DNA of 64,000 bases from positions 2,055,227 to 2,119,226 of the forward strand of contig NZ_BMFH01000001.1 in the NCBI RefSeq assembly GCF_014638095.1, read 5' to 3'. Positions 1-64,000 of the stretch are shown here, piece after piece. The notes under the pieces are model-generated. The model searched no databases. It saw only the letters and a program-made list of their open reading frames with translations, and was not told the origin of the DNA. The position numbers and the translations under genes were made by a program. This DNA comes from Muriicola marianensis. GTDB lineage: Bacteria; Bacteroidota; Bacteroidia; Flavobacteriales; Flavobacteriaceae. Each line of letters starts with the position of its first letter. The stretch's first letter is position 1.

Positions 1-2
1 GC

Positions 3-1169
3 AAGATCAAGGATGATGCTGTGGCGTATCCCATGATCCAGGAATTGAAGCTCAACCTGGAGGAGATTGAAAAGGGAGGATACGACCATTTTATGCTGAA
101 GGAGATCTATGAGCAGCCTCGGGCTATAAAAGATACCTACAGAGGTAGGTTGCTCGTAGACCAGGGTATTATTAAAATGTCCGGGATAGACGATAACCTT
201 GAGCGATTCATGAATGCAAACCGCATCATTATCGTGGCCTGTGGTACCTCCTGGCATGCCGGACTTGTAGCCGAATATATATTCGAAGATCTGGCTCGTA
301 TACCTGTAGAGGTGGAGTACGCCTCAGAGTTCAGGTATCGAAACCCGGTGATCACCAGCAAGGACGTAGTAATCGCTATTTCCCAATCGGGAGAGACCGC
401 AGATACGCTTGCCGCGATCAAACTGGCCAAAGAGAGAGGAGCATTTGTGTTTGGTGTTTGTAACGTGGTGGGTTCTTCCATTGCACGTGAAACCAATGCA
501 GGAGCATATACCCACGCCGGTCCTGAGATCGGGGTGGCTTCCACTAAGGCCTTTACCACACAGATCACCATCCTGATGATGCTCGCCTTAAAACTCGCCA
601 AGGAAAAGGGTGAATTAAACGAATCAAAATATCATGAGATCCTTTCCGAACTGGAGAATATCCCCAGCAAGGTGGAAAAGGCGCTCGAGGCCAACCCGCT
701 GGTAGAGATCATCGCAGACGTCTACAAAGAATCAGACAATTGCCTGTACCTCGGTCGTGGTTACAATTTCCCGGTGGCCCTTGAAGGGGCATTGAAATTA
801 AAGGAGATCAGTTATATCCACGCAGAGGGGTATCCGGCTGCCGAAATGAAACACGGACCGATCGCCCTGATAGATGAACAAATGCCTGTGATCGTGATAG
901 CCACAAAGAAAGGACATTACGAAAAAGTGGTGAGCAATATTCAGGAGATCAAAACCCGAAAAGGAAAGATCATCGCCATCGTAACTGAGGGGGATACACA
1001 GGTGAGAGAACTTGCAGACCACGTGATTGAGGTGCCTGAGACCCTGGAAAGTCTGAGTCCGCTCGTCACCACCATACCTTTACAGTTGCTCTCTTACCAC
1101 ATAGCCGTCATGAGAGGTTGCAATGTAGACCAGCCGAGAAACCTCGCCAAGTCGGTCACGGTGGAATAA
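3..1169 (+). CDS. glmS: Glutamine-fructose-6-phosphate aminotransferase, C-terminal part (cut by window start)
   Basis: This is the isomerase half of GlmS, which makes glucosamine-6-phosphate from fructose-6-phosphate and glutamine, the first step to UDP-GlcNAc for peptidoglycan. The reading frame is open from base 3, so the N-terminal glutaminase domain lies outside the window. About 388 residues are visible against roughly 610 in the family. Two SIS sugar-isomerase domains are present: the first carries CGTSWHAG (near base 240) and SQSGET, the second LEGALKLKE and EMKHGPIAL. The protein ends with the family-typical DQPRNLAKSVTVE. A strong hairpin terminator follows at once. Identification is secure; only the 5' end is missing. 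Confidence 0.97.
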   Translation, partial: KIKDDAVAYPMIQELKLNLEEIEKGGYDHFMLKEIYEQPRAIKDTYRGRLLVDQGIIKMSGIDDNLERFMNANRIIIVACGTSWHAGLVAEYIFEDLARIPVEVEYASEFRYRNPVITSKDVVIAISQSGETADTLAAIKLAKERGAFVFGVCNVVGSSIARETNAGAYTHAGPEIGVASTKAFTTQITILMMLALKLAKEKGELNESKYHEILSELENIPSKVEKALEANPLVEIIADVYKESDNCLYLGRGYNFPVALEGALKLKEISYIHAEGYPAAEMKHGPIALIDEQMPVIVIATKKGHYEKVVSNIQEIKTRKGKIIAIVTEGDTQVRELADHVIEVPETLESLSPLVTTIPLQLLSYHIAVMRGCNVDQPRNLAKSVTVE

Positions 1170-1197
1170 ATCACCATCACATACAACTAAAAATTTC

Positions 1198-1226
1198 AGA
1201 CCCTTCATCATGAAGGGTCTTTTTGT
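1198..1226 (+). terminator. Intrinsic terminator after glmS
   Basis: The inverted repeat AGACCCTTCAT / ATGAAGGGTCT with a one-base centre is followed by TTTTTGTGTTTT. It lies 28 bases after the glmS stop, so it should separate glmS from the receptor gene. Confidence 0.85.
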
Positions 1227-1395
1227 GTTTTCGATCAGACGAAGCACTGTACAGAGATCTCATTTCTTGAGAGATTCACAATCCTGCCCTCCTTTTGTTT
1301 TGGGATTATCAATTCTGACCATTGCTTTTTTTAATATTACTATTCCACGATGTAAAAAAATCGTTAAATTGCTCGGAAATTAAAGACCCAGACGA

Positions 1396-4146
1396 ATGAG
1401 AACAACGCTTTTATTATTCTTCCTGCTCTTAGGATTTGGAATGCACGCACAGACCACCGTTCAGGGAACGGTAAAAGATGAAGCCGGTGAACCTGTCCCG
1501 GGAGCCAACATTATTATCATCGGAACAACCACAGGTACCGTTTCCGATTTTGACGGGAATTTCACCCTTGCTGCTTCACAGAATCCCCCATTTGTCATCC
1601 GGGTCACGAGTATTGGTTATACAGAGGTAACGGCCCAGATCACATCGAACAATCAGACTGTAGCCATTGTGCTGCAGGAGGCACAGACCCTTCTCGATGA
1701 GATCGTGGTTTCTGCTTCGAGGACTCCGGAACGGCTATTTGAATCCCCTGTATCGGTAGAGCGATTTGGTTTGAAGGAGATCAAAAATACGGCAGCTGAA
1801 TCATTTTATGGAGGACTGCAGAATCTGAAGGGAGTAGATATCAATACCAACAGTTTGACCTTCCAGTCGATCAACACCCGTGGTTTCGCCACCTTTGCGA
1901 ACACCCGTTTTCTGCAATTGGTTGACGGAATGGACAACTCGGCCCCCGGTCTCAACTTCGTGCTGGGTAACCTGGTGGGGATGTCAGAACTTGAAGTGCA
2001 AAGCATTGAAATCCTGCCCGGAGCTTCGTCAGCACTGTATGGTGCGGGCGCCTTCAATGGTATTCTCTTTATGACCAGCAAGAGTCCCTTTGATTTTCAG
2101 GGGATCAGCGCCTATTTCAAAACCGGGATTACCTCCCAGGAGGCTGCCGGAGACAATAACTACTATGACTTTGGGATCAGGGCAGCCCATGCCTTTAGCG
2201 ACAAGCTCGCTGTGAAAGCCAACTTTTCCTTCTTAAAAGGGGAGGATTGGCATGCCAACAGCACGGTTGACCTGAACAACCCGGGTGCAGACCGGACCAA
2301 TCCGGCATATGATGGCCTGAATGTCTATGGGGATGAGGTATCTACACTTCTGAACTTTGATGCCCTTGCAGGTCTGCCATCGGGTACGGTTGGATCTGCT
2401 GTTGTGAGCAGAACCGGATATGACGAGATCGATCTGGCCAACTATTCGGCAGAAAGCGTAAAAACCGATTTCTCGGTGTATTACAGGCCGTTCGCAGACG
2501 ATTTCGAGATCATCTATAACGGACGGATCGGTCGCGGTAATACCCTGTACCAGGGTGCTAACCGTTACTCCATTAAAAACTTTATTCTACAACAGCACAA
2601 ACTGGAATTCCGAAATGACAATTTCTTCCTTAGGGGATATATCACTTCGGAGGGATCGGGAGATTCCTATGACACCCGTTTTGCTGCTATCAACGTAAAC
2701 CGCAGATGGAAGGGAGATACACAATGGTTTACCGAATATGCCCAGACCTATATCGGGGCACGACTTGGAGTGGGAACCGGGGTTCCTCTCGATGAGGATA
2801 CGGCACATGCCCTGGCCAGGCAGGCGGCTGATACAGGCCGTTTTGTTCCGGGAACACCTCAGTTCCAGAATGCTTTTAATGCCGTGATCAACGATGGGGA
2901 CCTTACCACAGGGGCCAAGTTCATCGATAATACCCAACTGCGGCATGTCAATGGTAATTACAATTTCTCTCACCTGACAAAAGACTTCGCTGAGATCCAG
3001 ATTGGAGGTTCCTTCAGGGAGTATGTCTTAAATTCCAATGGTACTATCTTTACAGATCTCGATGGACCTATCAGCTATAACGAATACGGTGCGTATATGC
3101 AGCTGCAGAAAAAACTTCTGGAAGAGCGACTGAAGTTTACCGGGTCCGTCAGGTATGACAAAAACCAATTCTTCGACGGATTCTTCTCACCAAGAGTTTC
3201 ACTTGCATACACTGCGGGGGAGAAAAGGAATCACAATATACGGATCTCGGCCCAGCAGGGATTCCGGAATCCGACCACGCAAGATCTTTTTATTGGTCTC
3301 AATGCCGGAAGGGCTATACTCGTAGGCTCGGCACCGGATAACCTGGACAGGGATATCAGAACATTTCCTGTAAGTACCTCCGGGCAGGCTATTACCGGAT
3401 CAAGTACGGCTACCGTAGTAGGAAGAGCGGCTTATGAGAATGCATTTTCCCTGGCCTCTGTCAATGCAGGGACTCCCACTGCGGTCAATACACCATTGGT
3501 ACAGCCGGAAGAGATCACAGCTTACGAATTGGGTTATCGTGCACAACTGGGCAAGGTAGCTGTTGATCTTAGCGGATATTACAACCAGTATACCAATTTC
3601 ATCTCCAATACCACTGTGCTTGTACCGTTTTACGGTCAGGCGGGGGACAACGGTTTATCATTGCTGGCCTTGCAGAATGGCGATTTCTTCGCCTACCAGA
3701 ATTACACCAATTCTCAGGCCGACATAAATTCGTACGGTGCCACCGTTGGGGTTGACATGAAAATTTTAGGCAATTTCGACCTGGGTGTTAATTATACCTA
3801 TGCCGAACTCGATTTCGATCAGGCCGCCTTCCCGGATTTCCGGACCAATTTCAACACGCCCAACCACAAGGTAAAGGCCTCATTTGGAAACACCGAATTG
3901 TTCGAGAATTTTGGCTTTAAAGTAAATTACCGCTGGAGTGATACCTATTTCTGGCAGGCTACTTTCGCTGATGGCGATATACCTTCCTACAGCGTACTGG
4001 ATGCTCAAATTAACTATGCAGTACCGGATATCAAATCTGTATTTAAGGTTGGTGGATCCAATATCCTGGGAGAGGAGTATTTCTCAGCTGTGGGTACCGG
4101 GGCTGTAGGTTCCATTTTCTACGTAAGCTGGACGGTAAACCCTTAA
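1396..4146 (+). CDS. TonB-dependent outer-membrane receptor with CarboxypepD_reg-like domain
   Basis: A 916-residue outer-membrane receptor. It starts with a signal peptide (MRTTLLLFFLLLGFGMHAQ). A carboxypeptidase-regulatory-like beta-sandwich follows at about residues 20-95 (QGTVKDEAGEPVPGANI, typical of Bacteroidota receptors). The plug starts near DEIVVSASRTPERL at about 105, and the rest is a beta-barrel ending in an aromatic-rich strand (FYVSWTVNP). Such receptors take up bulky ligands using energy from TonB-ExbBD. There is no SusD-like partner next to it, so it is not an obvious polysaccharide locus, and the ligand cannot be read from sequence. It is a single gene bounded by terminators on both sides. 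Confidence 0.92.
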   Translation: MRTTLLLFFLLLGFGMHAQTTVQGTVKDEAGEPVPGANIIIIGTTTGTVSDFDGNFTLAASQNPPFVIRVTSIGYTEVTAQITSNNQTVAIVLQEAQTLLDEIVVSASRTPERLFESPVSVERFGLKEIKNTAAESFYGGLQNLKGVDINTNSLTFQSINTRGFATFANTRFLQLVDGMDNSAPGLNFVLGNLVGMSELEVQSIEILPGASSALYGAGAFNGILFMTSKSPFDFQGISAYFKTGITSQEAAGDNNYYDFGIRAAHAFSDKLAVKANFSFLKGEDWHANSTVDLNNPGADRTNPAYDGLNVYGDEVSTLLNFDALAGLPSGTVGSAVVSRTGYDEIDLANYSAESVKTDFSVYYRPFADDFEIIYNGRIGRGNTLYQGANRYSIKNFILQQHKLEFRNDNFFLRGYITSEGSGDSYDTRFAAINVNRRWKGDTQWFTEYAQTYIGARLGVGTGVPLDEDTAHALARQAADTGRFVPGTPQFQNAFNAVINDGDLTTGAKFIDNTQLRHVNGNYNFSHLTKDFAEIQIGGSFREYVLNSNGTIFTDLDGPISYNEYGAYMQLQKKLLEERLKFTGSVRYDKNQFFDGFFSPRVSLAYTAGEKRNHNIRISAQQGFRNPTTQDLFIGLNAGRAILVGSAPDNLDRDIRTFPVSTSGQAITGSSTATVVGRAAYENAFSLASVNAGTPTAVNTPLVQPEEITAYELGYRAQLGKVAVDLSGYYNQYTNFISNTTVLVPFYGQAGDNGLSLLALQNGDFFAYQNYTNSQADINSYGATVGVDMKILGNFDLGVNYTYAELDFDQAAFPDFRTNFNTPNHKVKASFGNTELFENFGFKVNYRWSDTYFWQATFADGDIPSYSVLDAQINYAVPDIKSVFKVGGSNILGEEYFSAVGTGAVGSIFYVSWTVNP

Positions 4147-4170
4147 GAGGCAACTTCTAACACAAAAATG

Positions 4171-4200
4171 AAAGCACCGTGGAAACGGTGCTTTTTTTAT
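4171..4200 (+). terminator. Intrinsic terminator after the TonB receptor
   Basis: AAAGCACCGT / ACGGTGCTTT stem with a GGAA loop (4171-4194), followed by a T run. It lies 24 bases after the receptor stop codon. Confidence 0.88.
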
Positions 4201-4240
4201 GCGAAAAAATCAACCTAAAGCCTTCTTATTTACAATGTGA

Positions 4241-5833
<1,593 letters not shown>

Positions 5834-5874
5834 GATATCCTGAAGGAAAGTAAGAGAATAAGAAGTTTTAGCAG

Positions 5875-6153
5875 ATGCATTTAGAAATCGTATCCCCGGA
5901 AGCCACTTTGTTTGAAGGAAATGTCACTTCGGTGACCGTACCCGGACTAAACGGTGAATTCCAGGTGCTCGACAATCACGCACCTATTGTTTCCCTCTTA
6001 CAGCAGGGCCTGGTTAAGATCGGGGGAGACATCACCATAGATGAGGAGCACGAGGCCAGGTTTAATAAAGCGGCCGATGGAAAGATGACCTTGTCTATAA
6101 GCAGTGGAACCATGGAGATGAACGATAATAAGGTAATTGTTCTGGTCGACTAA
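5875..6153 (+). CDS. atpC: ATP synthase F1 subunit epsilon (short form)
   Basis: The epsilon subunit of F1, 92 residues. Only the N-terminal beta-sandwich is present (LEIVSPEATLFEG at the start, GEFQVLDNHAPIVSLLQQG in the middle). The C-terminal helical hairpin found in the approximately 135-residue forms, which inhibits ATP hydrolysis in many bacteria, is missing. A naturally short epsilon is common in Bacteroidota, so I read this as the normal state and not a truncation. It follows atpD in one transcription unit and ends before a hairpin terminator that lies inside the converging acetyltransferase gene. Confidence 0.95.
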   Translation: MHLEIVSPEATLFEGNVTSVTVPGLNGEFQVLDNHAPIVSLLQQGLVKIGGDITIDEEHEARFNKAADGKMTLSISSGTMEMNDNKVIVLVD

Positions 6154-6164
6154 CTTCTTGTACT

Positions 6165-6695
6165 TTAAAGTATAATTAAATACCAGTCCCTCCCATCGGA
6201 CTGGTATTTTTTTAGTACCCGGAAGCCAATGGCCAGATGGGCCTCCAGGGATCTGCGGTTGCGGCCATCCACTTCGGTGACGATAAGATCGAACTCTTCG
6301 CGCAAAACTTCCTTCATGGTCCGGTACAACTCACGAAAAATACCTTTCTTCCTGTAGTCCTTGTCAATACAGACCTGGCCCATGACTATATAGGTCTTGT
6401 CTGGAGGTAAGTTTGACCTGACCTGATCGAACATCGATCTGAGGATGGGGATTTCGGCGGAGAAGGAGGGATGCATACACAGGGCATAACCCACAACCCG
6501 ATCATCAGCCCTGGCTACGATATGGGGACAGACTTCGTTCATTTTACCGAGGAGTTCGGGGGTATGCCTGACCGTAAGGAACCCCTCCTGCTCGCGGATT
6601 TTATCCGTGAGTTGGTCAGGTAAGTTCTTTACCTGCAATTCCAGGATCTCCCTGAGGTCTTTTTCAGTCCTCGCCCTTCCGTATACGACAGACAT
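6165..6695 (-). CDS. GNAT-family N-acetyltransferase
   Basis: A predicted acetyl-CoA-dependent N-acetyltransferase of unknown substrate. The GNAT fold is suggested by VVGYALCMHP (beta-4), by YIVMGQVCIDKDYRKKGIFRELYRTM (beta-4, then the V/I-x-x-x-Q/R-x-x-G-like acetyl-CoA loop DYRKKGI) and by VTEVDGRNRRSLEAHLAIGFRVLKKY near the C-terminus. The start at 6695 gives MSVVYGRARTEKDLREILELQ, the usual GNAT N-terminus. An upstream ATG at 6749 would add 18 residues with no family look and would sit within about 10 bases of the divergent bioF -7 box. The 3' end converges on atpC and carries that gene's terminator within its coding sequence. Confidence 0.85.
   Translation of the reverse strand: MSVVYGRARTEKDLREILELQVKNLPDQLTDKIREQEGFLTVRHTPELLGKMNEVCPHIVARADDRVVGYALCMHPSFSAEIPILRSMFDQVRSNLPPDKTYIVMGQVCIDKDYRKKGIFRELYRTMKEVLREEFDLIVTEVDGRNRRSLEAHLAIGFRVLKKYQSDGRDWYLIIL
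6178..6214 (+). terminator. Terminator of atpDC, inside the 3' end of the converging gene
   Basis: AAATACCAGTCC / GGACTGGTATTT stem with an eight-base loop, followed by a T run, placed 25 bases after atpC. The same bases encode the last residues (KKYQSDGRDWY) of the acetyltransferase on the minus strand. Confidence 0.85.
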
Positions 6696-6757
6696 TTCTA
6701 AAAGGTGTTGTGCTTGCGGTTTCGCAATTTCAAGATAACATTTATTCATCTAAATAC

Positions 6758-6765
6758 TACCTTTG
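6758..6765 (+). promoter_or_regulatory. Candidate -7 box of bioF, almost touching the start codon
   Basis: TACCTTTG is a perfect TAnnTTTG box that ends four bases before the bioF ATG at 6770. If it is used, transcription would start at or next to the start codon, giving a leaderless or nearly leaderless mRNA. Confidence 0.6.
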
Positions 6766-6769
6766 AAAT

Positions 6770-7945
6770 ATGGATGGATTTCCGAAAAAACTGGGGCAGA
6801 AGCTGCAGGAGAGGAGGGAGGAGAATACACTCCGAGAATTGAAGCTCCTCTCGTCAAAAACCGATTTTGTCAGCAATGATTACCTGGGGATGGCCCGTGA
6901 GGAGACCGTATTCCGAGGTGCCACCGGTATCCTGGAGTCTATGGGTATGTTGCGAAACGGGTCTACCGGATCCCGTTTGCTTTCAGGGAATTCTCCACTC
7001 CATGAAAAAACGGAAGCGGTCCTGGCCGGACTTTATGGGGCAGAGAGTGCCCTGATCTTCAACTCGGGTTACGACGCCAACCTCGGACTCTTTTCCTGTG
7101 TACCTCAGAGGGATGATGTAGTCCTCTACGATGAATATATACATGCCAGTATGAGGGATGGTATTCGCATGGGACTTGCCAAAAGCTACAAATACAGGCA
7201 TAATGACCTGGATCACCTCAGGGAACTACTGCTTCGACTGAGGAAAGAAGGGGATAAAGACTCCCAATTTTACCTGGCCACAGAGGCGGTTTTCTCTATG
7301 GATGGGGATCAACCGGATCTGGATTCCCTGATCAAACTTTGCGATGAATTCCGGTGCAGGCTTATACTGGACGAGGCACATGCCATATTGGGAATAGACA
7401 GGACCCTGGGAGATCTCGCCGATCAGGAGACGGTCAGGCGGGTGGTCTTCGCGAGGATCGCGACCTTTGGCAAGGCCATGGGCGTACAGGGAGCCGCAGT
7501 GCTAGGTAGCCCACAGTTAAGATCCTACCTGGTCAATTTTGCGCGAAGCTTTATCTATTCCACAGCCCTGCCTCCCATGAGTGTAGCTGCGGTACTCTTC
7601 GCATGTGAACAGATAAATAAAGAAGAATACCTCCGAAAGAAGGAAAGGCTCAGGTCTAATATCGAGATGTTTCTGAAAATTAGGGACGATCTTGGTCTTC
7701 GGGAAAGGTTTATTCCCAGCAGGTCGGCCATACACTCCTGTGTGATCCCGGGCAATTCCGGTGTGAAGCGCGTGTCCGAAGATTTAAATAGGAAAGGGTA
7801 CAATGTATTACCCATCCTTTCCCCCACCGTGCCCTCCGGGCAAGAGAGGATACGATTCTGCCTGCACAGTTTCAATTCCCGGGATGAAATAAAGGAAGTA
7901 TTGAGTATCTTGGCCCGTGCCATTGAAGAGAACGTCCATGCCTGA
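6770..7945 (+). CDS. bioF: 8-amino-7-oxononanoate synthase-like PLP enzyme
   Basis: An alpha-oxoamine synthase, 391 residues. In biotin synthesis BioF condenses pimeloyl-ACP (or -CoA) with L-alanine to give 8-amino-7-oxononanoate. Class II fold markers are visible: NDYLGMA near 36-42, GSTGSRLLSG at 64-73, FNSGYDANLG near 97-106, DEAHA at 201-205, and the PLP lysine in ATFGKAMGVQGA at K235. Placement next to bioD, bioA and bioB supports bioF over the related glycine C-acetyltransferase (kbl). The next gene starts 8 bases before its stop codon, so they are translationally linked. Confidence 0.92.
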   Translation: MDGFPKKLGQKLQERREENTLRELKLLSSKTDFVSNDYLGMAREETVFRGATGILESMGMLRNGSTGSRLLSGNSPLHEKTEAVLAGLYGAESALIFNSGYDANLGLFSCVPQRDDVVLYDEYIHASMRDGIRMGLAKSYKYRHNDLDHLRELLLRLRKEGDKDSQFYLATEAVFSMDGDQPDLDSLIKLCDEFRCRLILDEAHAILGIDRTLGDLADQETVRRVVFARIATFGKAMGVQGAAVLGSPQLRSYLVNFARSFIYSTALPPMSVAAVLFACEQINKEEYLRKKERLRSNIEMFLKIRDDLGLRERFIPSRSAIHSCVIPGNSGVKRVSEDLNRKGYNVLPILSPTVPSGQERIRFCLHSFNSRDEIKEVLSILARAIEENVHA

Positions 7946-8321
7946 AAAATTCTATACCCTCGGTGCCTTTGAGTTTCCGGCCGACGTGCAGGTCATCAAG
8001 GGCAGGCTTGAGGCCGAAGGGATCTACGTGTATCTCAGGGATGAGAATTTTTTAAATACTGATCCCCTGGTAAGTCAGGCTGTGGGAGGAGTCAAGCTAC
8101 AGGTCTATACGCGCGACAAGGACAGGGCGATTGAGATCTACGACGAATTCAGGAGATACGCCATTGATGATAAGGGAAATCCAGTGACATGTCCCAACTG
8201 CAAAGCCCAGCGCTCGGAAGCCTACTATGCCAGAAAAGGCTTCTATCACAAACTCTTCCCTTTCTTCGAAAAGAAAAAATACAGATGCCTTAAATGCGGC
8301 ATGATCACAAAACCCCAATAG
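7938..8321 (+). CDS. DUF2007-family protein with C-terminal zinc ribbon
   Basis: A 127-residue protein. The N-terminal half (YTLGAFEFPADVQVIKGRLEAEGI, then VGGVKLQVYTRDKDRAIEI) matches the DUF2007 type, a small ferredoxin-like domain proposed to act in signalling. The C-terminal half has two CxxC pairs (CPNC and CLKC), so it probably binds one zinc. The start at 7938 overlaps the bioF stop by 8 bases; a longer frame from 7917 would only extend the overlap. bioD starts three bases after its stop. Being locked between bioF and bioD suggests co-expression with biotin synthesis, but no biotin role is known for the family. Confidence 0.8.
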   Translation: MPEKFYTLGAFEFPADVQVIKGRLEAEGIYVYLRDENFLNTDPLVSQAVGGVKLQVYTRDKDRAIEIYDEFRRYAIDDKGNPVTCPNCKAQRSEAYYARKGFYHKLFPFFEKKKYRCLKCGMITKPQ

Positions 8322-8324
8322 ACC

Positions 8325-8942
8325 GTGAAGAGAATATTTGTTACCGGGATCTCAACTGAGGTCGGAAAGACCATTGCCTCAGCCATCCTCGTGGAAGCCC
8401 TGCTGGCCGATTACTGGAAGCCTGTACAGGCAGGAGACCTCGACCATTCTGACAGTCATAAGGTCAGGAACCTGATCAGCAACCCCAAGACAGTGATCCA
8501 TCAAAACAGCTATGCGTTGAAGACACCAATGAGTCCGCATGCAGCTGCCGGGATCGACGGGATCAGAATCGATTTAGATCAGATCACGGAACCGGATACA
8601 GAGAATCACTTGGTGATAGAGGGAGCGGGCGGACTACTGGTTCCTCTGAACGATAATGATACGATCGCAGACCTGATCAAACCCGATTACAAGGTGGTAG
8701 TGGTCTCAAGACATTACCTGGGGAGTATCAACCATTCCCTCCTGACCATCGAGGCCCTCAGAGCGAGGGGAATTGAACCCGTTATCCTGTTCAGCGGGAA
8801 CGAACACCCGACCACTGAGAGCATCATATTGTCCAAGACTGGAGTGCAATGTGTCGGGAGGATCTCCGAGGAAGGGAATTTTGACAAGGAGACCATCCGC
8901 AAATACGCTACTATGTTCAGGGAGGCATTAATGGCCCTTTAG
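8325..8942 (+). CDS. bioD: Dethiobiotin synthetase
   Basis: ATP-dependent closure of the ureido ring from 7,8-diaminopelargonate and CO2, the step before BioB. It is 205 residues, slightly shorter than the roughly 220 of typical BioD. The phosphate loop GISTEVGKT is at 8-16, TPMSPHAAA follows at about 66-74, and VIEGAGGLLVPL at about 98-109 carries the conserved EGAGG. The start is GTG, three bases after the DUF2007 stop, and no ATG is available nearby. The last 15 bases overlap the end of the converging glycosyltransferase gene. Confidence 0.94.
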   Translation: MKRIFVTGISTEVGKTIASAILVEALLADYWKPVQAGDLDHSDSHKVRNLISNPKTVIHQNSYALKTPMSPHAAAGIDGIRIDLDQITEPDTENHLVIEGAGGLLVPLNDNDTIADLIKPDYKVVVVSRHYLGSINHSLLTIEALRARGIEPVILFSGNEHPTTESIILSKTGVQCVGRISEEGNFDKETIRKYATMFREALMAL

Positions 8943-10418
8943 GCGGGTAAAAATCTCGGCTCTTCCCACTGTGCCTGCAAGGCGGTAGTGGTCAGATAAA
9001 TAAGATCTCACATAGGCATCTTCCTCCACGTATTCCTTGTCGAATACAGATTTTTCTTTCCTGGTGACCACGGTTTTCGGTTTGAGAGAATCCAGGAGGT
9101 ATTCCAATTCTTCCAGAGCATTTTTCCTGGGATTTTCAAAATAGGGATAAAGAGCCTGCCTGCAGATATTGCTGGGATGGGTCGCTGCCTTTGACGGGGG
9201 CGAGGCATCGAGGATCCAGTAGCCTATATGGTACTCAAAAAAAAGGACATCTTCGGAATTCAGTTTTTGTTCCCTGATAAAATCCGGAACAGTAAATCCT
9301 TCCCCATTATAATAAGTCCCGTGCTTTCTTTTATTGTCGATGATATTGGCCAGTTCTATATAGGATTCAACCGGCAGTGAAACAGCAAGGAAGAGAGCCA
9401 AAGGATAGTAAATCTGTCGGTGACGCAAAGCATGTGAGAGGGCGATACCCAGCAGGATGAGGAGCATGGGATAGAGTTGCATCAGGTAATGCCCATTCAC
9501 TTTCCCGCTTTTCAGGAAGGAAAATACGACCCCGGCGAGAACCGCGGTCAGCAGGAGCACTTTGGGATCTGAGAAATCGATCCACTTTTTTTTCCAGCAT
9601 ATCATCCCGAATAACAACAAGACAGCTACCAAAGGCAGCACGTTCAAAACAGAGCTTTGCAGGTCATTGGAGTAGGCCAACGGGGCCCTGATCACAGAAT
9701 CCATCCAGACCTCAGGGATCCCTGATGCCAGATAGGGCAGGAAAGTGGCAACGACAGGGAGTATGATCCCTGATCCCAAAAATACTATTCGTACAAATCC
9801 TCTTCGCGCCTTGCGCTCGAATATGGATATTCCAAAGACCCAAAGGAGCATCCCGATCACGGCATAGGCCAGGTTGAGTTTCATCATCAGGGATACGCCC
9901 AGCAATATACCTGCAATAAAAAACCATCCTGCCTTTCTGTGTTTCAGGAGTAAGAAGAGTGCCGGCATAAAGAACAGCATACTCAGGTGTTCGGACATCA
10001 CACCCTGCAGGCTGCCGAATAGGCTCAAAAGGTAGACACAACCCAGGGAGGACCAGAAGCCGATTCGGGCCGAATACACTTCCTTCCCGGTCTTATAGGT
10101 ATAAAATGAAACAACGGCTACAACGAGGGCGCCAAAAAATCTGATGGCGAGAAAACTCTTCCCAAAGATGTAAATGATCACCGAGAAGAAAAGAAATACC
10201 AGGGGTGGCTTCAGGTCCCACAACTGGGTATAAGGCAAATGTCCGTCTACCCAGGATTGTGCCATCAGGATGAATGTGCTTTCATCCCTGTCTATGTAGT
10301 CCCTGAAAAAAAAAGGAAAACGAAGGCAAACCGAGAGGAGGGCCAGACCTAAAAATACCTTACCATCCTTCAGATTCTGGTAATTAGGAATGAGAGATGT
10401 TATAAATTTGTGCGGCAT
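8928..10418 (-). CDS. Polytopic membrane glycosyltransferase (ArnT/PMT-like, GT-C fold)
   Basis: A 496-residue protein with about ten predicted membrane helices. The first periplasmic loop carries DRDESTFILMAQSWVDGHLPYTQLWDLKPPLVF, with the DE/D and xPPL features of ArnT and dolichyl-phosphate-mannose-type transferases (GT39/GT83). These enzymes move a sugar from a polyprenyl-phosphate carrier to lipid A, protein or glycan in the periplasm. The C-terminal soluble part (about 370-496) has no recognised motif. It sits on the opposite strand between bioD and bioA, overlapping bioD by 15 bases, and looks functionally unrelated to biotin. Donor and acceptor cannot be predicted. Confidence 0.8.
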   Translation of the reverse strand: MPHKFITSLIPNYQNLKDGKVFLGLALLSVCLRFPFFFRDYIDRDESTFILMAQSWVDGHLPYTQLWDLKPPLVFLFFSVIIYIFGKSFLAIRFFGALVVAVVSFYTYKTGKEVYSARIGFWSSLGCVYLLSLFGSLQGVMSEHLSMLFFMPALFLLLKHRKAGWFFIAGILLGVSLMMKLNLAYAVIGMLLWVFGISIFERKARRGFVRIVFLGSGIILPVVATFLPYLASGIPEVWMDSVIRAPLAYSNDLQSSVLNVLPLVAVLLLFGMICWKKKWIDFSDPKVLLLTAVLAGVVFSFLKSGKVNGHYLMQLYPMLLILLGIALSHALRHRQIYYPLALFLAVSLPVESYIELANIIDNKRKHGTYYNGEGFTVPDFIREQKLNSEDVLFFEYHIGYWILDASPPSKAATHPSNICRQALYPYFENPRKNALEELEYLLDSLKPKTVVTRKEKSVFDKEYVEEDAYVRSYLSDHYRLAGTVGRAEIFTRLKGH

Positions 10419-10482
10419 GTCTTCCGGAGGATGTTCCTCCCCTGCAAGATATATAAATCAATGTTGCCTTAAAATAACAGGC

Positions 10483-11754
10483 TTGGAGAAACTTTCAGTC
10501 AGAGATAGAAAATACCTGTGGCACCCCCTTACCCAGCACAAGACCCAAGGGGACATGTTGGGGATCGTCAAAGCAAAGGGTGCTGTACTCACCGATGAGG
10601 AAGGAAAGGAATATATAGATGCGATCGCTTCCTGGTACACGGCTATGTACGGCCATTGTCATCCCGTGATCACTAAGGCTGTTTCGGAACAGATGAAAAA
10701 ACTGGACCAGGTGGTATTCAGCGGTTTTACCCATCAACCCGCTATTGAACTATCGGAATCGCTGATGTCTGTGTTGCCTTACAATCAGCAAAAGCTGTTC
10801 TTTTCGGATAACGGTTCTACTGCTACCGAGATCGGTATCAAGATGGCCCTTCAGTATTTTCACAACCTGGGCGAAAAAAGGAATGTGATGCTCGCCTTTG
10901 AGGAGGGATTCCATGGCGACACTTTCGGGGCCATGTCAGTATCGGGTCTTTCGGCCTATAACGGGCCCTTCGAGGAGCATTTTATTCGGGTAGAACGCAT
11001 CCCGGTTCCCAATGACGACAACGTGGAGGAAGTTCTGGAATCAGTGGAGAAAAGGCTGAAGAAAAAAGACATAGCAGGATTTATTTACGAACCCCTTGTT
11101 CAGGGTGCTGCGGCCATGAAAATGCACAGACCTGAGCACCTTTGCCGCATTTTACGCCTGATGAAACTGGAGGGGGTGATCACTATTGCCGATGAGGTGA
11201 TGACCGGTTTTGGAAAGACGGGAACGTGTTTTGCCTCTGAACAGGTAACTGTCAAGCCGGAGATCATCTGCCTTTCCAAGGCGCTTACGGCGGGGCTCCT
11301 CCCTATGGCGATTACCAGCTGTTCGAAAAAAGTTTATGACGCTTTTTACGATGATGCCGTACACAAAGGCTTTTTTCACGGTCATACCTATACCGCCAAC
11401 CCCCTGGCCTGTACCGCTGCCCTGGCTGCCCTTGAGTTGTTTCGATCCGATGAGATGCAGGGGAATATCAAGAGGATTATACGAAGACATAAGGAATTCG
11501 ACTGCAGGATCAAGGACCACCCCAGAGTAGCTTCTACCCGCCAGACCGGGGTAATCTATGCCATCGATCTCACACTCAACACGGATCGCTACGGATCCCT
11601 GAGAGACAGGCTGTATTCGTATTTCATGGACCAGGGCATCTTTTTACGGCCGCTGGGTAACACCATATATCTCCTGCCCCCTTATGTGATAAGTGATACT
11701 GAGCTCGACAGAGTCTACCGAGCCATCGAAGGATGCCTTGAGCTCGACTTATAG
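10483..11754 (+). CDS. bioA: Adenosylmethionine-8-amino-7-oxononanoate aminotransferase
   Basis: A PLP transaminase that converts 8-amino-7-oxononanoate to 7,8-diaminopelargonate using SAM as amino donor. Class III markers: KYLWHPLTQHK at the start, SWYTAMYGH, FFSDNGSTATEIGIKMA, EEGFHGDTFGAMS, ADEVMTGFGKTG, and the PLP lysine in CLSKALTAG at about K266. I place the start at the TTG at 10483, because homologues begin just before LSxRDxxxLWHP. That gives 423 residues, the normal length. The open frame upstream to 10390 would overlap the divergent glycosyltransferase start and looks non-coding. The TTG start is inferred and less certain than the gene. Confidence 0.93.
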   Translation: MEKLSVRDRKYLWHPLTQHKTQGDMLGIVKAKGAVLTDEEGKEYIDAIASWYTAMYGHCHPVITKAVSEQMKKLDQVVFSGFTHQPAIELSESLMSVLPYNQQKLFFSDNGSTATEIGIKMALQYFHNLGEKRNVMLAFEEGFHGDTFGAMSVSGLSAYNGPFEEHFIRVERIPVPNDDNVEEVLESVEKRLKKKDIAGFIYEPLVQGAAAMKMHRPEHLCRILRLMKLEGVITIADEVMTGFGKTGTCFASEQVTVKPEIICLSKALTAGLLPMAITSCSKKVYDAFYDDAVHKGFFHGHTYTANPLACTAALAALELFRSDEMQGNIKRIIRRHKEFDCRIKDHPRVASTRQTGVIYAIDLTLNTDRYGSLRDRLYSYFMDQGIFLRPLGNTIYLLPPYVISDTELDRVYRAIEGCLELDL

Positions 11755-11819
11755 CACATACATTTTAATTTCCTGAAACATTGAGCTCCCGGGAGGGGAG
11801 AATAAAAAGAGATAAGCCT

Positions 11820-11827
11820 TATTTTTG
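11820..11827 (+). promoter_or_regulatory. Candidate -7 box before the ketoacyl synthase
   Basis: TATTTTTG fits TAnnTTTG and ends 11 bases before the ATG at 11839. It would allow a separate transcript from bioA. Confidence 0.45.
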
Positions 11828-11838
11828 ACCCTTTGAAG

Positions 11839-13002
11839 ATGGCATTAAAAACACCGGTATCCATTGTTGCAATAGAATCCCTTTCGGCCCTGGGAATGGG
11901 AAGGGAGAAGGTCTGGTCGGCCTATTTGTCCCACAAGCACGGGATAGAGGAAAGATCTTTTCCGGGAGAAAAGGCATGGGTAGCGCCGATCTCGCCGGAA
12001 TACAGTGATTCCCTGGAAGAGGTAAGGAGATCCCAATCGCATTACAGGAAGCTGGATGAGACCGTCATTTTCGCCCTGACTGTTTCCAGAAAGGTGGTGC
12101 GCTCAGCCCGATGGGATAAAAATGATAATTTTGGGATCAATATCGGCTCTTCGAGAGGGGCTACCGGGATCTTTGAATCCCACCACGGGCAATTCCTCCA
12201 GGAAGGGACCACTTCTCCCTGGACCTCCCCTGTGACCACCTTGGGGAACATTTCTTCTTGGGTCGCCCATGATTTGCAGACCACGGGTCCAGAAATATCA
12301 CATTCTATAACCTGCTCTACTGCCTTGCATGCACTGCTTAACGGGGTGGCCTGGATACAGGGCGGGATGGCAGACCGATTCCTTGTCGGCGGTAGTGAAG
12401 CCCCCCTTACGCCCTTTACCGTGGCTCAGATGAAGGCATTAAAGATCTATGCCAAATCAGGGGGACCATTCCCATGCCGGGCCCTGGACCTCAATAAGGA
12501 TGAGAACACCATGGTTCTTGGGGAAGGCGCAGTGATGGCCTGTCTGGAAGCCGGGAATTCCGCAGAAAGTCTGGCACTGATCGATGGAGTCGGCTACTCC
12601 ACTGAGATCCTTGAATCTTCGGTTTCTATCAGTACAGAGGCCGATTGTTTTCAGAGGTCGATGCAGATGGCCTTGGGCGACTTGCATGCTTCGGAAGTTG
12701 ATGCTGTGGTCATGCATGCCCCAGGGACGATCAAAGGGGATGAGTCTGAATTTCGGGCTGTTGAGAAGGTATTCGGTCAGGACACCCCATTGCTCACTTC
12801 TAACAAATGGATGATAGGGCATACCCTGGGGGCGTCAGGTATGCTGAGTTTGGAACTGGCTGTTCTGATGCTGCAGCATCAGGTCTTCATTCCGTTGCCT
12901 TATAGCGGGGACAAGCCCATGTCAAAAAGTCTGAACAGGATCTTGGTCAACGCCGTGGGCTTCGGGGGGAATGCAGTGAGCATCCTGTTAAAAAGGCCGT
13001 AG
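11839..13002 (+). CDS. FabF-like beta-ketoacyl synthase in the biotin locus
   Basis: A thiolase-fold condensing enzyme of 387 residues, lying between bioA and bioB. The nucleophile is present (SITCSTALHALLNG, Cys about 159), as is the second histidine (WMIGHTLGASGM, His about 328). The first histidine motif of FabF, NAHGT, reads HAPGT here (about 293-297), so that position is proline and a histidine sits two residues earlier. VLGEGAV, close to the FabF GEGAG loop, is kept. The family extends acyl chains by decarboxylating malonyl-ACP. The location suggests a job in making the pimeloyl precursor of biotin, but this is inference from context. The preceding in-frame TTG at 11833 is a less likely start. 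Confidence 0.82.
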   Translation: MALKTPVSIVAIESLSALGMGREKVWSAYLSHKHGIEERSFPGEKAWVAPISPEYSDSLEEVRRSQSHYRKLDETVIFALTVSRKVVRSARWDKNDNFGINIGSSRGATGIFESHHGQFLQEGTTSPWTSPVTTLGNISSWVAHDLQTTGPEISHSITCSTALHALLNGVAWIQGGMADRFLVGGSEAPLTPFTVAQMKALKIYAKSGGPFPCRALDLNKDENTMVLGEGAVMACLEAGNSAESLALIDGVGYSTEILESSVSISTEADCFQRSMQMALGDLHASEVDAVVMHAPGTIKGDESEFRAVEKVFGQDTPLLTSNKWMIGHTLGASGMLSLELAVLMLQHQVFIPLPYSGDKPMSKSLNRILVNAVGFGGNAVSILLKRP

Positions 13003-13057
13003 TGAATTAAGAAGAGGGATATCCGGGAGAATATGATATGTATTTGACAGGATTCTC

Positions 13058-13065
13058 TATTTTTG
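13058..13065 (+). promoter_or_regulatory. Candidate -7 box of bioB
   Basis: TATTTTTG (TAnnTTTG) is 21 bases before the bioB ATG. It suggests that bioB has its own promoter although it follows the ketoacyl synthase by only 84 bases. Confidence 0.5.
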
Positions 13066-13086
13066 AGGGGGCTTTAAATCAAATAG

Positions 13087-14175
13087 ATGAAAGAAATACG
13101 ACATAATTGGACAAAAGAAGAGATCGTGGATATCTACCGGATGCCACTGATGGAACTGCTCTACAGAGCAGCCACTGTACATCGTGAATATCACGATCCC
13201 AACAAAGTTCAGGTTTCCACCTTGCTCTCCATAAAAACCGGGGGCTGTCCCGAGGACTGCGGGTATTGCCCACAGGCAGCCCGTTATCATACGGATATTG
13301 AAGGAAACGATCTGATGAGTGTATCGCAGGTAAAAGCCCAGGCCCTTCGCGCCAAGGCTTCCGGTAGTTCAAGGGTCTGTATGGGCGCCGCCTGGAGGAA
13401 TGTGAAGGACGGACCTGAATTTGACCAGGTACTGGAGATGGTACGCACCATCAACAAGCTCGACATGGAGGTCTGCTGTACTCTTGGGATGCTCACCGAA
13501 AACCAGGCCAAACGCCTGGCAGAAGCCGGACTGTACGCATACAATCACAACCTGGATACCTCTGAGGACTATTATAAGGATGTGATCTCAACAAGGGCCT
13601 ATAAAGACAGGCTGGATACCATAGACAATGTCAGGAAAAGCAATGTAACGGTTTGCAGCGGGGGAATCATAGGGATGGGAGAAAAACTGGAAGACAGGGC
13701 GGGAATGCTGGTTGCCCTGTCGACCCTGGATCCCCAGCCTGAATCTGTGCCGATCAATGCCCTGGTGGCGGTAGAAGGTACACCCATGGAAGATATGGAG
13801 CCTGTTCCTATCTGGGATATGATACGCATGGTGGCTACCACGCGAATCGTTATGCCCCGGACACAGGTAAGACTTTCAGCTGGCCGTACCGGAATGAGCA
13901 GGGAAGGGCAGGCCATGTGTTTCTTTGCAGGAGCCAACTCTATCTTTGCCGGTGATAAATTGCTCACTACCCCCAATCCGGATGTGAATGAGGATATGGA
14001 GATGTTCCGACTTCTGGGACTGGAACCTCAGGCAGCATTCGAAAAGATGCCTCAGCCCAAAACCGTGGAACAGGCAGACTCAAAATTCGAGTCGAAAGGA
14101 GAGAAGCCTAAATGGACCCGGCCCGGACATCAGATCGAAAGAAATGAGATAGCCAGGCAACAGGCAAAGTCCTGA
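13087..14175 (+). CDS. bioB: Biotin synthase
   Basis: A radical-SAM enzyme that inserts sulfur into dethiobiotin to make biotin, 362 residues. The SAM cluster motif CxxxCxxC is C54, C58, C61 in [16 protein letters not shown]. Further conserved parts are CMGAAWRN (the cysteine for the second cluster), [29 protein letters not shown], and RLSAGR near 260, whose arginine is a ligand of the [2Fe-2S] cluster in the family. The C-terminal 40 residues are charged and run past the barrel. It completes the bioF, bioD, bioA, bioB set in this locus. No bioC or bioH is in the window. Confidence 0.97.
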
Positions 14176-14231
14176 TACGAGCTGTTTAACCAGCCTTGAA
14201 TAGTATCAATCAACGGTTTGATCTGATTTTT

Positions 14232-14239
14232 TACCTTTG
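14232..14239 (+). promoter_or_regulatory. Candidate -7 box of the cupin-like gene
   Basis: TACCTTTG (TAnnTTTG) ends 25 bases before the TTG start at 14265, which supports that start. Confidence 0.5.
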
Positions 14240-14264
14240 ATGAATTGATTAATCAGGTATTGAG

Positions 14265-15134
14265 TTGAAACTGAAAGAGATACCCCGGGTTGGATCACTG
14301 ACCAAAGAACAATTCCTCAGGGACTTTCTGGGACCCCAGAAACCTGTGGTACTGACAGATAGTATCCGGGACTGGCCCGCCTATTCAAAGTGGGACTTCG
14401 ATTATATCCGTAAGGTGGCCGGCGAAAAGACTGTGCCCTTATACGACAACAGGCCGGTAGATCATAAGGAAGGGTTTAATCAGCCTCACGCCACCATGAA
14501 GATGAAGGAGTATCTCGACCTTCTTCAGAAAGAACCCACCAAATACAGGATTTTTCTTTGGAACGTGATGAAGGAGGTGCCTGAACTGCAAAAGGATTTT
14601 TCATTCCCCGACTTTGGCATACCCCTGATGAAGGGATTACCCATGTTGTTCTTCGGGGGAAGGGATTCCTATACCTTCATGCATTATGATATCGATCTGG
14701 CAAACATCTTTCATTTTCATTTTGCGGGCAGAAAGGAATGTATCCTGTTTCCTCAAAGTGAAAATAAATACCTGTATAAAATACCACACTCCCTAATCAC
14801 ACACGAGTCTATAGACTTCTCAGACCCAGATTACAATCAATGGCCTGGTCTCCGGCACGCCACCGGTTACCGGACGTATCTGGAGCACGGGGAAGTACTC
14901 TATATGCCCGAGGGCTACTGGCATTATATGAAGTACGTGACCCCAGGATTCTCCATGAGCCTGAGATCGGTAGCCAGAAATCCGTTAAATCTCAGTAAGG
15001 CGGTCTACAACGTGGTATTTATGCGGCATTTCGACAACGGGATGAGGCGTATACGGGGCAAGAAGTGGATAGACTGGAAGAATCGAAAGGCCATTGAACG
15101 CACAGAAAAGGTGCTCAAAACCATGCCTTCCTAA
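14265..15134 (+). CDS. Cupin-like (JmjC / Cupin_8) domain protein, putative Fe(II)/2-oxoglutarate dioxygenase
   Basis: A 289-residue protein with a JmjC-type double-stranded beta-helix, as in factor-inhibiting-HIF-like hydroxylases. The N-terminal PVVLTDSIRDWPAYSKWDFDYI is typical of Cupin_8. The iron-binding HxD is in TFMHYDIDLANIF, and the distal histidine is probably in MPEGYWHYMKYV, so the metal triad looks intact. Bacterial relatives hydroxylate ribosomal proteins or other protein side chains, but the substrate here is unknown. The start is TTG, with no in-frame ATG close by. It is followed by recX on the opposite strand, three bases from its stop. Confidence 0.82.
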   Translation: MKLKEIPRVGSLTKEQFLRDFLGPQKPVVLTDSIRDWPAYSKWDFDYIRKVAGEKTVPLYDNRPVDHKEGFNQPHATMKMKEYLDLLQKEPTKYRIFLWNVMKEVPELQKDFSFPDFGIPLMKGLPMLFFGGRDSYTFMHYDIDLANIFHFHFAGRKECILFPQSENKYLYKIPHSLITHESIDFSDPDYNQWPGLRHATGYRTYLEHGEVLYMPEGYWHYMKYVTPGFSMSLRSVARNPLNLSKAVYNVVFMRHFDNGMRRIRGKKWIDWKNRKAIERTEKVLKTMPS

Positions 15135-15137
15135 GAC

Positions 15138-15617
15138 TCAACCCGGAGGAAAAAGGTCTTCCAGCTGGTCATAGATCCTGGAGCTTTCCCATCCCCGGTA
15201 AAGCAGGTAATCGTAAAGCTTTTTTTTCTGCAAGCGGGGGTCAAGGCCCTTCAACTGTGTAAGACGCTTTCTGGCGAGGTCACGGAGCGTATCGGAATAT
15301 TCACTGTTATCCAATTCCTCCAGGGCCAGCCTGATGATAAAAGGAGAAATATCCCTTTTCTTTAATTCTCTTGTGATCCTTACACGGCCCCATTTTTTAA
15401 TCCGGAATTTACCCCTGGCAAAACTCCTGGCAAAACGCTCCTCATTGAGAAATCCATGGTTGATTAAATGCGCCATGATCTTATCCATGGCTTCCGGGAT
15501 CATGCGCATTTCCCTCAATTTGCCCAGTACTTCCTGATGGCAACGGTCCTGGTAGGCACAATACCTTTCCATTTTTTTGGTGGCCTCAGAGACCGTAAAT
15601 GAAGGTCTTTTCTGCAT
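15138..15617 (-). CDS. recX: Regulatory protein RecX
   Basis: A small, highly charged helical-repeat protein of 159 residues that modulates RecA filament activity. Family features: AYQDRCHQEVLGKLREM in the first repeat, LINHGFLNEERFARSFARGKFRIKKWGRVRITRELKKRDI in the second, and a YDYLLYRGWESSRIYDQLEDL C-terminus. It lies downstream of the RNase E/G gene on the same strand, but a strong terminator stands between them, so recX may depend on read-through or on a weak promoter I cannot see. recA is not in the window. Confidence 0.9.
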   Translation of the reverse strand: MQKRPSFTVSEATKKMERYCAYQDRCHQEVLGKLREMRMIPEAMDKIMAHLINHGFLNEERFARSFARGKFRIKKWGRVRITRELKKRDISPFIIRLALEELDNSEYSDTLRDLARKRLTQLKGLDPRLQKKKLYDYLLYRGWESSRIYDQLEDLFPPG

Positions 15618-15635
15618 GGCGTAAAATTAATAAAA

Positions 15636-15666
15636 CAAAAAAAGCGGCTTCTGCTGAAGCCGCTTT
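15636..15666 (-). terminator. Terminator of the RNase E/G gene
   Basis: AAAGCGGCTTC / GAAGCCGCTTT stem with a four-base loop. Read on the minus strand it starts directly after the RNase stop codon and is followed by a T-rich run. Confidence 0.85.
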
Positions 15667-17223
15667 TTATATGAGATCTTTCCCATTCTTGTCTTTAAAA
15701 TGGTACTCGAGGTAGGTATAGGCATCCCTGGGTTGGATCTTGATCCATTTTTTGTGTTCCAGGAACCATTTGGACCTGATCGATGGAAAACCTTTGGTCA
15801 GATACGCCGCGATAAAAGGGTGCGTATTGAGCACGATACCTTTTTCATTCTTGGAGTTCTTTAAAAGATGTTCAAGATCTACATTGATCTTTTCGATCAG
15901 CACTATGGGAGCTTCCACCTCCTGATTACTGCCACTGGGGTTCTCCTCAGTGGTCTTGATGTTTATTTCCGGCCTTACCCTTTGGCGCGTGATCTGCACC
16001 AGTCCGAATTTACTCGGGGGAAGGATTTTATGCTTCGCCCTATCGTCCTTCATCTCTTTCCTGAGATGATCGAAGAGTTTCCTTCGGTGATCGGATTTTA
16101 CCATATCGATAAAATCGACCACGATGATGCCCCCCATATCCCTCAGACGCAATTGTCTGGCGATCTCGGAGGCGGCGAGCATATTTACCTCTAAAGCGGT
16201 GTCTTCCTGGTTGTTGGCCTTGTTAGACCGGTTCCCGCTATTCACGTCTATGACGTGAAGGGCCTCGGTATGCTCAATGACCAGATAGGCACCTTTGCTC
16301 ATGGACGCGGTACGTCCGAAAGAGGTTTTGATCTGTCTTTCGATCCCGAATTTTTCAAAGATCGGAACCGAAGAACTGTACAACTTTACAATGGATTCTT
16401 TATCAGGTGCAATTTCATGCACATAATCCTTCAGTTGGGTATAAAGCGTTTCGTCATCTACGTGTATGCCCGTGAAAGTGTCATTAAAGACATCCCTTAA
16501 GATAGAGGAAGCTCTGTTGACTTCCACGAGGACTTTGGATGGGGTTGGCGCTTTGTACAATTTCTTACACATTGCTGTCCATTTGTTCAGCAAGTTCTGT
16601 AGATCCTTATCCAGTTCTGCGACTTTTTTGCCTTCTGCCACGGTCCTTATGATCACTCCAAACCCTTTTGGCTTGATGCTCTTCACGAGCCTCTTAAGCC
16701 GGTCTTTCTCCTTGTTGCTTTCAATTTTTTGTGAAACCGAAACGCGGTCAGAGAAAGGGACCATCACCAAATAGCGTCCGGCTATAGAAAGTTCGGAGCT
16801 AATTCGCGGTCCTTTGGTCGATATGGGTTCTTTTACGATCTGAACCAGCAGGGACTGATTCGCTTTCACCACCTGGTTGATGGATCCGTGCTTATCAATA
16901 TCTTTTTCGAATGGAAAATTTTTAAGGGAATAATCCTTGAGTTTTCCCGTACTCACTTTCTTGATGAACTTCAACATACTGGACAGCTGCGGTCCCAGGT
17001 CATGGTAGTGCAAAAAGGCATCTTTTTCATAACCGACGTTGACAAAGGCAGCATTAAGGCCCGTTACAGGCTTCCTGATCTTCGCGAGGAGAATGTCTCC
17101 CACATTGAAATTATGATCGTTTTCGTCTTTGTGAAGTTCAATGAGTTTTCCATCTTTCAGTAAGGCAAAATCGACGGCGACGGAATTGGATCTTACGATT
17201 AATTCTCTATTCACCTGAATCAA
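15667..17223 (-). CDS. Ribonuclease E/G family protein
   Basis: An endoribonuclease for RNA decay and rRNA maturation, 518 residues, the length of RNase G and lacking the long RNase E tail. The S1-like region near 40-125 has VGDILLAKIRKPVTGLNAAFVNVGYEKDAFLH. The catalytic core has EHTEALHVIDVNSG and GGIIVVDFIDM, whose aspartates bind magnesium. The zinc-link CPxC that follows RQRxRP in proteobacterial enzymes is absent: after TRQRVRPEI comes a polar stretch with no cysteine. That may be usual for this phylum. It is upstream of recX and downstream of the HU gene, on the same strand. Confidence 0.92.
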   Translation of the reverse strand: MIQVNRELIVRSNSVAVDFALLKDGKLIELHKDENDHNFNVGDILLAKIRKPVTGLNAAFVNVGYEKDAFLHYHDLGPQLSSMLKFIKKVSTGKLKDYSLKNFPFEKDIDKHGSINQVVKANQSLLVQIVKEPISTKGPRISSELSIAGRYLVMVPFSDRVSVSQKIESNKEKDRLKRLVKSIKPKGFGVIIRTVAEGKKVAELDKDLQNLLNKWTAMCKKLYKAPTPSKVLVEVNRASSILRDVFNDTFTGIHVDDETLYTQLKDYVHEIAPDKESIVKLYSSSVPIFEKFGIERQIKTSFGRTASMSKGAYLVIEHTEALHVIDVNSGNRSNKANNQEDTALEVNMLAASEIARQLRLRDMGGIIVVDFIDMVKSDHRRKLFDHLRKEMKDDRAKHKILPPSKFGLVQITRQRVRPEINIKTTEENPSGSNQEVEAPIVLIEKINVDLEHLLKNSKNEKGIVLNTHPFIAAYLTKGFPSIRSKWFLEHKKWIKIQPRDAYTYLEYHFKDKNGKDLI

Positions 17224-17323
17224 TTTATATCCCGCTAATGCAGGATGGATTAAACATTAGTTGTTACAGGTTTTGTAACCCGTCGAAATCCTTTTAGAAT
17301 TTCTATGTCAATGAACGTATTAA

Positions 17324-17352
17324 AATGAAAAAGTAGTTTCAGCAACTACTTC
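17324..17352 (-). terminator. Terminator of the small basic protein gene
   Basis: AAGTAGTT / AACTACTT stem (17331-17351) that begins inside the stop codon of the 29-residue gene, followed on the minus strand by TTTTTCATTTT. Confidence 0.7.
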
Positions 17353-17435
17353 TTCTTGTGGCGGTTGGCTCTTCTGCGTTTCTTACGCTTGTGTGTGGCC
17401 ACCTTGTGTCTTTTTCTTTTTTTACCACTCGGCAT
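17346..17435 (-). CDS. 29-residue very basic protein (AURKAIP1/COX24-type ribosomal peptide)
   Basis: A tiny frame too short for usual gene calling. It starts MPSGKKRKRHKVATHKRKKR and ends in RHKKK, with more than half the residues lysine or arginine. This matches the short AURKAIP1/COX24-domain proteins annotated in Bacteroidota. Related short peptides in other bacteria are extra small-subunit ribosomal proteins (bS22 type), so ribosome binding is a reasonable inference. It lies between the HU gene and the RNase E/G gene on the same strand, with a terminator hairpin overlapping its stop codon. The independent terminator and the clean ATG support a real gene. Confidence 0.8.
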   Translation of the reverse strand: MPSGKKRKRHKVATHKRKKRRRANRHKKK

Positions 17436-17459
17436 AAAACTCTGCTTTTATTTCGGTTA

Positions 17460-17750
17460 TTACTTTACTTCTACGTTGCTTTTTACTCCCTCAACAAAAA
17501 CCTTAGCTGGCTTAAATGCCGGAATGTTGTGAGCAGGTATTTTAATGGTAGTATTCTTTGAGATATTCCTACCCGTCTTCTCCGCACGCGTCTTGATAAT
17601 AAAGCTACCAAAACCTCTCAGGTACACATTGTCTCCGTTCTCGAGTGATGATTTGACCTCTTCCATAAAGGTTTCAACTGTTGCTTGAACATCACCTTTT
17701 TCAATTCCCAATTTTTCTGAGATCTTCGATACGATATCTGCTTTCGTCAT
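17460..17750 (-). CDS. HU/IHF-family DNA-binding protein
   Basis: A 96-residue histone-like nucleoid protein that bends and packs DNA as a dimer. It has the standard fold: MTKADIVSKISEKLGI helices, then LRGFGSFIIKTRAEKTGRNISKNTTIKIPAHNIPAFKPAK with the beta-arm (TGRNISKN...IKIPA, in place of the common NPRTG/ETIxIPA) and the conserved proline at its tip. The C-terminus EGVKSNVEVK is a few residues longer than the roughly 90 of minimal HU. It is transcribed divergently from mutY, and a TAnnTTTG box lies upstream. The small basic ribosomal peptide follows it on the same strand. Confidence 0.94.
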   Translation of the reverse strand: MTKADIVSKISEKLGIEKGDVQATVETFMEEVKSSLENGDNVYLRGFGSFIIKTRAEKTGRNISKNTTIKIPAHNIPAFKPAKVFVEGVKSNVEVK

Positions 17751-17786
17751 GTTTATGTTTACTTAAACTGTTATTTTTCAGGCTTG

Positions 17787-17794
17787 CAAATATA
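17787..17794 (-). promoter_or_regulatory. Candidate -7 box of the HU gene
   Basis: On the minus strand the bases read TATATTTG (TAnnTTTG), 36 bases before the HU start codon. Confidence 0.55.
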
Positions 17795-17848
17795 TAAATA
17801 TTATTCATTCTTTTGTCCTAATGAACTAATTTTAAGTCTTTAAAAACT

Positions 17849-17856
17849 TACTTTTG
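17849..17856 (+). promoter_or_regulatory. Candidate -7 box of mutY
   Basis: TACTTTTG (TAnnTTTG) ends 14 bases before the mutY ATG at 17871. Confidence 0.5.
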
Positions 17857-17870
17857 GGCTCTTTTGAGGC

Positions 17871-18914
17871 ATGACCCATTTTTCCAAAACCGTACTGCAT
17901 TGGTATTCCCAAAATAAGAGGGACCTTCCATGGCGAGGCTCTTCGGATCCATATAAAATATGGCTGTCGGAGATCATCCTGCAACAGACCCGTATAAACC
18001 AGGGTCTGCCTTATTATCTGAAATTTGTCGAGGCGTACCCCACGGTATCGGATCTCGCCTCCGCTTCCGAAACAGAGGTCCTGAAACTCTGGCAGGGCCT
18101 GGGATATTATTCCAGGGCCCGTAATATGCACGCTGCAGCCAGGACGGTCGAGAATGAATTCAACGGAATCTTTCCTTCAACCTATAAAGAACTCATCCAA
18201 CTCAAAGGAGTAGGGGACTATACGGCAAGTGCCATAGCATCCATTTGTTCAGGGGAACCGACCCCGGTAGTCGATGGGAATGTCTACAGAGTCCTGTCGC
18301 GTTATTTCGGGGTGGATACTCCCATCAATTCTTCCCGGGGGGCGAAATATTTTAAAAAACTCGCCACAGAGGTGATGGAACCCTTGGATATTGGAGAATA
18401 CAACCAGGCCATTATGGAATTTGGAGCCATTCAGTGCAAACCTCAAAGTCCAGCCTGTGAAGCATGTCCGCTCAACTCAGGTTGTCTGGCCCTGAAACAG
18501 AGGAGAGTATCCGAACTGCCGGTCAAACTCAGAAAACAAAAAGTGAAGACCCGATATTTCAATTATATGGTCTACAGGGATCCAAAAAACAGGACCCTGC
18601 TTCATAAAAGAACTGAAAAAGGCATATGGCAGCATTTGTACGAGTTTCCATTGATTGAATCGGATCGGTTGCTGGAGCCTGAAGAGGTCTACGAAATATT
18701 GGAAAAGGATGACCATCCCCAGGGCGCGATCTCTCTCTGGAAGGAAAACCCCGTCGTACATAAACTATCCCATCAACACCTGATCACCAGGTTTTGGATC
18801 GTTGAACTGAAAAAGGAAATATCCCAAGGTATATCCCCGGAGAAACTGGATGAATATCCGGTTCCTGTATTGGTCTCCGAATTCCTCCGAACATATAAAA
18901 ATTCGTACTTTTGA
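17871..18914 (+). CDS. mutY: A/G-specific adenine glycosylase
   Basis: A base-excision repair enzyme that removes adenine paired with 8-oxoguanine, 347 residues. The N-terminal catalytic domain shows LPWRGSSDPYKIWLSEIILQQTRI, the helix-hairpin-helix LKGVGDYTASAIAS, and the catalytic aspartate in PVVDGNVYRVLSR. The [4Fe-4S] ligands are CKPQSPACEACPLNSGC (C-x6-C-x2-C-x5-C). The C-terminal NUDIX-like domain (about 225-345) has KRTEKGIWQHLYEFPLIE and HKLSHQHLITRFW for 8-oxoG recognition. It is followed by ssb, gldE and gldD on the same strand, an arrangement usual in flavobacteria. Confidence 0.96.
   Translation: MTHFSKTVLHWYSQNKRDLPWRGSSDPYKIWLSEIILQQTRINQGLPYYLKFVEAYPTVSDLASASETEVLKLWQGLGYYSRARNMHAAARTVENEFNGIFPSTYKELIQLKGVGDYTASAIASICSGEPTPVVDGNVYRVLSRYFGVDTPINSSRGAKYFKKLATEVMEPLDIGEYNQAIMEFGAIQCKPQSPACEACPLNSGCLALKQRRVSELPVKLRKQKVKTRYFNYMVYRDPKNRTLLHKRTEKGIWQHLYEFPLIESDRLLEPEEVYEILEKDDHPQGAISLWKENPVVHKLSHQHLITRFWIVELKKEISQGISPEKLDEYPVPVLVSEFLRTYKNSYF
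18906..18913 (+). promoter_or_regulatory. Candidate -7 box of ssb inside the mutY 3' end
   Basis: TACTTTTG (TAnnTTTG) covers the last mutY codons and lies 15 bases before the ssb ATG. It would let ssb be expressed apart from mutY. Confidence 0.5.
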
Positions 18915-18928
18915 ATTAAATTAGAATC

Positions 18929-19399
18929 ATGAGCGGAACATTGAATAAGGTGATGCTGATCGGGCATCTGGGAGACGAGGTGAAATTACACTATTTTGAA
19001 GGAGGCAATTGCATAGGACGTTTTCCCATTGCCACCAATGAGACCTATACCAACAAGCAGACCGGTGAGAAGGTGACCACCACTGAATGGCATAACATCG
19101 TAGTGAGAAACAAAGCTGCTGAGATCTGCGAGAAATACCTTAGTAAAGGAGATAAGATCTATGTGGAAGGCCGGTTGAAAACCAGGCAATGGCAGGGGGA
19201 AGACGGCCAGACGAAATACACCACAGAGATCCATGTTCAGGATTTTACTTTCCTGACGGGTAAGCAGGACTCTGCTCAGGAGGAAGCTCCCAGATCCCAA
19301 AAAAGGAATCCTGAACCCAGTAAAGCATCCCAACCCCAGAAAGCAGAGCCTACCGGATCCCTCGCCGCCCCGGAAGAGGATGACGACCTGCCTTTTTGA
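18929..19399 (+). CDS. ssb: Single-stranded DNA-binding protein
   Basis: Binds and protects single-stranded DNA in replication and repair, 156 residues. The OB fold covers about 1-110: MSGTLNKVMLIGHLGDEV, TEWHNIVVRNKAAEICEKYLSKGDKIYVEGRLKTRQWQ and YTTEIHVQDFTFL. The linker is rich in glutamate, proline and glutamine, and the acidic tip EEDDDLPF is the canonical site that recruits partner proteins. It lies 14 bases after mutY and is followed by gldE. Confidence 0.97.
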   Translation: MSGTLNKVMLIGHLGDEVKLHYFEGGNCIGRFPIATNETYTNKQTGEKVTTTEWHNIVVRNKAAEICEKYLSKGDKIYVEGRLKTRQWQGEDGQTKYTTEIHVQDFTFLTGKQDSAQEEAPRSQKRNPEPSKASQPQKAEPTGSLAAPEEDDDLPF

Positions 19400-19421
19400 T
19401 TTATAACCAACTGACCTGCGT

Positions 19422-20750
19422 GTGGACCCGGAACCCTTACAGTTACTTTTTGGTTTTGCTGAAATTGAGAACCTTTTTGTAGTTAAGGTCATTGTCTTGA
19501 TCATTCTTCTCGGCTGTTCTGCCATGATCTCAGGGGCGGAAGTCGCGTTTTTCAGCCTGTCGGTAACCGAGCTTAAGCAACTGCAGGAAAAGAATACCCC
19601 TGCGGGAAGCATCGTTGTAAAATTACTGGAAAGACCCAAAAAGTTGCTGGCTACCATCCTGATCTCTAACAATGCCATTAACATTGGGATTGTACTCCTC
19701 TTCAGCGATCTTGGGAACACCCTGTTCTCTTCCATTACCTATCAGATCATGGGTGTGGTCTCTGTACGTTTCCTCCTGGAGGTTGTGGTAGCGACTTTTT
19801 TGATCCTTATGTTCGGGGAGATCCTTCCTAAGATCTATGCCAACCGGAATAAACACCAATTCTCTCATTTTATGGCCTTTCCCCTGAAAGGTCTTGATAT
19901 CCTCCTCACCCCGCTGAGCAGTCCGATGCGGTCGCTAACGATCTTCCTATTCAACAAATTTGGCAGGCAGAGGTCTAACCTGAGTGTTGACCATTTGTCA
20001 CAAGCCCTGGAACTCACTTCGGAAGGAGATACCACCAAGGAAGAGCAGAAGATCCTCGAAGGCATCGTATCCTTTGGGAACACAGACACCAAACAAGTGA
20101 TGAGGCCCCGTATCGATATTTTCGCACTCAGAGAGGATATGAAATTTCCGGAAGTACTGGAGGAGATCAAAAAGCACGGATATTCCCGCATCCCGGTATT
20201 TTCGGATCATATAGACAAGGTGATCGGCGTTCTCTACGTCAAAGACCTCCTTCCTTACATAGACCGGAAACAATTCGCATGGATCTCCCTGATCAGGGAA
20301 CCGTATTTTGTTCCTGAGAACAAGAAACTGGACGACCTCTTGCTGGAATTCCAGGAAAAGAAGATACACCTGGCCGTGGTGGTGGATGAATACGGGGGCA
20401 CTTCAGGGGTGGTTACCCTGGAGGATATCATAGAAGAGATCGTGGGCGATATCAGTGATGAGTTCGATGATGAGGACCTGGTCTTTTCCAAACTTGACGA
20501 CCATAACTTTGTTTTTGACGGAAAGACCGCTCTCAAAGATTTTTACAGGGTGGCAAAAATTGAGAACGAAGCGGCATTTGAAGAACAAAAAGGAGAATCC
20601 GAGACCATCGCAGGATTTGTTCTGGAGATCGCAGGGAGTTTCCCAAAAAAGGGAGAGAAGATCACCTTCCTGAATTACGAATTTGTGGTAGAAAGCCTGG
20701 ATAGGAAAAGGCTCAAACAAATAAAAATCACCTTACCGAATGAGGCTTAA
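19422..20750 (+). CDS. gldE: Gliding-associated membrane protein GldE (CNNM/CorC family)
   Basis: A 442-residue inner-membrane protein. A DUF21/CNNM region with about four helices covers 20-165 (VIVLIILLGCSAMISGAEVAFFSLS, then FLLEVVVATFLILMFGEILPKIYA). Two CBS domains follow (VMRPRIDIFALREDM, then EYGGTSGVVTLEDIIEEIVGDISDEFDDED), and then a CorC/HlyC domain to the C-terminus. In Flavobacterium gliding, GldE is linked to GldD; the fold is that of magnesium/cobalt efflux proteins, so its biochemical role is unsure. The start is GTG at 19422. gldD overlaps its end by 11 bases, so the two are tightly coupled. The gene name rests on this pairing. Confidence 0.92.
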   Translation: MDPEPLQLLFGFAEIENLFVVKVIVLIILLGCSAMISGAEVAFFSLSVTELKQLQEKNTPAGSIVVKLLERPKKLLATILISNNAINIGIVLLFSDLGNTLFSSITYQIMGVVSVRFLLEVVVATFLILMFGEILPKIYANRNKHQFSHFMAFPLKGLDILLTPLSSPMRSLTIFLFNKFGRQRSNLSVDHLSQALELTSEGDTTKEEQKILEGIVSFGNTDTKQVMRPRIDIFALREDMKFPEVLEEIKKHGYSRIPVFSDHIDKVIGVLYVKDLLPYIDRKQFAWISLIREPYFVPENKKLDDLLLEFQEKKIHLAVVVDEYGGTSGVVTLEDIIEEIVGDISDEFDDEDLVFSKLDDHNFVFDGKTALKDFYRVAKIENEAAFEEQKGESETIAGFVLEIAGSFPKKGEKITFLNYEFVVESLDRKRLKQIKITLPNEA

Positions 20751-21294
20751 TTTCGTACCGTTTCTAGTTGTTTGCCTGCTTGTGCTCAGCTCTTGTGGGG
20801 AGGAGGTTCTGCCCAAACCCAAAGCCCAGCTCAGGCTCGAATATCCCGAGGGCACGGCTGATGTGGTGAATACCCCTGCTTATTCCTTTGAATCAAACAA
20901 CCTGGCTCAGATACGGGATATGAAGGCCAGTTCCCTGACCCTGGATTACCCGGCCTTGAAGGGGGCCATCTACCTTACTTATAAACCGGTAGAGGGCAAC
21001 CTGGTTCAACTGCTCTCCGATGCACAGAAATTGTCCTATGAACACGTCATCAAGGCAGATAACATCATGGAGCAAAAATACATAGACGAGGAGGGCAGGG
21101 TCTTTGGCATGTTTTACGAAGTGAAAGGGGATGCGGCCTCCCAGGCGCAGTTTTACGCCACAGACAGCACAGAACATTTCCTGACGGGATCACTTTATTT
21201 TTACGCCAAACCGAATTACGATTCTGTGTACCCAGCGGCGGTTTACCTGCAGAAAGATGTTCGCAGGATCCTCGAAACCCTGAAATGGAAATAA
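20740..21294 (+). CDS. gldD: Gliding motility lipoprotein GldD
   Basis: A 184-residue lipoprotein needed for gliding in flavobacteria. The lipobox is VLSSCGEE, with the acylated cysteine at about residue 19. The family start PKPKAQLRLEYP follows soon after, then a globular domain (AIYLTYKPVEGNLVQLLSDAQKLSYEH, GRVFGMFYEVKGDAASQAQFYATDSTEHFLTGSLYFY). It probably faces the periplasm. It overlaps gldE and ends seven bases before the next gene, so the dehydratase that follows may share its transcript. Confidence 0.95.
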   Translation: MRLNFVPFLVVCLLVLSSCGEEVLPKPKAQLRLEYPEGTADVVNTPAYSFESNNLAQIRDMKASSLTLDYPALKGAIYLTYKPVEGNLVQLLSDAQKLSYEHVIKADNIMEQKYIDEEGRVFGMFYEVKGDAASQAQFYATDSTEHFLTGSLYFYAKPNYDSVYPAAVYLQKDVRRILETLKWK

Positions 21295-21301
21295 GCAGGT
21301 T

Positions 21302-22246
21302 ATGGCTGAATTAAATGGTGATCAAATCCCTCTCTGTTACGAAAAGATCGCACCCTATATCCATCGTACTCCCGTCCTGACCTCCAGGCTGATCAATGAG
21401 ATTACAGGGGCTGAGGTCTACTTCAAATGCGAGAATTTCCAGCGGATGGGAGCCTATAAAATGAGGGGAGCGACCCATGCCCTGTTATGCCTGAGTGAGC
21501 AGGAACGCAGTAGAGGGGTGGTGACCCATTCATCAGGGAATTTTGCCCAGGCCCTAGCCCTTGCTGCAAAGAGCCTTGGGGTGAAGGCCCATATTGTAAT
21601 GCCTACGACAGCACCTGAGGTTAAGAAAAAAGGGGTTGTGGAATACGGTGGGATCATTTACGAATGTGAACCTACCCTGTATGCCAGGAATGCTAAGGCC
21701 GAAGAAATACAAAGCAGGACAGGAGCTGCGTTCTTACACCCTTCGAATGATCCTGATGTAATTCTCGGGCAGGGTACGGCGGCCTATGAACTATTACAGG
21801 ATCAACCTGATCTCGATTGTATCCTGACCCCTGTTGGGGGAGGCGGACTCATCGCCGGAACGGCTTTGGCCGCTGACTTTATGAATCCCTCTGTAGAGGT
21901 GTTAGGCACGGAACCCTTTGCGGTGGATGACGCCTATCGCTCCCTGATAAGCGGAAGGATAGAAGGCAATGAAACGACAGATACGATCGCAGACGGACTC
22001 AAGACCCAGCTGGGGAGCAATACTTTCCCTGTGATCCGGAAATACGTGAAGAAAATCATCAGGGTAGAGGAAGAGGAGATAGTGGAGGCGATGCGACTCA
22101 TATGGGAACGGATGAAGATCATCGTAGAACCCTCCAGTGCTGTGGCCCTTGCCGGTCTGTACCGGGACAGGGCTGATTTCAAAGGGAAAAAAGTGGGGAT
22201 CATCATTTCAGGGGGAAATGTAGATCTGGGACATTTACCTTTTTAG
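21302..22246 (+). CDS. Threonine/serine dehydratase or serine racemase-like PLP enzyme
   Basis: A fold-type II PLP enzyme of 314 residues. The lysine that binds PLP is K53 in FQRMGAYKMRGATHAL. The substrate loop is SSGNFAQALALAA, and the phosphate-binding glycine loop is PVGGGGLIAGTA. The C-terminal IISGGNVDLGHLPF is typical. There is no C-terminal ACT-like regulatory domain, so it is the short catabolic or racemase type and not the feedback-regulated IlvA. It could deaminate threonine or serine, or racemise serine; sequence alone does not decide. It follows gldD by seven bases and overlaps the converging lipoprotein gene by four. Confidence 0.87.
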   Translation: MAELNGDQIPLCYEKIAPYIHRTPVLTSRLINEITGAEVYFKCENFQRMGAYKMRGATHALLCLSEQERSRGVVTHSSGNFAQALALAAKSLGVKAHIVMPTTAPEVKKKGVVEYGGIIYECEPTLYARNAKAEEIQSRTGAAFLHPSNDPDVILGQGTAAYELLQDQPDLDCILTPVGGGGLIAGTALAADFMNPSVEVLGTEPFAVDDAYRSLISGRIEGNETTDTIADGLKTQLGSNTFPVIRKYVKKIIRVEEEEIVEAMRLIWERMKIIVEPSSAVALAGLYRDRADFKGKKVGIIISGGNVDLGHLPF

Positions 22247-22662
22247 TCCTGCTTAAGCAGGGCTTCAGCCCGCTCAATACTGCCATTGATATCTTCTCTG
22301 AGTTGGATCACTTTCTGTTCTTCTTCCAGTAGCCAGGCCCTTTTTTCTTCAGACAATTCCTTGCCGTTAAGGATCTCATCCGAATCAAATCGGGACCCAA
22401 ACCCCTGCATCCAGTCCATCATGGACCGGTGCGCTGCCTGCAGGTCTTTCATCGCCCTCATATATTTCAGGCCGGCTTCTGTAGAATCGGCCATCGGTTT
22501 CAGTTGGGCGACCAGTTTACTGATGTCGGTCATTTTGGGCATGACCTCGTCATGTATGGCGATTACCTCCTGCATTTTGGTAGGTTGATCTGGTTTTTTA
22601 TTCTCAGTCTTGCAGGAGAACATCAGAAGGAGGAAAGAGAGAATGAGAATTGTCCGTTTCAT
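22243..22662 (-). CDS. Small lipoprotein of unknown function
   Basis: A 139-residue predicted lipoprotein. The signal ends in the lipobox LLMFSCKT (cysteine at about 17). The mature part is almost fully helical and charged (KMQEVIAIHDEVMPKMTDISKLVAQLKPM; EEEQKVIQLREDINGSIERAEALL), suggesting a helical bundle or coiled coil. I do not recognise a characterised family; similar flavobacterial proteins carry vague names. It overlaps the dehydratase stop by four bases and is divergent from the EamA transporter gene. Its function is unknown. Confidence 0.75.
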   Translation of the reverse strand: MKRTILILSFLLLMFSCKTENKKPDQPTKMQEVIAIHDEVMPKMTDISKLVAQLKPMADSTEAGLKYMRAMKDLQAAHRSMMDWMQGFGSRFDSDEILNGKELSEEKRAWLLEEEQKVIQLREDINGSIERAEALLKQD

Positions 22663-22754
22663 GGGATAAGGGCTTAAGAATTAGGACAAATTTACGAAAC
22701 CCAATTCCCGGAATCCCATTAAAAACCCGCATTTTTGCGCCAAAATTGCCAGCT

Positions 22755-23645
22755 TTGAGCGATGTGAACAGAAAATGGGTGTACCTGGTCATACTTTCCA
22801 TTATTTGGGGTACATCCTATATCCTAATCAAAAAGGGGTTGGAAGGATTTACTCCTGTTCAGCTGGGAGCTGTCCGCATTGTGATCACTTCAGTTGTCCT
22901 GCTTTCCCTTGGGTTCAGATCCCTAAGATCTATTTCCGGGAAGGAATGGTTCTGGGTGGGTCTGTCAGGACTCCTCGGTAGTTTTCTGCCTGTTTTCCTC
23001 TTCGCTTTTGCAGAAACAGAAATAGACAGCAGCATTGCCGCTATCCTGAATTCACTCGTACCCCTGTTCACCATTCTGATCGGTTTTGCGGCCTTTGGCA
23101 TCACCTTTTCGAAAAGGCAGTTGGGCGGGGTTCTCGTGGGGCTGCTCGGAGCTGTACTGCTCATCGCCCTTGGTTCCGAGATCAATCCAGGTCAGAATTA
23201 CTGGTATGCCGGACTGGTTGTTCTGGCTACGATCTTCTACGCCTGTAATGCTAACATCATTAAAAGTAAACTGCAGGAGGTATCTGCCATGGGCATCGCC
23301 GTGGGGAATTTTGCTTTTATGATTGTACCTGCCCTTTTCCTTCTGTTCTACTCAGGGGCACTGAGCAGCTCCGTCCGCCAGGGAGAATATTTCATGAGTT
23401 CCCTCGGCTATGTGGCCATTCTAAGTATCATCGGCACCTGTGTAGCCAAGGTGATGTTCAACAGGCTGATACAGATCTCCTCACCCGTTTTTTCGGTCTC
23501 GGTGACCTACCTGATCCCTGTGGTAGGGATCTTCTGGGGATTGATGGACGGGGAACGTTTCAGCCTATGGCAGGTCTTTGCTGCAGGGATCATCCTTATA
23601 GGGGTATATCTGGTAAACAAAAAAAAGAGCACATCCCGAAAGTGA
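22755..23645 (+). CDS. EamA-family (DMT superfamily) transporter
   Basis: An inner-membrane transporter of about 296 residues with ten predicted helices in two EamA repeats. The first repeat starts with WVYLVILSIIWGTSYILIKKGLEGFTPVQLGAVRI, and the second begins near YWYAGLVVLATIFYACNANIIK. Members export amino acids or other small metabolites, but the substrate is not predictable. I put the start at the TTG at 22755 (product MSDVNRKWVYL), because homologues begin a few residues before the first helix. The longer open frame from 22650 would overlap the divergent lipoprotein start. The last codons carry the terminator of the converging peptidase genes. Confidence 0.85.
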   Translation: MSDVNRKWVYLVILSIIWGTSYILIKKGLEGFTPVQLGAVRIVITSVVLLSLGFRSLRSISGKEWFWVGLSGLLGSFLPVFLFAFAETEIDSSIAAILNSLVPLFTILIGFAAFGITFSKRQLGGVLVGLLGAVLLIALGSEINPGQNYWYAGLVVLATIFYACNANIIKSKLQEVSAMGIAVGNFAFMIVPALFLLFYSGALSSSVRQGEYFMSSLGYVAILSIIGTCVAKVMFNRLIQISSPVFSVSVTYLIPVVGIFWGLMDGERFSLWQVFAAGIILIGVYLVNKKKSTSRK

Positions 23646-23655
23646 AATGTGCTCT
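23621..23655 (-). terminator. Terminator of the M16 peptidase genes, inside the EamA 3' coding end
   Basis: AGAGCACAT / ATGTGCTCT stem (23626-23655), followed on the minus strand by six T. It lies about 20 bases past the peptidase stop and overlaps the codons for the EamA C-terminus (KKKSTSRK). Confidence 0.75.
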
Positions 23656-23675
23656 CTGATTATTGTCTTAAAGGA

Positions 23676-25754
23676 CTAGTCGAAATCGGCATCCGTAGGG
23701 CCGAAATTGATCACGGCCTCCAGCAGTTTTGCTTCGATCGTTTGAGGTCCGAGGTTGCTGGTCCTCATGGTTGGGAATTTGATCCCGTCAAATTCCTGGT
23801 AATCCATCAGGGTGCTTTCCTGGTTCTGGGTCTGACCGTTCATTGAGGTCACAGAGGCCTCCTTAACCTTCAGCCCGGATTCCATATCGTAATAGTACGT
23901 GGCCTGTATGACCTTTCCGGGTACTTCGATCTTGATCACTTCCCTGCCGTCGAGCATTTCGGTTCCCCCGATCCTGGCATCCGGGTTAGCTGCAATTTTT
24001 TGTTCCGGGAAGATTCCCATGGTATTCTGCATATCCTGTTGCAGGTCTGGGGGTAAGGCCATTTTATTGGCACCCTGCTTCATATAAAGCTCATCTCCCT
24101 TGGCAATGACGCCCATCATGGGGGTATTGTTCATAAAGGTGGTCTGTGCGTATTTATCAGCAGTCCTTTTCTCCTCGATCTTGATAGTAGCTCCCATCGC
24201 ACTGCCCTCGTAAACGAGCTTCAGGGACTGGATCTCTGCTACTTTGTCCTTGCCGCCAATCGCCTCAAAATACTTGTCGATCACCGACTGAACCGTGGTT
24301 CCTTCAGGGATACTCGCCTCGTAGTTTGGCTTTTCAGCTTCGTTGGCGTATTTGTCGTAGTACTTTATCGGGACAGACTTGCCATTAAAGGTTACCTTCT
24401 CGAGGTTTTCCAGGACCTCACTTCCCTTACCGGCTACCACTATCCTGGCATTGTCGGTTGAAAAATACTTCCTGGCAGCCGCCTGTACATCTTCGATGGT
24501 AATAGCATTGATCTTTTCCAGGTAGGTCTTGTAGAAATCCTTGGGCAGGTCTTCGGTTTCGATATTCAGGGCATACCTGGCTATGGTAGAGGGCCTTTCC
24601 AGGGCCATCACAAAGTTACCTACATATTTAGCCTTGGTATTTTTCAATTCTTTTTCGGAAACGGGCTCCTTCGCGATGCGGTCGATTTCTTTTAAAAGTT
24701 CGACAACGGAACTGTCCGTGACCATATTTCGCACGCTGGCCGAAGCCCTGAATCTTGAAGGGGCGTATTTACTATCCCCGATTCGGGAGTAGGAACCATA
24801 GGTATAACCCTTGTCTTCCCTAAGGTTCAAGAACAAGCGTGCCTCTCCACCTCCTCCGAGGATCTGGTTGGCAACAATGGCCGGAAGGTAGTCGGGATCT
24901 TTCATCTTAAGATCTACGAGATTTTGTACCGTGATCTCAGACTGCACGGCATTGGGCACGTCTACAAAATTGATCTGTGTATACTGGGCATCCGAAGGAT
25001 TGGAATATGAAAAAGAGGGTGGTGCCGCCTTGGTCCAGGGAGTAAAGGCCTCAGTGACCAGCTCCTGGACCTGCTCAAATTCCACATCCCCTATGACCAC
25101 GAGATAGGCATTGGCAGGCACGAAATAATTCTGATAGAATTGTTTCACATCCAACAAACTCACATTGTTCACGGTTTCTTCGGTGGTGAATTCTCCGTAG
25201 GGATGTCCCTTGCCGTATGCCAATGCGGTCTGCACCCTGCCTGCTATGGCAGAAACGTCTTTTTCCTGGGTCTTGAGCCCTGTGATGAGTTTGTCCTTTT
25301 CCTTGTCGAATTCTTCTTGTGTAAAATTCGGGTTGATAGCGGCATCCGCCATCAGTTCCAGGATCCTGGGGAAATACTTCGACAGTGAACTCGCAAAAGC
25401 GCTCTGGGAGCCAAAGCTGATGTTCGCTCCCAGGAAGTCGACCTCCTCATTGAATTCATCCTTGGGGATGGAGGTGGATCCATTGCCCAGCAGTGCTCCA
25501 GTAAGACTGGAAACGCCGGCCTTGTCTCCCTCCAGGATAGGAGGGTTGTCAATGGTTAATTGAATGGATACTCTGGGTAGTTTATGATTTTCAACCACCA
25601 GTACTTTCAGGCCGTTGTTCAGCTCAAATCGCTGTGGTTCGTCCAGGTTGATCTCAGGCGCCGGACCCGGTTCCGGCATTTTAGAACGGTCTACCTGCGC
25701 GGTTACGGATACCGCGAGAAATGCGACCAATAAGGTAAAATATATTCTTTTCAT
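23676..25754 (-). CDS. M16-family (insulinase-like) protein lacking the zinc motif, with C-terminal extra domain
   Basis: A 692-residue secreted protein with signal MKRIYFTLLVAFLAVSVTAQ. Two M16 domains cover about 40-480, but the HxxEH motif is replaced (AGVSSLTGALLGNGS), so this is the non-catalytic partner type. It keeps the R/Y pair region (GYTYGSYSRIGD) used for substrate binding in M16 heterodimers. From about 500 an added domain (EAIGGKDKVAEIQSLKLVYEG ... YYYDMESGLKVKEAS) resembles a LolA/outer-membrane lipoprotein carrier-like fold. The start at 25754 was chosen for its signal peptide; the open frame extends upstream into the first peptidase gene. It lies four bases after the active subunit gene. 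Confidence 0.88.
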   Translation of the reverse strand: MKRIYFTLLVAFLAVSVTAQVDRSKMPEPGPAPEINLDEPQRFELNNGLKVLVVENHKLPRVSIQLTIDNPPILEGDKAGVSSLTGALLGNGSTSIPKDEFNEEVDFLGANISFGSQSAFASSLSKYFPRILELMADAAINPNFTQEEFDKEKDKLITGLKTQEKDVSAIAGRVQTALAYGKGHPYGEFTTEETVNNVSLLDVKQFYQNYFVPANAYLVVIGDVEFEQVQELVTEAFTPWTKAAPPSFSYSNPSDAQYTQINFVDVPNAVQSEITVQNLVDLKMKDPDYLPAIVANQILGGGGEARLFLNLREDKGYTYGSYSRIGDSKYAPSRFRASASVRNMVTDSSVVELLKEIDRIAKEPVSEKELKNTKAKYVGNFVMALERPSTIARYALNIETEDLPKDFYKTYLEKINAITIEDVQAAARKYFSTDNARIVVAGKGSEVLENLEKVTFNGKSVPIKYYDKYANEAEKPNYEASIPEGTTVQSVIDKYFEAIGGKDKVAEIQSLKLVYEGSAMGATIKIEEKRTADKYAQTTFMNNTPMMGVIAKGDELYMKQGANKMALPPDLQQDMQNTMGIFPEQKIAANPDARIGGTEMLDGREVIKIEVPGKVIQATYYYDMESGLKVKEASVTSMNGQTQNQESTLMDYQEFDGIKFPTMRTSNLGPQTIEAKLLEAVINFGPTDADFD

Positions 25755-25758
25755 TTTC

Positions 25759-27087
25759 TTAGTTGTCTGTTTTGTCTTTAGGTAAGTATTCGATGACCAC
25801 ACGCTGATTGGGTTTGAGATATTTTTCGGCCACTGCCCTGATCTCCTCACGGGTGATGGAGCGGAAGATGTCTATCTCTTTGTTGATGAGGTCAGTGTCA
25901 CCATACAACATGTACGAGGTGGCAAGAGTGCCGGCTATTCCTTCCACACTGGAATTCGAATTCACAAACCGGTTCTCAAACTTGTTTTGAAGTTTCTGAT
26001 AGTCTTTCTCAGAGATAAGGTCGGTTCTAACCTTGGCAACCTCTTCCTCCATCTCTGCGGCAAGTACCTCCAATGAGGTCTCCCCTACTGGCAAAGCGAA
26101 TACCAGGTACATTCCATAATCTTCCTGCCCGATATTAAAGGCTCCTACCTGCAGGGCCTGTTTCTGGTCGTCCACGATCTTTTTGTACAGTTTAGAGCTC
26201 TTACCGTCACTGAGGTAGGTAGAGATCATATCCAGCACATAGGCATCGCGTTCTGCAAATCCGGGGGTCCTGTAAGCGACCATGATCGCAGGGATCTGGA
26301 TGTTTGGGTCGTATGCCTTGGTCCTGATCTCAGTTGTGATGGGTTCCTCCTTTGGGTAGTTACGTACAATGTCTTCTCCCCTGGGGATGGGACCGAAGTA
26401 ATCAGCGATCATTTTTTTCGTCGAAGGGATATCGATATCGCCTGCAACCACCAGTACGGCATTGTTGGGAACGTAATATTTTTTGTTGTAGGCGATCACG
26501 TCCTCCAAGGTGGCCGCATCCAGATCCTCCATATAGCCGATGTTGGGATCCTTGTACGGGTGGACCTTGAACAGGTTTTCCCCCAGGACAGGCAGCAGCT
26601 GACCATAAGGAGAATTGTCGTAGCGAAGTCTCTTTTCTTCCTTGACCACCTCCTGCTGGGTATCTATTCCTTCCTGGTTGATGATGGGATGCAGCATGCG
26701 CTCAGATTCCATCCAGAGGCCCAGTTCCAGATTGTTGCTCGGGAATACCTCGTAGTAATAGGTCCTGTCCTGGGAAGTATTAGCGTTGTTCCTGCCTCCG
26801 TTGGAAGACACGATCTCGAACCATTTGCCCCTTTCTATGTTCTCAGTGCCTTCGAAGAGCAGATGCTCGAATAAATGTGCAAATCCGGTACGTCCCTCTG
26901 TGCGGTCCTTTCCACCCACATGGTACATGACTGAGGTAGTCACCACCGGAGCGGTATTGTCCTGATGCAGGATCACGTGCAGCCCGTTGTCAAGGTCGTA
27001 CTCCTCATAGGAAACCTCCTGTGCCGCGACAGACAAAGAAGAGAGGAGCAGGGCCAATAAAGGTGCCCGAAAATTTCTTTTTCTCAT
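25759..27087 (-). CDS. M16-family zinc metallopeptidase, active subunit
   Basis: A 442-residue exported peptidase. The signal peptide is MRKRNFRAPLLALLLSSLSVAAQ. The inverted zinc motif HxxEH is present as HLFEHLLFEG (H71, H75), and the third ligand is probably the glutamate in QQEVVKEEKRLRYD about 75 residues later. The second M16 domain (IMVAYRTPGFAERDAYVLDMISTYLSDGKSSKLYK) follows. Together with the next gene, which lacks the motif, it should form the usual catalytic/non-catalytic clam-shell pair that degrades peptides in the periplasm. The physiological substrate is unknown. Confidence 0.92.
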   Translation of the reverse strand: MRKRNFRAPLLALLLSSLSVAAQEVSYEEYDLDNGLHVILHQDNTAPVVTTSVMYHVGGKDRTEGRTGFAHLFEHLLFEGTENIERGKWFEIVSSNGGRNNANTSQDRTYYYEVFPSNNLELGLWMESERMLHPIINQEGIDTQQEVVKEEKRLRYDNSPYGQLLPVLGENLFKVHPYKDPNIGYMEDLDAATLEDVIAYNKKYYVPNNAVLVVAGDIDIPSTKKMIADYFGPIPRGEDIVRNYPKEEPITTEIRTKAYDPNIQIPAIMVAYRTPGFAERDAYVLDMISTYLSDGKSSKLYKKIVDDQKQALQVGAFNIGQEDYGMYLVFALPVGETSLEVLAAEMEEEVAKVRTDLISEKDYQKLQNKFENRFVNSNSSVEGIAGTLATSYMLYGDTDLINKEIDIFRSITREEIRAVAEKYLKPNQRVVIEYLPKDKTDN

Positions 27088-27264
27088 GTGTTTTCGATTA
27101 AATTTATAAATGAAGTGTAATAGACTCGAAGGCAGACAGTAGCGTGCTTTCAGCCCTGTTTTTTTAGCTTAGTAAATATAGAAATTCCCCTAGCTTTAAC
27201 AAGAATTAACAGCGGAATTAACGATAATTTCATACTTTGAAGCCATTCCAACAACCAAAAAACT

Positions 27265-27705
27265 ATGAATAAAGTTGCCTTGCCCATACGTTTTGGGATC
27301 GCCGCCAGTGGAAGTTTGATCGCTTATTTTTTGATCCTCTCACTGGTCGATCTCCACACCAATGTATTTTATAGCCTTTTTAATGGTGTGATCACGGGAT
27401 TTGCCATTTTTGAAGCCATCAAGTATTTCAAGATCCAGGAAAAGGAGAAATTTTCATACGGCACGGGCTTCAAGGCTGGCATCGTAACCGGATTTGTGGC
27501 TACCCTTATCTTTACGATCTTTTTCGCGATCTACTCTACGGAAATAGATCCGGAATTTCTCGCTCAACTCTCCGAACAGTGGTTCAGCAGATTCGAGAGT
27601 TTCGAGGCTATCGTCTTTTTCACTGTGGCCATCATGGGATTTGCGACCACTTTGGTCCTGACCCTGGCTTTTATGCAATTGTTCAAGTCTACGAACAACG
27701 CCTAG
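27265..27705 (+). CDS. DUF4199-family membrane protein
   Basis: A 146-residue integral membrane protein with four predicted helices (about 8-28, 33-52, 70-93 and 115-140). The second pair begins with YGTGFKAGIVTGFVATLIFTIFFAIY, the usual DUF4199 pattern. No catalytic residues or signal motif are seen. The family is common in Bacteroidota and its function is unknown. It is a single gene divergent from the M16 pair and followed by the rplU promoter. Confidence 0.82.
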   Translation: MNKVALPIRFGIAASGSLIAYFLILSLVDLHTNVFYSLFNGVITGFAIFEAIKYFKIQEKEKFSYGTGFKAGIVTGFVATLIFTIFFAIYSTEIDPEFLAQLSEQWFSRFESFEAIVFFTVAIMGFATTLVLTLAFMQLFKSTNNA

Positions 27706-27735
27706 GGATAAGTATCTTTTTTATAGGTAAAGCCC

Positions 27736-27765
27736 TTGCTAATTATCAATTTAGCAGTATATTTG
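27736..27765 (+). promoter_or_regulatory. Promoter of rplU-rpmA
   Basis: TTG at 27736-27738 and TATATTTG at 27758-27765 are 19 bases apart, the best match in the window to the Bacteroidota -33/-7 promoter. The rplU ATG is 54 bases downstream. Confidence 0.75.
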
Positions 27766-27819
27766 CACCCTCCTAAATCGCGCATTGAGCGCATAGGTAA
27801 ATAACAATAATTCAAAGCT

Positions 27820-28380
27820 ATGTATGCAATTGTAGAGATAGCAGGGCAGCAATTTAAGGTTGCGAAAGACCAGAAGGTTTACGTGAACCGGCTCAAAGAA
27901 GAAGAAGGAAAGAAGGTTTCTTTCCACAATGTACTTCTTCTTGAGGACGGGAAAGACGTTACTGTTGGCGCCCCGGCTATAGACGGCGCGGCCGTTGAGG
28001 CGAAGATCGTCAAGCACCTGAAAGGTGACAAGGTTATCGTCTTTAAAAAGAAAAGACGAAAAGGGTATCAGAAAAAGAACGGTCACCGACAGTTCCTCAC
28101 TGAGATCCAGATCGAAAGTATCATTGCCAAAGGAGCAAAGAAAGTTGAGGCTAAAAAAGAGACTGCTCCTAAGAAAGAGGCTCCTAAAGCAAAGAAAGAG
28201 GCGCCCAAGGCAACTAAAGTTGAAAAGAAAGCTGCAGCTCCTAAAAAAGAGTCTCCAAAGGCTTCCGCCGACCTCAGTAAGCACACCGTTGCTGAACTTA
28301 AGGAAATGGCAAAAGCCAAAGGTCTTGAGGGGTATTCCTCAATGAAGAAGGCCGAGCTCATCGCTGCGCTAAGTAAATAA
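27820..28380 (+). CDS. rplU: 50S ribosomal protein L21 with long C-terminal extension
   Basis: Large-subunit ribosomal protein bL21. The normal domain is residues 1-103 (MYAIVEIAGQQFKVAKDQKVYVNRL, then FKKKRRKGYQKKNGHRQFLTEIQIESI). It is followed by a lysine/alanine/proline-rich repeat linker (about 108-150, with repeated KKEAPKA-like units) and a final SAP/Rho-N-like helical domain (LSKHTVAELKEMAKAKGLEGY and on to the end). Total length is 186 against roughly 103 for E. coli. Such tails occur in several Bacteroidota. rpmA follows 33 bases later, the usual pair. Confidence 0.96.
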   Translation: MYAIVEIAGQQFKVAKDQKVYVNRLKEEEGKKVSFHNVLLLEDGKDVTVGAPAIDGAAVEAKIVKHLKGDKVIVFKKKRRKGYQKKNGHRQFLTEIQIESIIAKGAKKVEAKKETAPKKEAPKAKKEAPKATKVEKKAAAPKKESPKASADLSKHTVAELKEMAKAKGLEGYSSMKKAELIAALSK

Positions 28381-28413
28381 TCAAGGAGATCACTCCGCTA
28401 AAAAGAAAGAATT

Positions 28414-28674
28414 ATGGCACATAAAAAAGGTGTAGGTAGTTCCAAGAACGGAAGGGAATCAGAATCGAAACGACTCGGGGTAAAGATCTTCGGTGGGCAG
28501 GCAGCTGTTGCCGGAAATATTATCGTAAGGCAGCGCGGCACTAAGCACAACCCCGGTGAAAATGTATATGCAGGTAAAGACCACACACTGCACGCTAAAG
28601 TAGACGGACTTGTGAAGTTTGAGAAAAAGGCCGGAGGCAAATCTTATGTTTCTGTAGAACCTTTTGATGCTTAA
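28414..28674 (+). CDS. rpmA: 50S ribosomal protein L27
   Basis: Large-subunit protein bL27, 86 residues, whose flexible N-terminus reaches the peptidyl transferase centre. It begins [29 protein letters not shown], directly with the mature MAHKKG sequence and without the cleavable extension seen in Firmicutes. It continues with [23 protein letters not shown]. It is second gene of the rplU operon, with a strong bidirectional terminator after it. Confidence 0.98.
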
Positions 28675-28694
28675 TAACAGGTCTAAGAAAACAA

Positions 28695-28727
28695 AAAAGC
28701 TCTTGAATTCTCAAGAGCTTTTTTTTT
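28695..28727. terminator. Bidirectional terminator between rpmA and ahcY
   Basis: A 12-base-pair stem AAAAGCTCTTGA / TCAAGAGCTTTT with an ATTC loop. A T run follows on the plus strand and, because of the upstream A run, also on the minus strand. It serves the converging rpmA and ahcY. Confidence 0.88.
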
Positions 28728-28743
28728 GCGTTAAAATCAGGTA

Positions 28744-30060
28744 TCAATACCGGTAATAATCCGGTTTGAATGGTCCGTACTGTGGCACGCCTATATAGTC
28801 TGCCTGTTCTTTGTCTAATTCCGTGAGCTCTGCGCCGAGGCGAGCGAGGTGCAGCTTGGCCACCTTCTCATCCAGGTGCTTGGGCAACATGTATACCTTG
28901 TTTTCGTAATTCTCCCCGTGTTTCCACAGCTCGATCTGAGCCAGGGTCTGGTTTGTGAAGGAATTGCTCATCACAAAACTGGGATGACCGGTCGCACAGC
29001 CCAGGTTTACGAGTCGGCCTTCAGCCAGAACAACGATATCCTTGCCGTCAATGGTATACTTGTCTACCTGAGGCTTGATCTCATCACGGGTGTTACCGTA
29101 ATTTGTATTTAACCAGGCCATGTCAATCTCATTGTCGAAATGCCCGATGTTGCAAACGATGGCCTTATCCCTCATCGCCCTGAAGTGTTCTTCCTTGATG
29201 ATATCCTTATTTCCGGTTGCCGTGATGATGATATCAGCAGTTCCTATAACAGATTCTATTTTCTTGACTTCATAACCGTCCATACAGGCCTGCAAGGCAC
29301 AAATAGGGTCTATCTCCGTAACAGTGACAATTGACCCGGCTCCTCTGAAGGAGGCAGCCGTTCCTTTACCTACATCCCCATATCCGGCAACCACGACCCT
29401 CTTGCCTGCCAGCATGGTATCGGTAGCCCTGCGGACAGCGTCTACCGCGCTTTCCTTGCATCCGTATTTGTTATCGAATTTGGATTTGGTCACACTGTCG
29501 TTCACATTGATAGCCGGCATGGGAAGTGTTCCTTTTTTCATGCGCTCATAGAGTCTGTGTACTCCCGTGGTGGTCTCTTCAGACAATCCCTTGATGCCGG
29601 TTGCGAGCTCAGGATAACGATCCAGCACCATGTTGGTGAGGTCTCCTCCGTCATCGAGAATCATGTTCAGGGGTTTTCTGTCTTCCCCGAAGAACAGGGT
29701 CTGCTCTATACACCAGTCGAACTCCTCTTCGGTCATCCCTTTCCAGGCATACACCGGTATACCGGCTGCTGCTATGGCTGCTGCTGCGTGGTCCTGGGTG
29801 GAGAAGATATTACAGGAACTCCAGGTAACTTCTGCTCCTAGGGCAACCAGAGTCTCGATCAGGACAGCGGTTTGAATGGTCATGTGCAGACAACCTGCAA
29901 TCCGCGCTCCCTTGAGCGGTTTTTCTTTTCCGTATTCTTCCCTCAGCGACATCAGGCCGGGCATTTCTGCTTCCGCCAATTCAATTTCCTTTCTCCCCCA
30001 GGCTGCCAGAGACAGATCCTTCACTTTGTAAGGTACATAGGGTATGGTTTTGGTGCTCAT
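28744..30060 (-). CDS. ahcY: Adenosylhomocysteinase
   Basis: Hydrolyses S-adenosylhomocysteine to homocysteine and adenosine in the activated methyl cycle, 438 residues. Visible signatures: [31 protein letters not shown], the NAD-binding [40 protein letters not shown], and the C-terminal [16 protein letters not shown] type ending (here [17 protein letters not shown]). It is divergent from the phosphopantetheinyl transferase gene and shares a terminator with rpmA. No riboswitch was recognised in its leader. Confidence 0.98.
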
Positions 30061-30117
30061 CTCTTATTTTATTTTTACTTTCGTTAGCGTGCGGGAAACC
30101 GCAATTTTTTTGGACCT

Positions 30118-30125
30118 CAAAGATA
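30118..30125 (-). promoter_or_regulatory. Candidate -7 box of ahcY
   Basis: The minus strand reads TATCTTTG, a perfect TAnnTTTG, giving a leader of about 50 bases before the ahcY start. Confidence 0.6.
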
Positions 30126-30145
30126 GTGATAACTTAAAATATCCC

Positions 30146-30829
30146 ATGCCTCTTTACAAAACAATAACAATGGATCCTGGTGTCCGGGTGCATATCTGGA
30201 AGATCACGGAGACTGAGGAAGCGTTGGCAAAAGGGATATCGCTCACGCCCCATTGCCGGGAGCGTTACGAAGGCATGAAATCCGAACTCCACAGGAGGGG
30301 ATTTCTCAGTATCCGACACCTTATGGCGCTGGAGGGGTATGCAGACCACGACCTTCACTATGACGAACTAGGTAAACCACACCTGAGGGATGGTTCCTTT
30401 ATTTCCATTACTCATAGCTACCACTTTACCGGCATCATCGTCAGCGATAACGTACCGGTGGGTATCGACATTGAAAAACAGAGGGATAAGATCCTGAAGA
30501 TCGCTCATAAATTTACCCCTGTATCAGAATACCATGAGATTCAAGATCCTGTCTTGCTGAAAAGGAAGCTAACCGTGGTCTGGTGCGGGAAGGAATCCCT
30601 GTACAAGATTGATTCGACGGTAGGGCTGAGCTTTCTGAAGAATATCGATATCAGGGATTTTGGGTTGGATCAGCTACGGACCACGGGTCTCATCCACCTG
30701 AATGGCGATTCCTTTTTCTTCGACATCCACTTTCTGGAATTCGAAGGCTTTACCTGTGCTTATGCCCTTCATTTAAGGTCCGATACCTCAGAAGACTATT
30801 TGATCCTGAACGCAATCAATGACCTATGA
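30146..30829 (+). CDS. 4'-phosphopantetheinyl transferase superfamily protein
   Basis: Transfers phosphopantetheine from CoA to carrier-protein serines. It is 227 residues, the Sfp/Gsp-type length. Conserved blocks: HYDELGKPHL with FISITHSYHFTGI, VGIDIEKQRDKI (the magnesium-binding D-x-E), and WCGKESLYK (W-x-x-KE-x-x-x-K). I start at the ATG at 30146, since the open frame upstream passes through the ahcY promoter and start region. Its carrier-protein partner is not in the window; it could be the fatty-acid ACP. It overlaps the next gene by four bases (ATGA), so they form one operon. Confidence 0.88.
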   Translation: MPLYKTITMDPGVRVHIWKITETEEALAKGISLTPHCRERYEGMKSELHRRGFLSIRHLMALEGYADHDLHYDELGKPHLRDGSFISITHSYHFTGIIVSDNVPVGIDIEKQRDKILKIAHKFTPVSEYHEIQDPVLLKRKLTVVWCGKESLYKIDSTVGLSFLKNIDIRDFGLDQLRTTGLIHLNGDSFFFDIHFLEFEGFTCAYALHLRSDTSEDYLILNAINDL

Positions 30830-31086
30830 ACATTTCTGTCGAGCTTACCCTGAGTCCGCTGCAGGACGATTTTGAACCCCCTGTGATCGCTTTTATCAAA
30901 GCCCTCAGGGCCTCGGGCCTGAAAGTAGTGGAGAATCCGCTCAGCACCCAAGTCTTTGGGCCATATGACCAGGTCATGACCTTGCTCCAAACCGAGTTGA
31001 AGGAGGTCTTTGAATCCATTGACCACGGGTTGCTCTACATGAAGATCGTCAAATCTGACCGCAGCGATTATGAACCCCATTTCTGA
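30826..31086 (+). CDS. Thiamine-binding-family protein (MTH1187/YkoF type)
   Basis: An 86-residue ferredoxin-like-fold protein. It begins ISVELTLSPLQDDFEPPVIAFIKALRASGLKV, then PLSTQVFGPYDQVMTLLQTELKEVF, the pattern of the small thiamine-binding (DUF77/YkoF-like) family. Members bind thiamine or its pyrimidine precursor in the cytosol. It overlaps the transferase gene by four bases and the PnuC-type gene by 17. With a transporter next to it and a TPP riboswitch 3 kb downstream, a role in vitamin B1 salvage is likely but inferred. Confidence 0.8.
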   Translation: MNISVELTLSPLQDDFEPPVIAFIKALRASGLKVVENPLSTQVFGPYDQVMTLLQTELKEVFESIDHGLLYMKIVKSDRSDYEPHF

Positions 31087-31702
31087 TTTTTTCCTGGATC
31101 CTTACAGGGAAAGAGAGGCATATCTCATCGCCCTGGAAGCAGTGGCCTTCTTCTTCGGTATCGCCAGTGTGGTCTATGCAAAACGGGAAAACATCCTCGT
31201 CTATCCAACCGGCCTTGTGGCGACTGTCATCACGGTGTACCTCTTTTATATGGATGAACTATTCGGGGACATGATGATGAATTTCTATTATTCGATCATG
31301 AGTATTTATGGCTGGTGGAACTGGGCCAGGAAGAAAGACGACAAGCGTGTGGTGCGTATCTCCAGAACGAATGCGAGAGAAAAAGCCATCGGTTTTGGGA
31401 TGTTCCTGCTGACCATGGCTGTTACCTACGGGGTGTACAGAGCTTACGGAACCCTGCTTGAAGGAGCCAACTACATAGATATTTTTACCTCGGGTGTCTT
31501 CTTTACAGCGATGTGGTATATGGCAAACAAGAAACTGGAGAACTGGACCCTCTGGATCCTGGCAGATGTCATCACGGTACCCCTATACGCCTACAGGGGC
31601 TGGGGGATGCTTTCCCTCCAATACCTTATCTTTACAGTCCTTGCGATACAAGGGTACCTGGCATGGAAGAAAGATTTAGACAACTCCCTTCAGACATCAT
31701 AA
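31070..31702 (+). CDS. PnuC-family vitamin transporter (nicotinamide riboside or thiamine)
   Basis: A 210-residue inner-membrane protein with about seven helices. It has the PnuC pattern: AVAFFFGIASVVYAKRENILVYPTGLVATVITVYLF, then YYSIMSIYGWWNWARKK, and near the end WTLWILADVITVPLYAYRGW. Family members pass nicotinamide riboside (PnuC), thiamine (PnuT) or riboflavin (PnuX) by facilitated diffusion, trapped by a kinase. The next gene encodes a NadR-like P-loop protein, which favours nicotinamide riboside. The preceding thiamine-binding protein and the downstream TPP riboswitch favour thiamine. The substrate is therefore open. Confidence 0.87.
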   Translation: MNPISDFFLDPYREREAYLIALEAVAFFFGIASVVYAKRENILVYPTGLVATVITVYLFYMDELFGDMMMNFYYSIMSIYGWWNWARKKDDKRVVRISRTNAREKAIGFGMFLLTMAVTYGVYRAYGTLLEGANYIDIFTSGVFFTAMWYMANKKLENWTLWILADVITVPLYAYRGWGMLSLQYLIFTVLAIQGYLAWKKDLDNSLQTS

Positions 31703-32289
31703 AAGTAGTACTGTTCGGTCCTGAATCTACCGGCAAGACCACTCTTTCCCAGGATCTGGCAGAACATTATCAGACCCTGTGGGTTCCGGAATATGCCCGC
31801 GAATATCTGCAGGATAAATGGGACAGGGAACATAAGACTTGCGAGCCCCACGACCTTCTTCCTATTGCCGAAGGTCAGATCAGGCTAGAAAATGAAGCCA
31901 CTGAGAAAGCAAAACGCCTTTTGATTTGTGATACGGACCTTTTGGAGACCATGGTCTATTCTGAGGCGTATTACCTTGGGTATTCCGATCCCATCTTAAA
32001 GAAATATGCCCTTGATAACACTTACGATCTCTACCTGCTGACCTATATCGATACCCCCTGGGTAAAGGACGACCTGCGTGACAAACCCGGGGAGCGGGAA
32101 GAGATGTACAGGTATTTCGAGCAGACCCTGATCCGGTATAAACGGAATTTTATTATTTTAAAAGGAGATAGGGAAACCAGGCTGAAAACGGCCATAGAAC
32201 ATATCGACAAACTAATTACACATGATAGAATTCACCCAGAGGGACATAAGGCAGATCGAAGAGAAGGGGATCAGCAAAAAAACGGTTGA
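31663..32289 (+). CDS. NadR-like P-loop ATPase/kinase
   Basis: A 208-residue protein matching the C-terminal ribosylnicotinamide kinase domain of NadR (AAA_28). It has Walker A GPESTGKTTLSQDLA near 19-33, WVPEYAREYLQ after it, LLICDTDLLETMVYSEAYYLG (Walker B), and LTYIDTPWVKDDLRDKPGEREEMY. It lacks the NMN adenylyltransferase domain. The usual role is phosphorylation of a vitamin brought in by a PnuC-type channel. The start at 31663 overlaps the transporter gene by 40 bases; the longer open frame is out-of-frame pnuC. The last 68 bases overlap the DUF4301 gene. Confidence 0.83.
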   Translation: MEERFRQLPSDIIKVVLFGPESTGKTTLSQDLAEHYQTLWVPEYAREYLQDKWDREHKTCEPHDLLPIAEGQIRLENEATEKAKRLLICDTDLLETMVYSEAYYLGYSDPILKKYALDNTYDLYLLTYIDTPWVKDDLRDKPGEREEMYRYFEQTLIRYKRNFIILKGDRETRLKTAIEHIDKLITHDRIHPEGHKADRREGDQQKNG

Positions 32290-33769
32290 AGAGCAGATTC
32301 GGACCTTTATGGAAGGGATCCCAAATGTAAATCTTTACGCCCCTGCCCGGGTGGGGGAGGGAATCCTGAAATTGAATTCAAAGGAGATAAAAGAGTATAT
32401 AGAAGTCTTTGAAACGGCCGGGCATTCCTTTTCCCTCTTGAAGTTTGTCCCAGCCTCCGGAGCAGCATCCCGCATGTTTAAAGCTCTTTTTGGTTTTCTT
32501 GAGAAATTCAACCCCGAGAAGGAGTCTTTTGAAGACTACTTAAAAAATCAAGGGGACAGTAATATTGAGAACTTCTTTAAGAGAGTTGCTGAGTTCCCAT
32601 TCTACCATCTGGTGCTCCAAAGACTGGGGATTAAGGATCTGACCTCAGATGCTGATAAGTACGCCTTTGTAAATGAACTTCTCAGGGAGGATGGCCTGAA
32701 CTACGGTTTTTACCCAAAAGGCCTGTTACCCTTTCATAAATACGGAAAGATACTTACAACTCCCTTTGAGGAACACCTGTTCGAAGCAGTGGACTACGCA
32801 AGTGCAAATAAAAAGGCTGCTTTACACTTTACGATATCAGAGCAGCATCAATCCCTTTTTGACGAGGAATGGGAGAAGATCCAGGAGCGGGTTACTGAGA
32901 AGACCGGTACAGCGTTTGAGATCGGGTATTCCTATCAAAGTCAGGCCACTGACACCATCGCAGTTACACCGGAGAATGAGCCTTTCAGGAATGAGGACGG
33001 GAGCGTGCTTTTCAGACCCGGAGGTCATGGGGCTCTCCTGAGAAATCTGAACGAACAGGATGCAGACATCATCTTCATCAAGAACATCGACAATGTGGTT
33101 ACCCGTGATCAATCGCCTGAAACAGCGGCTTCCAAAAAACTCCTTGCCGGGGTATTACTGCATTTACAGGAGAAGGTATTTGGTTACGCCCGACTTCTTG
33201 AGGGGGATACGATAAGCGGGAATGATATGGAAGAGATCAAAACATTTTTGATAGATGAGCTCAATGTTCGTTTCTCAGACAGTTATGAAAGCTTTACCAT
33301 AGGGCAGCAATTGGAGATCCTGAAAGATAAATTACACCGGCCGCTCCGGGTTTGCGGGATGGTAAAAAACGAAGGAGAACCTGGAGGAGGGCCTTTCTGG
33401 GTAAAGGACAGGAATGGCAATATCAGTCTTCAGATCGTGGAATCGGCCCAGGTTGACCTGGACAGGGAACACCAGGCCAATATATTCCGTGAAGCCACCC
33501 ATTTCAATCCGGTGGATATCGTATGCGGGGTGAAGGATCACAAGGGAAGCAAATACGATCTCCTGCGTTTCGCTGATGAGAAGCAGGGTTTTATCACCCG
33601 TAAAACCCAGGAAGGAAAACCTCTAAAAGCCCTGGAACTACCGGGCTTGTGGAACGGGGGTATGGCATACTGGAACACGGTTTTCGTGGAAGTGCCCATC
33701 AGTACTTTCAATCCGGTCAAGACCGTCAATGACCTCCTCAAGCCAGCCCACCAGGTACAGTCAGAATAA
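32222..33769 (+). CDS. DUF4301-family protein
   Basis: A 515-residue cytosolic protein belonging to DUF4301, a family of unknown function found mainly in Bacteroidota. Recognisable blocks are LKFVPASGAASRMFKALF (about 75-92), YPKGLLPFHKYG, HFTISEQHQSLFDEEW, FRPGGHGALLRNLNEQDADIIFIKNIDN, and CGMVKNEGEPGGGPFWV near 380. The GHGALL and PASGAASRM blocks resemble nucleotide-sugar pyrophosphorylase features, but I cannot assign an activity. It overlaps the NadR-like gene by 68 bases, so translation is probably coupled. It ends before the TPP riboswitch. Confidence 0.85.
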   Translation: MIEFTQRDIRQIEEKGISKKTVEEQIRTFMEGIPNVNLYAPARVGEGILKLNSKEIKEYIEVFETAGHSFSLLKFVPASGAASRMFKALFGFLEKFNPEKESFEDYLKNQGDSNIENFFKRVAEFPFYHLVLQRLGIKDLTSDADKYAFVNELLREDGLNYGFYPKGLLPFHKYGKILTTPFEEHLFEAVDYASANKKAALHFTISEQHQSLFDEEWEKIQERVTEKTGTAFEIGYSYQSQATDTIAVTPENEPFRNEDGSVLFRPGGHGALLRNLNEQDADIIFIKNIDNVVTRDQSPETAASKKLLAGVLLHLQEKVFGYARLLEGDTISGNDMEEIKTFLIDELNVRFSDSYESFTIGQQLEILKDKLHRPLRVCGMVKNEGEPGGGPFWVKDRNGNISLQIVESAQVDLDREHQANIFREATHFNPVDIVCGVKDHKGSKYDLLRFADEKQGFITRKTQEGKPLKALELPGLWNGGMAYWNTVFVEVPISTFNPVKTVNDLLKPAHQVQSE

Positions 33770-33807
33770 AGATCCTCACAATTGGCAAAGATTTCACAAC
33801 AAGTACG

Positions 33808-33815
33808 TATCTTTG
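33808..33815 (+). promoter_or_regulatory. Candidate -7 box of the riboswitch-controlled receptor
   Basis: TATCTTTG (TAnnTTTG) lies just before the TPP aptamer, so the transcript would begin with the riboswitch. Confidence 0.6.
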
Positions 33816-33822
33816 CACAGTC

Positions 33823-33917
33823 TCAAAGGGGTGCCTTTACATTACCGGTCCTACCCGGGGTTAAAGGCTGAGAGTACACCCAATGAACCTGGGCGGGTAA
33901 TGCTGCCAAGGGAACAG
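33823..33917 (+). ncRNA. TPP (thiamine pyrophosphate) riboswitch, THI element
   Basis: The conserved aptamer parts occur in order: GGGGTGCC, a variable P3 arm, GGCTGAGA, ACACCC, GAACCTG, GGGTAATGCTGCC and AAGGGA. P2 can pair GCCTTTA with TAAAGGC. It lies 130 bases before the start of a TonB-dependent receptor. Thiamine pyrophosphate should switch that gene off. No clear T-run terminator is seen after it, so control of translation start may be more likely. Confidence 0.93.
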
Positions 33918-34026
33918 GCCTTCCGAAATACGGCAGGTCGGATTTGAGAAAGATTCAGACCCATGTTCGATTCTTTCCCAATGGGTATCCACAAATAATC
34001 GGTTCAACAGAATAAGTACCCCTTTT

Positions 34027-34049
34027 ATTCTAAAAAAAGTTTTTGGAAT
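34027..34049 (+). promoter_or_regulatory. Possible start-codon hairpin of the riboswitch-controlled receptor
   Basis: ATTCTAAAAA and TTTTTGGAAT can pair around a short loop, with the 3' arm reaching into the ATG at 34048. It is AT-rich and weak, but it could be the part that the riboswitch controls. No folding energy was computed. Confidence 0.3.
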
Positions 34050-36219
34050 GAAAAAAGGAGTTTTGTTCGCATTGATTGGATGTGTTGCCGTTTTCGCAAA
34101 CGCACAGGAACAGGCAAAGGACACCACATCGGCCAGGGAGATCGTATTGGATGAGGTTCTGGTGTCTTCCGTAAGGGTAACCAGGGAATCCCCTGTGACC
34201 TTTTCGAACCTGACCAAAGAAGAACTTGCCCCCAGGAACCTGGGGCAGGATATTCCGATCCTGCTCAACTTCCTTCCCTCTGTGGTAACTACCTCAGACG
34301 CAGGGGCCGGAGTGGGCTATACCGGAATACGTGTTAGGGGAAGCGATGCTACGCGGGTCAACGTCACCATCAACGGCATTCCCTATAACGACTCTGAATC
34401 CCATGGGACCTTCTGGGTAAACCTGCCCGATTTTGCCTCTTCTACCGAGGACCTTCAATTGCAGAGGGGCGTAGGAACCTCCACCAACGGGGCAGGGGCC
34501 TTTGGCGCCAGCCTGAATCTGCTTACCGACGCTGTTTCCGAGGAGGGATATGCGCAGTTGTCTTCATCTTATGGCAGTTTCAATACGATGAGAAACAACG
34601 TGAAGTTCTCTACAGGGCTCCTGGGCGATGCCTTCGAATTTTCCGGACGATTGTCGAGGATCATCTCAGACGGATATATCGACAGGGCCTCTTCGGCTCT
34701 GGACTCCTACTTCCTTCAGGGGGCTTTCCGGGATGAGAATACCCTGGTAAAGGCGCTTCTCTTCGGGGGGCATGAGATCACCTACCAGGCGTATTTTGGC
34801 ATTGACGCCGAGACCCTGGCTACTGACAGGCGTTTCAATCCGGCCGGACAGTACACGGATGAGAACGGGCAGACCCGTTTCTATGAAAATGAGGTGGATG
34901 ACTATAAACAGGACCATTTTCAGTTGCACTGGAACCAGGCACTTGGCAGGGGATGGAATTCAAATATCGCCCTGCACTATACTCGGGGAAGGGGCTATTT
35001 TGAGCAGTTCAGGGAAGATGATGATTTTGCCACTTACGGATTCGAACCGGTGACTGTTAACGGGGAACTGGTTACGGAGACAGACTTGGTAAGAAGGCGA
35101 TGGCTCGACAATGACTTCTACGGCACGGTCTTCTCCCTAAATCGTGATTTTGAGAAAGTAAAATTTATCCTGGGAGGGGGGTATAACTGGTATCAAGGCG
35201 ATCATTTTGGTGAAGTAATTTGGGCCAGGATTGCTCCCGGTGCAGATCTCAGAGATCGCTATTATGACGATTCCTCCAGAAAAACGGATCTGAACCTGTA
35301 TGCCAAGGCCAATTATCAATGGACAGACCGCTGGAGCTTTTACGGCGACCTGCAGGTGCGGTCGGTAAATTACCAGGCTGATGGAAATGAGACCGGTATC
35401 GTGGATGACACCTTCAGTTTCTTCAATCCCAAGGCCGGGGTGATCTATGACCTGAACCGGAATAACAATTTTTATTTTTCATGGGCAGTGGCCAACAGGG
35501 AACCTAACCGAAACGATTATGAGAACGGCAACCCAAGGCCTGAACGCCTGAACGACCTCGAATTGGGCTGGCGCTATATCAGCCCTGATGTGCAGGTCAA
35601 CACCAACCTTTTTTACATGAGGTATAAGGACCAGCTAGTACTCACGGGAGAACTCAATGATGTGGGGGCACCATTGAGAGCAAACGTCGGCGACAGTTAT
35701 CGGTTTGGCCTTGAGATTGACGCGGCTATCAAACTCGGAGACTCTTTTATCTGGCAACCTAACCTCGCCCTGTCGACCAATAAAAATATAGACTACGTCT
35801 TCCAGCGGGATGGTGTGCTGGAAGAACTGGGAAATACCAATATTTCATATTCCCCGGGTATCATTGCAGGGAACAGGATCGCCTATGAACCAAATTCGGA
35901 TTTTACCCTGGCCCTCTTGACCAAATATGTTGGGAAACAGTATATGGGAAACATAGATTCTGAGGCCTCCATCCTGGAAGCCTATTCCCAGACAGACCTG
36001 AATGTGTCCTATGAGATCAGGCCTGCAAATTTTCTGAAGAGGGTGGTGCTTTCAGCCCTGGTCAACAATGTGTTCGATGCCAAATACGTCTCCAATGGGT
36101 ATTTCTTCACCTTCGACGACACCTTTAGCAACCCGGGTACGACCACGACTGTAGAAGGAGCCGGCTATTATCCCCAGGCCGGGATTAATTTCCTGGCTGG
36201 AATCCAGCTCGAATTTTAA
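34048..36219 (+). CDS. TonB-dependent receptor under TPP-riboswitch control (probable thiamine receptor)
   Basis: A 723-residue outer-membrane receptor. The signal is MKKGVLFALIGCVAVFANAQ, and the plug starts near EIVLDEVLVSSVRVTRESPVTFSN without a carboxypeptidase-like domain. The plug motif GVGYTGIRVRGSDATRVNVTINGIPYNDSESHGTFWVNLPDF is typical of vitamin/siderophore receptors. The barrel ends with NFLAGIQLEF, an aromatic C-terminus. The upstream TPP riboswitch makes uptake of thiamine or a precursor the best guess, as known for riboswitch-led receptors in Bacteroidota. The inner-membrane partner may be the PnuC-type gene 2.3 kb upstream. Ligand assignment is inferred from regulation. Confidence 0.9.
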   Translation: MKKGVLFALIGCVAVFANAQEQAKDTTSAREIVLDEVLVSSVRVTRESPVTFSNLTKEELAPRNLGQDIPILLNFLPSVVTTSDAGAGVGYTGIRVRGSDATRVNVTINGIPYNDSESHGTFWVNLPDFASSTEDLQLQRGVGTSTNGAGAFGASLNLLTDAVSEEGYAQLSSSYGSFNTMRNNVKFSTGLLGDAFEFSGRLSRIISDGYIDRASSALDSYFLQGAFRDENTLVKALLFGGHEITYQAYFGIDAETLATDRRFNPAGQYTDENGQTRFYENEVDDYKQDHFQLHWNQALGRGWNSNIALHYTRGRGYFEQFREDDDFATYGFEPVTVNGELVTETDLVRRRWLDNDFYGTVFSLNRDFEKVKFILGGGYNWYQGDHFGEVIWARIAPGADLRDRYYDDSSRKTDLNLYAKANYQWTDRWSFYGDLQVRSVNYQADGNETGIVDDTFSFFNPKAGVIYDLNRNNNFYFSWAVANREPNRNDYENGNPRPERLNDLELGWRYISPDVQVNTNLFYMRYKDQLVLTGELNDVGAPLRANVGDSYRFGLEIDAAIKLGDSFIWQPNLALSTNKNIDYVFQRDGVLEELGNTNISYSPGIIAGNRIAYEPNSDFTLALLTKYVGKQYMGNIDSEASILEAYSQTDLNVSYEIRPANFLKRVVLSALVNNVFDAKYVSNGYFFTFDDTFSNPGTTTTVEGAGYYPQAGINFLAGIQLEF

Positions 36220-36252
36220 TTAAAAAGAGCTGTATTTACAGAAAAGGCAGTC

Positions 36253-36687
36253 CTAGTTGCTGATCGTAATGATATTTCCGCTCTGGACCGCCCTGTACTC
36301 CAGCATGTTGAAATATCGGTTCCCGTCCTGGGGGACGGAAAGTTGCTGTCCTGTAAACAGGCTGTATTCAAATCCTTCACAGGCACATACGGCAGTTTGT
36401 CCCTCCAGCTGAGTGGTGGAACAGGAACTTGGGCTGTGGTTTGGGCAACTGGCCTCGAAAGCCCTGTATGCGAATCCCGTATTCATCACAAAAACACCAC
36501 GGACCCCGACTCCCTGTGCTCCTATGTAGACCGCGTTGCCCGGATTTGTTAGGGGGCTGTAAAGCGGGAGATTCAGGTTCACCTCAAATCGGAAGCCTAT
36601 CTCCTGTAGATAGGGATTGCGTTGCCCCTGGTCATTGCTGCAGGAGAGTAGGAGAATACAAAGGGTAAATAATTTTATTATTCTCAT
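36253..36687 (-). CDS. Lipoprotein with incomplete Rieske-like domain
   Basis: A 144-residue predicted lipoprotein (lipobox ILLLSCSN). The centre (AFEASCPNHSPSSCSTTQLEGQTAVCACEGFEYSLFTGQ) follows the order of a Rieske [2Fe-2S] domain. But the second ligand loop reads CACEGF where a true Rieske has CxxH (for example CPCHGS), so the second histidine is missing. It probably keeps the fold without a normal cluster. Similar short lipoproteins occur in flavobacteria; their function is unknown. It is a single gene convergent with the thiamine receptor and divergent from greA. Confidence 0.7.
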   Translation of the reverse strand: MRIIKLFTLCILLLSCSNDQGQRNPYLQEIGFRFEVNLNLPLYSPLTNPGNAVYIGAQGVGVRGVFVMNTGFAYRAFEASCPNHSPSSCSTTQLEGQTAVCACEGFEYSLFTGQQLSVPQDGNRYFNMLEYRAVQSGNIITISN

Positions 36688-36733
36688 GGGATTACACCTG
36701 TGGGTCTCCCTGCAAAAGTCATCAAAAATTCTG

Positions 36734-36741
36734 TATCTTTG
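36734..36741 (+). promoter_or_regulatory. Candidate -7 box of greA
   Basis: TATCTTTG (TAnnTTTG), 77 bases before the greA ATG. The leader between has no recognised structure. Confidence 0.55.
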
Positions 36742-36818
36742 ACCCTAATCCTCTCGAAAATACGTTCCCGGCGGGAGCAGTAGATGAAGGGGATTTTCTA
36801 TTTATAAAACGAGACGAT

Positions 36819-37295
36819 ATGAGCAATGTATCTTATTATACAGCTGAAGGATTAAGGAAATTAAAGGAAGAGCTCAATCATTTAAGGGACGTTGAGCGCC
36901 CACGTGCCTCTCAGGCGATTGCCGATGCGAGGGACAAGGGCGACCTGTCGGAAAACGCAGAATACGACGCCGCCAAGGAGGCGCAGGGCCACCTGGAACT
37001 CAAGATCGCCAAACTGGAAGAGACCCTGGCGAATGCCAGGCTCATAGATGAATCCCAGTTGGATACCTCCAAGGTACTGGTGCTGTCGACCGTAAAACTT
37101 CAAAACAAACAAAACGGGATGAAGATGACTTATACCCTGGTGGCTGAGAGCGAAGCAGACCTCAAGGCAGGAAAGATCTCTGTGACCTCTCCTATCGGGA
37201 AAGGGCTCCTGGGCAAAAAGGTGGGTGAAACGGCAGAGATCAAGGTCCCGAACGGAACCCTTAAACTGGAAATACTCGAGATCAGCAGGAGCTGA
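36819..37295 (+). CDS. greA: Transcription elongation factor GreA
   Basis: Rescues backtracked RNA polymerase by stimulating transcript cleavage, 158 residues. The N-terminal coiled coil is YTAEGLRKLKEELNHLRDVERPRASQAIADARDKGDLSENAEYDAAKEAQ, with the acidic tip DLSENAEYD. The C-terminal FKBP-like domain runs from about 80 to 158 and includes SPIGKGLLGKKVGETAEIKVPNG. It is followed by a terminator and then the HIT gene. The start ATG is clear and the length is standard. Confidence 0.98.
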   Translation: MSNVSYYTAEGLRKLKEELNHLRDVERPRASQAIADARDKGDLSENAEYDAAKEAQGHLELKIAKLEETLANARLIDESQLDTSKVLVLSTVKLQNKQNGMKMTYTLVAESEADLKAGKISVTSPIGKGLLGKKVGETAEIKVPNGTLKLEILEISRS

Positions 37296-37316
37296 GGAAG
37301 AATATTCACTATCTTT

Positions 37317-37346
37317 AATCCTGTCATTCTTATGACAGGATTTTTT
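37317..37346 (+). terminator. Terminator of greA
   Basis: AATCCTGTCAT / ATGACAGGATT stem with a TCTT loop and a T run, ending about 10 bases before the HIT start codon. The HIT gene would then need its own start site or read-through. Confidence 0.8.
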
Positions 37347-37357
37347 ATTGCTGTACT

Positions 37358-37747
37358 ATGCCCACACTATTCACCAGGATCATCAAAGGAGAGATCCCCT
37401 GTTACAAGATCGCGGAAGACGAAAACTTTTTTGCCTTCCTGGATATCAACCCGAACGCTGTCGGACATACCCTGTGTATTCCAAAAAAGGAGGTTGATAA
37501 GCTCCTCGACCTGGATGAGCAGACCTATACGGGCCTGATGAAGTTCGCCCGGAAAGTCGGACTGGCCATTGAGGCGGCCGTCCCGTGTAAACGGGTGGGA
37601 ATGACGGTCATTGGCCTTGAAGTTCCCCATGTGCACGTGCATTTGATTCCCCTGCACACTATGGCGAACGCAACTTTTCAGCAAAAGGTCTCCCTCTCTC
37701 CTGAGGAGTTCGAAGAAGTAGCTGCCCGAATCAGATCAAATCTTTGA
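37358..37747 (+). CDS. HIT-family nucleotide hydrolase
   Basis: A 129-residue histidine-triad protein of the HINT type, which hydrolyses nucleoside phosphoramidates. It begins TLFTRIIKGEIPCYKIAEDENFFAFLDINPNAVGHTLCIPKKE and carries the catalytic HVHVHLIP motif near residue 93. The start codon lies 11 bases after the greA terminator, an unusually short leader, so low-level read-through from greA may express it. Its end overlaps the converging zinc-ribbon gene by 17 bases. The cellular substrate is unknown. Confidence 0.93.
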   Translation: MPTLFTRIIKGEIPCYKIAEDENFFAFLDINPNAVGHTLCIPKKEVDKLLDLDEQTYTGLMKFARKVGLAIEAAVPCKRVGMTVIGLEVPHVHVHLIPLHTMANATFQQKVSLSPEEFEEVAARIRSNL

Positions 37748-38093
37748 AAAATCCGGCCTGATATAAATAGGCTGATACCCCAAGCAGAACGAGCAATACA
37801 ACAAGAAGCCAGACGGACAACCCTGTAAGCTTTACACTACTGGGTCTGGGAGTGGTCAGTTTTTGAAAATATTCAAAGCTCCTCTCAATATCATCCGTCC
37901 ATGATACCGGATAGATTACTGAGCCACAAGTCAGGCATTTGATCTCATGACTAACCTCGGAGGTGGTCCTGTTGAAGAACCTGCTGATCAGGTGTTTCTG
38001 ATAAAAAGTCAATTTGAGCTCCTGGTTAAAACATTCGGGGCAGTTGTTTGTCAGATCTGCCTCTTTGATCATTTCCAGTTGTTCCTTCGCCAT
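37731..38093 (-). CDS. Zinc-ribbon protein with one C-terminal membrane helix
   Basis: A 120-residue protein. Residues 18-55 hold two cysteine pairs (CPEC and CLTC) that should form one zinc ribbon. Residues about 92-112 (LSVWLLVVLLVLLGVSAYLY) form one membrane helix near the C-terminus, so the ribbon would be cytosolic on a tail anchor. I do not recognise a named family. It starts two bases after the histidine kinase stop on the same strand, so the two are co-transcribed; it might assist or modulate that kinase. It overlaps the HIT gene by 17 bases. Confidence 0.75.
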   Translation of the reverse strand: MAKEQLEMIKEADLTNNCPECFNQELKLTFYQKHLISRFFNRTTSEVSHEIKCLTCGSVIYPVSWTDDIERSFEYFQKLTTPRPSSVKLTGLSVWLLVVLLVLLGVSAYLYQAGFFKDLI

Positions 38094-38095
38094 AG

Positions 38096-39244
38096 TTATG
38101 GGTTTATCAATAAAGAGATTTGCATGATGGTGCCCTGCTTACTGGAGGTCAGGACTTTTATCTTACCCTTGTGATACTCTTCAACGATCCTTTTTACAAG
38201 AGAAAGGCCCAGACCCCATCCCCGTTTCTTTGAGGTGACGCCCGGTTCAAAAATGGTCTGAAAATTACTCTTTGGAATCCCCTGACCTGTATCTGAAACC
38301 AGGATGTTGACGTATTTCCCTTCAGGAATAATCTCGATGGAGATGGAACCTTTCCCCTTCATCGCATCTATTCCGTTTTTAACAAGGTTCTCAATGGTCC
38401 AGTTGTACAAGGCAGCATTCAGCATGATAGGGAGGGATTCCACTTTTGAATGGAAGGTGAACCTGATCAGGCGTGAGCTGCGAAGCTGGAGATATTCGTA
38501 AGCTTTGCGCGTTTCTTCCACGATATCCAGCCTCTCCAGTTTTGGGAGGGATCCTATATTGCTGAATCGTTCGGTAATGGTCTGAAGTCTGTCGATATCT
38601 TTTTCGATCTCCTCTGTAATTGCATTATTGAGATCTTCCTGCTTCAGCAATTCATTCCACCCCAGGAGGGAGGTAAGGGGAGTGCTGATCTGGTGGGCCG
38701 TCTCCTTGGCCATCCCGGCCCAGAGCTTGTTCTGTTCCGAAGCTTTGTTCGTTTTAAAAAAGAAAAAGATGACCGTACCGAAGAGCAGAATGATCAGTAA
38801 TAAGGCGATAGGATAGTATTTTAGTTTATTCAGGACTTCTGAGTTCCCGTAATACAAAGTAGCCAGGGTTTCCCCGTCATAGCTGATCTCTATGGGCGTG
38901 TTCTCATTGCGGAATTTTGTGATCTTTTTCCGGATCTTCAGGGAATCGGCCGCTTCCTCTTCAGGCATGTTATTGGTCTTTATGGATCCATCCCTGTTGA
39001 CCAGGATCATAGGGGTAGAAGTGTTGTTTTGAAAGATCTTGACATGAAGATTACCCAGATCCCTGTCTTCTGAAGACTGAAGGAGTTCTGACTGTGCTGT
39101 TGCCCATATTTCCATCTTGTGCCTTTCCTCTTCCTTGAATTTCCTGAAGAAACTGTTGGTATTCCAAAGGATAAGACTTACGATAACAAAGGATGCTATC
39201 AGCAAGATAAGATTGTTGAATTTGTTTTTTGGATTGATTTTCAT
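38096..39244 (-). CDS. Membrane-bound sensor histidine kinase
   Basis: A 382-residue kinase with two membrane helices (about 11-28 and 142-162) flanking a small periplasmic sensor domain of about 110 residues. The H box is MAKETAHQISTPLTSLLGWNELL (His about 184). The N box is NWTIENLVKNGIDAMKG, and the G boxes are VSDTGQGIPKSNFQTIFEPG and GWGLGLSLVKRIVEEYHKG. There is no HAMP domain between helix two and the H box. No response regulator is next to it, so it is an orphan; its target and signal are unknown. The zinc-ribbon gene follows two bases later. Confidence 0.92.
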   Translation of the reverse strand: MKINPKNKFNNLILLIASFVIVSLILWNTNSFFRKFKEEERHKMEIWATAQSELLQSSEDRDLGNLHVKIFQNNTSTPMILVNRDGSIKTNNMPEEEAADSLKIRKKITKFRNENTPIEISYDGETLATLYYGNSEVLNKLKYYPIALLLIILLFGTVIFFFFKTNKASEQNKLWAGMAKETAHQISTPLTSLLGWNELLKQEDLNNAITEEIEKDIDRLQTITERFSNIGSLPKLERLDIVEETRKAYEYLQLRSSRLIRFTFHSKVESLPIMLNAALYNWTIENLVKNGIDAMKGKGSISIEIIPEGKYVNILVSDTGQGIPKSNFQTIFEPGVTSKKRGWGLGLSLVKRIVEEYHKGKIKVLTSSKQGTIMQISLLINP

Positions 39245-39336
39245 CCTCGCATTGCGTGACTTAAAGATAACTTAATTTGATCTCTTTTGTTGCATTCAAA
39301 GCCTTGGGAAGCTTCCGGGAATGGTCACATTTTGCG

Positions 39337-39344
39337 TACCTTTG
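39337..39344 (+). promoter_or_regulatory. Candidate -7 box of the flavin reductase gene, next to its start
   Basis: TACCTTTG (TAnnTTTG) ends six bases before the ATG at 39351. This argues against an upstream start at 39321 and suggests a nearly leaderless mRNA. Confidence 0.55.
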
Positions 39345-39350
39345 TCTCCT

Positions 39351-40229
39351 ATGAGTGAGACGGTAACCATAGTTCCCGGGGAGGTGCCGGTGGCGCGCCT
39401 ACACGGCTATTTACTGGGGGCGGTGGGCCCAAGACCTATCGCATTTGCCAGTACCATAGACGAAAAAGGAAGACCTAACTTGTCTCCTTTCAGTTTTTTC
39501 AATGTTTTTAGTGCCAATCCTCCGGTACTCATCTTTTCTCCGGCCAGGAGGGTGCGGGATAATACCACCAAACACACCCTGGAGAACGTACTCAGGATCC
39601 CGGAAGTGGTGGTCAATATCGTGGATTATGACATGGTACAGCAAATGTCCCTGGCTAGCACTGAATACGAAGAAGGAGAGAATGAATTCGTGAAGGCCGG
39701 GCTGACCATGGTGCCATCAGAAAGGATCAAACCCTACCGTGTGGGAGAGTCGCCCGTACAATTCGAATGCAAGGTTACCAAGGTAGAACCCCTGGGAAAG
39801 GAAGGAGGTGCCGGGAATCTTATATTTTCCGAAGTCGTGCGCATTCACATCAAGAAATCGATACTGAACGCCGATGGGGGAATAGATCAGCATAAAATTG
39901 ACCAGGTGGCCAGAATGGGCGGAAATTGGTACTCCAGGGCCAGGTCCGGAATGTTTGAAGTGCCCAAGCCCCTGAGCACAAAGGGAATAGGAGTGGACAG
40001 CCTGCCGGAACAGGTGAGGACAAGCACGGTTCTGACGGGCAATGATCTGGGCATGCTCGGGAATGTGGAAAGCCTGCCCGCCCCGGAATCCTTAGAGGCA
40101 TTCATGCAAGAGCATCCCGATCTTAAGGAGATAAGTGGAGATGTACAGAAAGTACATCAAAAAGCAAGAGAATATTTAATGAAGAACGACGTATCTTCCG
40201 CCTGGAAGGTACTCATGTTAAAACAGTGA
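39351..40229 (+). CDS. Flavin reductase-like FMN-binding protein
   Basis: A 292-residue protein with the split-barrel flavin reductase domain in its first half (GYLLGAVGPRPIAFASTIDEKGRPNLSPFSFFNVFSANPPVLIFSP, then LRIPEVVVNIVDYDMVQQMSLAS). It probably binds FMN and reduces it or a linked substrate with NAD(P)H. The C-terminal 80 residues are predicted helical and are not part of the barrel. I start at 39351 because the upstream ATG at 39321 lies before the -7 box. DUF3127 follows directly. The natural electron acceptor is unknown. Confidence 0.87.
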   Translation: MSETVTIVPGEVPVARLHGYLLGAVGPRPIAFASTIDEKGRPNLSPFSFFNVFSANPPVLIFSPARRVRDNTTKHTLENVLRIPEVVVNIVDYDMVQQMSLASTEYEEGENEFVKAGLTMVPSERIKPYRVGESPVQFECKVTKVEPLGKEGGAGNLIFSEVVRIHIKKSILNADGGIDQHKIDQVARMGGNWYSRARSGMFEVPKPLSTKGIGVDSLPEQVRTSTVLTGNDLGMLGNVESLPAPESLEAFMQEHPDLKEISGDVQKVHQKAREYLMKNDVSSAWKVLMLKQ

Positions 40230-40231
40230 TT

Positions 40232-40609
40232 ATGGAAATACAAGGCAAGATCAAAATGATCGACGAGACCAAAACCTACGGATCCAACGGTTTCCGGAAG
40301 AGAGAGTTGGTCGTGACAACAGAAGAACAATACCCCCAGCACCTGATGATCGAATTCGTTCAGGATAAGACCGATCTTCTAAATTCCTACAGGGAGGGAG
40401 ACAGCGTAAAGGTCAGCATCAACCTGAGAGGCAGGGAATGGGTGAACCCTCAGGGGGAAACCAAATACTTCAATTCCATTCAGGGATGGCGTATAGAAAA
40501 ATTACAGGTTGGGGAAGGATCACAGGAGATGCCTCCCGTACCTCCGATGGATGCCTTTGAACCAGCCAATGAGCTGAATGAGGAGGATCACGACGATCTT
40601 CCTTTCTAA
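40232..40609 (+). CDS. DUF3127-family protein
   Basis: A 125-residue protein with an OB-like fold. It starts MEIQGKIKMIDETKTYGSNGFRKRELVVTTEEQYPQHLMIEFVQDKTDLL, then VKVSINLRGREWVNPQGETKYFNSIQGWRIEKL, the DUF3127 pattern. The acidic end EEDHDDLPF closely resembles the SSB tail, as do the fold and length, so a nucleic-acid or SSB-partner role is possible. The ATG at 40232 is two bases after the previous stop; a GTG six bases earlier is a less likely start. It probably shares the flavin reductase transcript. Confidence 0.83.
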   Translation: MEIQGKIKMIDETKTYGSNGFRKRELVVTTEEQYPQHLMIEFVQDKTDLLNSYREGDSVKVSINLRGREWVNPQGETKYFNSIQGWRIEKLQVGEGSQEMPPVPPMDAFEPANELNEEDHDDLPF

Positions 40610-40647
40610 GATCTTTTTACACTCTTCCGGAAGATAACTCTGTTGTC

Positions 40648-41322
40648 GTGAAGAACAAGAACACGCCCATTACCTTCTTGGATGATCGGCTGGTATTTCC
40701 CCCGGTGGAGATGGCCAACCAGGAGGGCTTGCTGGCTGTAGGAGGGGATCTCTCCCCTGAAAGGCTCATTTTGGCTTACCGCAATGGGATCTTTCCCTGG
40801 TTCAGTGAGGATTCCCTTATCCTTTGGTGGAGTCCGGATCCGAGAATGGTCTTGTTTCCTTCCAAGGTAAAGGTGAGCAAGAGTATGCGGAATACTCTGA
40901 ACAGGGGTATTTTTACAGTTACCCGAGACAAGGCCTTCGAGGAGGTCATCGATGCCTGCTCCAAGGCACCCCGTCCCGGGCAGCATGGTACCTGGATCAC
41001 CGAGAAAATGAAAGAGGCTTATATCCAATTGCATCACAAGGGCATTGCCCATTCCTATGATGTCTGGAAGGACAATAAGCTGGTCGGGGGACTGTACGGA
41101 ATAGACCTGGGACATGTATTCTGCGGGGAGAGTATGTTCAGTAAAGCTCGAGACGCCTCCAAATTTGCCCTTATCCATCTGGCCAGGGAGCTGGAGGAGA
41201 AAGAGTATAGCCTGATCGACTGCCAGCTACACACCACCCACCTTGAAAGCCTTGGAGCTGAATTGATCTCAAGGACAAAGTACGTAGCTATTCTAAAGGG
41301 AGAAAACCAAGGAGGAGTTTAA
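40648..41322 (+). CDS. aat: Leucyl/phenylalanyl-tRNA-protein transferase
   Basis: Attaches leucine or phenylalanine to the N-terminus of proteins with arginine or lysine ends, marking them for ClpAP. It is 224 residues, the usual length. Conserved blocks: GLLAVGGDLSPERLILAYRNGIFPWFSEDSLILWWSPDPRMVLFP, SKAPRPGQHGTWITEKMKEAYIQLHHKGIAHS, GGLYGIDLGHVFCGESMFS, and the end HTTHLESLGAELISRTKY. The start is GTG at 40648. Its last 30 bases overlap the converging outer-membrane protein gene. clpA and clpS are not in the window. Confidence 0.95.
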   Translation: MKNKNTPITFLDDRLVFPPVEMANQEGLLAVGGDLSPERLILAYRNGIFPWFSEDSLILWWSPDPRMVLFPSKVKVSKSMRNTLNRGIFTVTRDKAFEEVIDACSKAPRPGQHGTWITEKMKEAYIQLHHKGIAHSYDVWKDNKLVGGLYGIDLGHVFCGESMFSKARDASKFALIHLARELEEKEYSLIDCQLHTTHLESLGAELISRTKYVAILKGENQGGV

Positions 41323-41982
41323 GAAAAGAACCGGCCGCGTACTTGCCGTATAATCTTCCATCCTGTATTCCAATCCCACCTGCCATTGCAGGTCTTCTTC
41401 CAGCAACCAGCCCAGGGTAGCGGTAAAACGCTGGTCGAACTGGGATGACATACCCCTGCCTGCGCTAAGCAAGGCTTCCGCGTTAAGGATCATGTAAGTT
41501 TCTCGCACATCGACTTTTTCTCCCTGGAGGGGGAAATCCAGTGTAAAACGATATCTGAAGCGATGTATAGTCAGGTCAGGGAAAATTCGTTGCTCCGACC
41601 TCAATCGATGTCCGTATCGGGCTATCAACGGACGCGAAGTGATGTTCATTTGTTGAGTGAGGCGAAATTCATTATTCCGTTCCGGTTCAAAAAGCTCCCT
41701 GAATCTGTACATTAGACCCAGCCCCAAACTTGAATTGGCCCCCGATGAGAAAGTGGAAAAATGGGTAATATCCAGGTTTCGGCCTTGAAATTGAGTTTCC
41801 CCGTCTCTATAGATATAATTCCTGTTTCCTATGGTCAGGTTGTGACTATAAAAAGGCAATACCTTATAATTAAAGGCCAGTTGAGGCTGGAAGTAGGTGG
41901 TAAATGAATCCTGCCCCATCAGGCTGTTCATTCCAAGGAAGAACAAGCAAATCAGCAGAAATCTAATACAGTATATGGTCAT
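41293..41982 (-). CDS. DUF2490-family outer-membrane protein
   Basis: A 229-residue exported protein with signal MTIYCIRFLLICLFFLGMNSLMGQ and a long series of alternating beta-strands (FQPQLAFNYKVLPFY, SSLGLGLMYRFRELF, FRYRFTLDFPLQ, WQVGLEYRMED). It ends in a strand typical of outer-membrane barrels. This is the DUF2490 pattern; the function is unknown. It overlaps aat by 30 bases at the 3' end and the preceding hypothetical gene by 20 bases at the 5' end, so it is probably co-translated with the latter. Confidence 0.75.
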   Translation of the reverse strand: MTIYCIRFLLICLFFLGMNSLMGQDSFTTYFQPQLAFNYKVLPFYSHNLTIGNRNYIYRDGETQFQGRNLDITHFSTFSSGANSSLGLGLMYRFRELFEPERNNEFRLTQQMNITSRPLIARYGHRLRSEQRIFPDLTIHRFRYRFTLDFPLQGEKVDVRETYMILNAEALLSAGRGMSSQFDQRFTATLGWLLEEDLQWQVGLEYRMEDYTASTRPVLFLNSSLVFSL

Positions 41983-42547
41983 AATTTGGTGGTAAGGAAA
42001 TCCTGCGGGAGATAAAGGAACCCTCAGCGTTAAAGAGATATTCGTATTCCACCCGACCTGTATCCTTTCTGCAGGAAACGATCAGTTCGTAATTGATATA
42101 GGGGAGGATTAGGTTCTGGAAGGCATCTCTGATCACGGCTTCGGTATTCCTTTCCATTGTCATCGGGTACTGCTGCTGTAGTCTGCGTATTTTAAAACGG
42201 CTGCATTCCCCTGTGATATAATTCTCAATAGCCTGGTATACCTCCCGCGGGATGTCAACCTCCTCGATCAACAATTCGATGTCCTCAAGTTCACCCTGGG
42301 CATTGAATTCAACACTGTAATGAAGTCTGTCCTTTTTGAACTTCGCTTCATAACTGACTCTGGCGCTGTCTATCTCCTTGTAAAACCTAACCCTTCGCGC
42401 ATCTTTTAATTCTTCAGCTATCCACGTAAGGGCCTGCTCAGGAAACTGTGATTTTGTGATCCTGAATTCGCGTTCGTATTTAGCCTGACCGCACAGGTGA
42501 AAGGAGACCAAAAAGCTCGCAATGGTTAAAAAAAAGCTATACTTCAT
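41963..42547 (-). CDS. Exported protein of unknown function (PepSY-like region)
   Basis: A 194-residue protein with signal MKYSFFLTIASFLVSFHLCGQA. The mature part has alternating short strands and helices (VSYEAKFKKDRLHYSVEFNAQGELEDIELLIEEV, and later GRVEYEYLFNAEGSFISRRI). The phrase pattern x-x-Y-E-x-x-F-N-A-x-G recurs twice, resembling the repeats of PepSY-like periplasmic proteins. That assignment is weak. The start is ambiguous between two adjacent ATG codons and a more distant one at 42577. Its first bases overlap the end of tag, and its end overlaps the DUF2490 gene. Confidence 0.65.
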   Translation of the reverse strand: MKYSFFLTIASFLVSFHLCGQAKYEREFRITKSQFPEQALTWIAEELKDARRVRFYKEIDSARVSYEAKFKKDRLHYSVEFNAQGELEDIELLIEEVDIPREVYQAIENYITGECSRFKIRRLQQQYPMTMERNTEAVIRDAFQNLILPYINYELIVSCRKDTGRVEYEYLFNAEGSFISRRISLPPNYDHILY

Positions 42548-43100
42548 CATATCTGAAACACGAGGTGAGGTGATCATTTACCATGCCGGTTGCCTGCATA
42601 TGGGCATAGACTACGGTGCTCCCTACAAACTTGAATCCCCTTTTTTTAAGATCTGCGCTAAGTCGATCAGACAATTCTGTCCTGGCCGGCAATTCAGAGA
42701 GGTCAGTAAAGGAATTTTTTACAGGGGTGTGATCTACGAACCCCCAGATATAGTCACTGAAGGTGCCAAATTCCTCCCGGATCTGTATAAAAGCCTTCGC
42801 ATTGCTTACGGTGGCCTTTACCTTTAATTTATTCCTGATGATCCCCGGATCATTCAGCAGGGAATCTAATTTCTTGTCGTCGTAGTGCACTATTTTCCGA
42901 AAGTCGAAGTTGTCAAAGGCCTGGCGGAAGTTTTCCCTTTTGTTCAGTACGGTAAGCCAGCTCAATCCCGCCTGGAATGTTTCCAGGATGAGAAATTCGA
43001 AGAGTGCATCGTCATCCTTTACGGGGACTCCCCACTCTTCATCGTGATATCGGATATAACGCTCACTGCCTTTACACCACCCGCATCGAATTTTGTCCAT
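42537..43100 (-). CDS. tag: DNA-3-methyladenine glycosylase I
   Basis: Removes 3-methyladenine from alkylated DNA, 187 residues. The zinc-binding N-terminus is RCGWCKGSERYIRYHDEEWGVPVKDD. The core contains FEFLILETFQAGLSWLTVLNKRENFRQAFDNFD and DPGIIRNKLKVKATVSNAKAF. The C-terminal histidine and cysteine ligands are in VYAHMQATGMVNDHLTSCFRYDEV. Its stop lies within the start region of the exported protein gene on the same strand. The bicarbonate transporter gene upstream is 35 bases away. Confidence 0.96.
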   Translation of the reverse strand: MDKIRCGWCKGSERYIRYHDEEWGVPVKDDDALFEFLILETFQAGLSWLTVLNKRENFRQAFDNFDFRKIVHYDDKKLDSLLNDPGIIRNKLKVKATVSNAKAFIQIREEFGTFSDYIWGFVDHTPVKNSFTDLSELPARTELSDRLSADLKKRGFKFVGSTVVYAHMQATGMVNDHLTSCFRYDEV

Positions 43101-43135
43101 CCCGAGAATCCTTTCTCTAAAGATAAGATGAAATT

Positions 43136-44098
43136 CTAGAACGATTGAATAATGTACAGGTAGATGGGCATGCCGATTGTAATGTTAAATGGAAAGGTTA
43201 TAGCCAGAGCCATGGGCACATAAAGACTGGGGTTGGCCTTAGGGGCGGCGAGTCGCATCGCTGCGGGTACCGCGATATAGGAGGCACTTGCGGCAAGGAT
43301 AGCAAACAGGAACCGGTTCCCAATGTTGTCTGTGACAAAAGAGCTGAGCATGGCTACGGCACAACCGTTGAATAGTGGGACGAGAAGGGCAAAGAAAAGG
43401 GCTGTCCAGCCGTTATCGAGAAAAGACGCGAGTTTTTTTCCGCTGGTAATTCCCATGTCCAGGAGAAAAACAGCCAGGAACCCTTTAAAGATATCAGTGG
43501 TAAATGGTGTGATCCCTTCGGCCTGATGTTCATTGGCTAGGAAGCCGATTACAAGGCTTCCGAGGATCAGCAACACACTGCCATTGGTAAGGGAATGGTG
43601 AAGCACGCTTCTGAGACTGACCTCCTTTTGTTTCCCGTTCCTGCAAAGCGACATCAGCAGTACCCCAACGATGATGGAGGGCGCTTCCATCAGGGCCATT
43701 ACGGCCACCATATGTCCGCCAAAAGGGATCTGTTCGATCTCCAGGAAGGACACGGCGGTTACAAAGGTCACAGCGCTTACAGAGCCGTATGCCGCGGCGA
43801 TAGCACCGGCATTATCTACCCCGAATTTCTTCCGCAACAGGGCAAAGGCGTATAAAGGTACTGTGACGGCTAAGAGGACTCCGAACAGGAGGGACCAGAG
43901 GATCTCCATATCGAGTTCACTGTGGGAAAGTTCCAATCCACCCTTGAACCCTATTGAGAACAGGAGGTATAGGGAAATGAATCGGGAGGAACTGGCCGGA
44001 ATCTCCAGATCGCTCTTTAGTTGAACGGCCAGGATCCCAAAAAAGAAGAACAGCAAGGCAGGGTTGGTCAGATTATCGACCAGCAGATGTAGATCCAT
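43136..44098 (-). CDS. SbtA-type sodium-dependent bicarbonate transporter
   Basis: A 320-residue inner-membrane protein with about ten helices in two inverted halves, each with a broken helix: SIGFKGGLELSHSELD in the first and LDMGITSGKKLASFLDNGW in the second. This is the SbtA (PF05982) pattern, first known from cyanobacteria, where it imports bicarbonate with sodium. No SbtB-like PII protein is beside it; the upstream gene is a different small protein. A stable hairpin stands between them. Ion and substrate are inferred from family; other anions are possible. Confidence 0.85.
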   Translation of the reverse strand: MDLHLLVDNLTNPALLFFFFGILAVQLKSDLEIPASSSRFISLYLLFSIGFKGGLELSHSELDMEILWSLLFGVLLAVTVPLYAFALLRKKFGVDNAGAIAAAYGSVSAVTFVTAVSFLEIEQIPFGGHMVAVMALMEAPSIIVGVLLMSLCRNGKQKEVSLRSVLHHSLTNGSVLLILGSLVIGFLANEHQAEGITPFTTDIFKGFLAVFLLDMGITSGKKLASFLDNGWTALFFALLVPLFNGCAVAMLSSFVTDNIGNRFLFAILAASASYIAVPAAMRLAAPKANPSLYVPMALAITFPFNITIGMPIYLYIIQSF

Positions 44099-44112
44099 AT
44101 CTCTCAGAAGGT

Positions 44113-44133
44113 TACCGGGTACCTAACCCGGTA
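44113..44133 (-). other. GC-rich hairpin between the small protein gene and the SbtA gene
   Basis: TACCGGGT / ACCCGGTA, eight perfect pairs around a five-base loop, in the 42-base gap. No T run follows on the minus strand, so it is unlikely to terminate; it may set mRNA stability or relative expression. Confidence 0.5.
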
Positions 44134-44140
44134 CCGGCTT

Positions 44141-44449
44141 TTATTCCTCTGGCAGGAAGTTGATTTTGATGTTACCTTCGATCTGCAGTGTCAACCCGGC
44201 ATCCCGTGCTTCCAGGATCAGATCCTTTACCTGCATTTTGGCAGCTTTTAATTCCTTGATCCTTTGCTCAGAGTGAACAGAATCAATACCAAAACGCTCC
44301 TGAAGGCTCAGGATTTGCATGTTGTGGAATTTGATCTTATCCCCGATAAGGGCGAACAGGATATCAGCGGCTTCCACAGGTGTGTAGGTGCCTTCCACGA
44401 GTTTGATGGTGGTCTGCTCCTTTTGGATTTCTTTTTGTTGAGTTTGCAT
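44141..44449 (-). CDS. Small helical protein of unknown function next to SbtA
   Basis: A 102-residue soluble protein. It is polar at the N-terminus (MQTQQKEIQKEQTTIKLVEG) and has two long predicted helices: TPVEAADILFALIGDKIKFHNMQILSLQERFG, and VHSEQRIKELKAAKMQVKDLILEARDAG. A short strand (IKINF) ends it. It lacks PII features, so it is not SbtB, though it occupies the place a transporter regulator might. I do not recognise the family. It lies between the 54-residue membrane protein and the SbtA gene on one strand. Confidence 0.7.
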   Translation of the reverse strand: MQTQQKEIQKEQTTIKLVEGTYTPVEAADILFALIGDKIKFHNMQILSLQERFGIDSVHSEQRIKELKAAKMQVKDLILEARDAGLTLQIEGNIKINFLPEE

Positions 44450-44477
44450 TTGATGTGTGATTAAAGGATTAAATAAT

Positions 44478-44642
44478 TTACTTTCTGATAGTTACGAGTT
44501 TCATAAAGACGATGCACCCCAGGATGAAGCCCAGTGCGAGAAGCTCTTTGAACATGAGATCATAGTGCATGGAAAGTGCGATGAAACCCAGGAAAAAGGC
44601 CGATCCCAGAGTGAGAGTGATCATTGTTTTTGACGATAGCAT
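44478..44642 (-). CDS. 54-residue membrane protein with two predicted helices
   Basis: An open frame too short for usual gene calling. It begins MLSSKTMITLTLGSAFFLGF and ends FMKLVTIRK. Two hydrophobic stretches (about 8-24 and 34-50) flank a short charged turn (HYDLMFKE), so a helical hairpin in the membrane is likely. It fits precisely between isocitrate dehydrogenase and the 102-residue protein (gaps of 27 and 28 bases), and the bases have codon-like structure. It has no recognised family. The positive C-terminus suggests that the ends face the cytosol. Confidence 0.65.
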   Translation of the reverse strand: MLSSKTMITLTLGSAFFLGFIALSMHYDLMFKELLALGFILGCIVFMKLVTIRK

Positions 44643-44669
44643 ATAGAATTGTTTATGTAATGAATATTC

Positions 44670-46106
44670 TTATTGGCCCTGTCCGAGGGAAAATGCGGGT
44701 TTTCCTTCGAAGGTGTACAGGTTTTCGGTTTTGATCACATCGATCCCGTGGTCGATGGCCTTTTGGAGAAGGGAAACGATCTCCTCTTTGGACACGGATT
44801 GTCCATTGGGATTGGTATACCTGCATCTCCAGTGGTCTGTACAAAAGGTCTCATCGAAGCCTTTTGGCCATACGACGATCCCCCTGTTGGTGATCATGGA
44901 TAAACCGATATTCTCAGTGTTTAATTTTTGTAATCGCTCTGCGATCTCGGAGGCCTTGTAGCCATCCCAGTGCACGAAGAGGTCTACCCCCTGGAGCTCC
45001 TTGTTTGCACCTTGTTTGCGCTTATAGGCGGGAAGTTGCAGAGGGGAACCCTTTTCGTAGGACACTTTTTCGAGTATTTCGGGAGTCTGCCCCAAATGGT
45101 CTATCACGGCCTGGGCGAACTCCCTGGTCCCTACTTTTTTCTTGCTTACCCCTTCCTTATAAATGTCGTAGGTGTGGATCCCTTTTTCTACAGTGGTAAG
45201 CCAGGCGTTCTGGATCTTTTCGGCTACTTCGGTCTGACCTATATGATTCAGCATCATGATGGCTCCCTGCAGCAATCCTGAGGGATTGGCCATATTCTGT
45301 CCGGCTCGTCTGGGGGCAGAACCGTGGATAGCTTCGAACATGGCACAGGACTCACCGATATTGGCAGAACCAGCGAGGCCTACTGAACCTGCGATCTGTG
45401 CCGCCACATCCGAGAGGATATCCCCGTAGAGGTTTGGCATGACAACGACGTCAAAGGCTTCCGGGGTGTCTGCTAGTTTTGCGGCACCTATATCTACGAT
45501 CCAGTGTTCGTTCTCGATATCCGGATATTCTTCCGAGACCTCCTTGAAGACCTGGTGGAACAATCCGTCGGTCTGCTTCATGATATTGTCCTTGGTGAAG
45601 CAGGTCACTTTCTTTCTGTTGTATTTGCGTGCAAATTCGAAGGCGTATCTAACGATCTTCTCACATCCCGGCCTGCTGATCAGTTTAAGGCACTGCACCA
45701 CTTCATCAGTCTGCTGGTGCTCGATCCCAGCGTAAAGGTCCTCTTCATTTTCCCTGATGATCACTACATTCATCTCTGGATGCTTGGTGTCGACAAAGGG
45801 TGAAAGACTGAAACACGGCCTGACGTTGGCGTAAAGTCCAAGCGACTTCCTGGTGGTCACATTCAAACTTTTGTAACCTCCACCCTGTGGGGTGGTGATA
45901 GGGGCCTTCAGGAAGATTTTATTTCGTCTTATGGATTCCCAGGCTTCAGATGAGATACCTGAGGAATTCCCCTGCAGGTAGACCTTTTCGCCTACCTCGA
46001 TCTCTTCGATTTCAAGTTCTGCCCCGGCAGCTTTCAAAATTTCAAGGGTGGCGTCCATGATCTCAGGACCTATTCCATCTCCTTTGGCAACTGTGATTTT
46101 TGTCAT
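44670..46106 (-). CDS. icd: NADP-dependent isocitrate dehydrogenase (long, approximately 480-residue type)
   Basis: Oxidises isocitrate to 2-oxoglutarate and CO2 in the TCA cycle, 478 residues. The catalytic domain starts KITVAKGDGIGPEIMDATLEIL. The substrate loop is TTRKSLGLYANVRPCFSL, the metal ligands are in MPNLYGDILSDVAAQIAGSVGLAGSANIG, and the coenzyme part is FEAIHGSAPRRAGQNMANPSGLLQ. From about 345 a C-terminal domain unlike E. coli Icd follows (QGVDLFVHWDGYKASEIAERLQ), as in the enzyme type shared with Rickettsia. It is divergent from a LysR regulator and is followed by two small unknown genes and SbtA. Confidence 0.93.
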   Translation of the reverse strand: MTKITVAKGDGIGPEIMDATLEILKAAGAELEIEEIEVGEKVYLQGNSSGISSEAWESIRRNKIFLKAPITTPQGGGYKSLNVTTRKSLGLYANVRPCFSLSPFVDTKHPEMNVVIIRENEEDLYAGIEHQQTDEVVQCLKLISRPGCEKIVRYAFEFARKYNRKKVTCFTKDNIMKQTDGLFHQVFKEVSEEYPDIENEHWIVDIGAAKLADTPEAFDVVVMPNLYGDILSDVAAQIAGSVGLAGSANIGESCAMFEAIHGSAPRRAGQNMANPSGLLQGAIMMLNHIGQTEVAEKIQNAWLTTVEKGIHTYDIYKEGVSKKKVGTREFAQAVIDHLGQTPEILEKVSYEKGSPLQLPAYKRKQGANKELQGVDLFVHWDGYKASEIAERLQKLNTENIGLSMITNRGIVVWPKGFDETFCTDHWRCRYTNPNGQSVSKEEIVSLLQKAIDHGIDVIKTENLYTFEGKPAFSLGQGQ

Positions 46107-46178
46107 AGCTTCTGTAAATTTTGGCGCAAAGAACGGACCTTTGATTCATTTATTTTTATTTATATTTACAATGCAATA

Positions 46179-46195
46179 CATAAATATTATTTATG
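46179..46195. promoter_or_regulatory. Perfect palindrome over the LysR start codon (candidate operator)
   Basis: CATAAATA-T-TATTTATG is an exact inverted repeat of eight bases around one centre base; it contains a T-N11-A LysR-type core. It covers the ATG at 46193, and an approximate promoter (TTG at 46141, TATATTTA at 46161) sits just upstream. Self-repression plus control of icd is plausible. Confidence 0.5.
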
Positions 46196-47116
46196 AATTA
46201 TACTTTGCAGCAGCTTAGGATCTTCAAGACAATCGCTGAGACCAAGAGTATTACCAAGGCCTCCGAGGTGCTTCACCTTACTCAGCCGGCTGTGTCCATC
46301 CAGCTTAAAAAACTTCAGGAACAGTTCGATATTCCTCTGACCGAGGTGATCGGCCGACAGTTATATATCACGGAATTCGGGCAGGAGATCGCCCAGGTGA
46401 GTGAACGCATCCTCAATGAGGTACAGACCATTCGCTACCGATCCCGTGCCCATAAAGGTCAACTCGTAGGAACCCTCAAAATCTCTATAGTCTCTACTGC
46501 AAAGTATGTGATGCCGTACTTCCTTTCCGGATTTATGAGAGATCATGAAGGAGTCGACCTACAGATGGACGTCATCAATAAGGCGGGGGTGATCCGGAGC
46601 CTGGAAGAGAATGCGGTCGATTTTGCCCTGGTCTCTGTTTTACCGGAACAATTCGATATAGACATGGTCACCCTCATGAAGAACAAATTATACCTAGTGG
46701 GGAGTAAGGCTCCATTCGAGAAAGGGAAGGCGATAAGAAAATCGGATTTCTCGAAATTGCCTTTTATTTTCAGGGAAAAGGGTTCGGCTACGCGAAGGGC
46801 CATGGTTGACTTTCTGCAGGCTAACGGGATCAGGACCGGGAAGATGATGCAGCTTACCTCCAACGAGGCGGTTAAGCAAGCGGTTATAGCCGGACTCGGC
46901 TATTCCATTATGCCCATTATAGGATTGAAGAATGAACTAAATATGGGCTCCCTCCAAATATTGCCCGTAAAAGGACTGCCAATAAGCACTACCTGGAACC
47001 TGATCTGGTTGAGATCAAAAAAATTCTCTCCTATTGCTGAAGCGTATCTTGAATATGTCAGGGCCGAGAAGGACGCAATTATTCAGGAAAAATTCAAGTG
47101 GTATGAAGGGTATTAA
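46193..47116 (+). CDS. LysR-family transcriptional regulator
   Basis: A 307-residue regulator. The winged helix-turn-helix at 1-60 reads MNYTLQQLRIFKTIAETKSITKASEVLHLTQPAVSIQLKKLQEQF. The effector domain (about 90-295) begins GTLKISIVSTAKYVMPYFLSGFMRDHEGVDLQMDV. The overall look is that of the CbbR/CysB side of the family, whose members sense metabolites or CO2-related signals. It is divergent from the icd-SbtA group across 86 bases, so it most likely controls that group and itself. The effector is not known. Confidence 0.9.
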   Translation: MNYTLQQLRIFKTIAETKSITKASEVLHLTQPAVSIQLKKLQEQFDIPLTEVIGRQLYITEFGQEIAQVSERILNEVQTIRYRSRAHKGQLVGTLKISIVSTAKYVMPYFLSGFMRDHEGVDLQMDVINKAGVIRSLEENAVDFALVSVLPEQFDIDMVTLMKNKLYLVGSKAPFEKGKAIRKSDFSKLPFIFREKGSATRRAMVDFLQANGIRTGKMMQLTSNEAVKQAVIAGLGYSIMPIIGLKNELNMGSLQILPVKGLPISTTWNLIWLRSKKFSPIAEAYLEYVRAEKDAIIQEKFKWYEGY

Positions 47117-47130
47117 CGGACAGGCAGGGT

Positions 47131-47183
47131 CAAAAAAAAAACCGGCCTGCCAAATTCCTTAAGATCGGAATGACAGGACCGGT
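47131..47183 (-). terminator. Terminator of the secreted 118-residue protein gene
   Basis: Arms ACCGGCCTG ... CAGGACCGGT and ATTCC ... GGAAT pair around a short loop. On the minus strand a run of ten T follows. It also stands just after the converging LysR gene. Confidence 0.75.
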
Positions 47184-47199
47184 ATCAGAGAACAAACAC

Positions 47200-47556
47200 T
47201 TATTTTGTTAGCTCACCCGCAGTAAGTGCATCTTCGAGGTAAGCGTCTACAGTTTTAAAATTCCTGAAGAATTTCTTTCCATCAGTACGTCTGAGGGTCA
47301 CTTTCGTATCCCCGTCTGAAGTGTAGGCGAAATCCACCACTTCCACTTCCTTTCCATACACAGTTTTCATGTCTGCAATGCCACCGCGTTTGATAATAAA
47401 ATTCTTTCTGGGGAAAAGGACATATCTGTATTGGTCGGAGACGGGCTCCGCAATGGTCAACAGGGTACCTTTTTCAACGGTGACCTGCTGTTTATCCTGG
47501 GCCTGAAGCGTAAGGCTTCCACCAAGGATGCAAAGTGTTAATAGAAATTGTCTCAT
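47200..47556 (-). CDS. Small secreted protein of unknown function
   Basis: A 118-residue exported protein with signal MRQFLLTLCILGGSLTLQAQ. The mature part (about 98 residues) is probably mainly beta (VTVEKGTLLTIAEPVSDQYRYVLFPRKNFIIKRGG, then VEVVDFAYTSDGDTKVTLRRTDGKKFFRNF). No cysteine motif, lipobox or repeat is present. I do not recognise the family. It stands alone, with its own terminator, between the LysR gene and the TetR operon, on the opposite strand to both. Secretion is all that can be stated. Confidence 0.72.
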   Translation of the reverse strand: MRQFLLTLCILGGSLTLQAQDKQQVTVEKGTLLTIAEPVSDQYRYVLFPRKNFIIKRGGIADMKTVYGKEVEVVDFAYTSDGDTKVTLRRTDGKKFFRNFKTVDAYLEDALTAGELTK

Positions 47557-47609
47557 AGTTATCAGTTTTGTTGTTCAGGTCAAAATTAGGCAAGTTACAC
47601 CACTTAATC

Positions 47610-47664
47610 AAGTAATACTCTTGTTAAAAAATAGTTAAACTATTAAGATATGAAAGTAATACTA
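47610..47664 (+). promoter_or_regulatory. Candidate TetR operator region
   Basis: AAGTAATACT occurs twice (47610-47619 and 47655-47664), flanking a perfect palindrome AATAGTT-A-AACTATT (47630-47644). The second copy abuts the -7 box TATTTTTG at 47666. This layout suits repression of the export operon by its own first gene. Confidence 0.45.
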
Positions 47665-47665
47665 T

Positions 47666-47673
47666 TATTTTTG
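47666..47673 (+). promoter_or_regulatory. Candidate -7 box of the tetR-ABC-hlyD-tolC operon
   Basis: TATTTTTG (TAnnTTTG), 24 bases before the tetR ATG, immediately after the second AAGTAATACT repeat. Confidence 0.55.
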
Positions 47674-47697
47674 CGACAGTAACCAAAGAAACACCGG

Positions 47698-48372
47698 ATG
47701 AAACATCTCTTGCAGACCATCAAGATCGAGGTCAATAACAAGACCTATGTGAAGGATCCGGAGTCGTCTGATCTCGGGAAAAGGATCGTTGAACACAGTA
47801 TCCTGATGATACATGAACTGGGCTTCGACTCCTTCACCTTTAAAAAACTGGGAGATAAGATCGGCTCCAACGAGAGTTCAATTTACCGCTACTTTGAGAA
47901 CAAACACAAGTTGTTACTCTATCTCACCTCCTGGTATTGGGGATGGTTGGAGTATCAGTTTGTATTTGCGACCAACAGTATTTCCAATCCGGCTGAGAAA
48001 TTGCAAAAGGCCATCGAGGTCATCAGCAAGCCGGTAGTGCTCGACGCATCCTTTTCACACATCAACGAAGTGTTGCTCAATGATATCATTATCAATGAGT
48101 ATTCGAAATCATACCTGACCAAAGAGGTTGATAACGAGAATAAGGAAGGCTATTTTGAGATCTACAAGCGCATGGTGATGCGAATGAAAGAGATGATCAC
48201 AGAGGTCTCTCCTGAATATCCCTTCGCGGCGAGTCTGGCAAGCACGGTATTAGAAGGTACCCTGCACCAGTACTTTCTCGTCCAGCATTTTCCTTCACTT
48301 ACGGATTGCGGTGATGAGGTTACACCCACAGAATACTTCACGGACCTTGTTTTTAAATCAATAGACAAGTAA
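47698..48372 (+). CDS. TetR/AcrR-family transcriptional regulator
   Basis: A 224-residue repressor-type protein. An unusually long N-terminal arm of about 30 residues precedes the helix-turn-helix (IVEHSILMIHELGFDSFTFKKLGDKIGSNESSIYRYFENKHKLLLYLTSWYW). The rest is the helical ligand/dimer domain, which shows no detectable relation to characterised regulators. It is the first gene of a tight operon: the ABC gene starts three bases after its stop. It most likely senses a compound exported by the system, or membrane stress. The ligand is unknown. Confidence 0.9.
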   Translation: MKHLLQTIKIEVNNKTYVKDPESSDLGKRIVEHSILMIHELGFDSFTFKKLGDKIGSNESSIYRYFENKHKLLLYLTSWYWGWLEYQFVFATNSISNPAEKLQKAIEVISKPVVLDASFSHINEVLLNDIIINEYSKSYLTKEVDNENKEGYFEIYKRMVMRMKEMITEVSPEYPFAASLASTVLEGTLHQYFLVQHFPSLTDCGDEVTPTEYFTDLVFKSIDK

Positions 48373-48375
48373 GAA

Positions 48376-50043
48376 ATGGCAAAGACTGTACTCACGGCCT
48401 GGCAACGTCTGCTCGGGCTTTTGAAATTGGATAAAAGGGATATTTTCCAGATTTTTTATTACGCGATCTTTGCGGGATTGGTAAACCTGTCCCTCCCTCT
48501 TGGGATACAGGCGATTATAAATCTCATCCAGGGAGCGCAGATCAGCACTTCATGGATTGTACTGGTAATTCTCGTGACCCTGGGTGTGGCTTTTGTGGGC
48601 GTACTGCAGCTCATGCAGATCAGGATTATTGAAAACGTGCAGCAGAAGATCTTTACCAGGGCATCTTTTGAATTCGCCTACAGGTTCCCCAAGATAAAAC
48701 TCAGTGAACTGAGAAATTTCTATCCCCCGGAACTGGCCAACAGGTTTTTTGATACCCTGACGGTTCAGAAAGGTCTGGCCAAGATCCTGGTAGATTTCCC
48801 GGCCGCACTGCTGCAGATCATTTTTGGCCTGATGCTGCTCTCTTTCTACCACCCGTTCTTTATCATTTACGGATTTCTGCTTCTCTTTTTGATCTACCTG
48901 GTCTTCAAGTTTACAGCTCAAAGAGGACTGGAGACCAGTCTTGAAGAATCAGAAAACAAATACAAAGTGGCTCACTGGCTGCAGGAGGTGGCCCGGTCTA
49001 TTCTCAGTTTCAAACTTTCCGGCAAGACCAGCCTGGCCATGGACAAGAATGATGCGCTCGTAGAGAAATACCTGGAAGCAAGGGAGAGCCATTTCCGAAT
49101 CCTCGTGATACAGTTCATACAGATGATCGGGTTTAAGGTGCTGGTAACCGTCGGACTGCTTCTCATCGGAGGTATCCTGGTGCTTAATCAGGAAATGAAT
49201 ATCGGTCAGTTCGTGGCCGCCGAGATCATCATTCTCTTGGTCATCAACAGTGTGGAGAAACTCATCCTGGGTCTCGAGACCTTCTATGATCTGCTGACCT
49301 CTCTGGAAAAATTGGGGCAGGTAGTAGACAAAGACCTCGAGCCTATCGAAGGCGAAAGACCCTTTAAGGAGAACGAATCCTTCCACGTGGAACTCAAAAA
49401 TGTGGAATACGACATTCCGGGAACCAATATCCCTATTATCAGGGATCTGTCAATGACGATCACCCCGGAATGTACCATACAGATCAAAGGGGAAAGCAGT
49501 TCCGGCAAATCAACCCTGCTGAGGCTTATCGCCGGGATCATTGAACCGGACAAGGGTATGATCTATGTGAATAATGTGTCTTTAAAGCAGATATCCCTGA
49601 ATTACTACAGGTCGCACATAGGGCAATCCCTGACAGAAGAGTCTCCTTTTGAGGGAAGTATCCTCGAGAACATCACCTTTGGAGACTCCTCCATTTCCGA
49701 TGAGGATGTGTACTGGGCGCTGGATAAGACCGGACTCACGGATTTTGTCAAAGACCAGCCTGCAGGATTAAGAACTATGCTTTATCCGGAAGGACAGCAG
49801 ATCCCTTATGTAGTGGGTAAAAAGATCGTACTGGCAAGAAGCATCGTTCGCAAGCCCAGGCTTCTTATCCTCAAGGATCCCCTGGACCATTTTAATCCGA
49901 CTGAGGCAGAAAAGATCATAGATTTTCTGTCAGACAAGTCTAACCCCTGGGCGCTAGTCGTGGTAAGTCAGAACTCGAGGTGGACCAGGAAGTGCAACCG
50001 CATCATTACCATGAAAGCCGGCCAAATCATTAACGAAAGCTAA
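48376..50043 (+). CDS. ABC exporter-like protein with degenerate ATPase domain
   Basis: A 555-residue half-transporter. The first 310 residues form the exporter membrane domain with about six helices, beginning DKRDIFQIFYYAIFAGLVNLSLPLG. The ATPase domain keeps Walker A (GESSSGKST, 372-380) and a Q-loop (IGQSLTEESPFEGSILENI). The signature, LSGGQ in active proteins, reads IPYVV in GQQIPYVVGKKIVLAR (473-488). Walker B ends LLILKD in place of LLILDE (aspartate to lysine at 500, glutamate to aspartate at 501). The H-loop histidine region reads VVVSQNSRW. ATP hydrolysis by a normal homodimer therefore looks impossible. hlyD follows after five bases. Confidence 0.88.
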   Translation: MAKTVLTAWQRLLGLLKLDKRDIFQIFYYAIFAGLVNLSLPLGIQAIINLIQGAQISTSWIVLVILVTLGVAFVGVLQLMQIRIIENVQQKIFTRASFEFAYRFPKIKLSELRNFYPPELANRFFDTLTVQKGLAKILVDFPAALLQIIFGLMLLSFYHPFFIIYGFLLLFLIYLVFKFTAQRGLETSLEESENKYKVAHWLQEVARSILSFKLSGKTSLAMDKNDALVEKYLEARESHFRILVIQFIQMIGFKVLVTVGLLLIGGILVLNQEMNIGQFVAAEIIILLVINSVEKLILGLETFYDLLTSLEKLGQVVDKDLEPIEGERPFKENESFHVELKNVEYDIPGTNIPIIRDLSMTITPECTIQIKGESSSGKSTLLRLIAGIIEPDKGMIYVNNVSLKQISLNYYRSHIGQSLTEESPFEGSILENITFGDSSISDEDVYWALDKTGLTDFVKDQPAGLRTMLYPEGQQIPYVVGKKIVLARSIVRKPRLLILKDPLDHFNPTEAEKIIDFLSDKSNPWALVVVSQNSRWTRKCNRIITMKAGQIINES

Positions 50044-50048
50044 CGGAT

Positions 50049-51401
50049 ATGCTCAATATTTCTCCAAATAGACTCAACAGAAAGGTAGACCTGATGCCTT
50101 ACAAGTCTTCTCAGAAGGTATTTCATGAGAGGGACCACAAGCATTTTAACCGTTTTCTGATGGTTTTTTCTTTCATCGGATTGATCGTACTGTTCCTGCC
50201 ATGGACACAGACCATACAGGGGAAGGGATACCTTACCACTTTAAATCCTGAGCACCGGCCTCAGACGATTCAGTCGCCCATACCCGGAAAGATCGAGAAA
50301 TGGTTTGTTAGGGAAGGAGATTTTGTCATGAAAGGCGATACTATCCTCTTCATTTCTGAGATCAAGAATGAATATTTCGATCCCAACCTCATCAACAGAA
50401 CCGGAGATCAGATCCGGGCAAAATCCCAGGCGGTGGTCTCCTATCAGGAAAAGGTAAAGGCCCTGAATGCACAGATCAATGCCTTGGGGCAGGAACGCAG
50501 CCTGAAACTGGAGCAGGCGAGAAACAAACTGCTGCAGGCTAAACTCAAAGTCCAGAGCGACAGTATTGACCTGGAGGCTGCCAAGACGAATATTACCATT
50601 GCTCAGAGGCAGTATGACCGGGTGGTACAGCTGCAGAGCGAAGGGCTGAAGGCCATTACCGACGTGGAGGAAAAAAGGCTTAAACTCCAGGAGACTCAGG
50701 CGAAGCTGATCTCCCAGGAGAATACCCTCCTCGCCTCAAAGAACGAGATCATAAACGCCAATGTGGAGATCAACAGGATAAAGGCAGAATACACCGACAA
50801 GATCTCCAAGGCCCAGAGTGATATGTTCACAGCCCAGTCGAACCAATTCGATTCCGAGGCCCAGGTGACCAAACTCGAGAACGAGTACACCAATTACGAG
50901 ATTCGAAGCCAGATGTACTACATCCGCGCTCCTCAGAGTGGGTATATCAACAAAGCACTGCAGGGAGGTATAGGGGAAACTTTTAAAGAGGGAGACAGGC
51001 TCGTCGGGATAATGCCTTCTGATTATGCACTGGCTGTGGAAACTTACGTGGAGCCAATAGATTTGCCCCTGATACATATTGGCGAAAAGGTACGGATTCA
51101 GTTCGATGGCTGGCCTGCAATCATATTCAGTGGCTGGCCCAATGTGTCCTATGGAACCTATGGGGGGCAGGTGGTCGCCATCGAAACGTTTATCAGCAGC
51201 AACGGGAAGTACCGCGTCCTTTTGGCTCCTGATCCGGACGACCATCCATGGCCGACAGATATCCGGGTGGGATCAGGTGCCAATACGCTGGCCCTGCTCG
51301 AGGATGTACCTATCTGGTTCGAGCTCTGGAGACAACTGAACGGCTTCCCGCCCAACTACTACCAGCCCGAGAATGGCATGGCCCAAAGCGACAAAAAATA
51401 G
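50049..51401 (+). CDS. HlyD-family periplasmic adaptor
   Basis: A 450-residue membrane-fusion protein. One membrane helix lies near 37-55 (FLMVFSFIGLIVLFLPW). The lipoyl/barrel halves are GYLTTLNPEHRPQTIQSPIPGKIEKWFVREGDFVMKGDTILFI and IRAPQSGYINKALQGGIGETFKEGDRLVGI. Between them about 170 residues form a long helical hairpin (QEKVKALNAQINALGQERSLKLEQARNKL ... ISKAQSDMFTAQSNQFDSEAQ). It should link the inner-membrane ABC protein to the TolC-like channel. The tolC gene starts two bases after its TAG stop. Confidence 0.92.
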   Translation: MLNISPNRLNRKVDLMPYKSSQKVFHERDHKHFNRFLMVFSFIGLIVLFLPWTQTIQGKGYLTTLNPEHRPQTIQSPIPGKIEKWFVREGDFVMKGDTILFISEIKNEYFDPNLINRTGDQIRAKSQAVVSYQEKVKALNAQINALGQERSLKLEQARNKLLQAKLKVQSDSIDLEAAKTNITIAQRQYDRVVQLQSEGLKAITDVEEKRLKLQETQAKLISQENTLLASKNEIINANVEINRIKAEYTDKISKAQSDMFTAQSNQFDSEAQVTKLENEYTNYEIRSQMYYIRAPQSGYINKALQGGIGETFKEGDRLVGIMPSDYALAVETYVEPIDLPLIHIGEKVRIQFDGWPAIIFSGWPNVSYGTYGGQVVAIETFISSNGKYRVLLAPDPDDHPWPTDIRVGSGANTLALLEDVPIWFELWRQLNGFPPNYYQPENGMAQSDKK

Positions 51402-51403
51402 GA

Positions 51404-52807
51404 ATGAAGAAGTATCTCTCCATACTCATCCTCTTATTTACCTTTCCGCTCTTCGGACAGGCAGGAGACTCACTTGTGCTCAATTTCAGGGAGTATCTGG
51501 GGTATGTCAAGAAGTACCATCCGGTGGCAAGGCAGGCAGAACTGGTCATTGCGATCGGGGAAGCCAACCTCATGAAGGCCAGGGGTGGATTTGATCCCAA
51601 GGTAGAAGTTGATTTTGACCGGAAGCAGTTCAAGGGTACAGAATACTACGACAGGCTCAACGCCACGTTTAAGATTCCGACATGGTATGGGATAGAATTC
51701 AAAGGCAACTTCGAACAGGCCGAAGGGGACTTTCTCAATTCCGACGAGACCTTGCCGGATGACGGCCTGTACAGTGCAGGGGTATCCTTTTCCCTGGGAA
51801 GGGGATTCCTAGCAAATGACCGTATGGCTACCCTTCGCAAGGCAAAATTCTTCCGGGAGCAAACCAAGGCAGACCGGGACCTGCTGATCAACGAAATCCT
51901 GTACAATGCCTCTTTGGCTTATTTCGACTGGTTACAGGCCTATAACGACCGGGAGATCTTTCGCAACTTCCTGCAGAATGCCCAAATCCGCTTTGAAGGG
52001 ATCCGAGAGAGGGCTATCGCCGGGGATATTGCAGCCATCGATACCGTGGAGGCCAAGATCGCATTCCAGAACAGGGCACTGAGTCTTACCCAGGCAGAAG
52101 TAAACCTCAGGAATAAGGCATTGGAATTGTCAAATTTCCTTTGGATGGCCAACGATGTCCCGGTTGAGCTCAGGGAAGGGGTAATTCCGGATACCTCCCT
52201 TCAGGGGGAGATTGATCTGGCCCTGGAAATCATGGGACGTCCTCTGGACAGTTTTACGCTGGAGAACCATCCCAAGATCGTTTCCCTGGGACTCAAGATA
52301 GACCAGCTCACCATAGACAAGCGATTGAAGACCAATCAGTTGTTGCCCCAGATCGATCTGGAGTACAATTTTCTGACCGAGACACCGGAGTTCCTCAATT
52401 CCTTTGAGGATCAAAACTACAAAGGAGGCCTGAACATCAGTTTGCCTCTGTTCCTCAGGAAAGAAAGGGGGGAGCTGAGGCTGGCCAAATACAAGTTGAG
52501 GGATGCAGAATTTGAATACGCCAACGCCTCCATCACCATTGTAAACAAGGTGGTCGCGATCTATAATGAGCTGGATTCCTTCCAGGAGCAAAACCGGCTG
52601 GTATACGATATCGTTGACAATTACCGCACCCTACTAGACGGGGAGGAGCGCAAATTCAGTTTTGGGGAGAGTTCCCTTTTCCTGATCAACAGCAGGGAAA
52701 GCAAACTGATAGATGCCCGCCTTAAACAAAATGAATTGCAGAACAAATTCTTTAAGGCCAAAGCCAAACTCTTCCAAAGCCTGGCGATCAACCCGGAAGG
52801 GATCTGA
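51404..52807 (+). CDS. TolC-family outer-membrane efflux protein
   Basis: A 467-residue outer-membrane channel with signal MKKYLSILILLFTFPLFGQ. The long helices of the two TolC repeats are seen (RQAELVIAIGEANLMKARGGFDPKVEVDFDRKQFKG; later TIVNKVVAIYNELDSFQEQNRLVYDIVDNYRTLLDGEERKFSFGESSLFLINSRESKL). I start at 51404 since the open frame further upstream is an out-of-frame reading of hlyD. It completes a TetR-ABC-HlyD-TolC set like type I secretion or tripartite efflux. No secreted substrate gene lies next to it. Confidence 0.9.
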   Translation: MKKYLSILILLFTFPLFGQAGDSLVLNFREYLGYVKKYHPVARQAELVIAIGEANLMKARGGFDPKVEVDFDRKQFKGTEYYDRLNATFKIPTWYGIEFKGNFEQAEGDFLNSDETLPDDGLYSAGVSFSLGRGFLANDRMATLRKAKFFREQTKADRDLLINEILYNASLAYFDWLQAYNDREIFRNFLQNAQIRFEGIRERAIAGDIAAIDTVEAKIAFQNRALSLTQAEVNLRNKALELSNFLWMANDVPVELREGVIPDTSLQGEIDLALEIMGRPLDSFTLENHPKIVSLGLKIDQLTIDKRLKTNQLLPQIDLEYNFLTETPEFLNSFEDQNYKGGLNISLPLFLRKERGELRLAKYKLRDAEFEYANASITIVNKVVAIYNELDSFQEQNRLVYDIVDNYRTLLDGEERKFSFGESSLFLINSRESKLIDARLKQNELQNKFFKAKAKLFQSLAINPEGI

Positions 52808-52897
52808 CCTGCATTCGCAATTGGTCAGGTGTAAGGATGCACGACTTTTTACTACAGAGTAGGGATCAGGAAATTCACTAACGGATCTAATATCGAT

Positions 52898-53536
52898 ATG
52901 GATGTAAGAAAACCGAAATACCATCAGGAACTGTTGAAAGATGCAATTGACTCGGCCATGAGTTACCGGGAATTCAGGGAACTCGTATCAGAACTGGCAA
53001 AGAATAATGGAACAACGGGGCCGGAGCAATCAGAGGCTTATAAGAATTACACTACTCTCAATGACAGGAGGATGAAGCGCTGGGACAAGACGCTCAGGAT
53101 CCCCGATGACCATTTAGATATTATAAAGCATTTTGATCAGAAAGTCTACTGGCTGGTAATCACTGAAAGCTGGTGCGGAGACGCCGCTCCCAGCCTTCCT
53201 GTGATGAACAAAATCGCAGAGGAAAATGAAAATATAGCACTCAGGATCATTCTGAGAAGCGATTCTCCGGAGGTCATGGATCTCTTTCTCACAGATGGGA
53301 AGCAGTCCATTCCCAAGCTGGTCGTTTTGGATCAGGATTACAAAGCTATCTCTACATGGGGCCCGTTACCGACAAAGGCAGCAGAGATCGCCGCTGCTTA
53401 CAAGGCAGAACACGGTGTTCTGACAGCCGAATTTAAAGAGGAATTGCAGCATTGGTTCAATGCGGACAAAGGGAAGGACGTACTCCTGGACTTGGTGGAA
53501 CTACTTACTTTGAAAGAGGTAGGTGATCGTTCCTAG
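52898..53536 (+). CDS. Thioredoxin-family protein with a single active-site cysteine
   Basis: A 212-residue cytosolic protein of the thioredoxin-like group (Thioredoxin_9 type). The active-site region reads ITESWCGDAAPSLPVMNKI, so the usual CxxC is C-G-D-A: only the first cysteine is kept. It continues with RIILRSDSPEVMDLFLTDGKQSIPKLVVLDQDY with a cis-proline region SIPK. It cannot do normal dithiol exchange; a monothiol or peroxiredoxin-like role is possible. Its end overlaps the converging TonB-like gene by 36 bases. Confidence 0.82.
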   Translation: MDVRKPKYHQELLKDAIDSAMSYREFRELVSELAKNNGTTGPEQSEAYKNYTTLNDRRMKRWDKTLRIPDDHLDIIKHFDQKVYWLVITESWCGDAAPSLPVMNKIAEENENIALRIILRSDSPEVMDLFLTDGKQSIPKLVVLDQDYKAISTWGPLPTKAAEIAAAYKAEHGVLTAEFKEELQHWFNADKGKDVLLDLVELLTLKEVGDRS

Positions 53537-54259
53537 CTGAATCTGTTTCGAACCCGGACTGAACCGGGCCTGTGCAGCGTATTTCAGGGCATTCTCAACA
53601 AGGCAGCCGTTGTCTGTGCTGGAACTCGTCGCATTGAAATCCACTTCCGTTACATACCCCAATCGGTCTACCTTGATATTGATGACTACCTTCCCTCCTT
53701 CCAGGCAGGTATAAATGGGCGGGGGAAGATCATAGGATGTCCGATCTACCAGGGAATAAGAGATCCTAGTCCTTTTATTGATCAGGTTATCGGTGTACTC
53801 CTTTTTGTCTGCCTCCTTCTCACCTAACTGTTGTTTGCGTTCTTCCCGGATCTTGGCCAATTCCTTTAGAGAGGCCCTGTAGGCTTCATCATCCTGCAAC
53901 AGGTCGTCAGGGCTGTCATCTGCATTCATTTGCTGTTCCTCCAGCAGTTCCTCCAGGGTTTTCAGGGGTTCCGGTGCACCTATACTGGGTTTTGCCGTCT
54001 CATTCATGGCGCGGTTGGTCTTCTCCAGGTCCTGATTGTCCAACTCTTCGGCCTTCTTCTCCTCCTGTTCAAGCAATTCCACCAGTTCTTCGTCTGCCAG
54101 GCTCAATTCGATGACATACTCATCCTGCTCTTCAGCACCCAGGTGAAGATTAAAGAGCAGCAGGACCATGATGGACAAGGAAAAAAAGGTGATTATGAAC
54201 GAAAGCTGGTTCCTGCTCAGGTCCTTGATCCAATCGAAGTATTTGAGAAATTTAGCCAT
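53501..54259 (-). CDS. TonB-like protein with one membrane helix and TonB C-terminal-type domain
   Basis: A 252-residue protein. It has a cytosolic start (MAKFLKYFDWIKDLSRNQ), one membrane helix (about 19-39, LSFIITFFSLSIMVLLLFNL), an acidic coiled-coil rich in glutamate (LADEELVELLEQEEKKAEELDNQDLEK), and a C-terminal domain (VINIKVDRLGYVTEVDFNATSSSTDNGCLVENALKYAAQARFSPGSKQIQLGTITYLF). That last part looks like the TonB C-terminal or energy-transducer fold. No proline-rich linker is seen, unlike classic TonB. It is last in the ftsX-uppP-truB group, 41 bases after truB. The ATG at 54259 is preferred over an earlier GTG. Confidence 0.72.
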   Translation of the reverse strand: MAKFLKYFDWIKDLSRNQLSFIITFFSLSIMVLLLFNLHLGAEEQDEYVIELSLADEELVELLEQEEKKAEELDNQDLEKTNRAMNETAKPSIGAPEPLKTLEELLEEQQMNADDSPDDLLQDDEAYRASLKELAKIREERKQQLGEKEADKKEYTDNLINKRTRISYSLVDRTSYDLPPPIYTCLEGGKVVINIKVDRLGYVTEVDFNATSSSTDNGCLVENALKYAAQARFSPGSKQIQLGTITYLFQSK

Positions 54260-54300
54260 GACCACTTCTCATAACGCCTTAAATTACGATAAAGTGCCGA

Positions 54301-55008
54301 CTATTCAGCAATTATCAGCTTTTTGAATACCTCTGGCGTTATAGCATTATCTACGGAAAAAGACCCTATTTTGGTTCTTCTGAGGGCTGAAAGATGACCA
54401 CCTGAGTTGAGTTTCTGGCCGAAATCATGCGCCAGGGAGCGAATATAAGTGCCCTTACCGCACACCACCCGAAAATGAACTTCCGGCATCTCTACGGAGG
54501 TGATCTCGAATTCATAGATCTCTATCTCCCTGGCATTTACCTCCACCTCTTTGCCTTTTCGTGCGTATTCATATAACCTTTTGCCTTCTTTTTTTATGGC
54601 GGAAAAGACAGGGGGTTTCTGGTAGATCTTTCCGGTAAATGACTTTGTGGCTTGTAGTACCTGATCCTTTGTGAGATGATCAGTTGAAAATCTTTGATCT
54701 ACCTCCGTTTCCAGATCGTATGAGGGGGTGGTGGCTCCCAGGGTGATCGTACCCATGTACTCTTTTTTCTGGTCCTGAATTCCGGGGATATTTTTGGTAA
54801 ACTTCCCCGTGCAAACAACCAGCAGGCCGGTTGCAAGCGGATCCAGGGTTCCCGCATGCCCAACTTTGATCTTTTTCAGATCGAATTTCTTCCTGAGAGC
54901 CCATTTTGCGGAGTTGACCACCTGGAAGGAGGACCAGCCCAGGGGTTTGTCGAATAGTATGACCTGTCCGTTGAGATAATCTTCTTTTGATAAGGATCCC
55001 CAATTCAC
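54301..55008 (-). CDS. truB: tRNA pseudouridine(55) synthase
   Basis: Makes pseudouridine 55 in the T-loop of tRNA, 235 residues. The N-terminal block is LFDKPLGWSSFQVVNSAKWALRKKF; the catalytic aspartate is in VGHAGTLDPLATGLLVVCTG. KEYMGTITLGATTPSYDLET, KPPVFSAIKKEGKRLYEYARKG and VVCGKGTYIRSLAHDFGQKL follow. It is shorter than the approximately 300 of E. coli, without a PUA domain, as usual in this phylum. It starts 13 bases after uppP. Confidence 0.97.
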   Translation of the reverse strand: MNWGSLSKEDYLNGQVILFDKPLGWSSFQVVNSAKWALRKKFDLKKIKVGHAGTLDPLATGLLVVCTGKFTKNIPGIQDQKKEYMGTITLGATTPSYDLETEVDQRFSTDHLTKDQVLQATKSFTGKIYQKPPVFSAIKKEGKRLYEYARKGKEVEVNAREIEIYEFEITSVEMPEVHFRVVCGKGTYIRSLAHDFGQKLNSGGHLSALRRTKIGSFSVDNAITPEVFKKLIIAE

Positions 55009-55021
55009 GATTGAAAGTCTG

Positions 55022-55816
55022 TTAATTCCAGAAACCGACGGCGATTGATATCAGCCCTACAAGGAAACAGTAGATGGCAAAGTACTGCAGTTTGCTCTTC
55101 CGGACCAATTGGATCATCCAGGTGCAGGCCGCCAGCCCTGCGAGGAAGGCTGCCGTGAAGCCCGCGCTGATCGGGACGATCTGATCACTCTGAAAATCGA
55201 TCTCACCCTGGTAAAGATCAAGGGTCATTTTCCCGAGGATCAGCGGTACTACCATTAAAAAGGAAAAGCGGGTTGCTCTGGTTTTGTCAATTCCCAATAA
55301 AACGGAGGTCGAAATGGTCGCTCCGCTCCTGGAGATACCGGGCAGGATCGCTATGGCTTGTGAAATACCAATAATAAAGGCATTCAGGAAATTTACGCTT
55401 TTTTCCGTTTCACGGGCCCGGTCTGCCAGGTAGAGGAGAAGAGCCGTGATGATCAGCATAAAACCCACAAGGATCACATTATCCCCAAAGAGACTTTCCA
55501 GTTCTTTTTCAAAAAAGATCCCTATAAAAACTGCCGGGACCATAGACAGGATGATCTTCGAAGAAAACCGGGTCTCTTCATTCCATTGAAACTGAAAGAG
55601 TCCTTTGAATATGTCGAAGACATCTTTTCTGAACACGACGATGGTACTCAGGGCTGTGGCAAAATGAAGTACAACGGTAAATAAGAGGCTGTCCTGGGGC
55701 AACTGATTCTCACCCAGGATGGCTTTGCCCAGTTCCAGATGTCCGCTGGATGATACCGGCAGAAATTCGGTCAGACCCTGTACGATACCCAGGATGATGG
55801 CGTCTATAAGTTCCAA
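55022..55816 (-). CDS. uppP: Undecaprenyl-diphosphatase
   Basis: Recycles the lipid carrier undecaprenyl pyrophosphate for cell-wall synthesis, 264 residues with about eight helices. Conserved motifs are the glutamate-rich QGLTEFLPVSSSGHLELGKAIL and the PGISRSGATISTSVLLGID block, both part of the active site. Its first codon directly follows the stop of the DUF3098 gene (no gap) and truB follows after 13 bases, so they form one operon. Also known as BacA. Confidence 0.97.
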   Translation of the reverse strand: MELIDAIILGIVQGLTEFLPVSSSGHLELGKAILGENQLPQDSLLFTVVLHFATALSTIVVFRKDVFDIFKGLFQFQWNEETRFSSKIILSMVPAVFIGIFFEKELESLFGDNVILVGFMLIITALLLYLADRARETEKSVNFLNAFIIGISQAIAILPGISRSGATISTSVLLGIDKTRATRFSFLMVVPLILGKMTLDLYQGEIDFQSDQIVPISAGFTAAFLAGLAACTWMIQLVRKSKLQYFAIYCFLVGLISIAVGFWN

Positions 55817-56080
55817 TTAGTCTTTCTTATGGGGATTCAACAGGATGGCATAAACCTCCAGCCCCAGGCCGATCAGGACAAGGGTTGGGGCGAGTTTGAT
55901 CCTCCTGAAACTGTAGATGTCCGTACTGAAGACGAGAGGGTCGTCACTGCCTCCTCCACTCATCAGAATAAACCCCAGGGCAATCAATGCAATACCAGCA
56001 AACATGAACAGATAGTTCTTTTTCTGGAAGATGAATTCTTTGCGCGGTGTATCACCAGCCTTTTTCGGTTTTTTTCCCAT
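55817..56080 (-). CDS. DUF3098-family small membrane protein
   Basis: An 87-residue protein with two membrane helices (about 22-41, YLFMFAGIALIALGFILMSG, and 63-80, LAPTLVLIGLGLEVYAIL). The loop between holds the family phrase GGGSDDPLVFSTDIYSFRRIKLAP. DUF3098 is found in Bacteroidota, usually between ftsX and uppP as here. Its function is unknown; the setting suggests a link to division or cell-wall lipid recycling. Confidence 0.9.
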   Translation of the reverse strand: MGKKPKKAGDTPRKEFIFQKKNYLFMFAGIALIALGFILMSGGGSDDPLVFSTDIYSFRRIKLAPTLVLIGLGLEVYAILLNPHKKD

Positions 56081-56090
56081 GATCGCAAAG

Positions 56091-56969
56091 TTAGTAATAT
56101 AAATCGTCTGTCCTCAGGTTCAGGAATCGCTGTGTTGCAAAAAAGGTACTCAACAGGGAGATGATCACCCCGAGAACAAAAACCCCCAGGAAGAGGCCTC
56201 CGAGGAACAAGGTGTCCTGCAGCAGTTCCAGTTCCGGAAAATTCACGTCCATATAGTAGAGCAGTCCCCCCAGTAGTACAAGCGCGAGAACGGCGCCGAG
56301 CATACCGAGCTTCACGTTGGTCCAGATAAAGGGCCATCGGATAAAGGATTTGGTCGCTCCCACCATTTGCATTGTCTTGATGATAAATCGCTTTGAATAG
56401 ATGGACAACCTGATCGAGCTATTGATAAGCAGTACCGCTATGAAGGTAAAGATGCCGCATACCACAAGGATCCAAAAGGAGACCCGCTTCACGTTTTCCG
56501 TCAGCAGGGCGATCAGTGGTTTGTCATAACTGACCTCTTCCACATAACCCTTCGCAGAAAGTTCTTCCGCGATCTGGGCTATCTCCTCAGGGGTGACGAA
56601 CTCGGCGTTGAGCTGAACATCTATCGAATTCTTAAGTGGGTTGTATCCCAGGAATTCGATAAAATTCTCGCCGATCTCCTCGCTGTGCTGTTCCGCGGCT
56701 TCTTCTTTGGAGACATAGGTGGCATTTTTTGTATAAGGTGCAAGGACAAGGCTTTTTTGCAGTTGGTCAATTTCCACCTGCTTGGCATTGTCCTTTAAAA
56801 AGACCGAAAGAGTGATCTGCTCCTTGAAGTGATCTGCCAGTTTCTTGGTATTCAGGACAAGGAGCCCCAGGACACCGAGAAGGAATAGAACCAGGCTGAT
56901 GCTCAGAACTACGGAGAAGTAGGAAGAAATCAGTTTTCTCTTCTGATATCGCTCAAAGGAAGTGCTCAT
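56091..56969 (-). CDS. ftsX: Cell division protein FtsX
   Basis: The membrane part of the FtsEX complex, which activates cell-wall hydrolases at the septum, 292 residues. It has an N-terminal helix (SSYFSVVLSISLVLFLLGVLGLLVL), a periplasmic domain with NATYVSKEEAAEQHSEEIGENFIEFLGYNPLKNSIDVQL, and three C-terminal helices (WILVVCGIFTFIAVLLINSSIRLSIYSKRFIIKTMQMVGATKSFIRWPF). ftsE is not adjacent, as is common in this phylum. It starts the DUF3098-uppP-truB operon. Confidence 0.95.
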   Translation of the reverse strand: MSTSFERYQKRKLISSYFSVVLSISLVLFLLGVLGLLVLNTKKLADHFKEQITLSVFLKDNAKQVEIDQLQKSLVLAPYTKNATYVSKEEAAEQHSEEIGENFIEFLGYNPLKNSIDVQLNAEFVTPEEIAQIAEELSAKGYVEEVSYDKPLIALLTENVKRVSFWILVVCGIFTFIAVLLINSSIRLSIYSKRFIIKTMQMVGATKSFIRWPFIWTNVKLGMLGAVLALVLLGGLLYYMDVNFPELELLQDTLFLGGLFLGVFVLGVIISLLSTFFATQRFLNLRTDDLYY

Positions 56970-57050
56970 ACAAAAATATAATGCTGTAAAAATACTAAAG
57001 TATGGACAACCAACTTACACGGAAAGAGAATAATGCTTAGGTTCCTCCAT

Positions 57051-58931
57051 TCACCTCACAAGGGAAAAATGACCTTGTTTTGACAAATCTTCAATTCTTA
57101 CGGAATACCAGTAATCTCCGGATGGCATTAACCTGTTTTGGTAGGTTCCATCCCATCGCAGTGGTTCGCTTGAGGTGGATTTGATCAATTTTCCATACCT
57201 GTCAAACACACTGATCTCATAATCGGATAGCTCCTGTACTCCGGGGATTTCAAAAAAATCGTTGATCCCATCCCCGTTTGGTGAGAAGAACCTGGGCACC
57301 GCCAGGTGAAAAAATTCTTCTTGCACAGGAGGACATCCTTCACTGGCTCTGACTGAGATGGTGTATAACCCACCCGGAATGTCCACAAATAAAGGCTGTA
57401 ACTGATAATTGATTCCATCGAGGGAATATGCAAAAGTTCCGGTGTTGCCAAGGCTGATCGCAATATTTTCATTCTCAGATTCAATAGAGCTTATCACAGG
57501 GCCTTCTACTTGTGTTAACCTGATCGTTTTGAGATTGGAACACCCTCTGGGATCCTCTACCTCAACTGAATAGGTCCCCGGATCAGAAACCGTGATCGAG
57601 GAGGTAGTCTCCCCTGTGTTCCAAAGGTAGGTGACACCGGAAACACCGGCTTCCAGGGTAATCTCCTCATTTTCACAGAAGGTGAGGTCCTCATCTGCCA
57701 CTTCGGGCAGGGGATAGAATTCTAGCGTAACAGCGGTCCTGCTTGGTGAGGGACAATAAGCCTGGTTCGATACAGCCTCAGCATAGTAGGTACCTGCGGT
57801 TCCTGTTTCATAGGTGATGGTGTTGGATGCCAATAGATTTCCACCTGCGGGGGCATCATACCAATCGACTCTGACTCCCGGCGGTACCCTGACGGTCAGC
57901 TGTGCGGATTCAAAATTCTCACATAATTGTCTGTCCCCAACATTGGAAGGGGGTCTGGGGGTTGGAACAAATATGATCTCAAAAACCTCTGAATTCACAT
58001 TACAGAGGTTGTTGGAGATATTTATCAGATCCTCGGAAACAACCACCCGGTAATACCGGTCGGTGGTGAGCACAGGTGTGGTATAAGTGTCCGAGGTCTC
58101 TCCGGGGATATCAGCCCAGCTCGAGCCATCGGTACTTTCCTGCCATTGATAAAAATGGCTGGCGAAAATACTGAAATCCGGAGAAGCTGTGAGGGTAAGG
58201 CTGGGAACAGGCCCATCATCCTCACATTGGATTATTGAGGTCCTGGTTTGAGTATCTGTTAGCGTTACGAGATCACCGCAGGATCTGAAAACAATATCGT
58301 CAATGGCCAGATCATTCCCGCACCCTCCCCCGCTGTTGTTGATCATCTTGAGGATGACGGAGGTCTGACCCGGAAGGGAGGTGAAAAGCAGGGCATATTG
58401 TTCCCATTCCGGCTCGATTTTATCCATGATGTCGCCTGTATCCCCCGAGGCCAGCAAATTCGTATCCGTACTGTCCCAAATCTCAAATTTTACATTGATG
58501 GGAATTCCGTTATTGGGACATCCCACCCCTGTCCGAGGATGCAGATTTAACAGCCAGGACGAAAATTCATAGGACGTATTCTCACATAGTCCCGTTATTG
58601 CCCTTCGATAAAATTCTCCCGGCGTAAAACTCGCATTCACGATGAACGCTTTTCCACTGACATCATCCGGGGTATGGTCCTGAATATTGAACCAGTCGAA
58701 ATAACCGGCAGTACTGCTCGTAATCGTATAGCTCCCGTCATCCGGGGCCCCGTTTACATAGGTGTAGGTAGTGGTCCCGGGAGGTAACGCCGGGCCGTTG
58801 GTGGTTCCCGTGCCAAAATCCTCAGTAAAAATGGGAGAGCCAGAATTACCCTGGCAAAATCCCAGCTGGGCTATCCCCAAATGGGGAATACAACACAAGG
58901 CAAGGATTAATATGAGCCGGAACTGTTTCAT
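57051..58931 (-). CDS. Type IX-secreted protein with gliding-motility C-terminal sorting domain (type B)
   Basis: A 626-residue secreted protein with signal MKQFRLILILALCCIPHLGIAQ. Residues about 30-215 resemble a carbohydrate-binding-like jelly roll (FTEDFGTGTTNGPALPPGTTTYTY ... LAIDDIVFRSCG). Ig-like or PKD-like modules follow, with repeated pairs of LCEN or FCENEEITLEAG and YLWNTGETTSSITVSDPGTYSVEV. The end (about 540-626, VPRFFSPNGDGINDFFEIPGV ... ISVFDRYGKLIKS ... WYSVRIEDLSKQGHFSLVR) is the gliding-associated CTD (CHU_C), a type B T9SS sorting signal. It is probably surface-attached or released; binding target unknown. It is divergent from leuS. Confidence 0.9.
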   Translation of the reverse strand: MKQFRLILILALCCIPHLGIAQLGFCQGNSGSPIFTEDFGTGTTNGPALPPGTTTYTYVNGAPDDGSYTITSSTAGYFDWFNIQDHTPDDVSGKAFIVNASFTPGEFYRRAITGLCENTSYEFSSWLLNLHPRTGVGCPNNGIPINVKFEIWDSTDTNLLASGDTGDIMDKIEPEWEQYALLFTSLPGQTSVILKMINNSGGGCGNDLAIDDIVFRSCGDLVTLTDTQTRTSIIQCEDDGPVPSLTLTASPDFSIFASHFYQWQESTDGSSWADIPGETSDTYTTPVLTTDRYYRVVVSEDLINISNNLCNVNSEVFEIIFVPTPRPPSNVGDRQLCENFESAQLTVRVPPGVRVDWYDAPAGGNLLASNTITYETGTAGTYYAEAVSNQAYCPSPSRTAVTLEFYPLPEVADEDLTFCENEEITLEAGVSGVTYLWNTGETTSSITVSDPGTYSVEVEDPRGCSNLKTIRLTQVEGPVISSIESENENIAISLGNTGTFAYSLDGINYQLQPLFVDIPGGLYTISVRASEGCPPVQEEFFHLAVPRFFSPNGDGINDFFEIPGVQELSDYEISVFDRYGKLIKSTSSEPLRWDGTYQNRLMPSGDYWYSVRIEDLSKQGHFSLVR

Positions 58932-59033
58932 GTACCATCAGGAAGATACGTATTTCAACTTCCAGTTCAGAAACGAAGAGAGGAATCGTATTATTGTTGT
59001 GGTCCTGCGCTTTTCCCTTTCGGGGATTACACC

Positions 59034-59041
59034 TATTTTTG
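59034..59041 (+). promoter_or_regulatory. Candidate -7 box of leuS
   Basis: TATTTTTG (TAnnTTTG), 26 bases before the leuS ATG at 59068; it supports this start over longer open frames. Confidence 0.55.
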
Positions 59042-59067
59042 CCGCTATAGCTAGAGAACGAATCAGG

Positions 59068-61902
59068 ATGAAATACGATTTCAGGAGGATTGAGGATAAA
59101 TGGCAGGAATACTGGGCCAAGAACCAGACCTTTAAAGCCGAGAACAACTCTGCAAAAGAAAAATTCTATGTCCTTGACATGTTTCCCTATCCCTCTGGTG
59201 CCGGGTTGCACGTAGGTCACCCTCTGGGATATATCGCCAGCGATATCTATTCCCGATTTAAACGTCTCAAAGGGTTCAATGTCCTTCATCCCATGGGATA
59301 TGATTCTTTTGGTTTGCCTGCCGAACAGTACGCGATTCAAACAGGACAGCACCCGGCGATCACTACGGAAACCAATATTAAAAGATACCGGGAGCAGCTA
59401 GACCAGCTGGGTTTTTCTTTCGACTGGAGCCGGGAGGTGCGCACCTCAGACCCGGCCTACTACAAATGGACGCAATGGATCTTTATCCAATTGTTTAATT
59501 CCTGGTACGACCAGGAGGCTGATAGGGCAGAGGATGTCTCTGTTCTAATCGAAAGGCTCAGCAAGGAAGGTAACAAAAACATAAAGGCCGCCTGCGACGA
59601 TGATACTCCTGTGATCACGGCAAGTGAGTGGAATGCCATGGAGGAAGAAGAGCGGGAGCGCTTCCTTTTAAAATATCGCCTCACTTACCTGGCCGATACG
59701 GAAGTGAACTGGTGCCCGGCCTTGGGGACCGTTCTTGCGAATGACGAGATCGTGAATGGGGTCTCGGAGAGGGGGGGTCACCCCGTGGTTCGGAAAAAAA
59801 TGACCCAGTGGAGCATGAGGATCACCGCCTATGCCCAGCGACTGCTGGATGGGCTTCAGACTATCGACTGGCCACAGCCCCTGAAAGATGCACAGACAAA
59901 CTGGATCGGTCGTTCTGTTGGAGCTTCCATCACTTTTTATACGGAACCTACGGAGGAGAACAACTCCTCTTACCCTATCGAGGTTTTCACCACCAGGCCT
60001 GACACGCTTTTCGGGGTGAGTTTTATGACCCTTGCCCCTGAACACCCTCTGGTAGAAAAGATCACGACCAAGGCGCAAAAAGCAGAGGTAGACAGATATG
60101 TGGAGGCCTCCGCCAAACGGTCCGAAAGGGACCGGATGGCAGATGTCAAGACCATTACAGGTGTATTTACAGGCGCCTATGTAAAACACCCCTTCAGTGG
60201 GGAAAAAGTACCTGTGTGGATAGGCGATTACGTCCTGGCGGGATACGGTACAGGGGCTGTTATGTCCGTCCCCTGCGGAGATCAGCGGGATTATGATTTT
60301 GCAAGGCATTTCAACATCCCCATCCCGAATATATTCGAAGGGGTGGATATTTCCGAAGAGGCGTTTGCCGACAAAGAAAACACGGTTATTGCCAACTCCG
60401 ATTTTCTCAACGGACTCTCTTATAAGAAGGCCACTGCTGCCATCATCAAGGCTCTGGAAGAGAAGGGGATCGGGAAAGGCAAGGTGAACTACAGGCTGAG
60501 GGATGCCGTATTCAGCAGGCAGCGATACTGGGGTGAACCTTTCCCCGTGTACTACGTGAACGGGATACCTAAAATGATAGACGCAAAGCACCTTCCGCTG
60601 ACTTTGCCTGAGGTAGAGAAATACCTTCCCACAGAGACCGGAGAACCACCGCTGGGGAATGCCACCGACTGGGCCTGGGATACCAAAACCAACAAGGTGG
60701 TTTCCAATGACCGGATCGATCACAAGGAAGTGTTTCCTCTTGAACTCAATACCATGCCGGGCTGGGCGGGCAGCTCCCAGTATTTTAACCGCTATATGGA
60801 CCCCCTCAATGATGAGGCGATCTTCTCAAATGAAGCAATCTCGTACTGGCAGGACGTCGATCTGTATATAGGTGGGATAGAGCATGCCACAGGGCATTTG
60901 CTCTACTCGAGGTTCTGGCAGAAGTTCATGTACGACAAAGGGTGGGTGGTAAAGGACGAATACGCCAAGAAACTGATCAATCAGGGAATGATCCTTGGGA
61001 CAAGCGCTTTTGTATACCGGGAAGAAGGGACGAACCGGTTCCTGTCCAGGGGCTTGACAGAAGGCAAAAAGGTAGATCCCATCCATGCCGATGTGTCTCT
61101 GGTAAACGCCTCGGATGAACTCGATGTAGAAGGTTTCAGGGAATGGCGTCCTGAATTCAAGGATGCAGAGTTTGTTAAGGAAAAAGGAGTATTCCAGGTG
61201 GGAAGGGAAGTGGAAAAAATGTCCAAATCCAAGTATAATGTAGTTAACCCGGACGCCATTTGCGAAGAATACGGAGCGGATGCTCTCAGACTCTACGAGA
61301 TGTTCCTTGGTCCGCTGGAACAATCCAAACCCTGGAATACGGCGGGGATTACAGGTGTATTTGCCTTCCTCAAGAAGTTGTGGAGATTATATCATTCCGG
61401 GGAGCATGGGTCTTTTTATCTCTCTGAGAATGAACCTGACCAACAGGCACTTAAAACCCTCCACAAGACCATTAAAAAAGTAACGGAAGACATAGAGGAC
61501 TTCTCCTTCAATACCTCTGTATCCACTTTTATGATCTGTGTCAATGAACTGTCATCTCAGAAATGCCATGCGCGTGGGATCCTGGAACCTCTTATCGTAC
61601 TGATCTCGCCTTATGCGCCGCACATAGCTGAGGAACTTTGGTCGAAGGCCGGTCACAATACTTCCGTCAGCCATGCAGAATTCCCTGAATTCGACGAGAA
61701 ATTCCTCGTGGAAGATCAGAAGGAATACCCTATCTCCTTCAACGGGAAGATGCGTTTTACCCTTACCCTTCCGCTTGATCTGAGCAAAGAGGAGATAGAG
61801 AAAAGGGTGCTGGGCGATGAAAAAACCCAATCGCAACTCGGAGGTAAATCCGCACGCAAGGTAATTGTCGTTCCCGGGAAGATTGTAAATATTGTTGTAT
61901 AG
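59068..61902 (+). CDS. leuS: Leucyl-tRNA synthetase
   Basis: Charges tRNA-Leu with leucine, 944 residues. The start MKYDFRRIEDKWQEYWAK is canonical, so the 99 extra codons open upstream are not used. The class I motif HIGH appears as PYPSGAGLHVGHPLGY near 45. The CP1 editing domain (about 240-450) includes FTTRPDTLFGVSFMTLAPEHPL and GTGAVMSVPCGDQRDYDFA. The KMSKS motif is in EVEKMSKSKYNVVNPD near 720, followed by the anticodon domain. An insertion of about 50 residues near 155-205 (DRAEDVSVLIERLSKEGNKNIKAACDDDTPVI) is typical for this phylum. Confidence 0.97.
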   Translation: MKYDFRRIEDKWQEYWAKNQTFKAENNSAKEKFYVLDMFPYPSGAGLHVGHPLGYIASDIYSRFKRLKGFNVLHPMGYDSFGLPAEQYAIQTGQHPAITTETNIKRYREQLDQLGFSFDWSREVRTSDPAYYKWTQWIFIQLFNSWYDQEADRAEDVSVLIERLSKEGNKNIKAACDDDTPVITASEWNAMEEEERERFLLKYRLTYLADTEVNWCPALGTVLANDEIVNGVSERGGHPVVRKKMTQWSMRITAYAQRLLDGLQTIDWPQPLKDAQTNWIGRSVGASITFYTEPTEENNSSYPIEVFTTRPDTLFGVSFMTLAPEHPLVEKITTKAQKAEVDRYVEASAKRSERDRMADVKTITGVFTGAYVKHPFSGEKVPVWIGDYVLAGYGTGAVMSVPCGDQRDYDFARHFNIPIPNIFEGVDISEEAFADKENTVIANSDFLNGLSYKKATAAIIKALEEKGIGKGKVNYRLRDAVFSRQRYWGEPFPVYYVNGIPKMIDAKHLPLTLPEVEKYLPTETGEPPLGNATDWAWDTKTNKVVSNDRIDHKEVFPLELNTMPGWAGSSQYFNRYMDPLNDEAIFSNEAISYWQDVDLYIGGIEHATGHLLYSRFWQKFMYDKGWVVKDEYAKKLINQGMILGTSAFVYREEGTNRFLSRGLTEGKKVDPIHADVSLVNASDELDVEGFREWRPEFKDAEFVKEKGVFQVGREVEKMSKSKYNVVNPDAICEEYGADALRLYEMFLGPLEQSKPWNTAGITGVFAFLKKLWRLYHSGEHGSFYLSENEPDQQALKTLHKTIKKVTEDIEDFSFNTSVSTFMICVNELSSQKCHARGILEPLIVLISPYAPHIAEELWSKAGHNTSVSHAEFPEFDEKFLVEDQKEYPISFNGKMRFTLTLPLDLSKEEIEKRVLGDEKTQSQLGGKSARKVIVVPGKIVNIVV

Positions 61903-61963
61903 ACTCACTCCCCCCTTTATATTTACATTTACTTTAAAATAATATATATATTTTGGAGAAGAC

Positions 61964-62040
61964 CCCCTAAAAAATAGGGGTATAATATAAAATAAATGAC
62001 TTTTTAGGAGTCATACCCCTGCATTTCATCGATTTTTTTT
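61964..62040 (+). promoter_or_regulatory. Leader region before ald with mutually exclusive hairpins
   Basis: CCCCTA (61964-61969) pairs with TAGGGG (61975-61980). The same middle arm, as AGGGGTAT (61976-61983), can instead pair with ATACCCCT (62013-62020), assisted by ATGACT / AGTCAT inside. Eight T follow at 62033-62040. It may be an attenuator or the leuS terminator; the location between leuS and ald fits either. Confidence 0.4.
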
Positions 62041-62093
62041 CCTCGAGACGATATATAATTTCATTTTTGAGGAACGAACAAAACAATTCTATT

Positions 62094-63194
62094 ATGATAA
62101 TCGGGGTACCTAAAGAGATCAAGAACAACGAAAGCCGTGTGGGTATGACCCCCGCAGGGGTCTTTGAACTGGTGAAGAACCACCACAAGGTTTATGTGCA
62201 ATCCACTGCCGGCGAAGGAAGTGGATTTTTTGATGAGGATTATGTAGAAGCGGGTGCCGCCATCCTACAGTCCATTGGTGAGGTTTACGAACTCAGCGAC
62301 ATGATCGTGAAGGTCAAGGAGCCTGTCGAGCAGGAATACGACCTGGTAAGGCAGGGTCAGGTGATCTTTACCTATTTCCACTTTGCGTCCAGCGAAGCCC
62401 TGACCAGGGCTATGCTGAAGAGCGGTGCCATCTGCATCGCCTATGAGACAGTTGAAGACAGCGACGGTACCCTTCCTCTTTTGACACCCATGTCTGAGGT
62501 GGCCGGCAGGATGGCAATTCAGCAGGGAGCTAAATACCTTGAGAAACCCAAAAAAGGGAGAGGAGTATTGCTGGGCGGAGTCCCCGGTGTGGCCCCGGGA
62601 AAAGTACTGGTCCTCGGCGCCGGGGTAGTAGGAACACAGGCTGCTAAAATGGCAGCCGGCCTGGGAGCACACGTTACTATTCTCGATATCAATATGAAAA
62701 GGCTACGGTATATCAATGATGTGATGCCCAGCCATGTAGTTACCGAATACTCCAATGAATTCAACATCAGAAAGCACATTCAGACCCATGACCTCATCGT
62801 TGGGGGCGTACTTCTCAAAGGGGCAAAAGCTCCCAATCTGATCACCCGCGACATGCTAAGGACGATGCGTCCGGGCACGGTCATCGTAGACGTCGCCGTA
62901 GACCAGGGGGGGTGTGTTGAAACCACCAGGCCCACCACACACGAAGACCCCATCTATATCATTGACGATGTGGTGCATTATTCAGTGGCCAATATGCCCG
63001 GAGCCGTGCCTTACACTTCAACCATGGCGCTGACCAATGTGACCCTGCCCTATGTGCTGGAACTTGCAAACAAAGGCTGGTACAAGGCCTGCGAGGAAAG
63101 CCTTGCCCTGCATAAGGGCTTGAATATCATAGAAGGTGAGATTGCCTATAAAGAGATCGCAGAGGCCTTTACTTTGGAACCTGCCTTTGCCTAG
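62094..63194 (+). CDS. ald: Alanine dehydrogenase
   Basis: Reversibly deaminates L-alanine to pyruvate and ammonia with NAD, 366 residues. The start MIIGVPKEIKNNESRVGMTPAGVFEL is canonical; an ATG nine codons upstream is less likely. Other parts: VKVKEPVEQEYDLVRQGQVIFTYFHFASS, the NAD fold VLVLGAGVVGTQAAKMAAGLGAHVTILDINM, GVLLKGAKAPNLITRDM, and DVAVDQGGCVETTRPTTHEDPIYIIDDVVHYSVANMPGAVPYTST. It stands alone with its own terminator. Confidence 0.97.
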   Translation: MIIGVPKEIKNNESRVGMTPAGVFELVKNHHKVYVQSTAGEGSGFFDEDYVEAGAAILQSIGEVYELSDMIVKVKEPVEQEYDLVRQGQVIFTYFHFASSEALTRAMLKSGAICIAYETVEDSDGTLPLLTPMSEVAGRMAIQQGAKYLEKPKKGRGVLLGGVPGVAPGKVLVLGAGVVGTQAAKMAAGLGAHVTILDINMKRLRYINDVMPSHVVTEYSNEFNIRKHIQTHDLIVGGVLLKGAKAPNLITRDMLRTMRPGTVIVDVAVDQGGCVETTRPTTHEDPIYIIDDVVHYSVANMPGAVPYTSTMALTNVTLPYVLELANKGWYKACEESLALHKGLNIIEGEIAYKEIAEAFTLEPAFA

Positions 63195-63220
63195 ATATGT
63201 ACATTTTGTCAGTAAAGCAG

Positions 63221-63247
63221 ACCCCGCTATAATTGGCGGGGTTTTTG
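63221..63247 (+). terminator. Terminator of ald
   Basis: ACCCCGC / GCGGGGT stem around an eight-base loop, followed by TTTTTG, 27 bases after the ald stop. Confidence 0.87.
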
Positions 63248-63285
63248 CTATGATCTTCGTACATTTAATCTAAATTTTGAAACAT

Positions 63286-63981
63286 ATGATGATCTATTAT
63301 ATACTGTTGGGAGCCATAGCCCTGGTGAGCTGGCTGGTGAGCAGTAAACTCAAAAGTAAATTCAAGCACTATTCCAAGGTACACTTGCGAAATGGTATGA
63401 GTGGGGCGGAGATCGCCGAGAAAATGCTGTCAGACCATGGCATAAGGGATGTGAAAGTGATCTCTACCGCCGGAATGCTGACAGACCACTACAATCCTGT
63501 CAACAAAACGGTCAATCTCAGTGAGGGAGTATACAGCCAGAGAAATGCCGCTGCGGCAGCCGTGGCAGCCCACGAGTGCGGGCATGCTGTACAACACGCC
63601 AAGGCCTATGAATGGTTGACGATGCGTTCAAGACTCGTCCCGGTGGTCAGTGTGACCTCGGGTCTGTCTACCTGGGTTGTACTGGGAGGAATTGTATTGG
63701 GGGCAGCTTCCGGGTCCGGACTTGGATTTTATGTCGCCGTTGCCGGACTCGTTATGATGGGGCTGGCCACCCTGTTCAGCTTTATTACCCTTCCGGTGGA
63801 GTACGATGCCAGTAACCGTGCCCTGGCCTGGCTCAAGAGCAGAAATATGGTAACTCCGGAGGAGTACAAAGGTTCTGAGGATGCCCTGAAATGGGCTGCG
63901 AGGACCTACCTGGTTGCAGCCATCGGTGCCCTTGCCACTTTGGTGTACTGGGGATTCCAGGTTTTTGGAAGCAGGGACTAA
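63286..63981 (+). CDS. YugP-type membrane zinc metallopeptidase
   Basis: A 231-residue inner-membrane protein (Zn_peptidase_2 / PF04298). The N-terminal helix is MMIYYILLGAIALVSWLVSSKL. The zinc site is AAHECGHAVQHA near residues 95-106 (HExxH form HECGH). Three more membrane helices follow (about 120-146, 148-170 and 207-226), with FITLPVEYDASNRALAWL between, whose glutamate may be the third ligand. Homologues have no well-defined substrate. I prefer the ATG at 63286 over the TTG three codons upstream. The end of the window is 19 bases after its stop. Confidence 0.88.
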   Translation: MMIYYILLGAIALVSWLVSSKLKSKFKHYSKVHLRNGMSGAEIAEKMLSDHGIRDVKVISTAGMLTDHYNPVNKTVNLSEGVYSQRNAAAAAVAAHECGHAVQHAKAYEWLTMRSRLVPVVSVTSGLSTWVVLGGIVLGAASGSGLGFYVAVAGLVMMGLATLFSFITLPVEYDASNRALAWLKSRNMVTPEEYKGSEDALKWAARTYLVAAIGALATLVYWGFQVFGSRD

Positions 63982-64000
63982 ACTAGAATGCAATAGAAAA

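Follow-up and report, generated by a model that had tools for sequence, protein, structure and literature searches.

A TetR-associated HlyD-TolC exporter of Muriicola marianensis with an ABC fold and a degenerate ATPase domain: a candidate for transport without ATP hydrolysis

The ABC exporter protein P0001, encoded in a 64,000-nucleotide stretch of the Muriicola marianensis genome (the window), carries a nucleotide-binding domain (NBD) that keeps Walker A and lacks the catalytic residues beyond it. We consider it fairly probable that P0001 is part of a hydrolysis-free, ion-coupled tripartite exporter, with the NBD remaining as a docked, non-hydrolysing module. Across the family, the NBD decays, is lost, or gives way to a direct fusion of the transmembrane domain (TMD) with HlyD. 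This pattern suggests an energy source other than ATP for these pumps.

The gene stands in a compact operon, with the following features of the locus and of the predicted protein:

47698-48372, + strand: TetR-type regulator, operon gene 1 (PF00440, E 3.5e-7), ending 3 nt before P0001
48376-50043, + strand: P0001, ABC exporter with a degenerate NBD, 555 aa, intact frame
48376-49350, + strand: TMD of P0001, residues 1-325 (model helices; PF00664)
Residues 20-52, 59-106 and 117-158, + strand: helices TM1, TM2 and TM3 of the model
Residues 161-207, 220-270 and 276-317, + strand: helices TM4, TM5 and TM6 of the model
48700-48711, + strand: coupling helix 1, residues 109-112, a short helix in the model
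49000-49020, + strand: coupling helix 2, residues 209-215, a short helix in the model
49378-50040, + strand: degenerate NBD, residues 335-555 (PF00005, 61.5 bits; model pLDDT ~90)
50049-51401, + strand: HlyD-family periplasmic adaptor (PF13437, E 8e-11), starting 5 nt after P0001
51404-52807, + strand: TolC-type outer membrane factor (PF02321, E 2.4e-38), starting 2 nt after the HlyD stop

P0001 exceeds the Pfam cut-offs for both PF00664 (ABC_membrane) and PF00005 (ABC_tran). An AlphaFold2 model, built from P0001 together with 49 named homologues, reaches a mean pLDDT of 87.6 and a pTM of 0.76 and contains six long helices and a full NBD. Foldseek searches with this model return TM287/288, TmrAB, PCAT1 (8vox, TMq 0.91) and HlyB (8dck, TMq 0.90), and P0001 models as a complete type IV, HlyB/PCAT1-like ABC exporter fold. 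Its top NCBIfam match, TIGR03375 (LssB, type I secretion permease/ATPase), scores 180.5 bits where the cut-off is 693.1, and P0001 also falls under the cut-offs of the type I secretion subfamilies TIGR01846 (144 against 725.55 bits) and TIGR01842 (132.4 against 510.15 bits). The window HlyD scores 80 bits against TIGR01843, under the cut-off of 208.65. Genes for HlyD and TolC adjoin P0001, the arrangement of an HlyD-TolC tripartite exporter. Gene context was scanned at 220 loci for which longer flanks were available (L095-L314, with the outgroup). Downstream sequence exceeds 4 kb at 203 of them: HlyD adjoins or is fused in 198, TolC follows in 196 and both are present in 195. A TetR gene lies upstream in 80 of 202 loci.

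Two side observations concern the locus itself. The sequence TATTTTTG lies at window positions 47666-47673, 5' of the TetR gene, and fits the Bacteroidota promoter -7 motif TAnnTTTG. In the PHROGs collection, P0001 gives a good match to phrog_2392 (ABC transporter family, E 5.5e-73); phage records may therefore contain exporters related to it.

Alignment places the ATPase motifs of P0001 as follows:

49489-49515, + strand: Walker A, GESSSGKST, intact, residues 372-380 (kept in 157 of 187 clade members)
49633-49635, + strand: Q-loop column, Thr420 for Gln (alignment)
49801-49815, + strand: signature column, IPYVV for LSGGQ, residues 476-480 (phmmer alignment)
49861-49878, + strand: Walker B column, LLILKD for LLxLDE, residues 496-501 (phmmer alignment)
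49969-49971, + strand: H-loop column, Gln532 for His (alignment)

In a phmmer alignment to solved P-glycoprotein structures, the signature falls on IPYVV, Walker B on LLILKD and the A-H pair of the H-loop on S531-Q532. These placements agree with a sequence-only reading of the window, which had reported an intact Walker A, IPYVV at the signature and LLILKD at Walker B. That reading had also given the H-loop position as S/Q; the loss of the histidine stands, while the column proper is Q532, S531 being the preceding A/S. In all, the P0001 NBD lacks the Q-loop Gln, the signature, the Walker B Asp, the catalytic Glu and the H-loop His, the Q-loop loss (T420) being one that the first reading had missed. 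The A-loop column holds Ile347, a position occupied by Tyr or Phe in 106 of 187 clade members. Four canonical ABC exporters of the same genome, used as controls in a pattern search, keep Walker A, LSGGQ or LSSGQ, DE, and AH or SH. Because the catalytic residues are lost, ATP hydrolysis by P0001 is judged very unlikely.

Two technical explanations for the missing motifs were considered and rejected. The true motifs are not hidden elsewhere in P0001, because their spacing to the near-invariant R488 and P494 is fixed. A sequencing error is excluded since seven congeners share the loss.

Alignment with Bacteroidota homologues, as the sequence-only reading had proposed, finds the motif loss conserved across the family. 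Strong relatives of P0001 (E 1e-60) occur in 31 of the 60 nearest genomes, its own included, and in 82 of 246 genomes of the order; relatives at E 1e-40 occur in 149 of 295 genomes of the class and 76 of 296 genomes of the phylum, the four samples overlapping. These searches yielded 225 loci, which, less 23 outgroup loci, 8 fusions, 5 TMD-only loci and 2 loci at contig ends (L200 and L209, left out of NBD counts), leave 187 NBD-bearing clade members, with the window counted once. At least four of six catalytic features are missing in 169 of the 187: 118 members lack five, 49 lack four, 16 lack three, 2 lack all six and 2 lack two. The Walker A Lys is kept in 171 members and the strict Walker A motif in 157, the Walker B Asp in 46, the catalytic Glu in 30, the Q-loop Gln in 11, the H-loop His in 10 and the signature S..G in 4. 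The strict Walker A motif fails in 30 members, 16 of which also lack its Lys, and two loci (L107, L117) hold NBD remnants that give no ABC_tran match. Seven of eight congeners have a match, and none of the seven has the signature, the Walker B Asp, the Q-loop Gln or the H-loop His. Walker B is LLILKD in six of them and LLILNE in L017, which thus keeps the catalytic Glu. The 49 NBD-bearing proteins among the named loci (the best 80 of at least 582 related stretches) keep the strict Walker A in 34 cases, the Walker B Asp in 11, the signature in 3, the catalytic Glu in 2, the Q-loop Gln in 1 and the His in none.

Some family members have further peculiarities. One genome (G294) carries two degenerate members, L112 and L113, each with its own TetR, HlyD and TolC genes. 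At L109-L116, L119-L126, L129 and L131, the open frames run ~125-250 residues N-terminal of the TMD, lengths that are upper limits; the extensions of L109 and L110 overlap the TetR frame, and L119 has a His-rich linker. No N-terminal Pfam domain was found in the extensions of L111, L114 and L119.

The 23 outgroup proteins all keep the Walker A Lys and the Walker B Asp, with the catalytic Glu in 21, the His in 17, the signature S..G in 8 and the Q-loop Gln in none. Since the Q-loop Gln is absent and S..G is found in only 8 of 23 already in this outgroup, the decay of the NBD is, on these alignments, graded; it began before the clade and is nearly general within it. Two members of family f63, L146 and L148 (in G508 and G327), keep the Walker A Lys, Asp, Glu and His beside a signature reading FPSSF. 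This set reflects either retention or re-acquisition, and hydrolysis may thus persist or return in places.

Such rows bear on the idea that the altered site still splits ATP slowly by an unorthodox route, using a Glu at the Walker B Asp column along with other residues. Among the 148 rows with Walker A but no DE, 94 have Glu in that column, and the idea also draws on the kept Asp, Glu and His of L146 and L148, the strict Walker A of 157 of 187 members and the purifying selection on the NBD. We nevertheless hold it highly improbable, given that P0001 has Lys at this column and has lost the signature, Q-loop and H-loop residues, that the strict Walker A motif is not found in 30 of 187 members, 16 of which have lost its Lys as well, and that forms with no NBD exist.

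Selection estimates uphold the earlier view that the gene is under selection, clean in frame and no recent pseudogene. In four close pairs, dN/dS is 0.005-0.015 for the TMD and 0.039-0.062 for the NBD (dS 0.69-1.85 by region, near saturation), and the NBD values show that the intact 555-aa frame is not a pseudogene. Both domains are under purifying selection, the TMD more so, and no other part of the protein is as constrained as the TMD. Column entropy averages 1.76 bits in the TMD over all rows; in the NBD it averages 2.45 bits over the 192 rows that lack the complete Walker A, Asp, Glu and His set. Rows having the complete set, 19 in number, average 1.38 (TMD) and 1.61 (NBD). Three P-loop residues, G372, G377 and K378, rank in the top eleven NBD positions by conservation, and the catalytic columns lie outside that group. 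This pattern points to retained nucleotide binding in many family members, and ATP binding without hydrolysis, one of three options raised by the sequence-only reading, fits P0001.

Other relatives have no NBD at all. TMD-only proteins, each followed by HlyD and TolC, are found at 30 of 80 named loci; these are the best 80 of at least 582 related stretches, selected with a TMD-only query, so 30 of 80 is not a prevalence. The other 50 comprise the 49 NBD-bearing loci and L285, which is cut by a contig end and was dropped. Five TMD-only loci, likewise followed by HlyD and TolC, are in the 225-locus set, and the two sets overlap (L097, L098 and L099 with L263, L257 and L272). The TMD-only frames, 334-375 aa long, stop shortly after TM6. 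Those at named loci come from Spirosoma, Larkinella, Hymenobacter, Pedobacter, Mucilaginibacter, Sphingobacterium, Chitinophaga rhizophila and two family-level MAGs; at one of the TMD-only loci (L239), TolC is split into two frames. A TMD-only model, weak at pLDDT 69.8, contains both short coupling helices. Its Foldseek matches (TM 0.35-0.54) were too weak and were not used.

In eight loci, TMD and HlyD form single proteins of 749-784 aa, joined by a short linker, with a HlyD part homologous to the window HlyD. Pfam searches of three fusions (L100, L102, L106) find HlyD domains and no ABC_tran; ABC_membrane scores 22.1 against a cut-off of 28 in L102 and is not listed for L100 and L106. The TMD assignment is made because of phmmer matches to P0001 (160-205 bits, L100-L106) and the kept TM6 motif.

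Phylogenetic analysis bears on how often the NBD was lost. A TMD tree of 74 rows, built without the long-branch rows L115, L116, L117, L130 and L210, separates 58 degenerate-clade rows from 16 outgroup rows on a branch with 100/100 support from a bootstrap that had not settled. This tree does not reject a single NBD-less clade (p 0.125, or 0.175 without L106) or a single fusion clade (p 0.405). With TMD and HlyD combined in 38 rows, a single NBD-less clade is rejected by 179.5 log units (p-AU 1.3e-59), and the TMD-only and fusion groups, each at 100/100, nest among different NBD-bearing relatives. In this tree, too, a 100/100 branch sets the degenerate clade apart. The 38 rows, including 5 fusions and 5 TMD-only proteins with L106 left out, were hand-chosen from a 94-row TMD + HlyD tree that omits the long-branch rows L115-L118, L130 and L210-L214. 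A quick 156-row TMD tree holds 17 of the 23 outgroup proteins, the other six being near-copies (one was kept per set more than 80% alike), and is suboptimal, a constrained tree scoring 92.8 log units better. The NBD thus appears to have been lost at least two separate times on TMD + HlyD, TMD alone giving p 0.125; the L106/L234 fusion may or may not add another origin.

Heterodimeric exporters such as TM287/288, TmrAB and TAP keep one working site per dimer, and TM287/288 and TmrAB are among the best Foldseek matches to P0001. By analogy, a partner in trans could hydrolyse ATP for P0001, either as a canonical half-transporter paired with it or as a separate NBD that docks on it. Exporters combining a degenerate with a working site are known, and PMC7544095 names a missing catalytic Glu as a hallmark of a degenerate site. 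Four canonical exporters in the genome are possible partners; TMD-only forms keep the coupling helices, in the weak model, and full loop lengths, in ten proteins; and 3 of 30 named TMD-only loci (L241, L265, L286) have a canonical ABC gene in the fetched ~13 kb, with none in the other 27. A trans partner is still quite unlikely. Unlike in heterodimeric exporters, no family partner for P0001 was found in its own genome, where the one strong family match is P0001 itself (1207 bits) and the next scores 104. Only 2 of 203 loci have a canonical ABC gene in the interval from 3 kb before to 4 kb after the gene end, the coupling-helix loops are changed in six of eight fusions and shortened in five, and P0001 lacks the signature that a partner's ATP site would need. 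The existence of TMD-only and TMD-HlyD forms makes a second ATPase elsewhere, another option of the first reading, unlikely.

The coupling helices offer a view of how the NBD relates to the TMD. W201, R207 and F212, around coupling helix 2, are kept in 233, 224 and 227 of 235 NBD-bearing proteins, in 12, 4 and 4 of 30 TMD-only proteins, and in 2, 2 and 0 of 8 fusions, six of which have a gap at F212; P118, too, is often replaced in TMD-only proteins. Over the coupling-helix ranges, six fusions are more variable than six matched NBD-bearing sets (p 1.3e-5 to 2e-9, for positions that are not independent and ranges chosen after earlier looks at the data), and the TMD-only ranges as a whole are no more variable than matched sets (p 0.42-0.66). 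Of the eight fusions, five have 39-42 residues in the loop at 186-232, two have 44 and one has 47, the length seen in the window protein; ten TMD-only proteins examined have full loop lengths. Fusions combine a kept TM6 motif with eroded coupling-helix loops. We read these patterns to mean that a dead NBD of the window type would still dock on the coupling helices and that, where the NBD is gone, probably nothing has replaced it at the docking site.

The TMD itself carries invariant residues, namely E86, K132, S192, K195, Y232 and K312, across 236 NBD-bearing proteins, 30 TMD-only proteins and 8 fusions, with a few loci entering these counts twice because both collections contain the record. 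A further acid lies in TM6:

49222-49224, + strand: E283, the TM6 acid in GQFVA(A/S)E (234/236 NBD-bearing, 30/30 TMD-only, 8/8 fusions)

The outgroup has Glu at the E283 position in 22 of its 23 rows, and most outgroup rows retain the catalytic Asp, Glu and His, so this acid predates the loss of the ATPase and did not arise with it. Conserved acids of the TMD include E86, E283, E294 and D305, which could, but need not, correspond to the glutamate ladder of SbmA, and conserved charges do not prove ion coupling.

A protein constrained in this way could instead be a passive adaptor or gated conduit, whose TMD anchors and positions HlyD and allows facilitated diffusion or no transport. This corresponds to the third option of the first reading, a structural adaptor, and gains from the direct TMD-HlyD fusion and from an NBD that is dispensable in more than one lineage. 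It is unlikely, however, because the strong constraint on the TMD and its invariant charged helix residues go beyond what an anchor would seem to need, and fusions keep the TM6 motif rather than the loops.

The hydrolysis-free, ion-coupled reading that we favour would proceed in the following way. ATP hydrolysis would have been abandoned in the family at the base of its main clade or close to it, and P0001 would form the inner-membrane component of a tripartite exporter with HlyD and TolC, associated with TetR. Its TMD dimer would move substrate by alternating access with no hydrolysis, and the drive would most likely be an ion gradient, coupled through conserved charges in the helices, as in SbmA. 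The window-type NBD would fold, dock on the coupling helices and probably bind nucleotide, acting as a structural or regulatory module, and the lost signature may prevent a locked NBD dimer. Elsewhere, this module would have decayed or been deleted, or the TMD would have been fused directly to HlyD.

Parts of the literature supply precedents. As passages of PMC4979069 describe, MsbA without its NBD performs pH-driven ethidium efflux, less efficiently than the whole protein, and nucleotide held without hydrolysis inhibits MsbA transport, so a dead nucleotide-binding NBD might block rather than help. Ion-coupled transport by LmrA requires a TM6 glutamate near TM3 amides (passages of PMC6155054), LmrA-MD conducts ions, and MsbA-MD carries out ion-coupled transport (passages of PMC4979069 and PMC6155054). 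SbmA is proton-driven, and passages of PMC13316013 propose that it descends from an ABC transporter by loss of both the NBD and the coupling helices. With SbmA, MsbA and LmrA as precedents, hydrolysis-free transport by such a TMD is plausible. The MD forms of MsbA and LmrA are laboratory truncations of working ATPases, whereas the loss in the P0001 family is natural.

Among the open-licence PMC papers that the literature searches listed, none was found to describe the P0001 family. Through this family, the role of a non-hydrolysing NBD becomes testable. It also serves as a warning that an ABC exporter annotation on a Bacteroidota gene need not mean that ATP is used.

Among known systems, HlyB (8dck) resembles P0001 in its TMD and NBD fold (TMq 0.90) and in its HlyD and TolC partners. 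Unlike HlyB, P0001 lacks the catalytic residues past Walker A, and it has relatives without an NBD. According to passages of PMC11026475, the HlyB/HlyD complex contains three HlyB dimers and six HlyD, a stoichiometry compatible with the 1:1 ratio of TMD to HlyD in the fusions. Fusion fixes this transporter:adaptor ratio and could help structural work.

SbmA/BacA (SLiPT) shares with NBD-less members of the family an ABC exporter TMD that works with no NBD, and in the fusions the coupling helices are eroded as well. SLiPT proteins have neither an NBD nor coupling helices, whereas P0001 has both, the fusions coming nearest. SbmA imports, while the HlyD-TolC operon suggests that the P0001 family exports. 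Unlike in SbmA, relatives with dead NBDs survive, and the family probably has a separate origin. Conversion of primary into secondary ABC transporters is discussed for SbmA in passages of PMC13316013. More tentatively, nature may have turned an ATP-driven ABC exporter into an ion-driven transporter a second time, in the P0001 family and independently of SbmA, with the intermediates still alive. On this tentative view, the intermediates would be the competent-looking outgroup, a dead NBD with a P-loop, a dead NBD without one, a protein with no NBD and one whose NBD is replaced by direct HlyD fusion. The outcome would be a tripartite pump of a new class, ABC-folded but lacking an ATPase. If true, this would provide a second primary-to-secondary case beside SbmA, with many intermediates in named, partly cultured bacteria.
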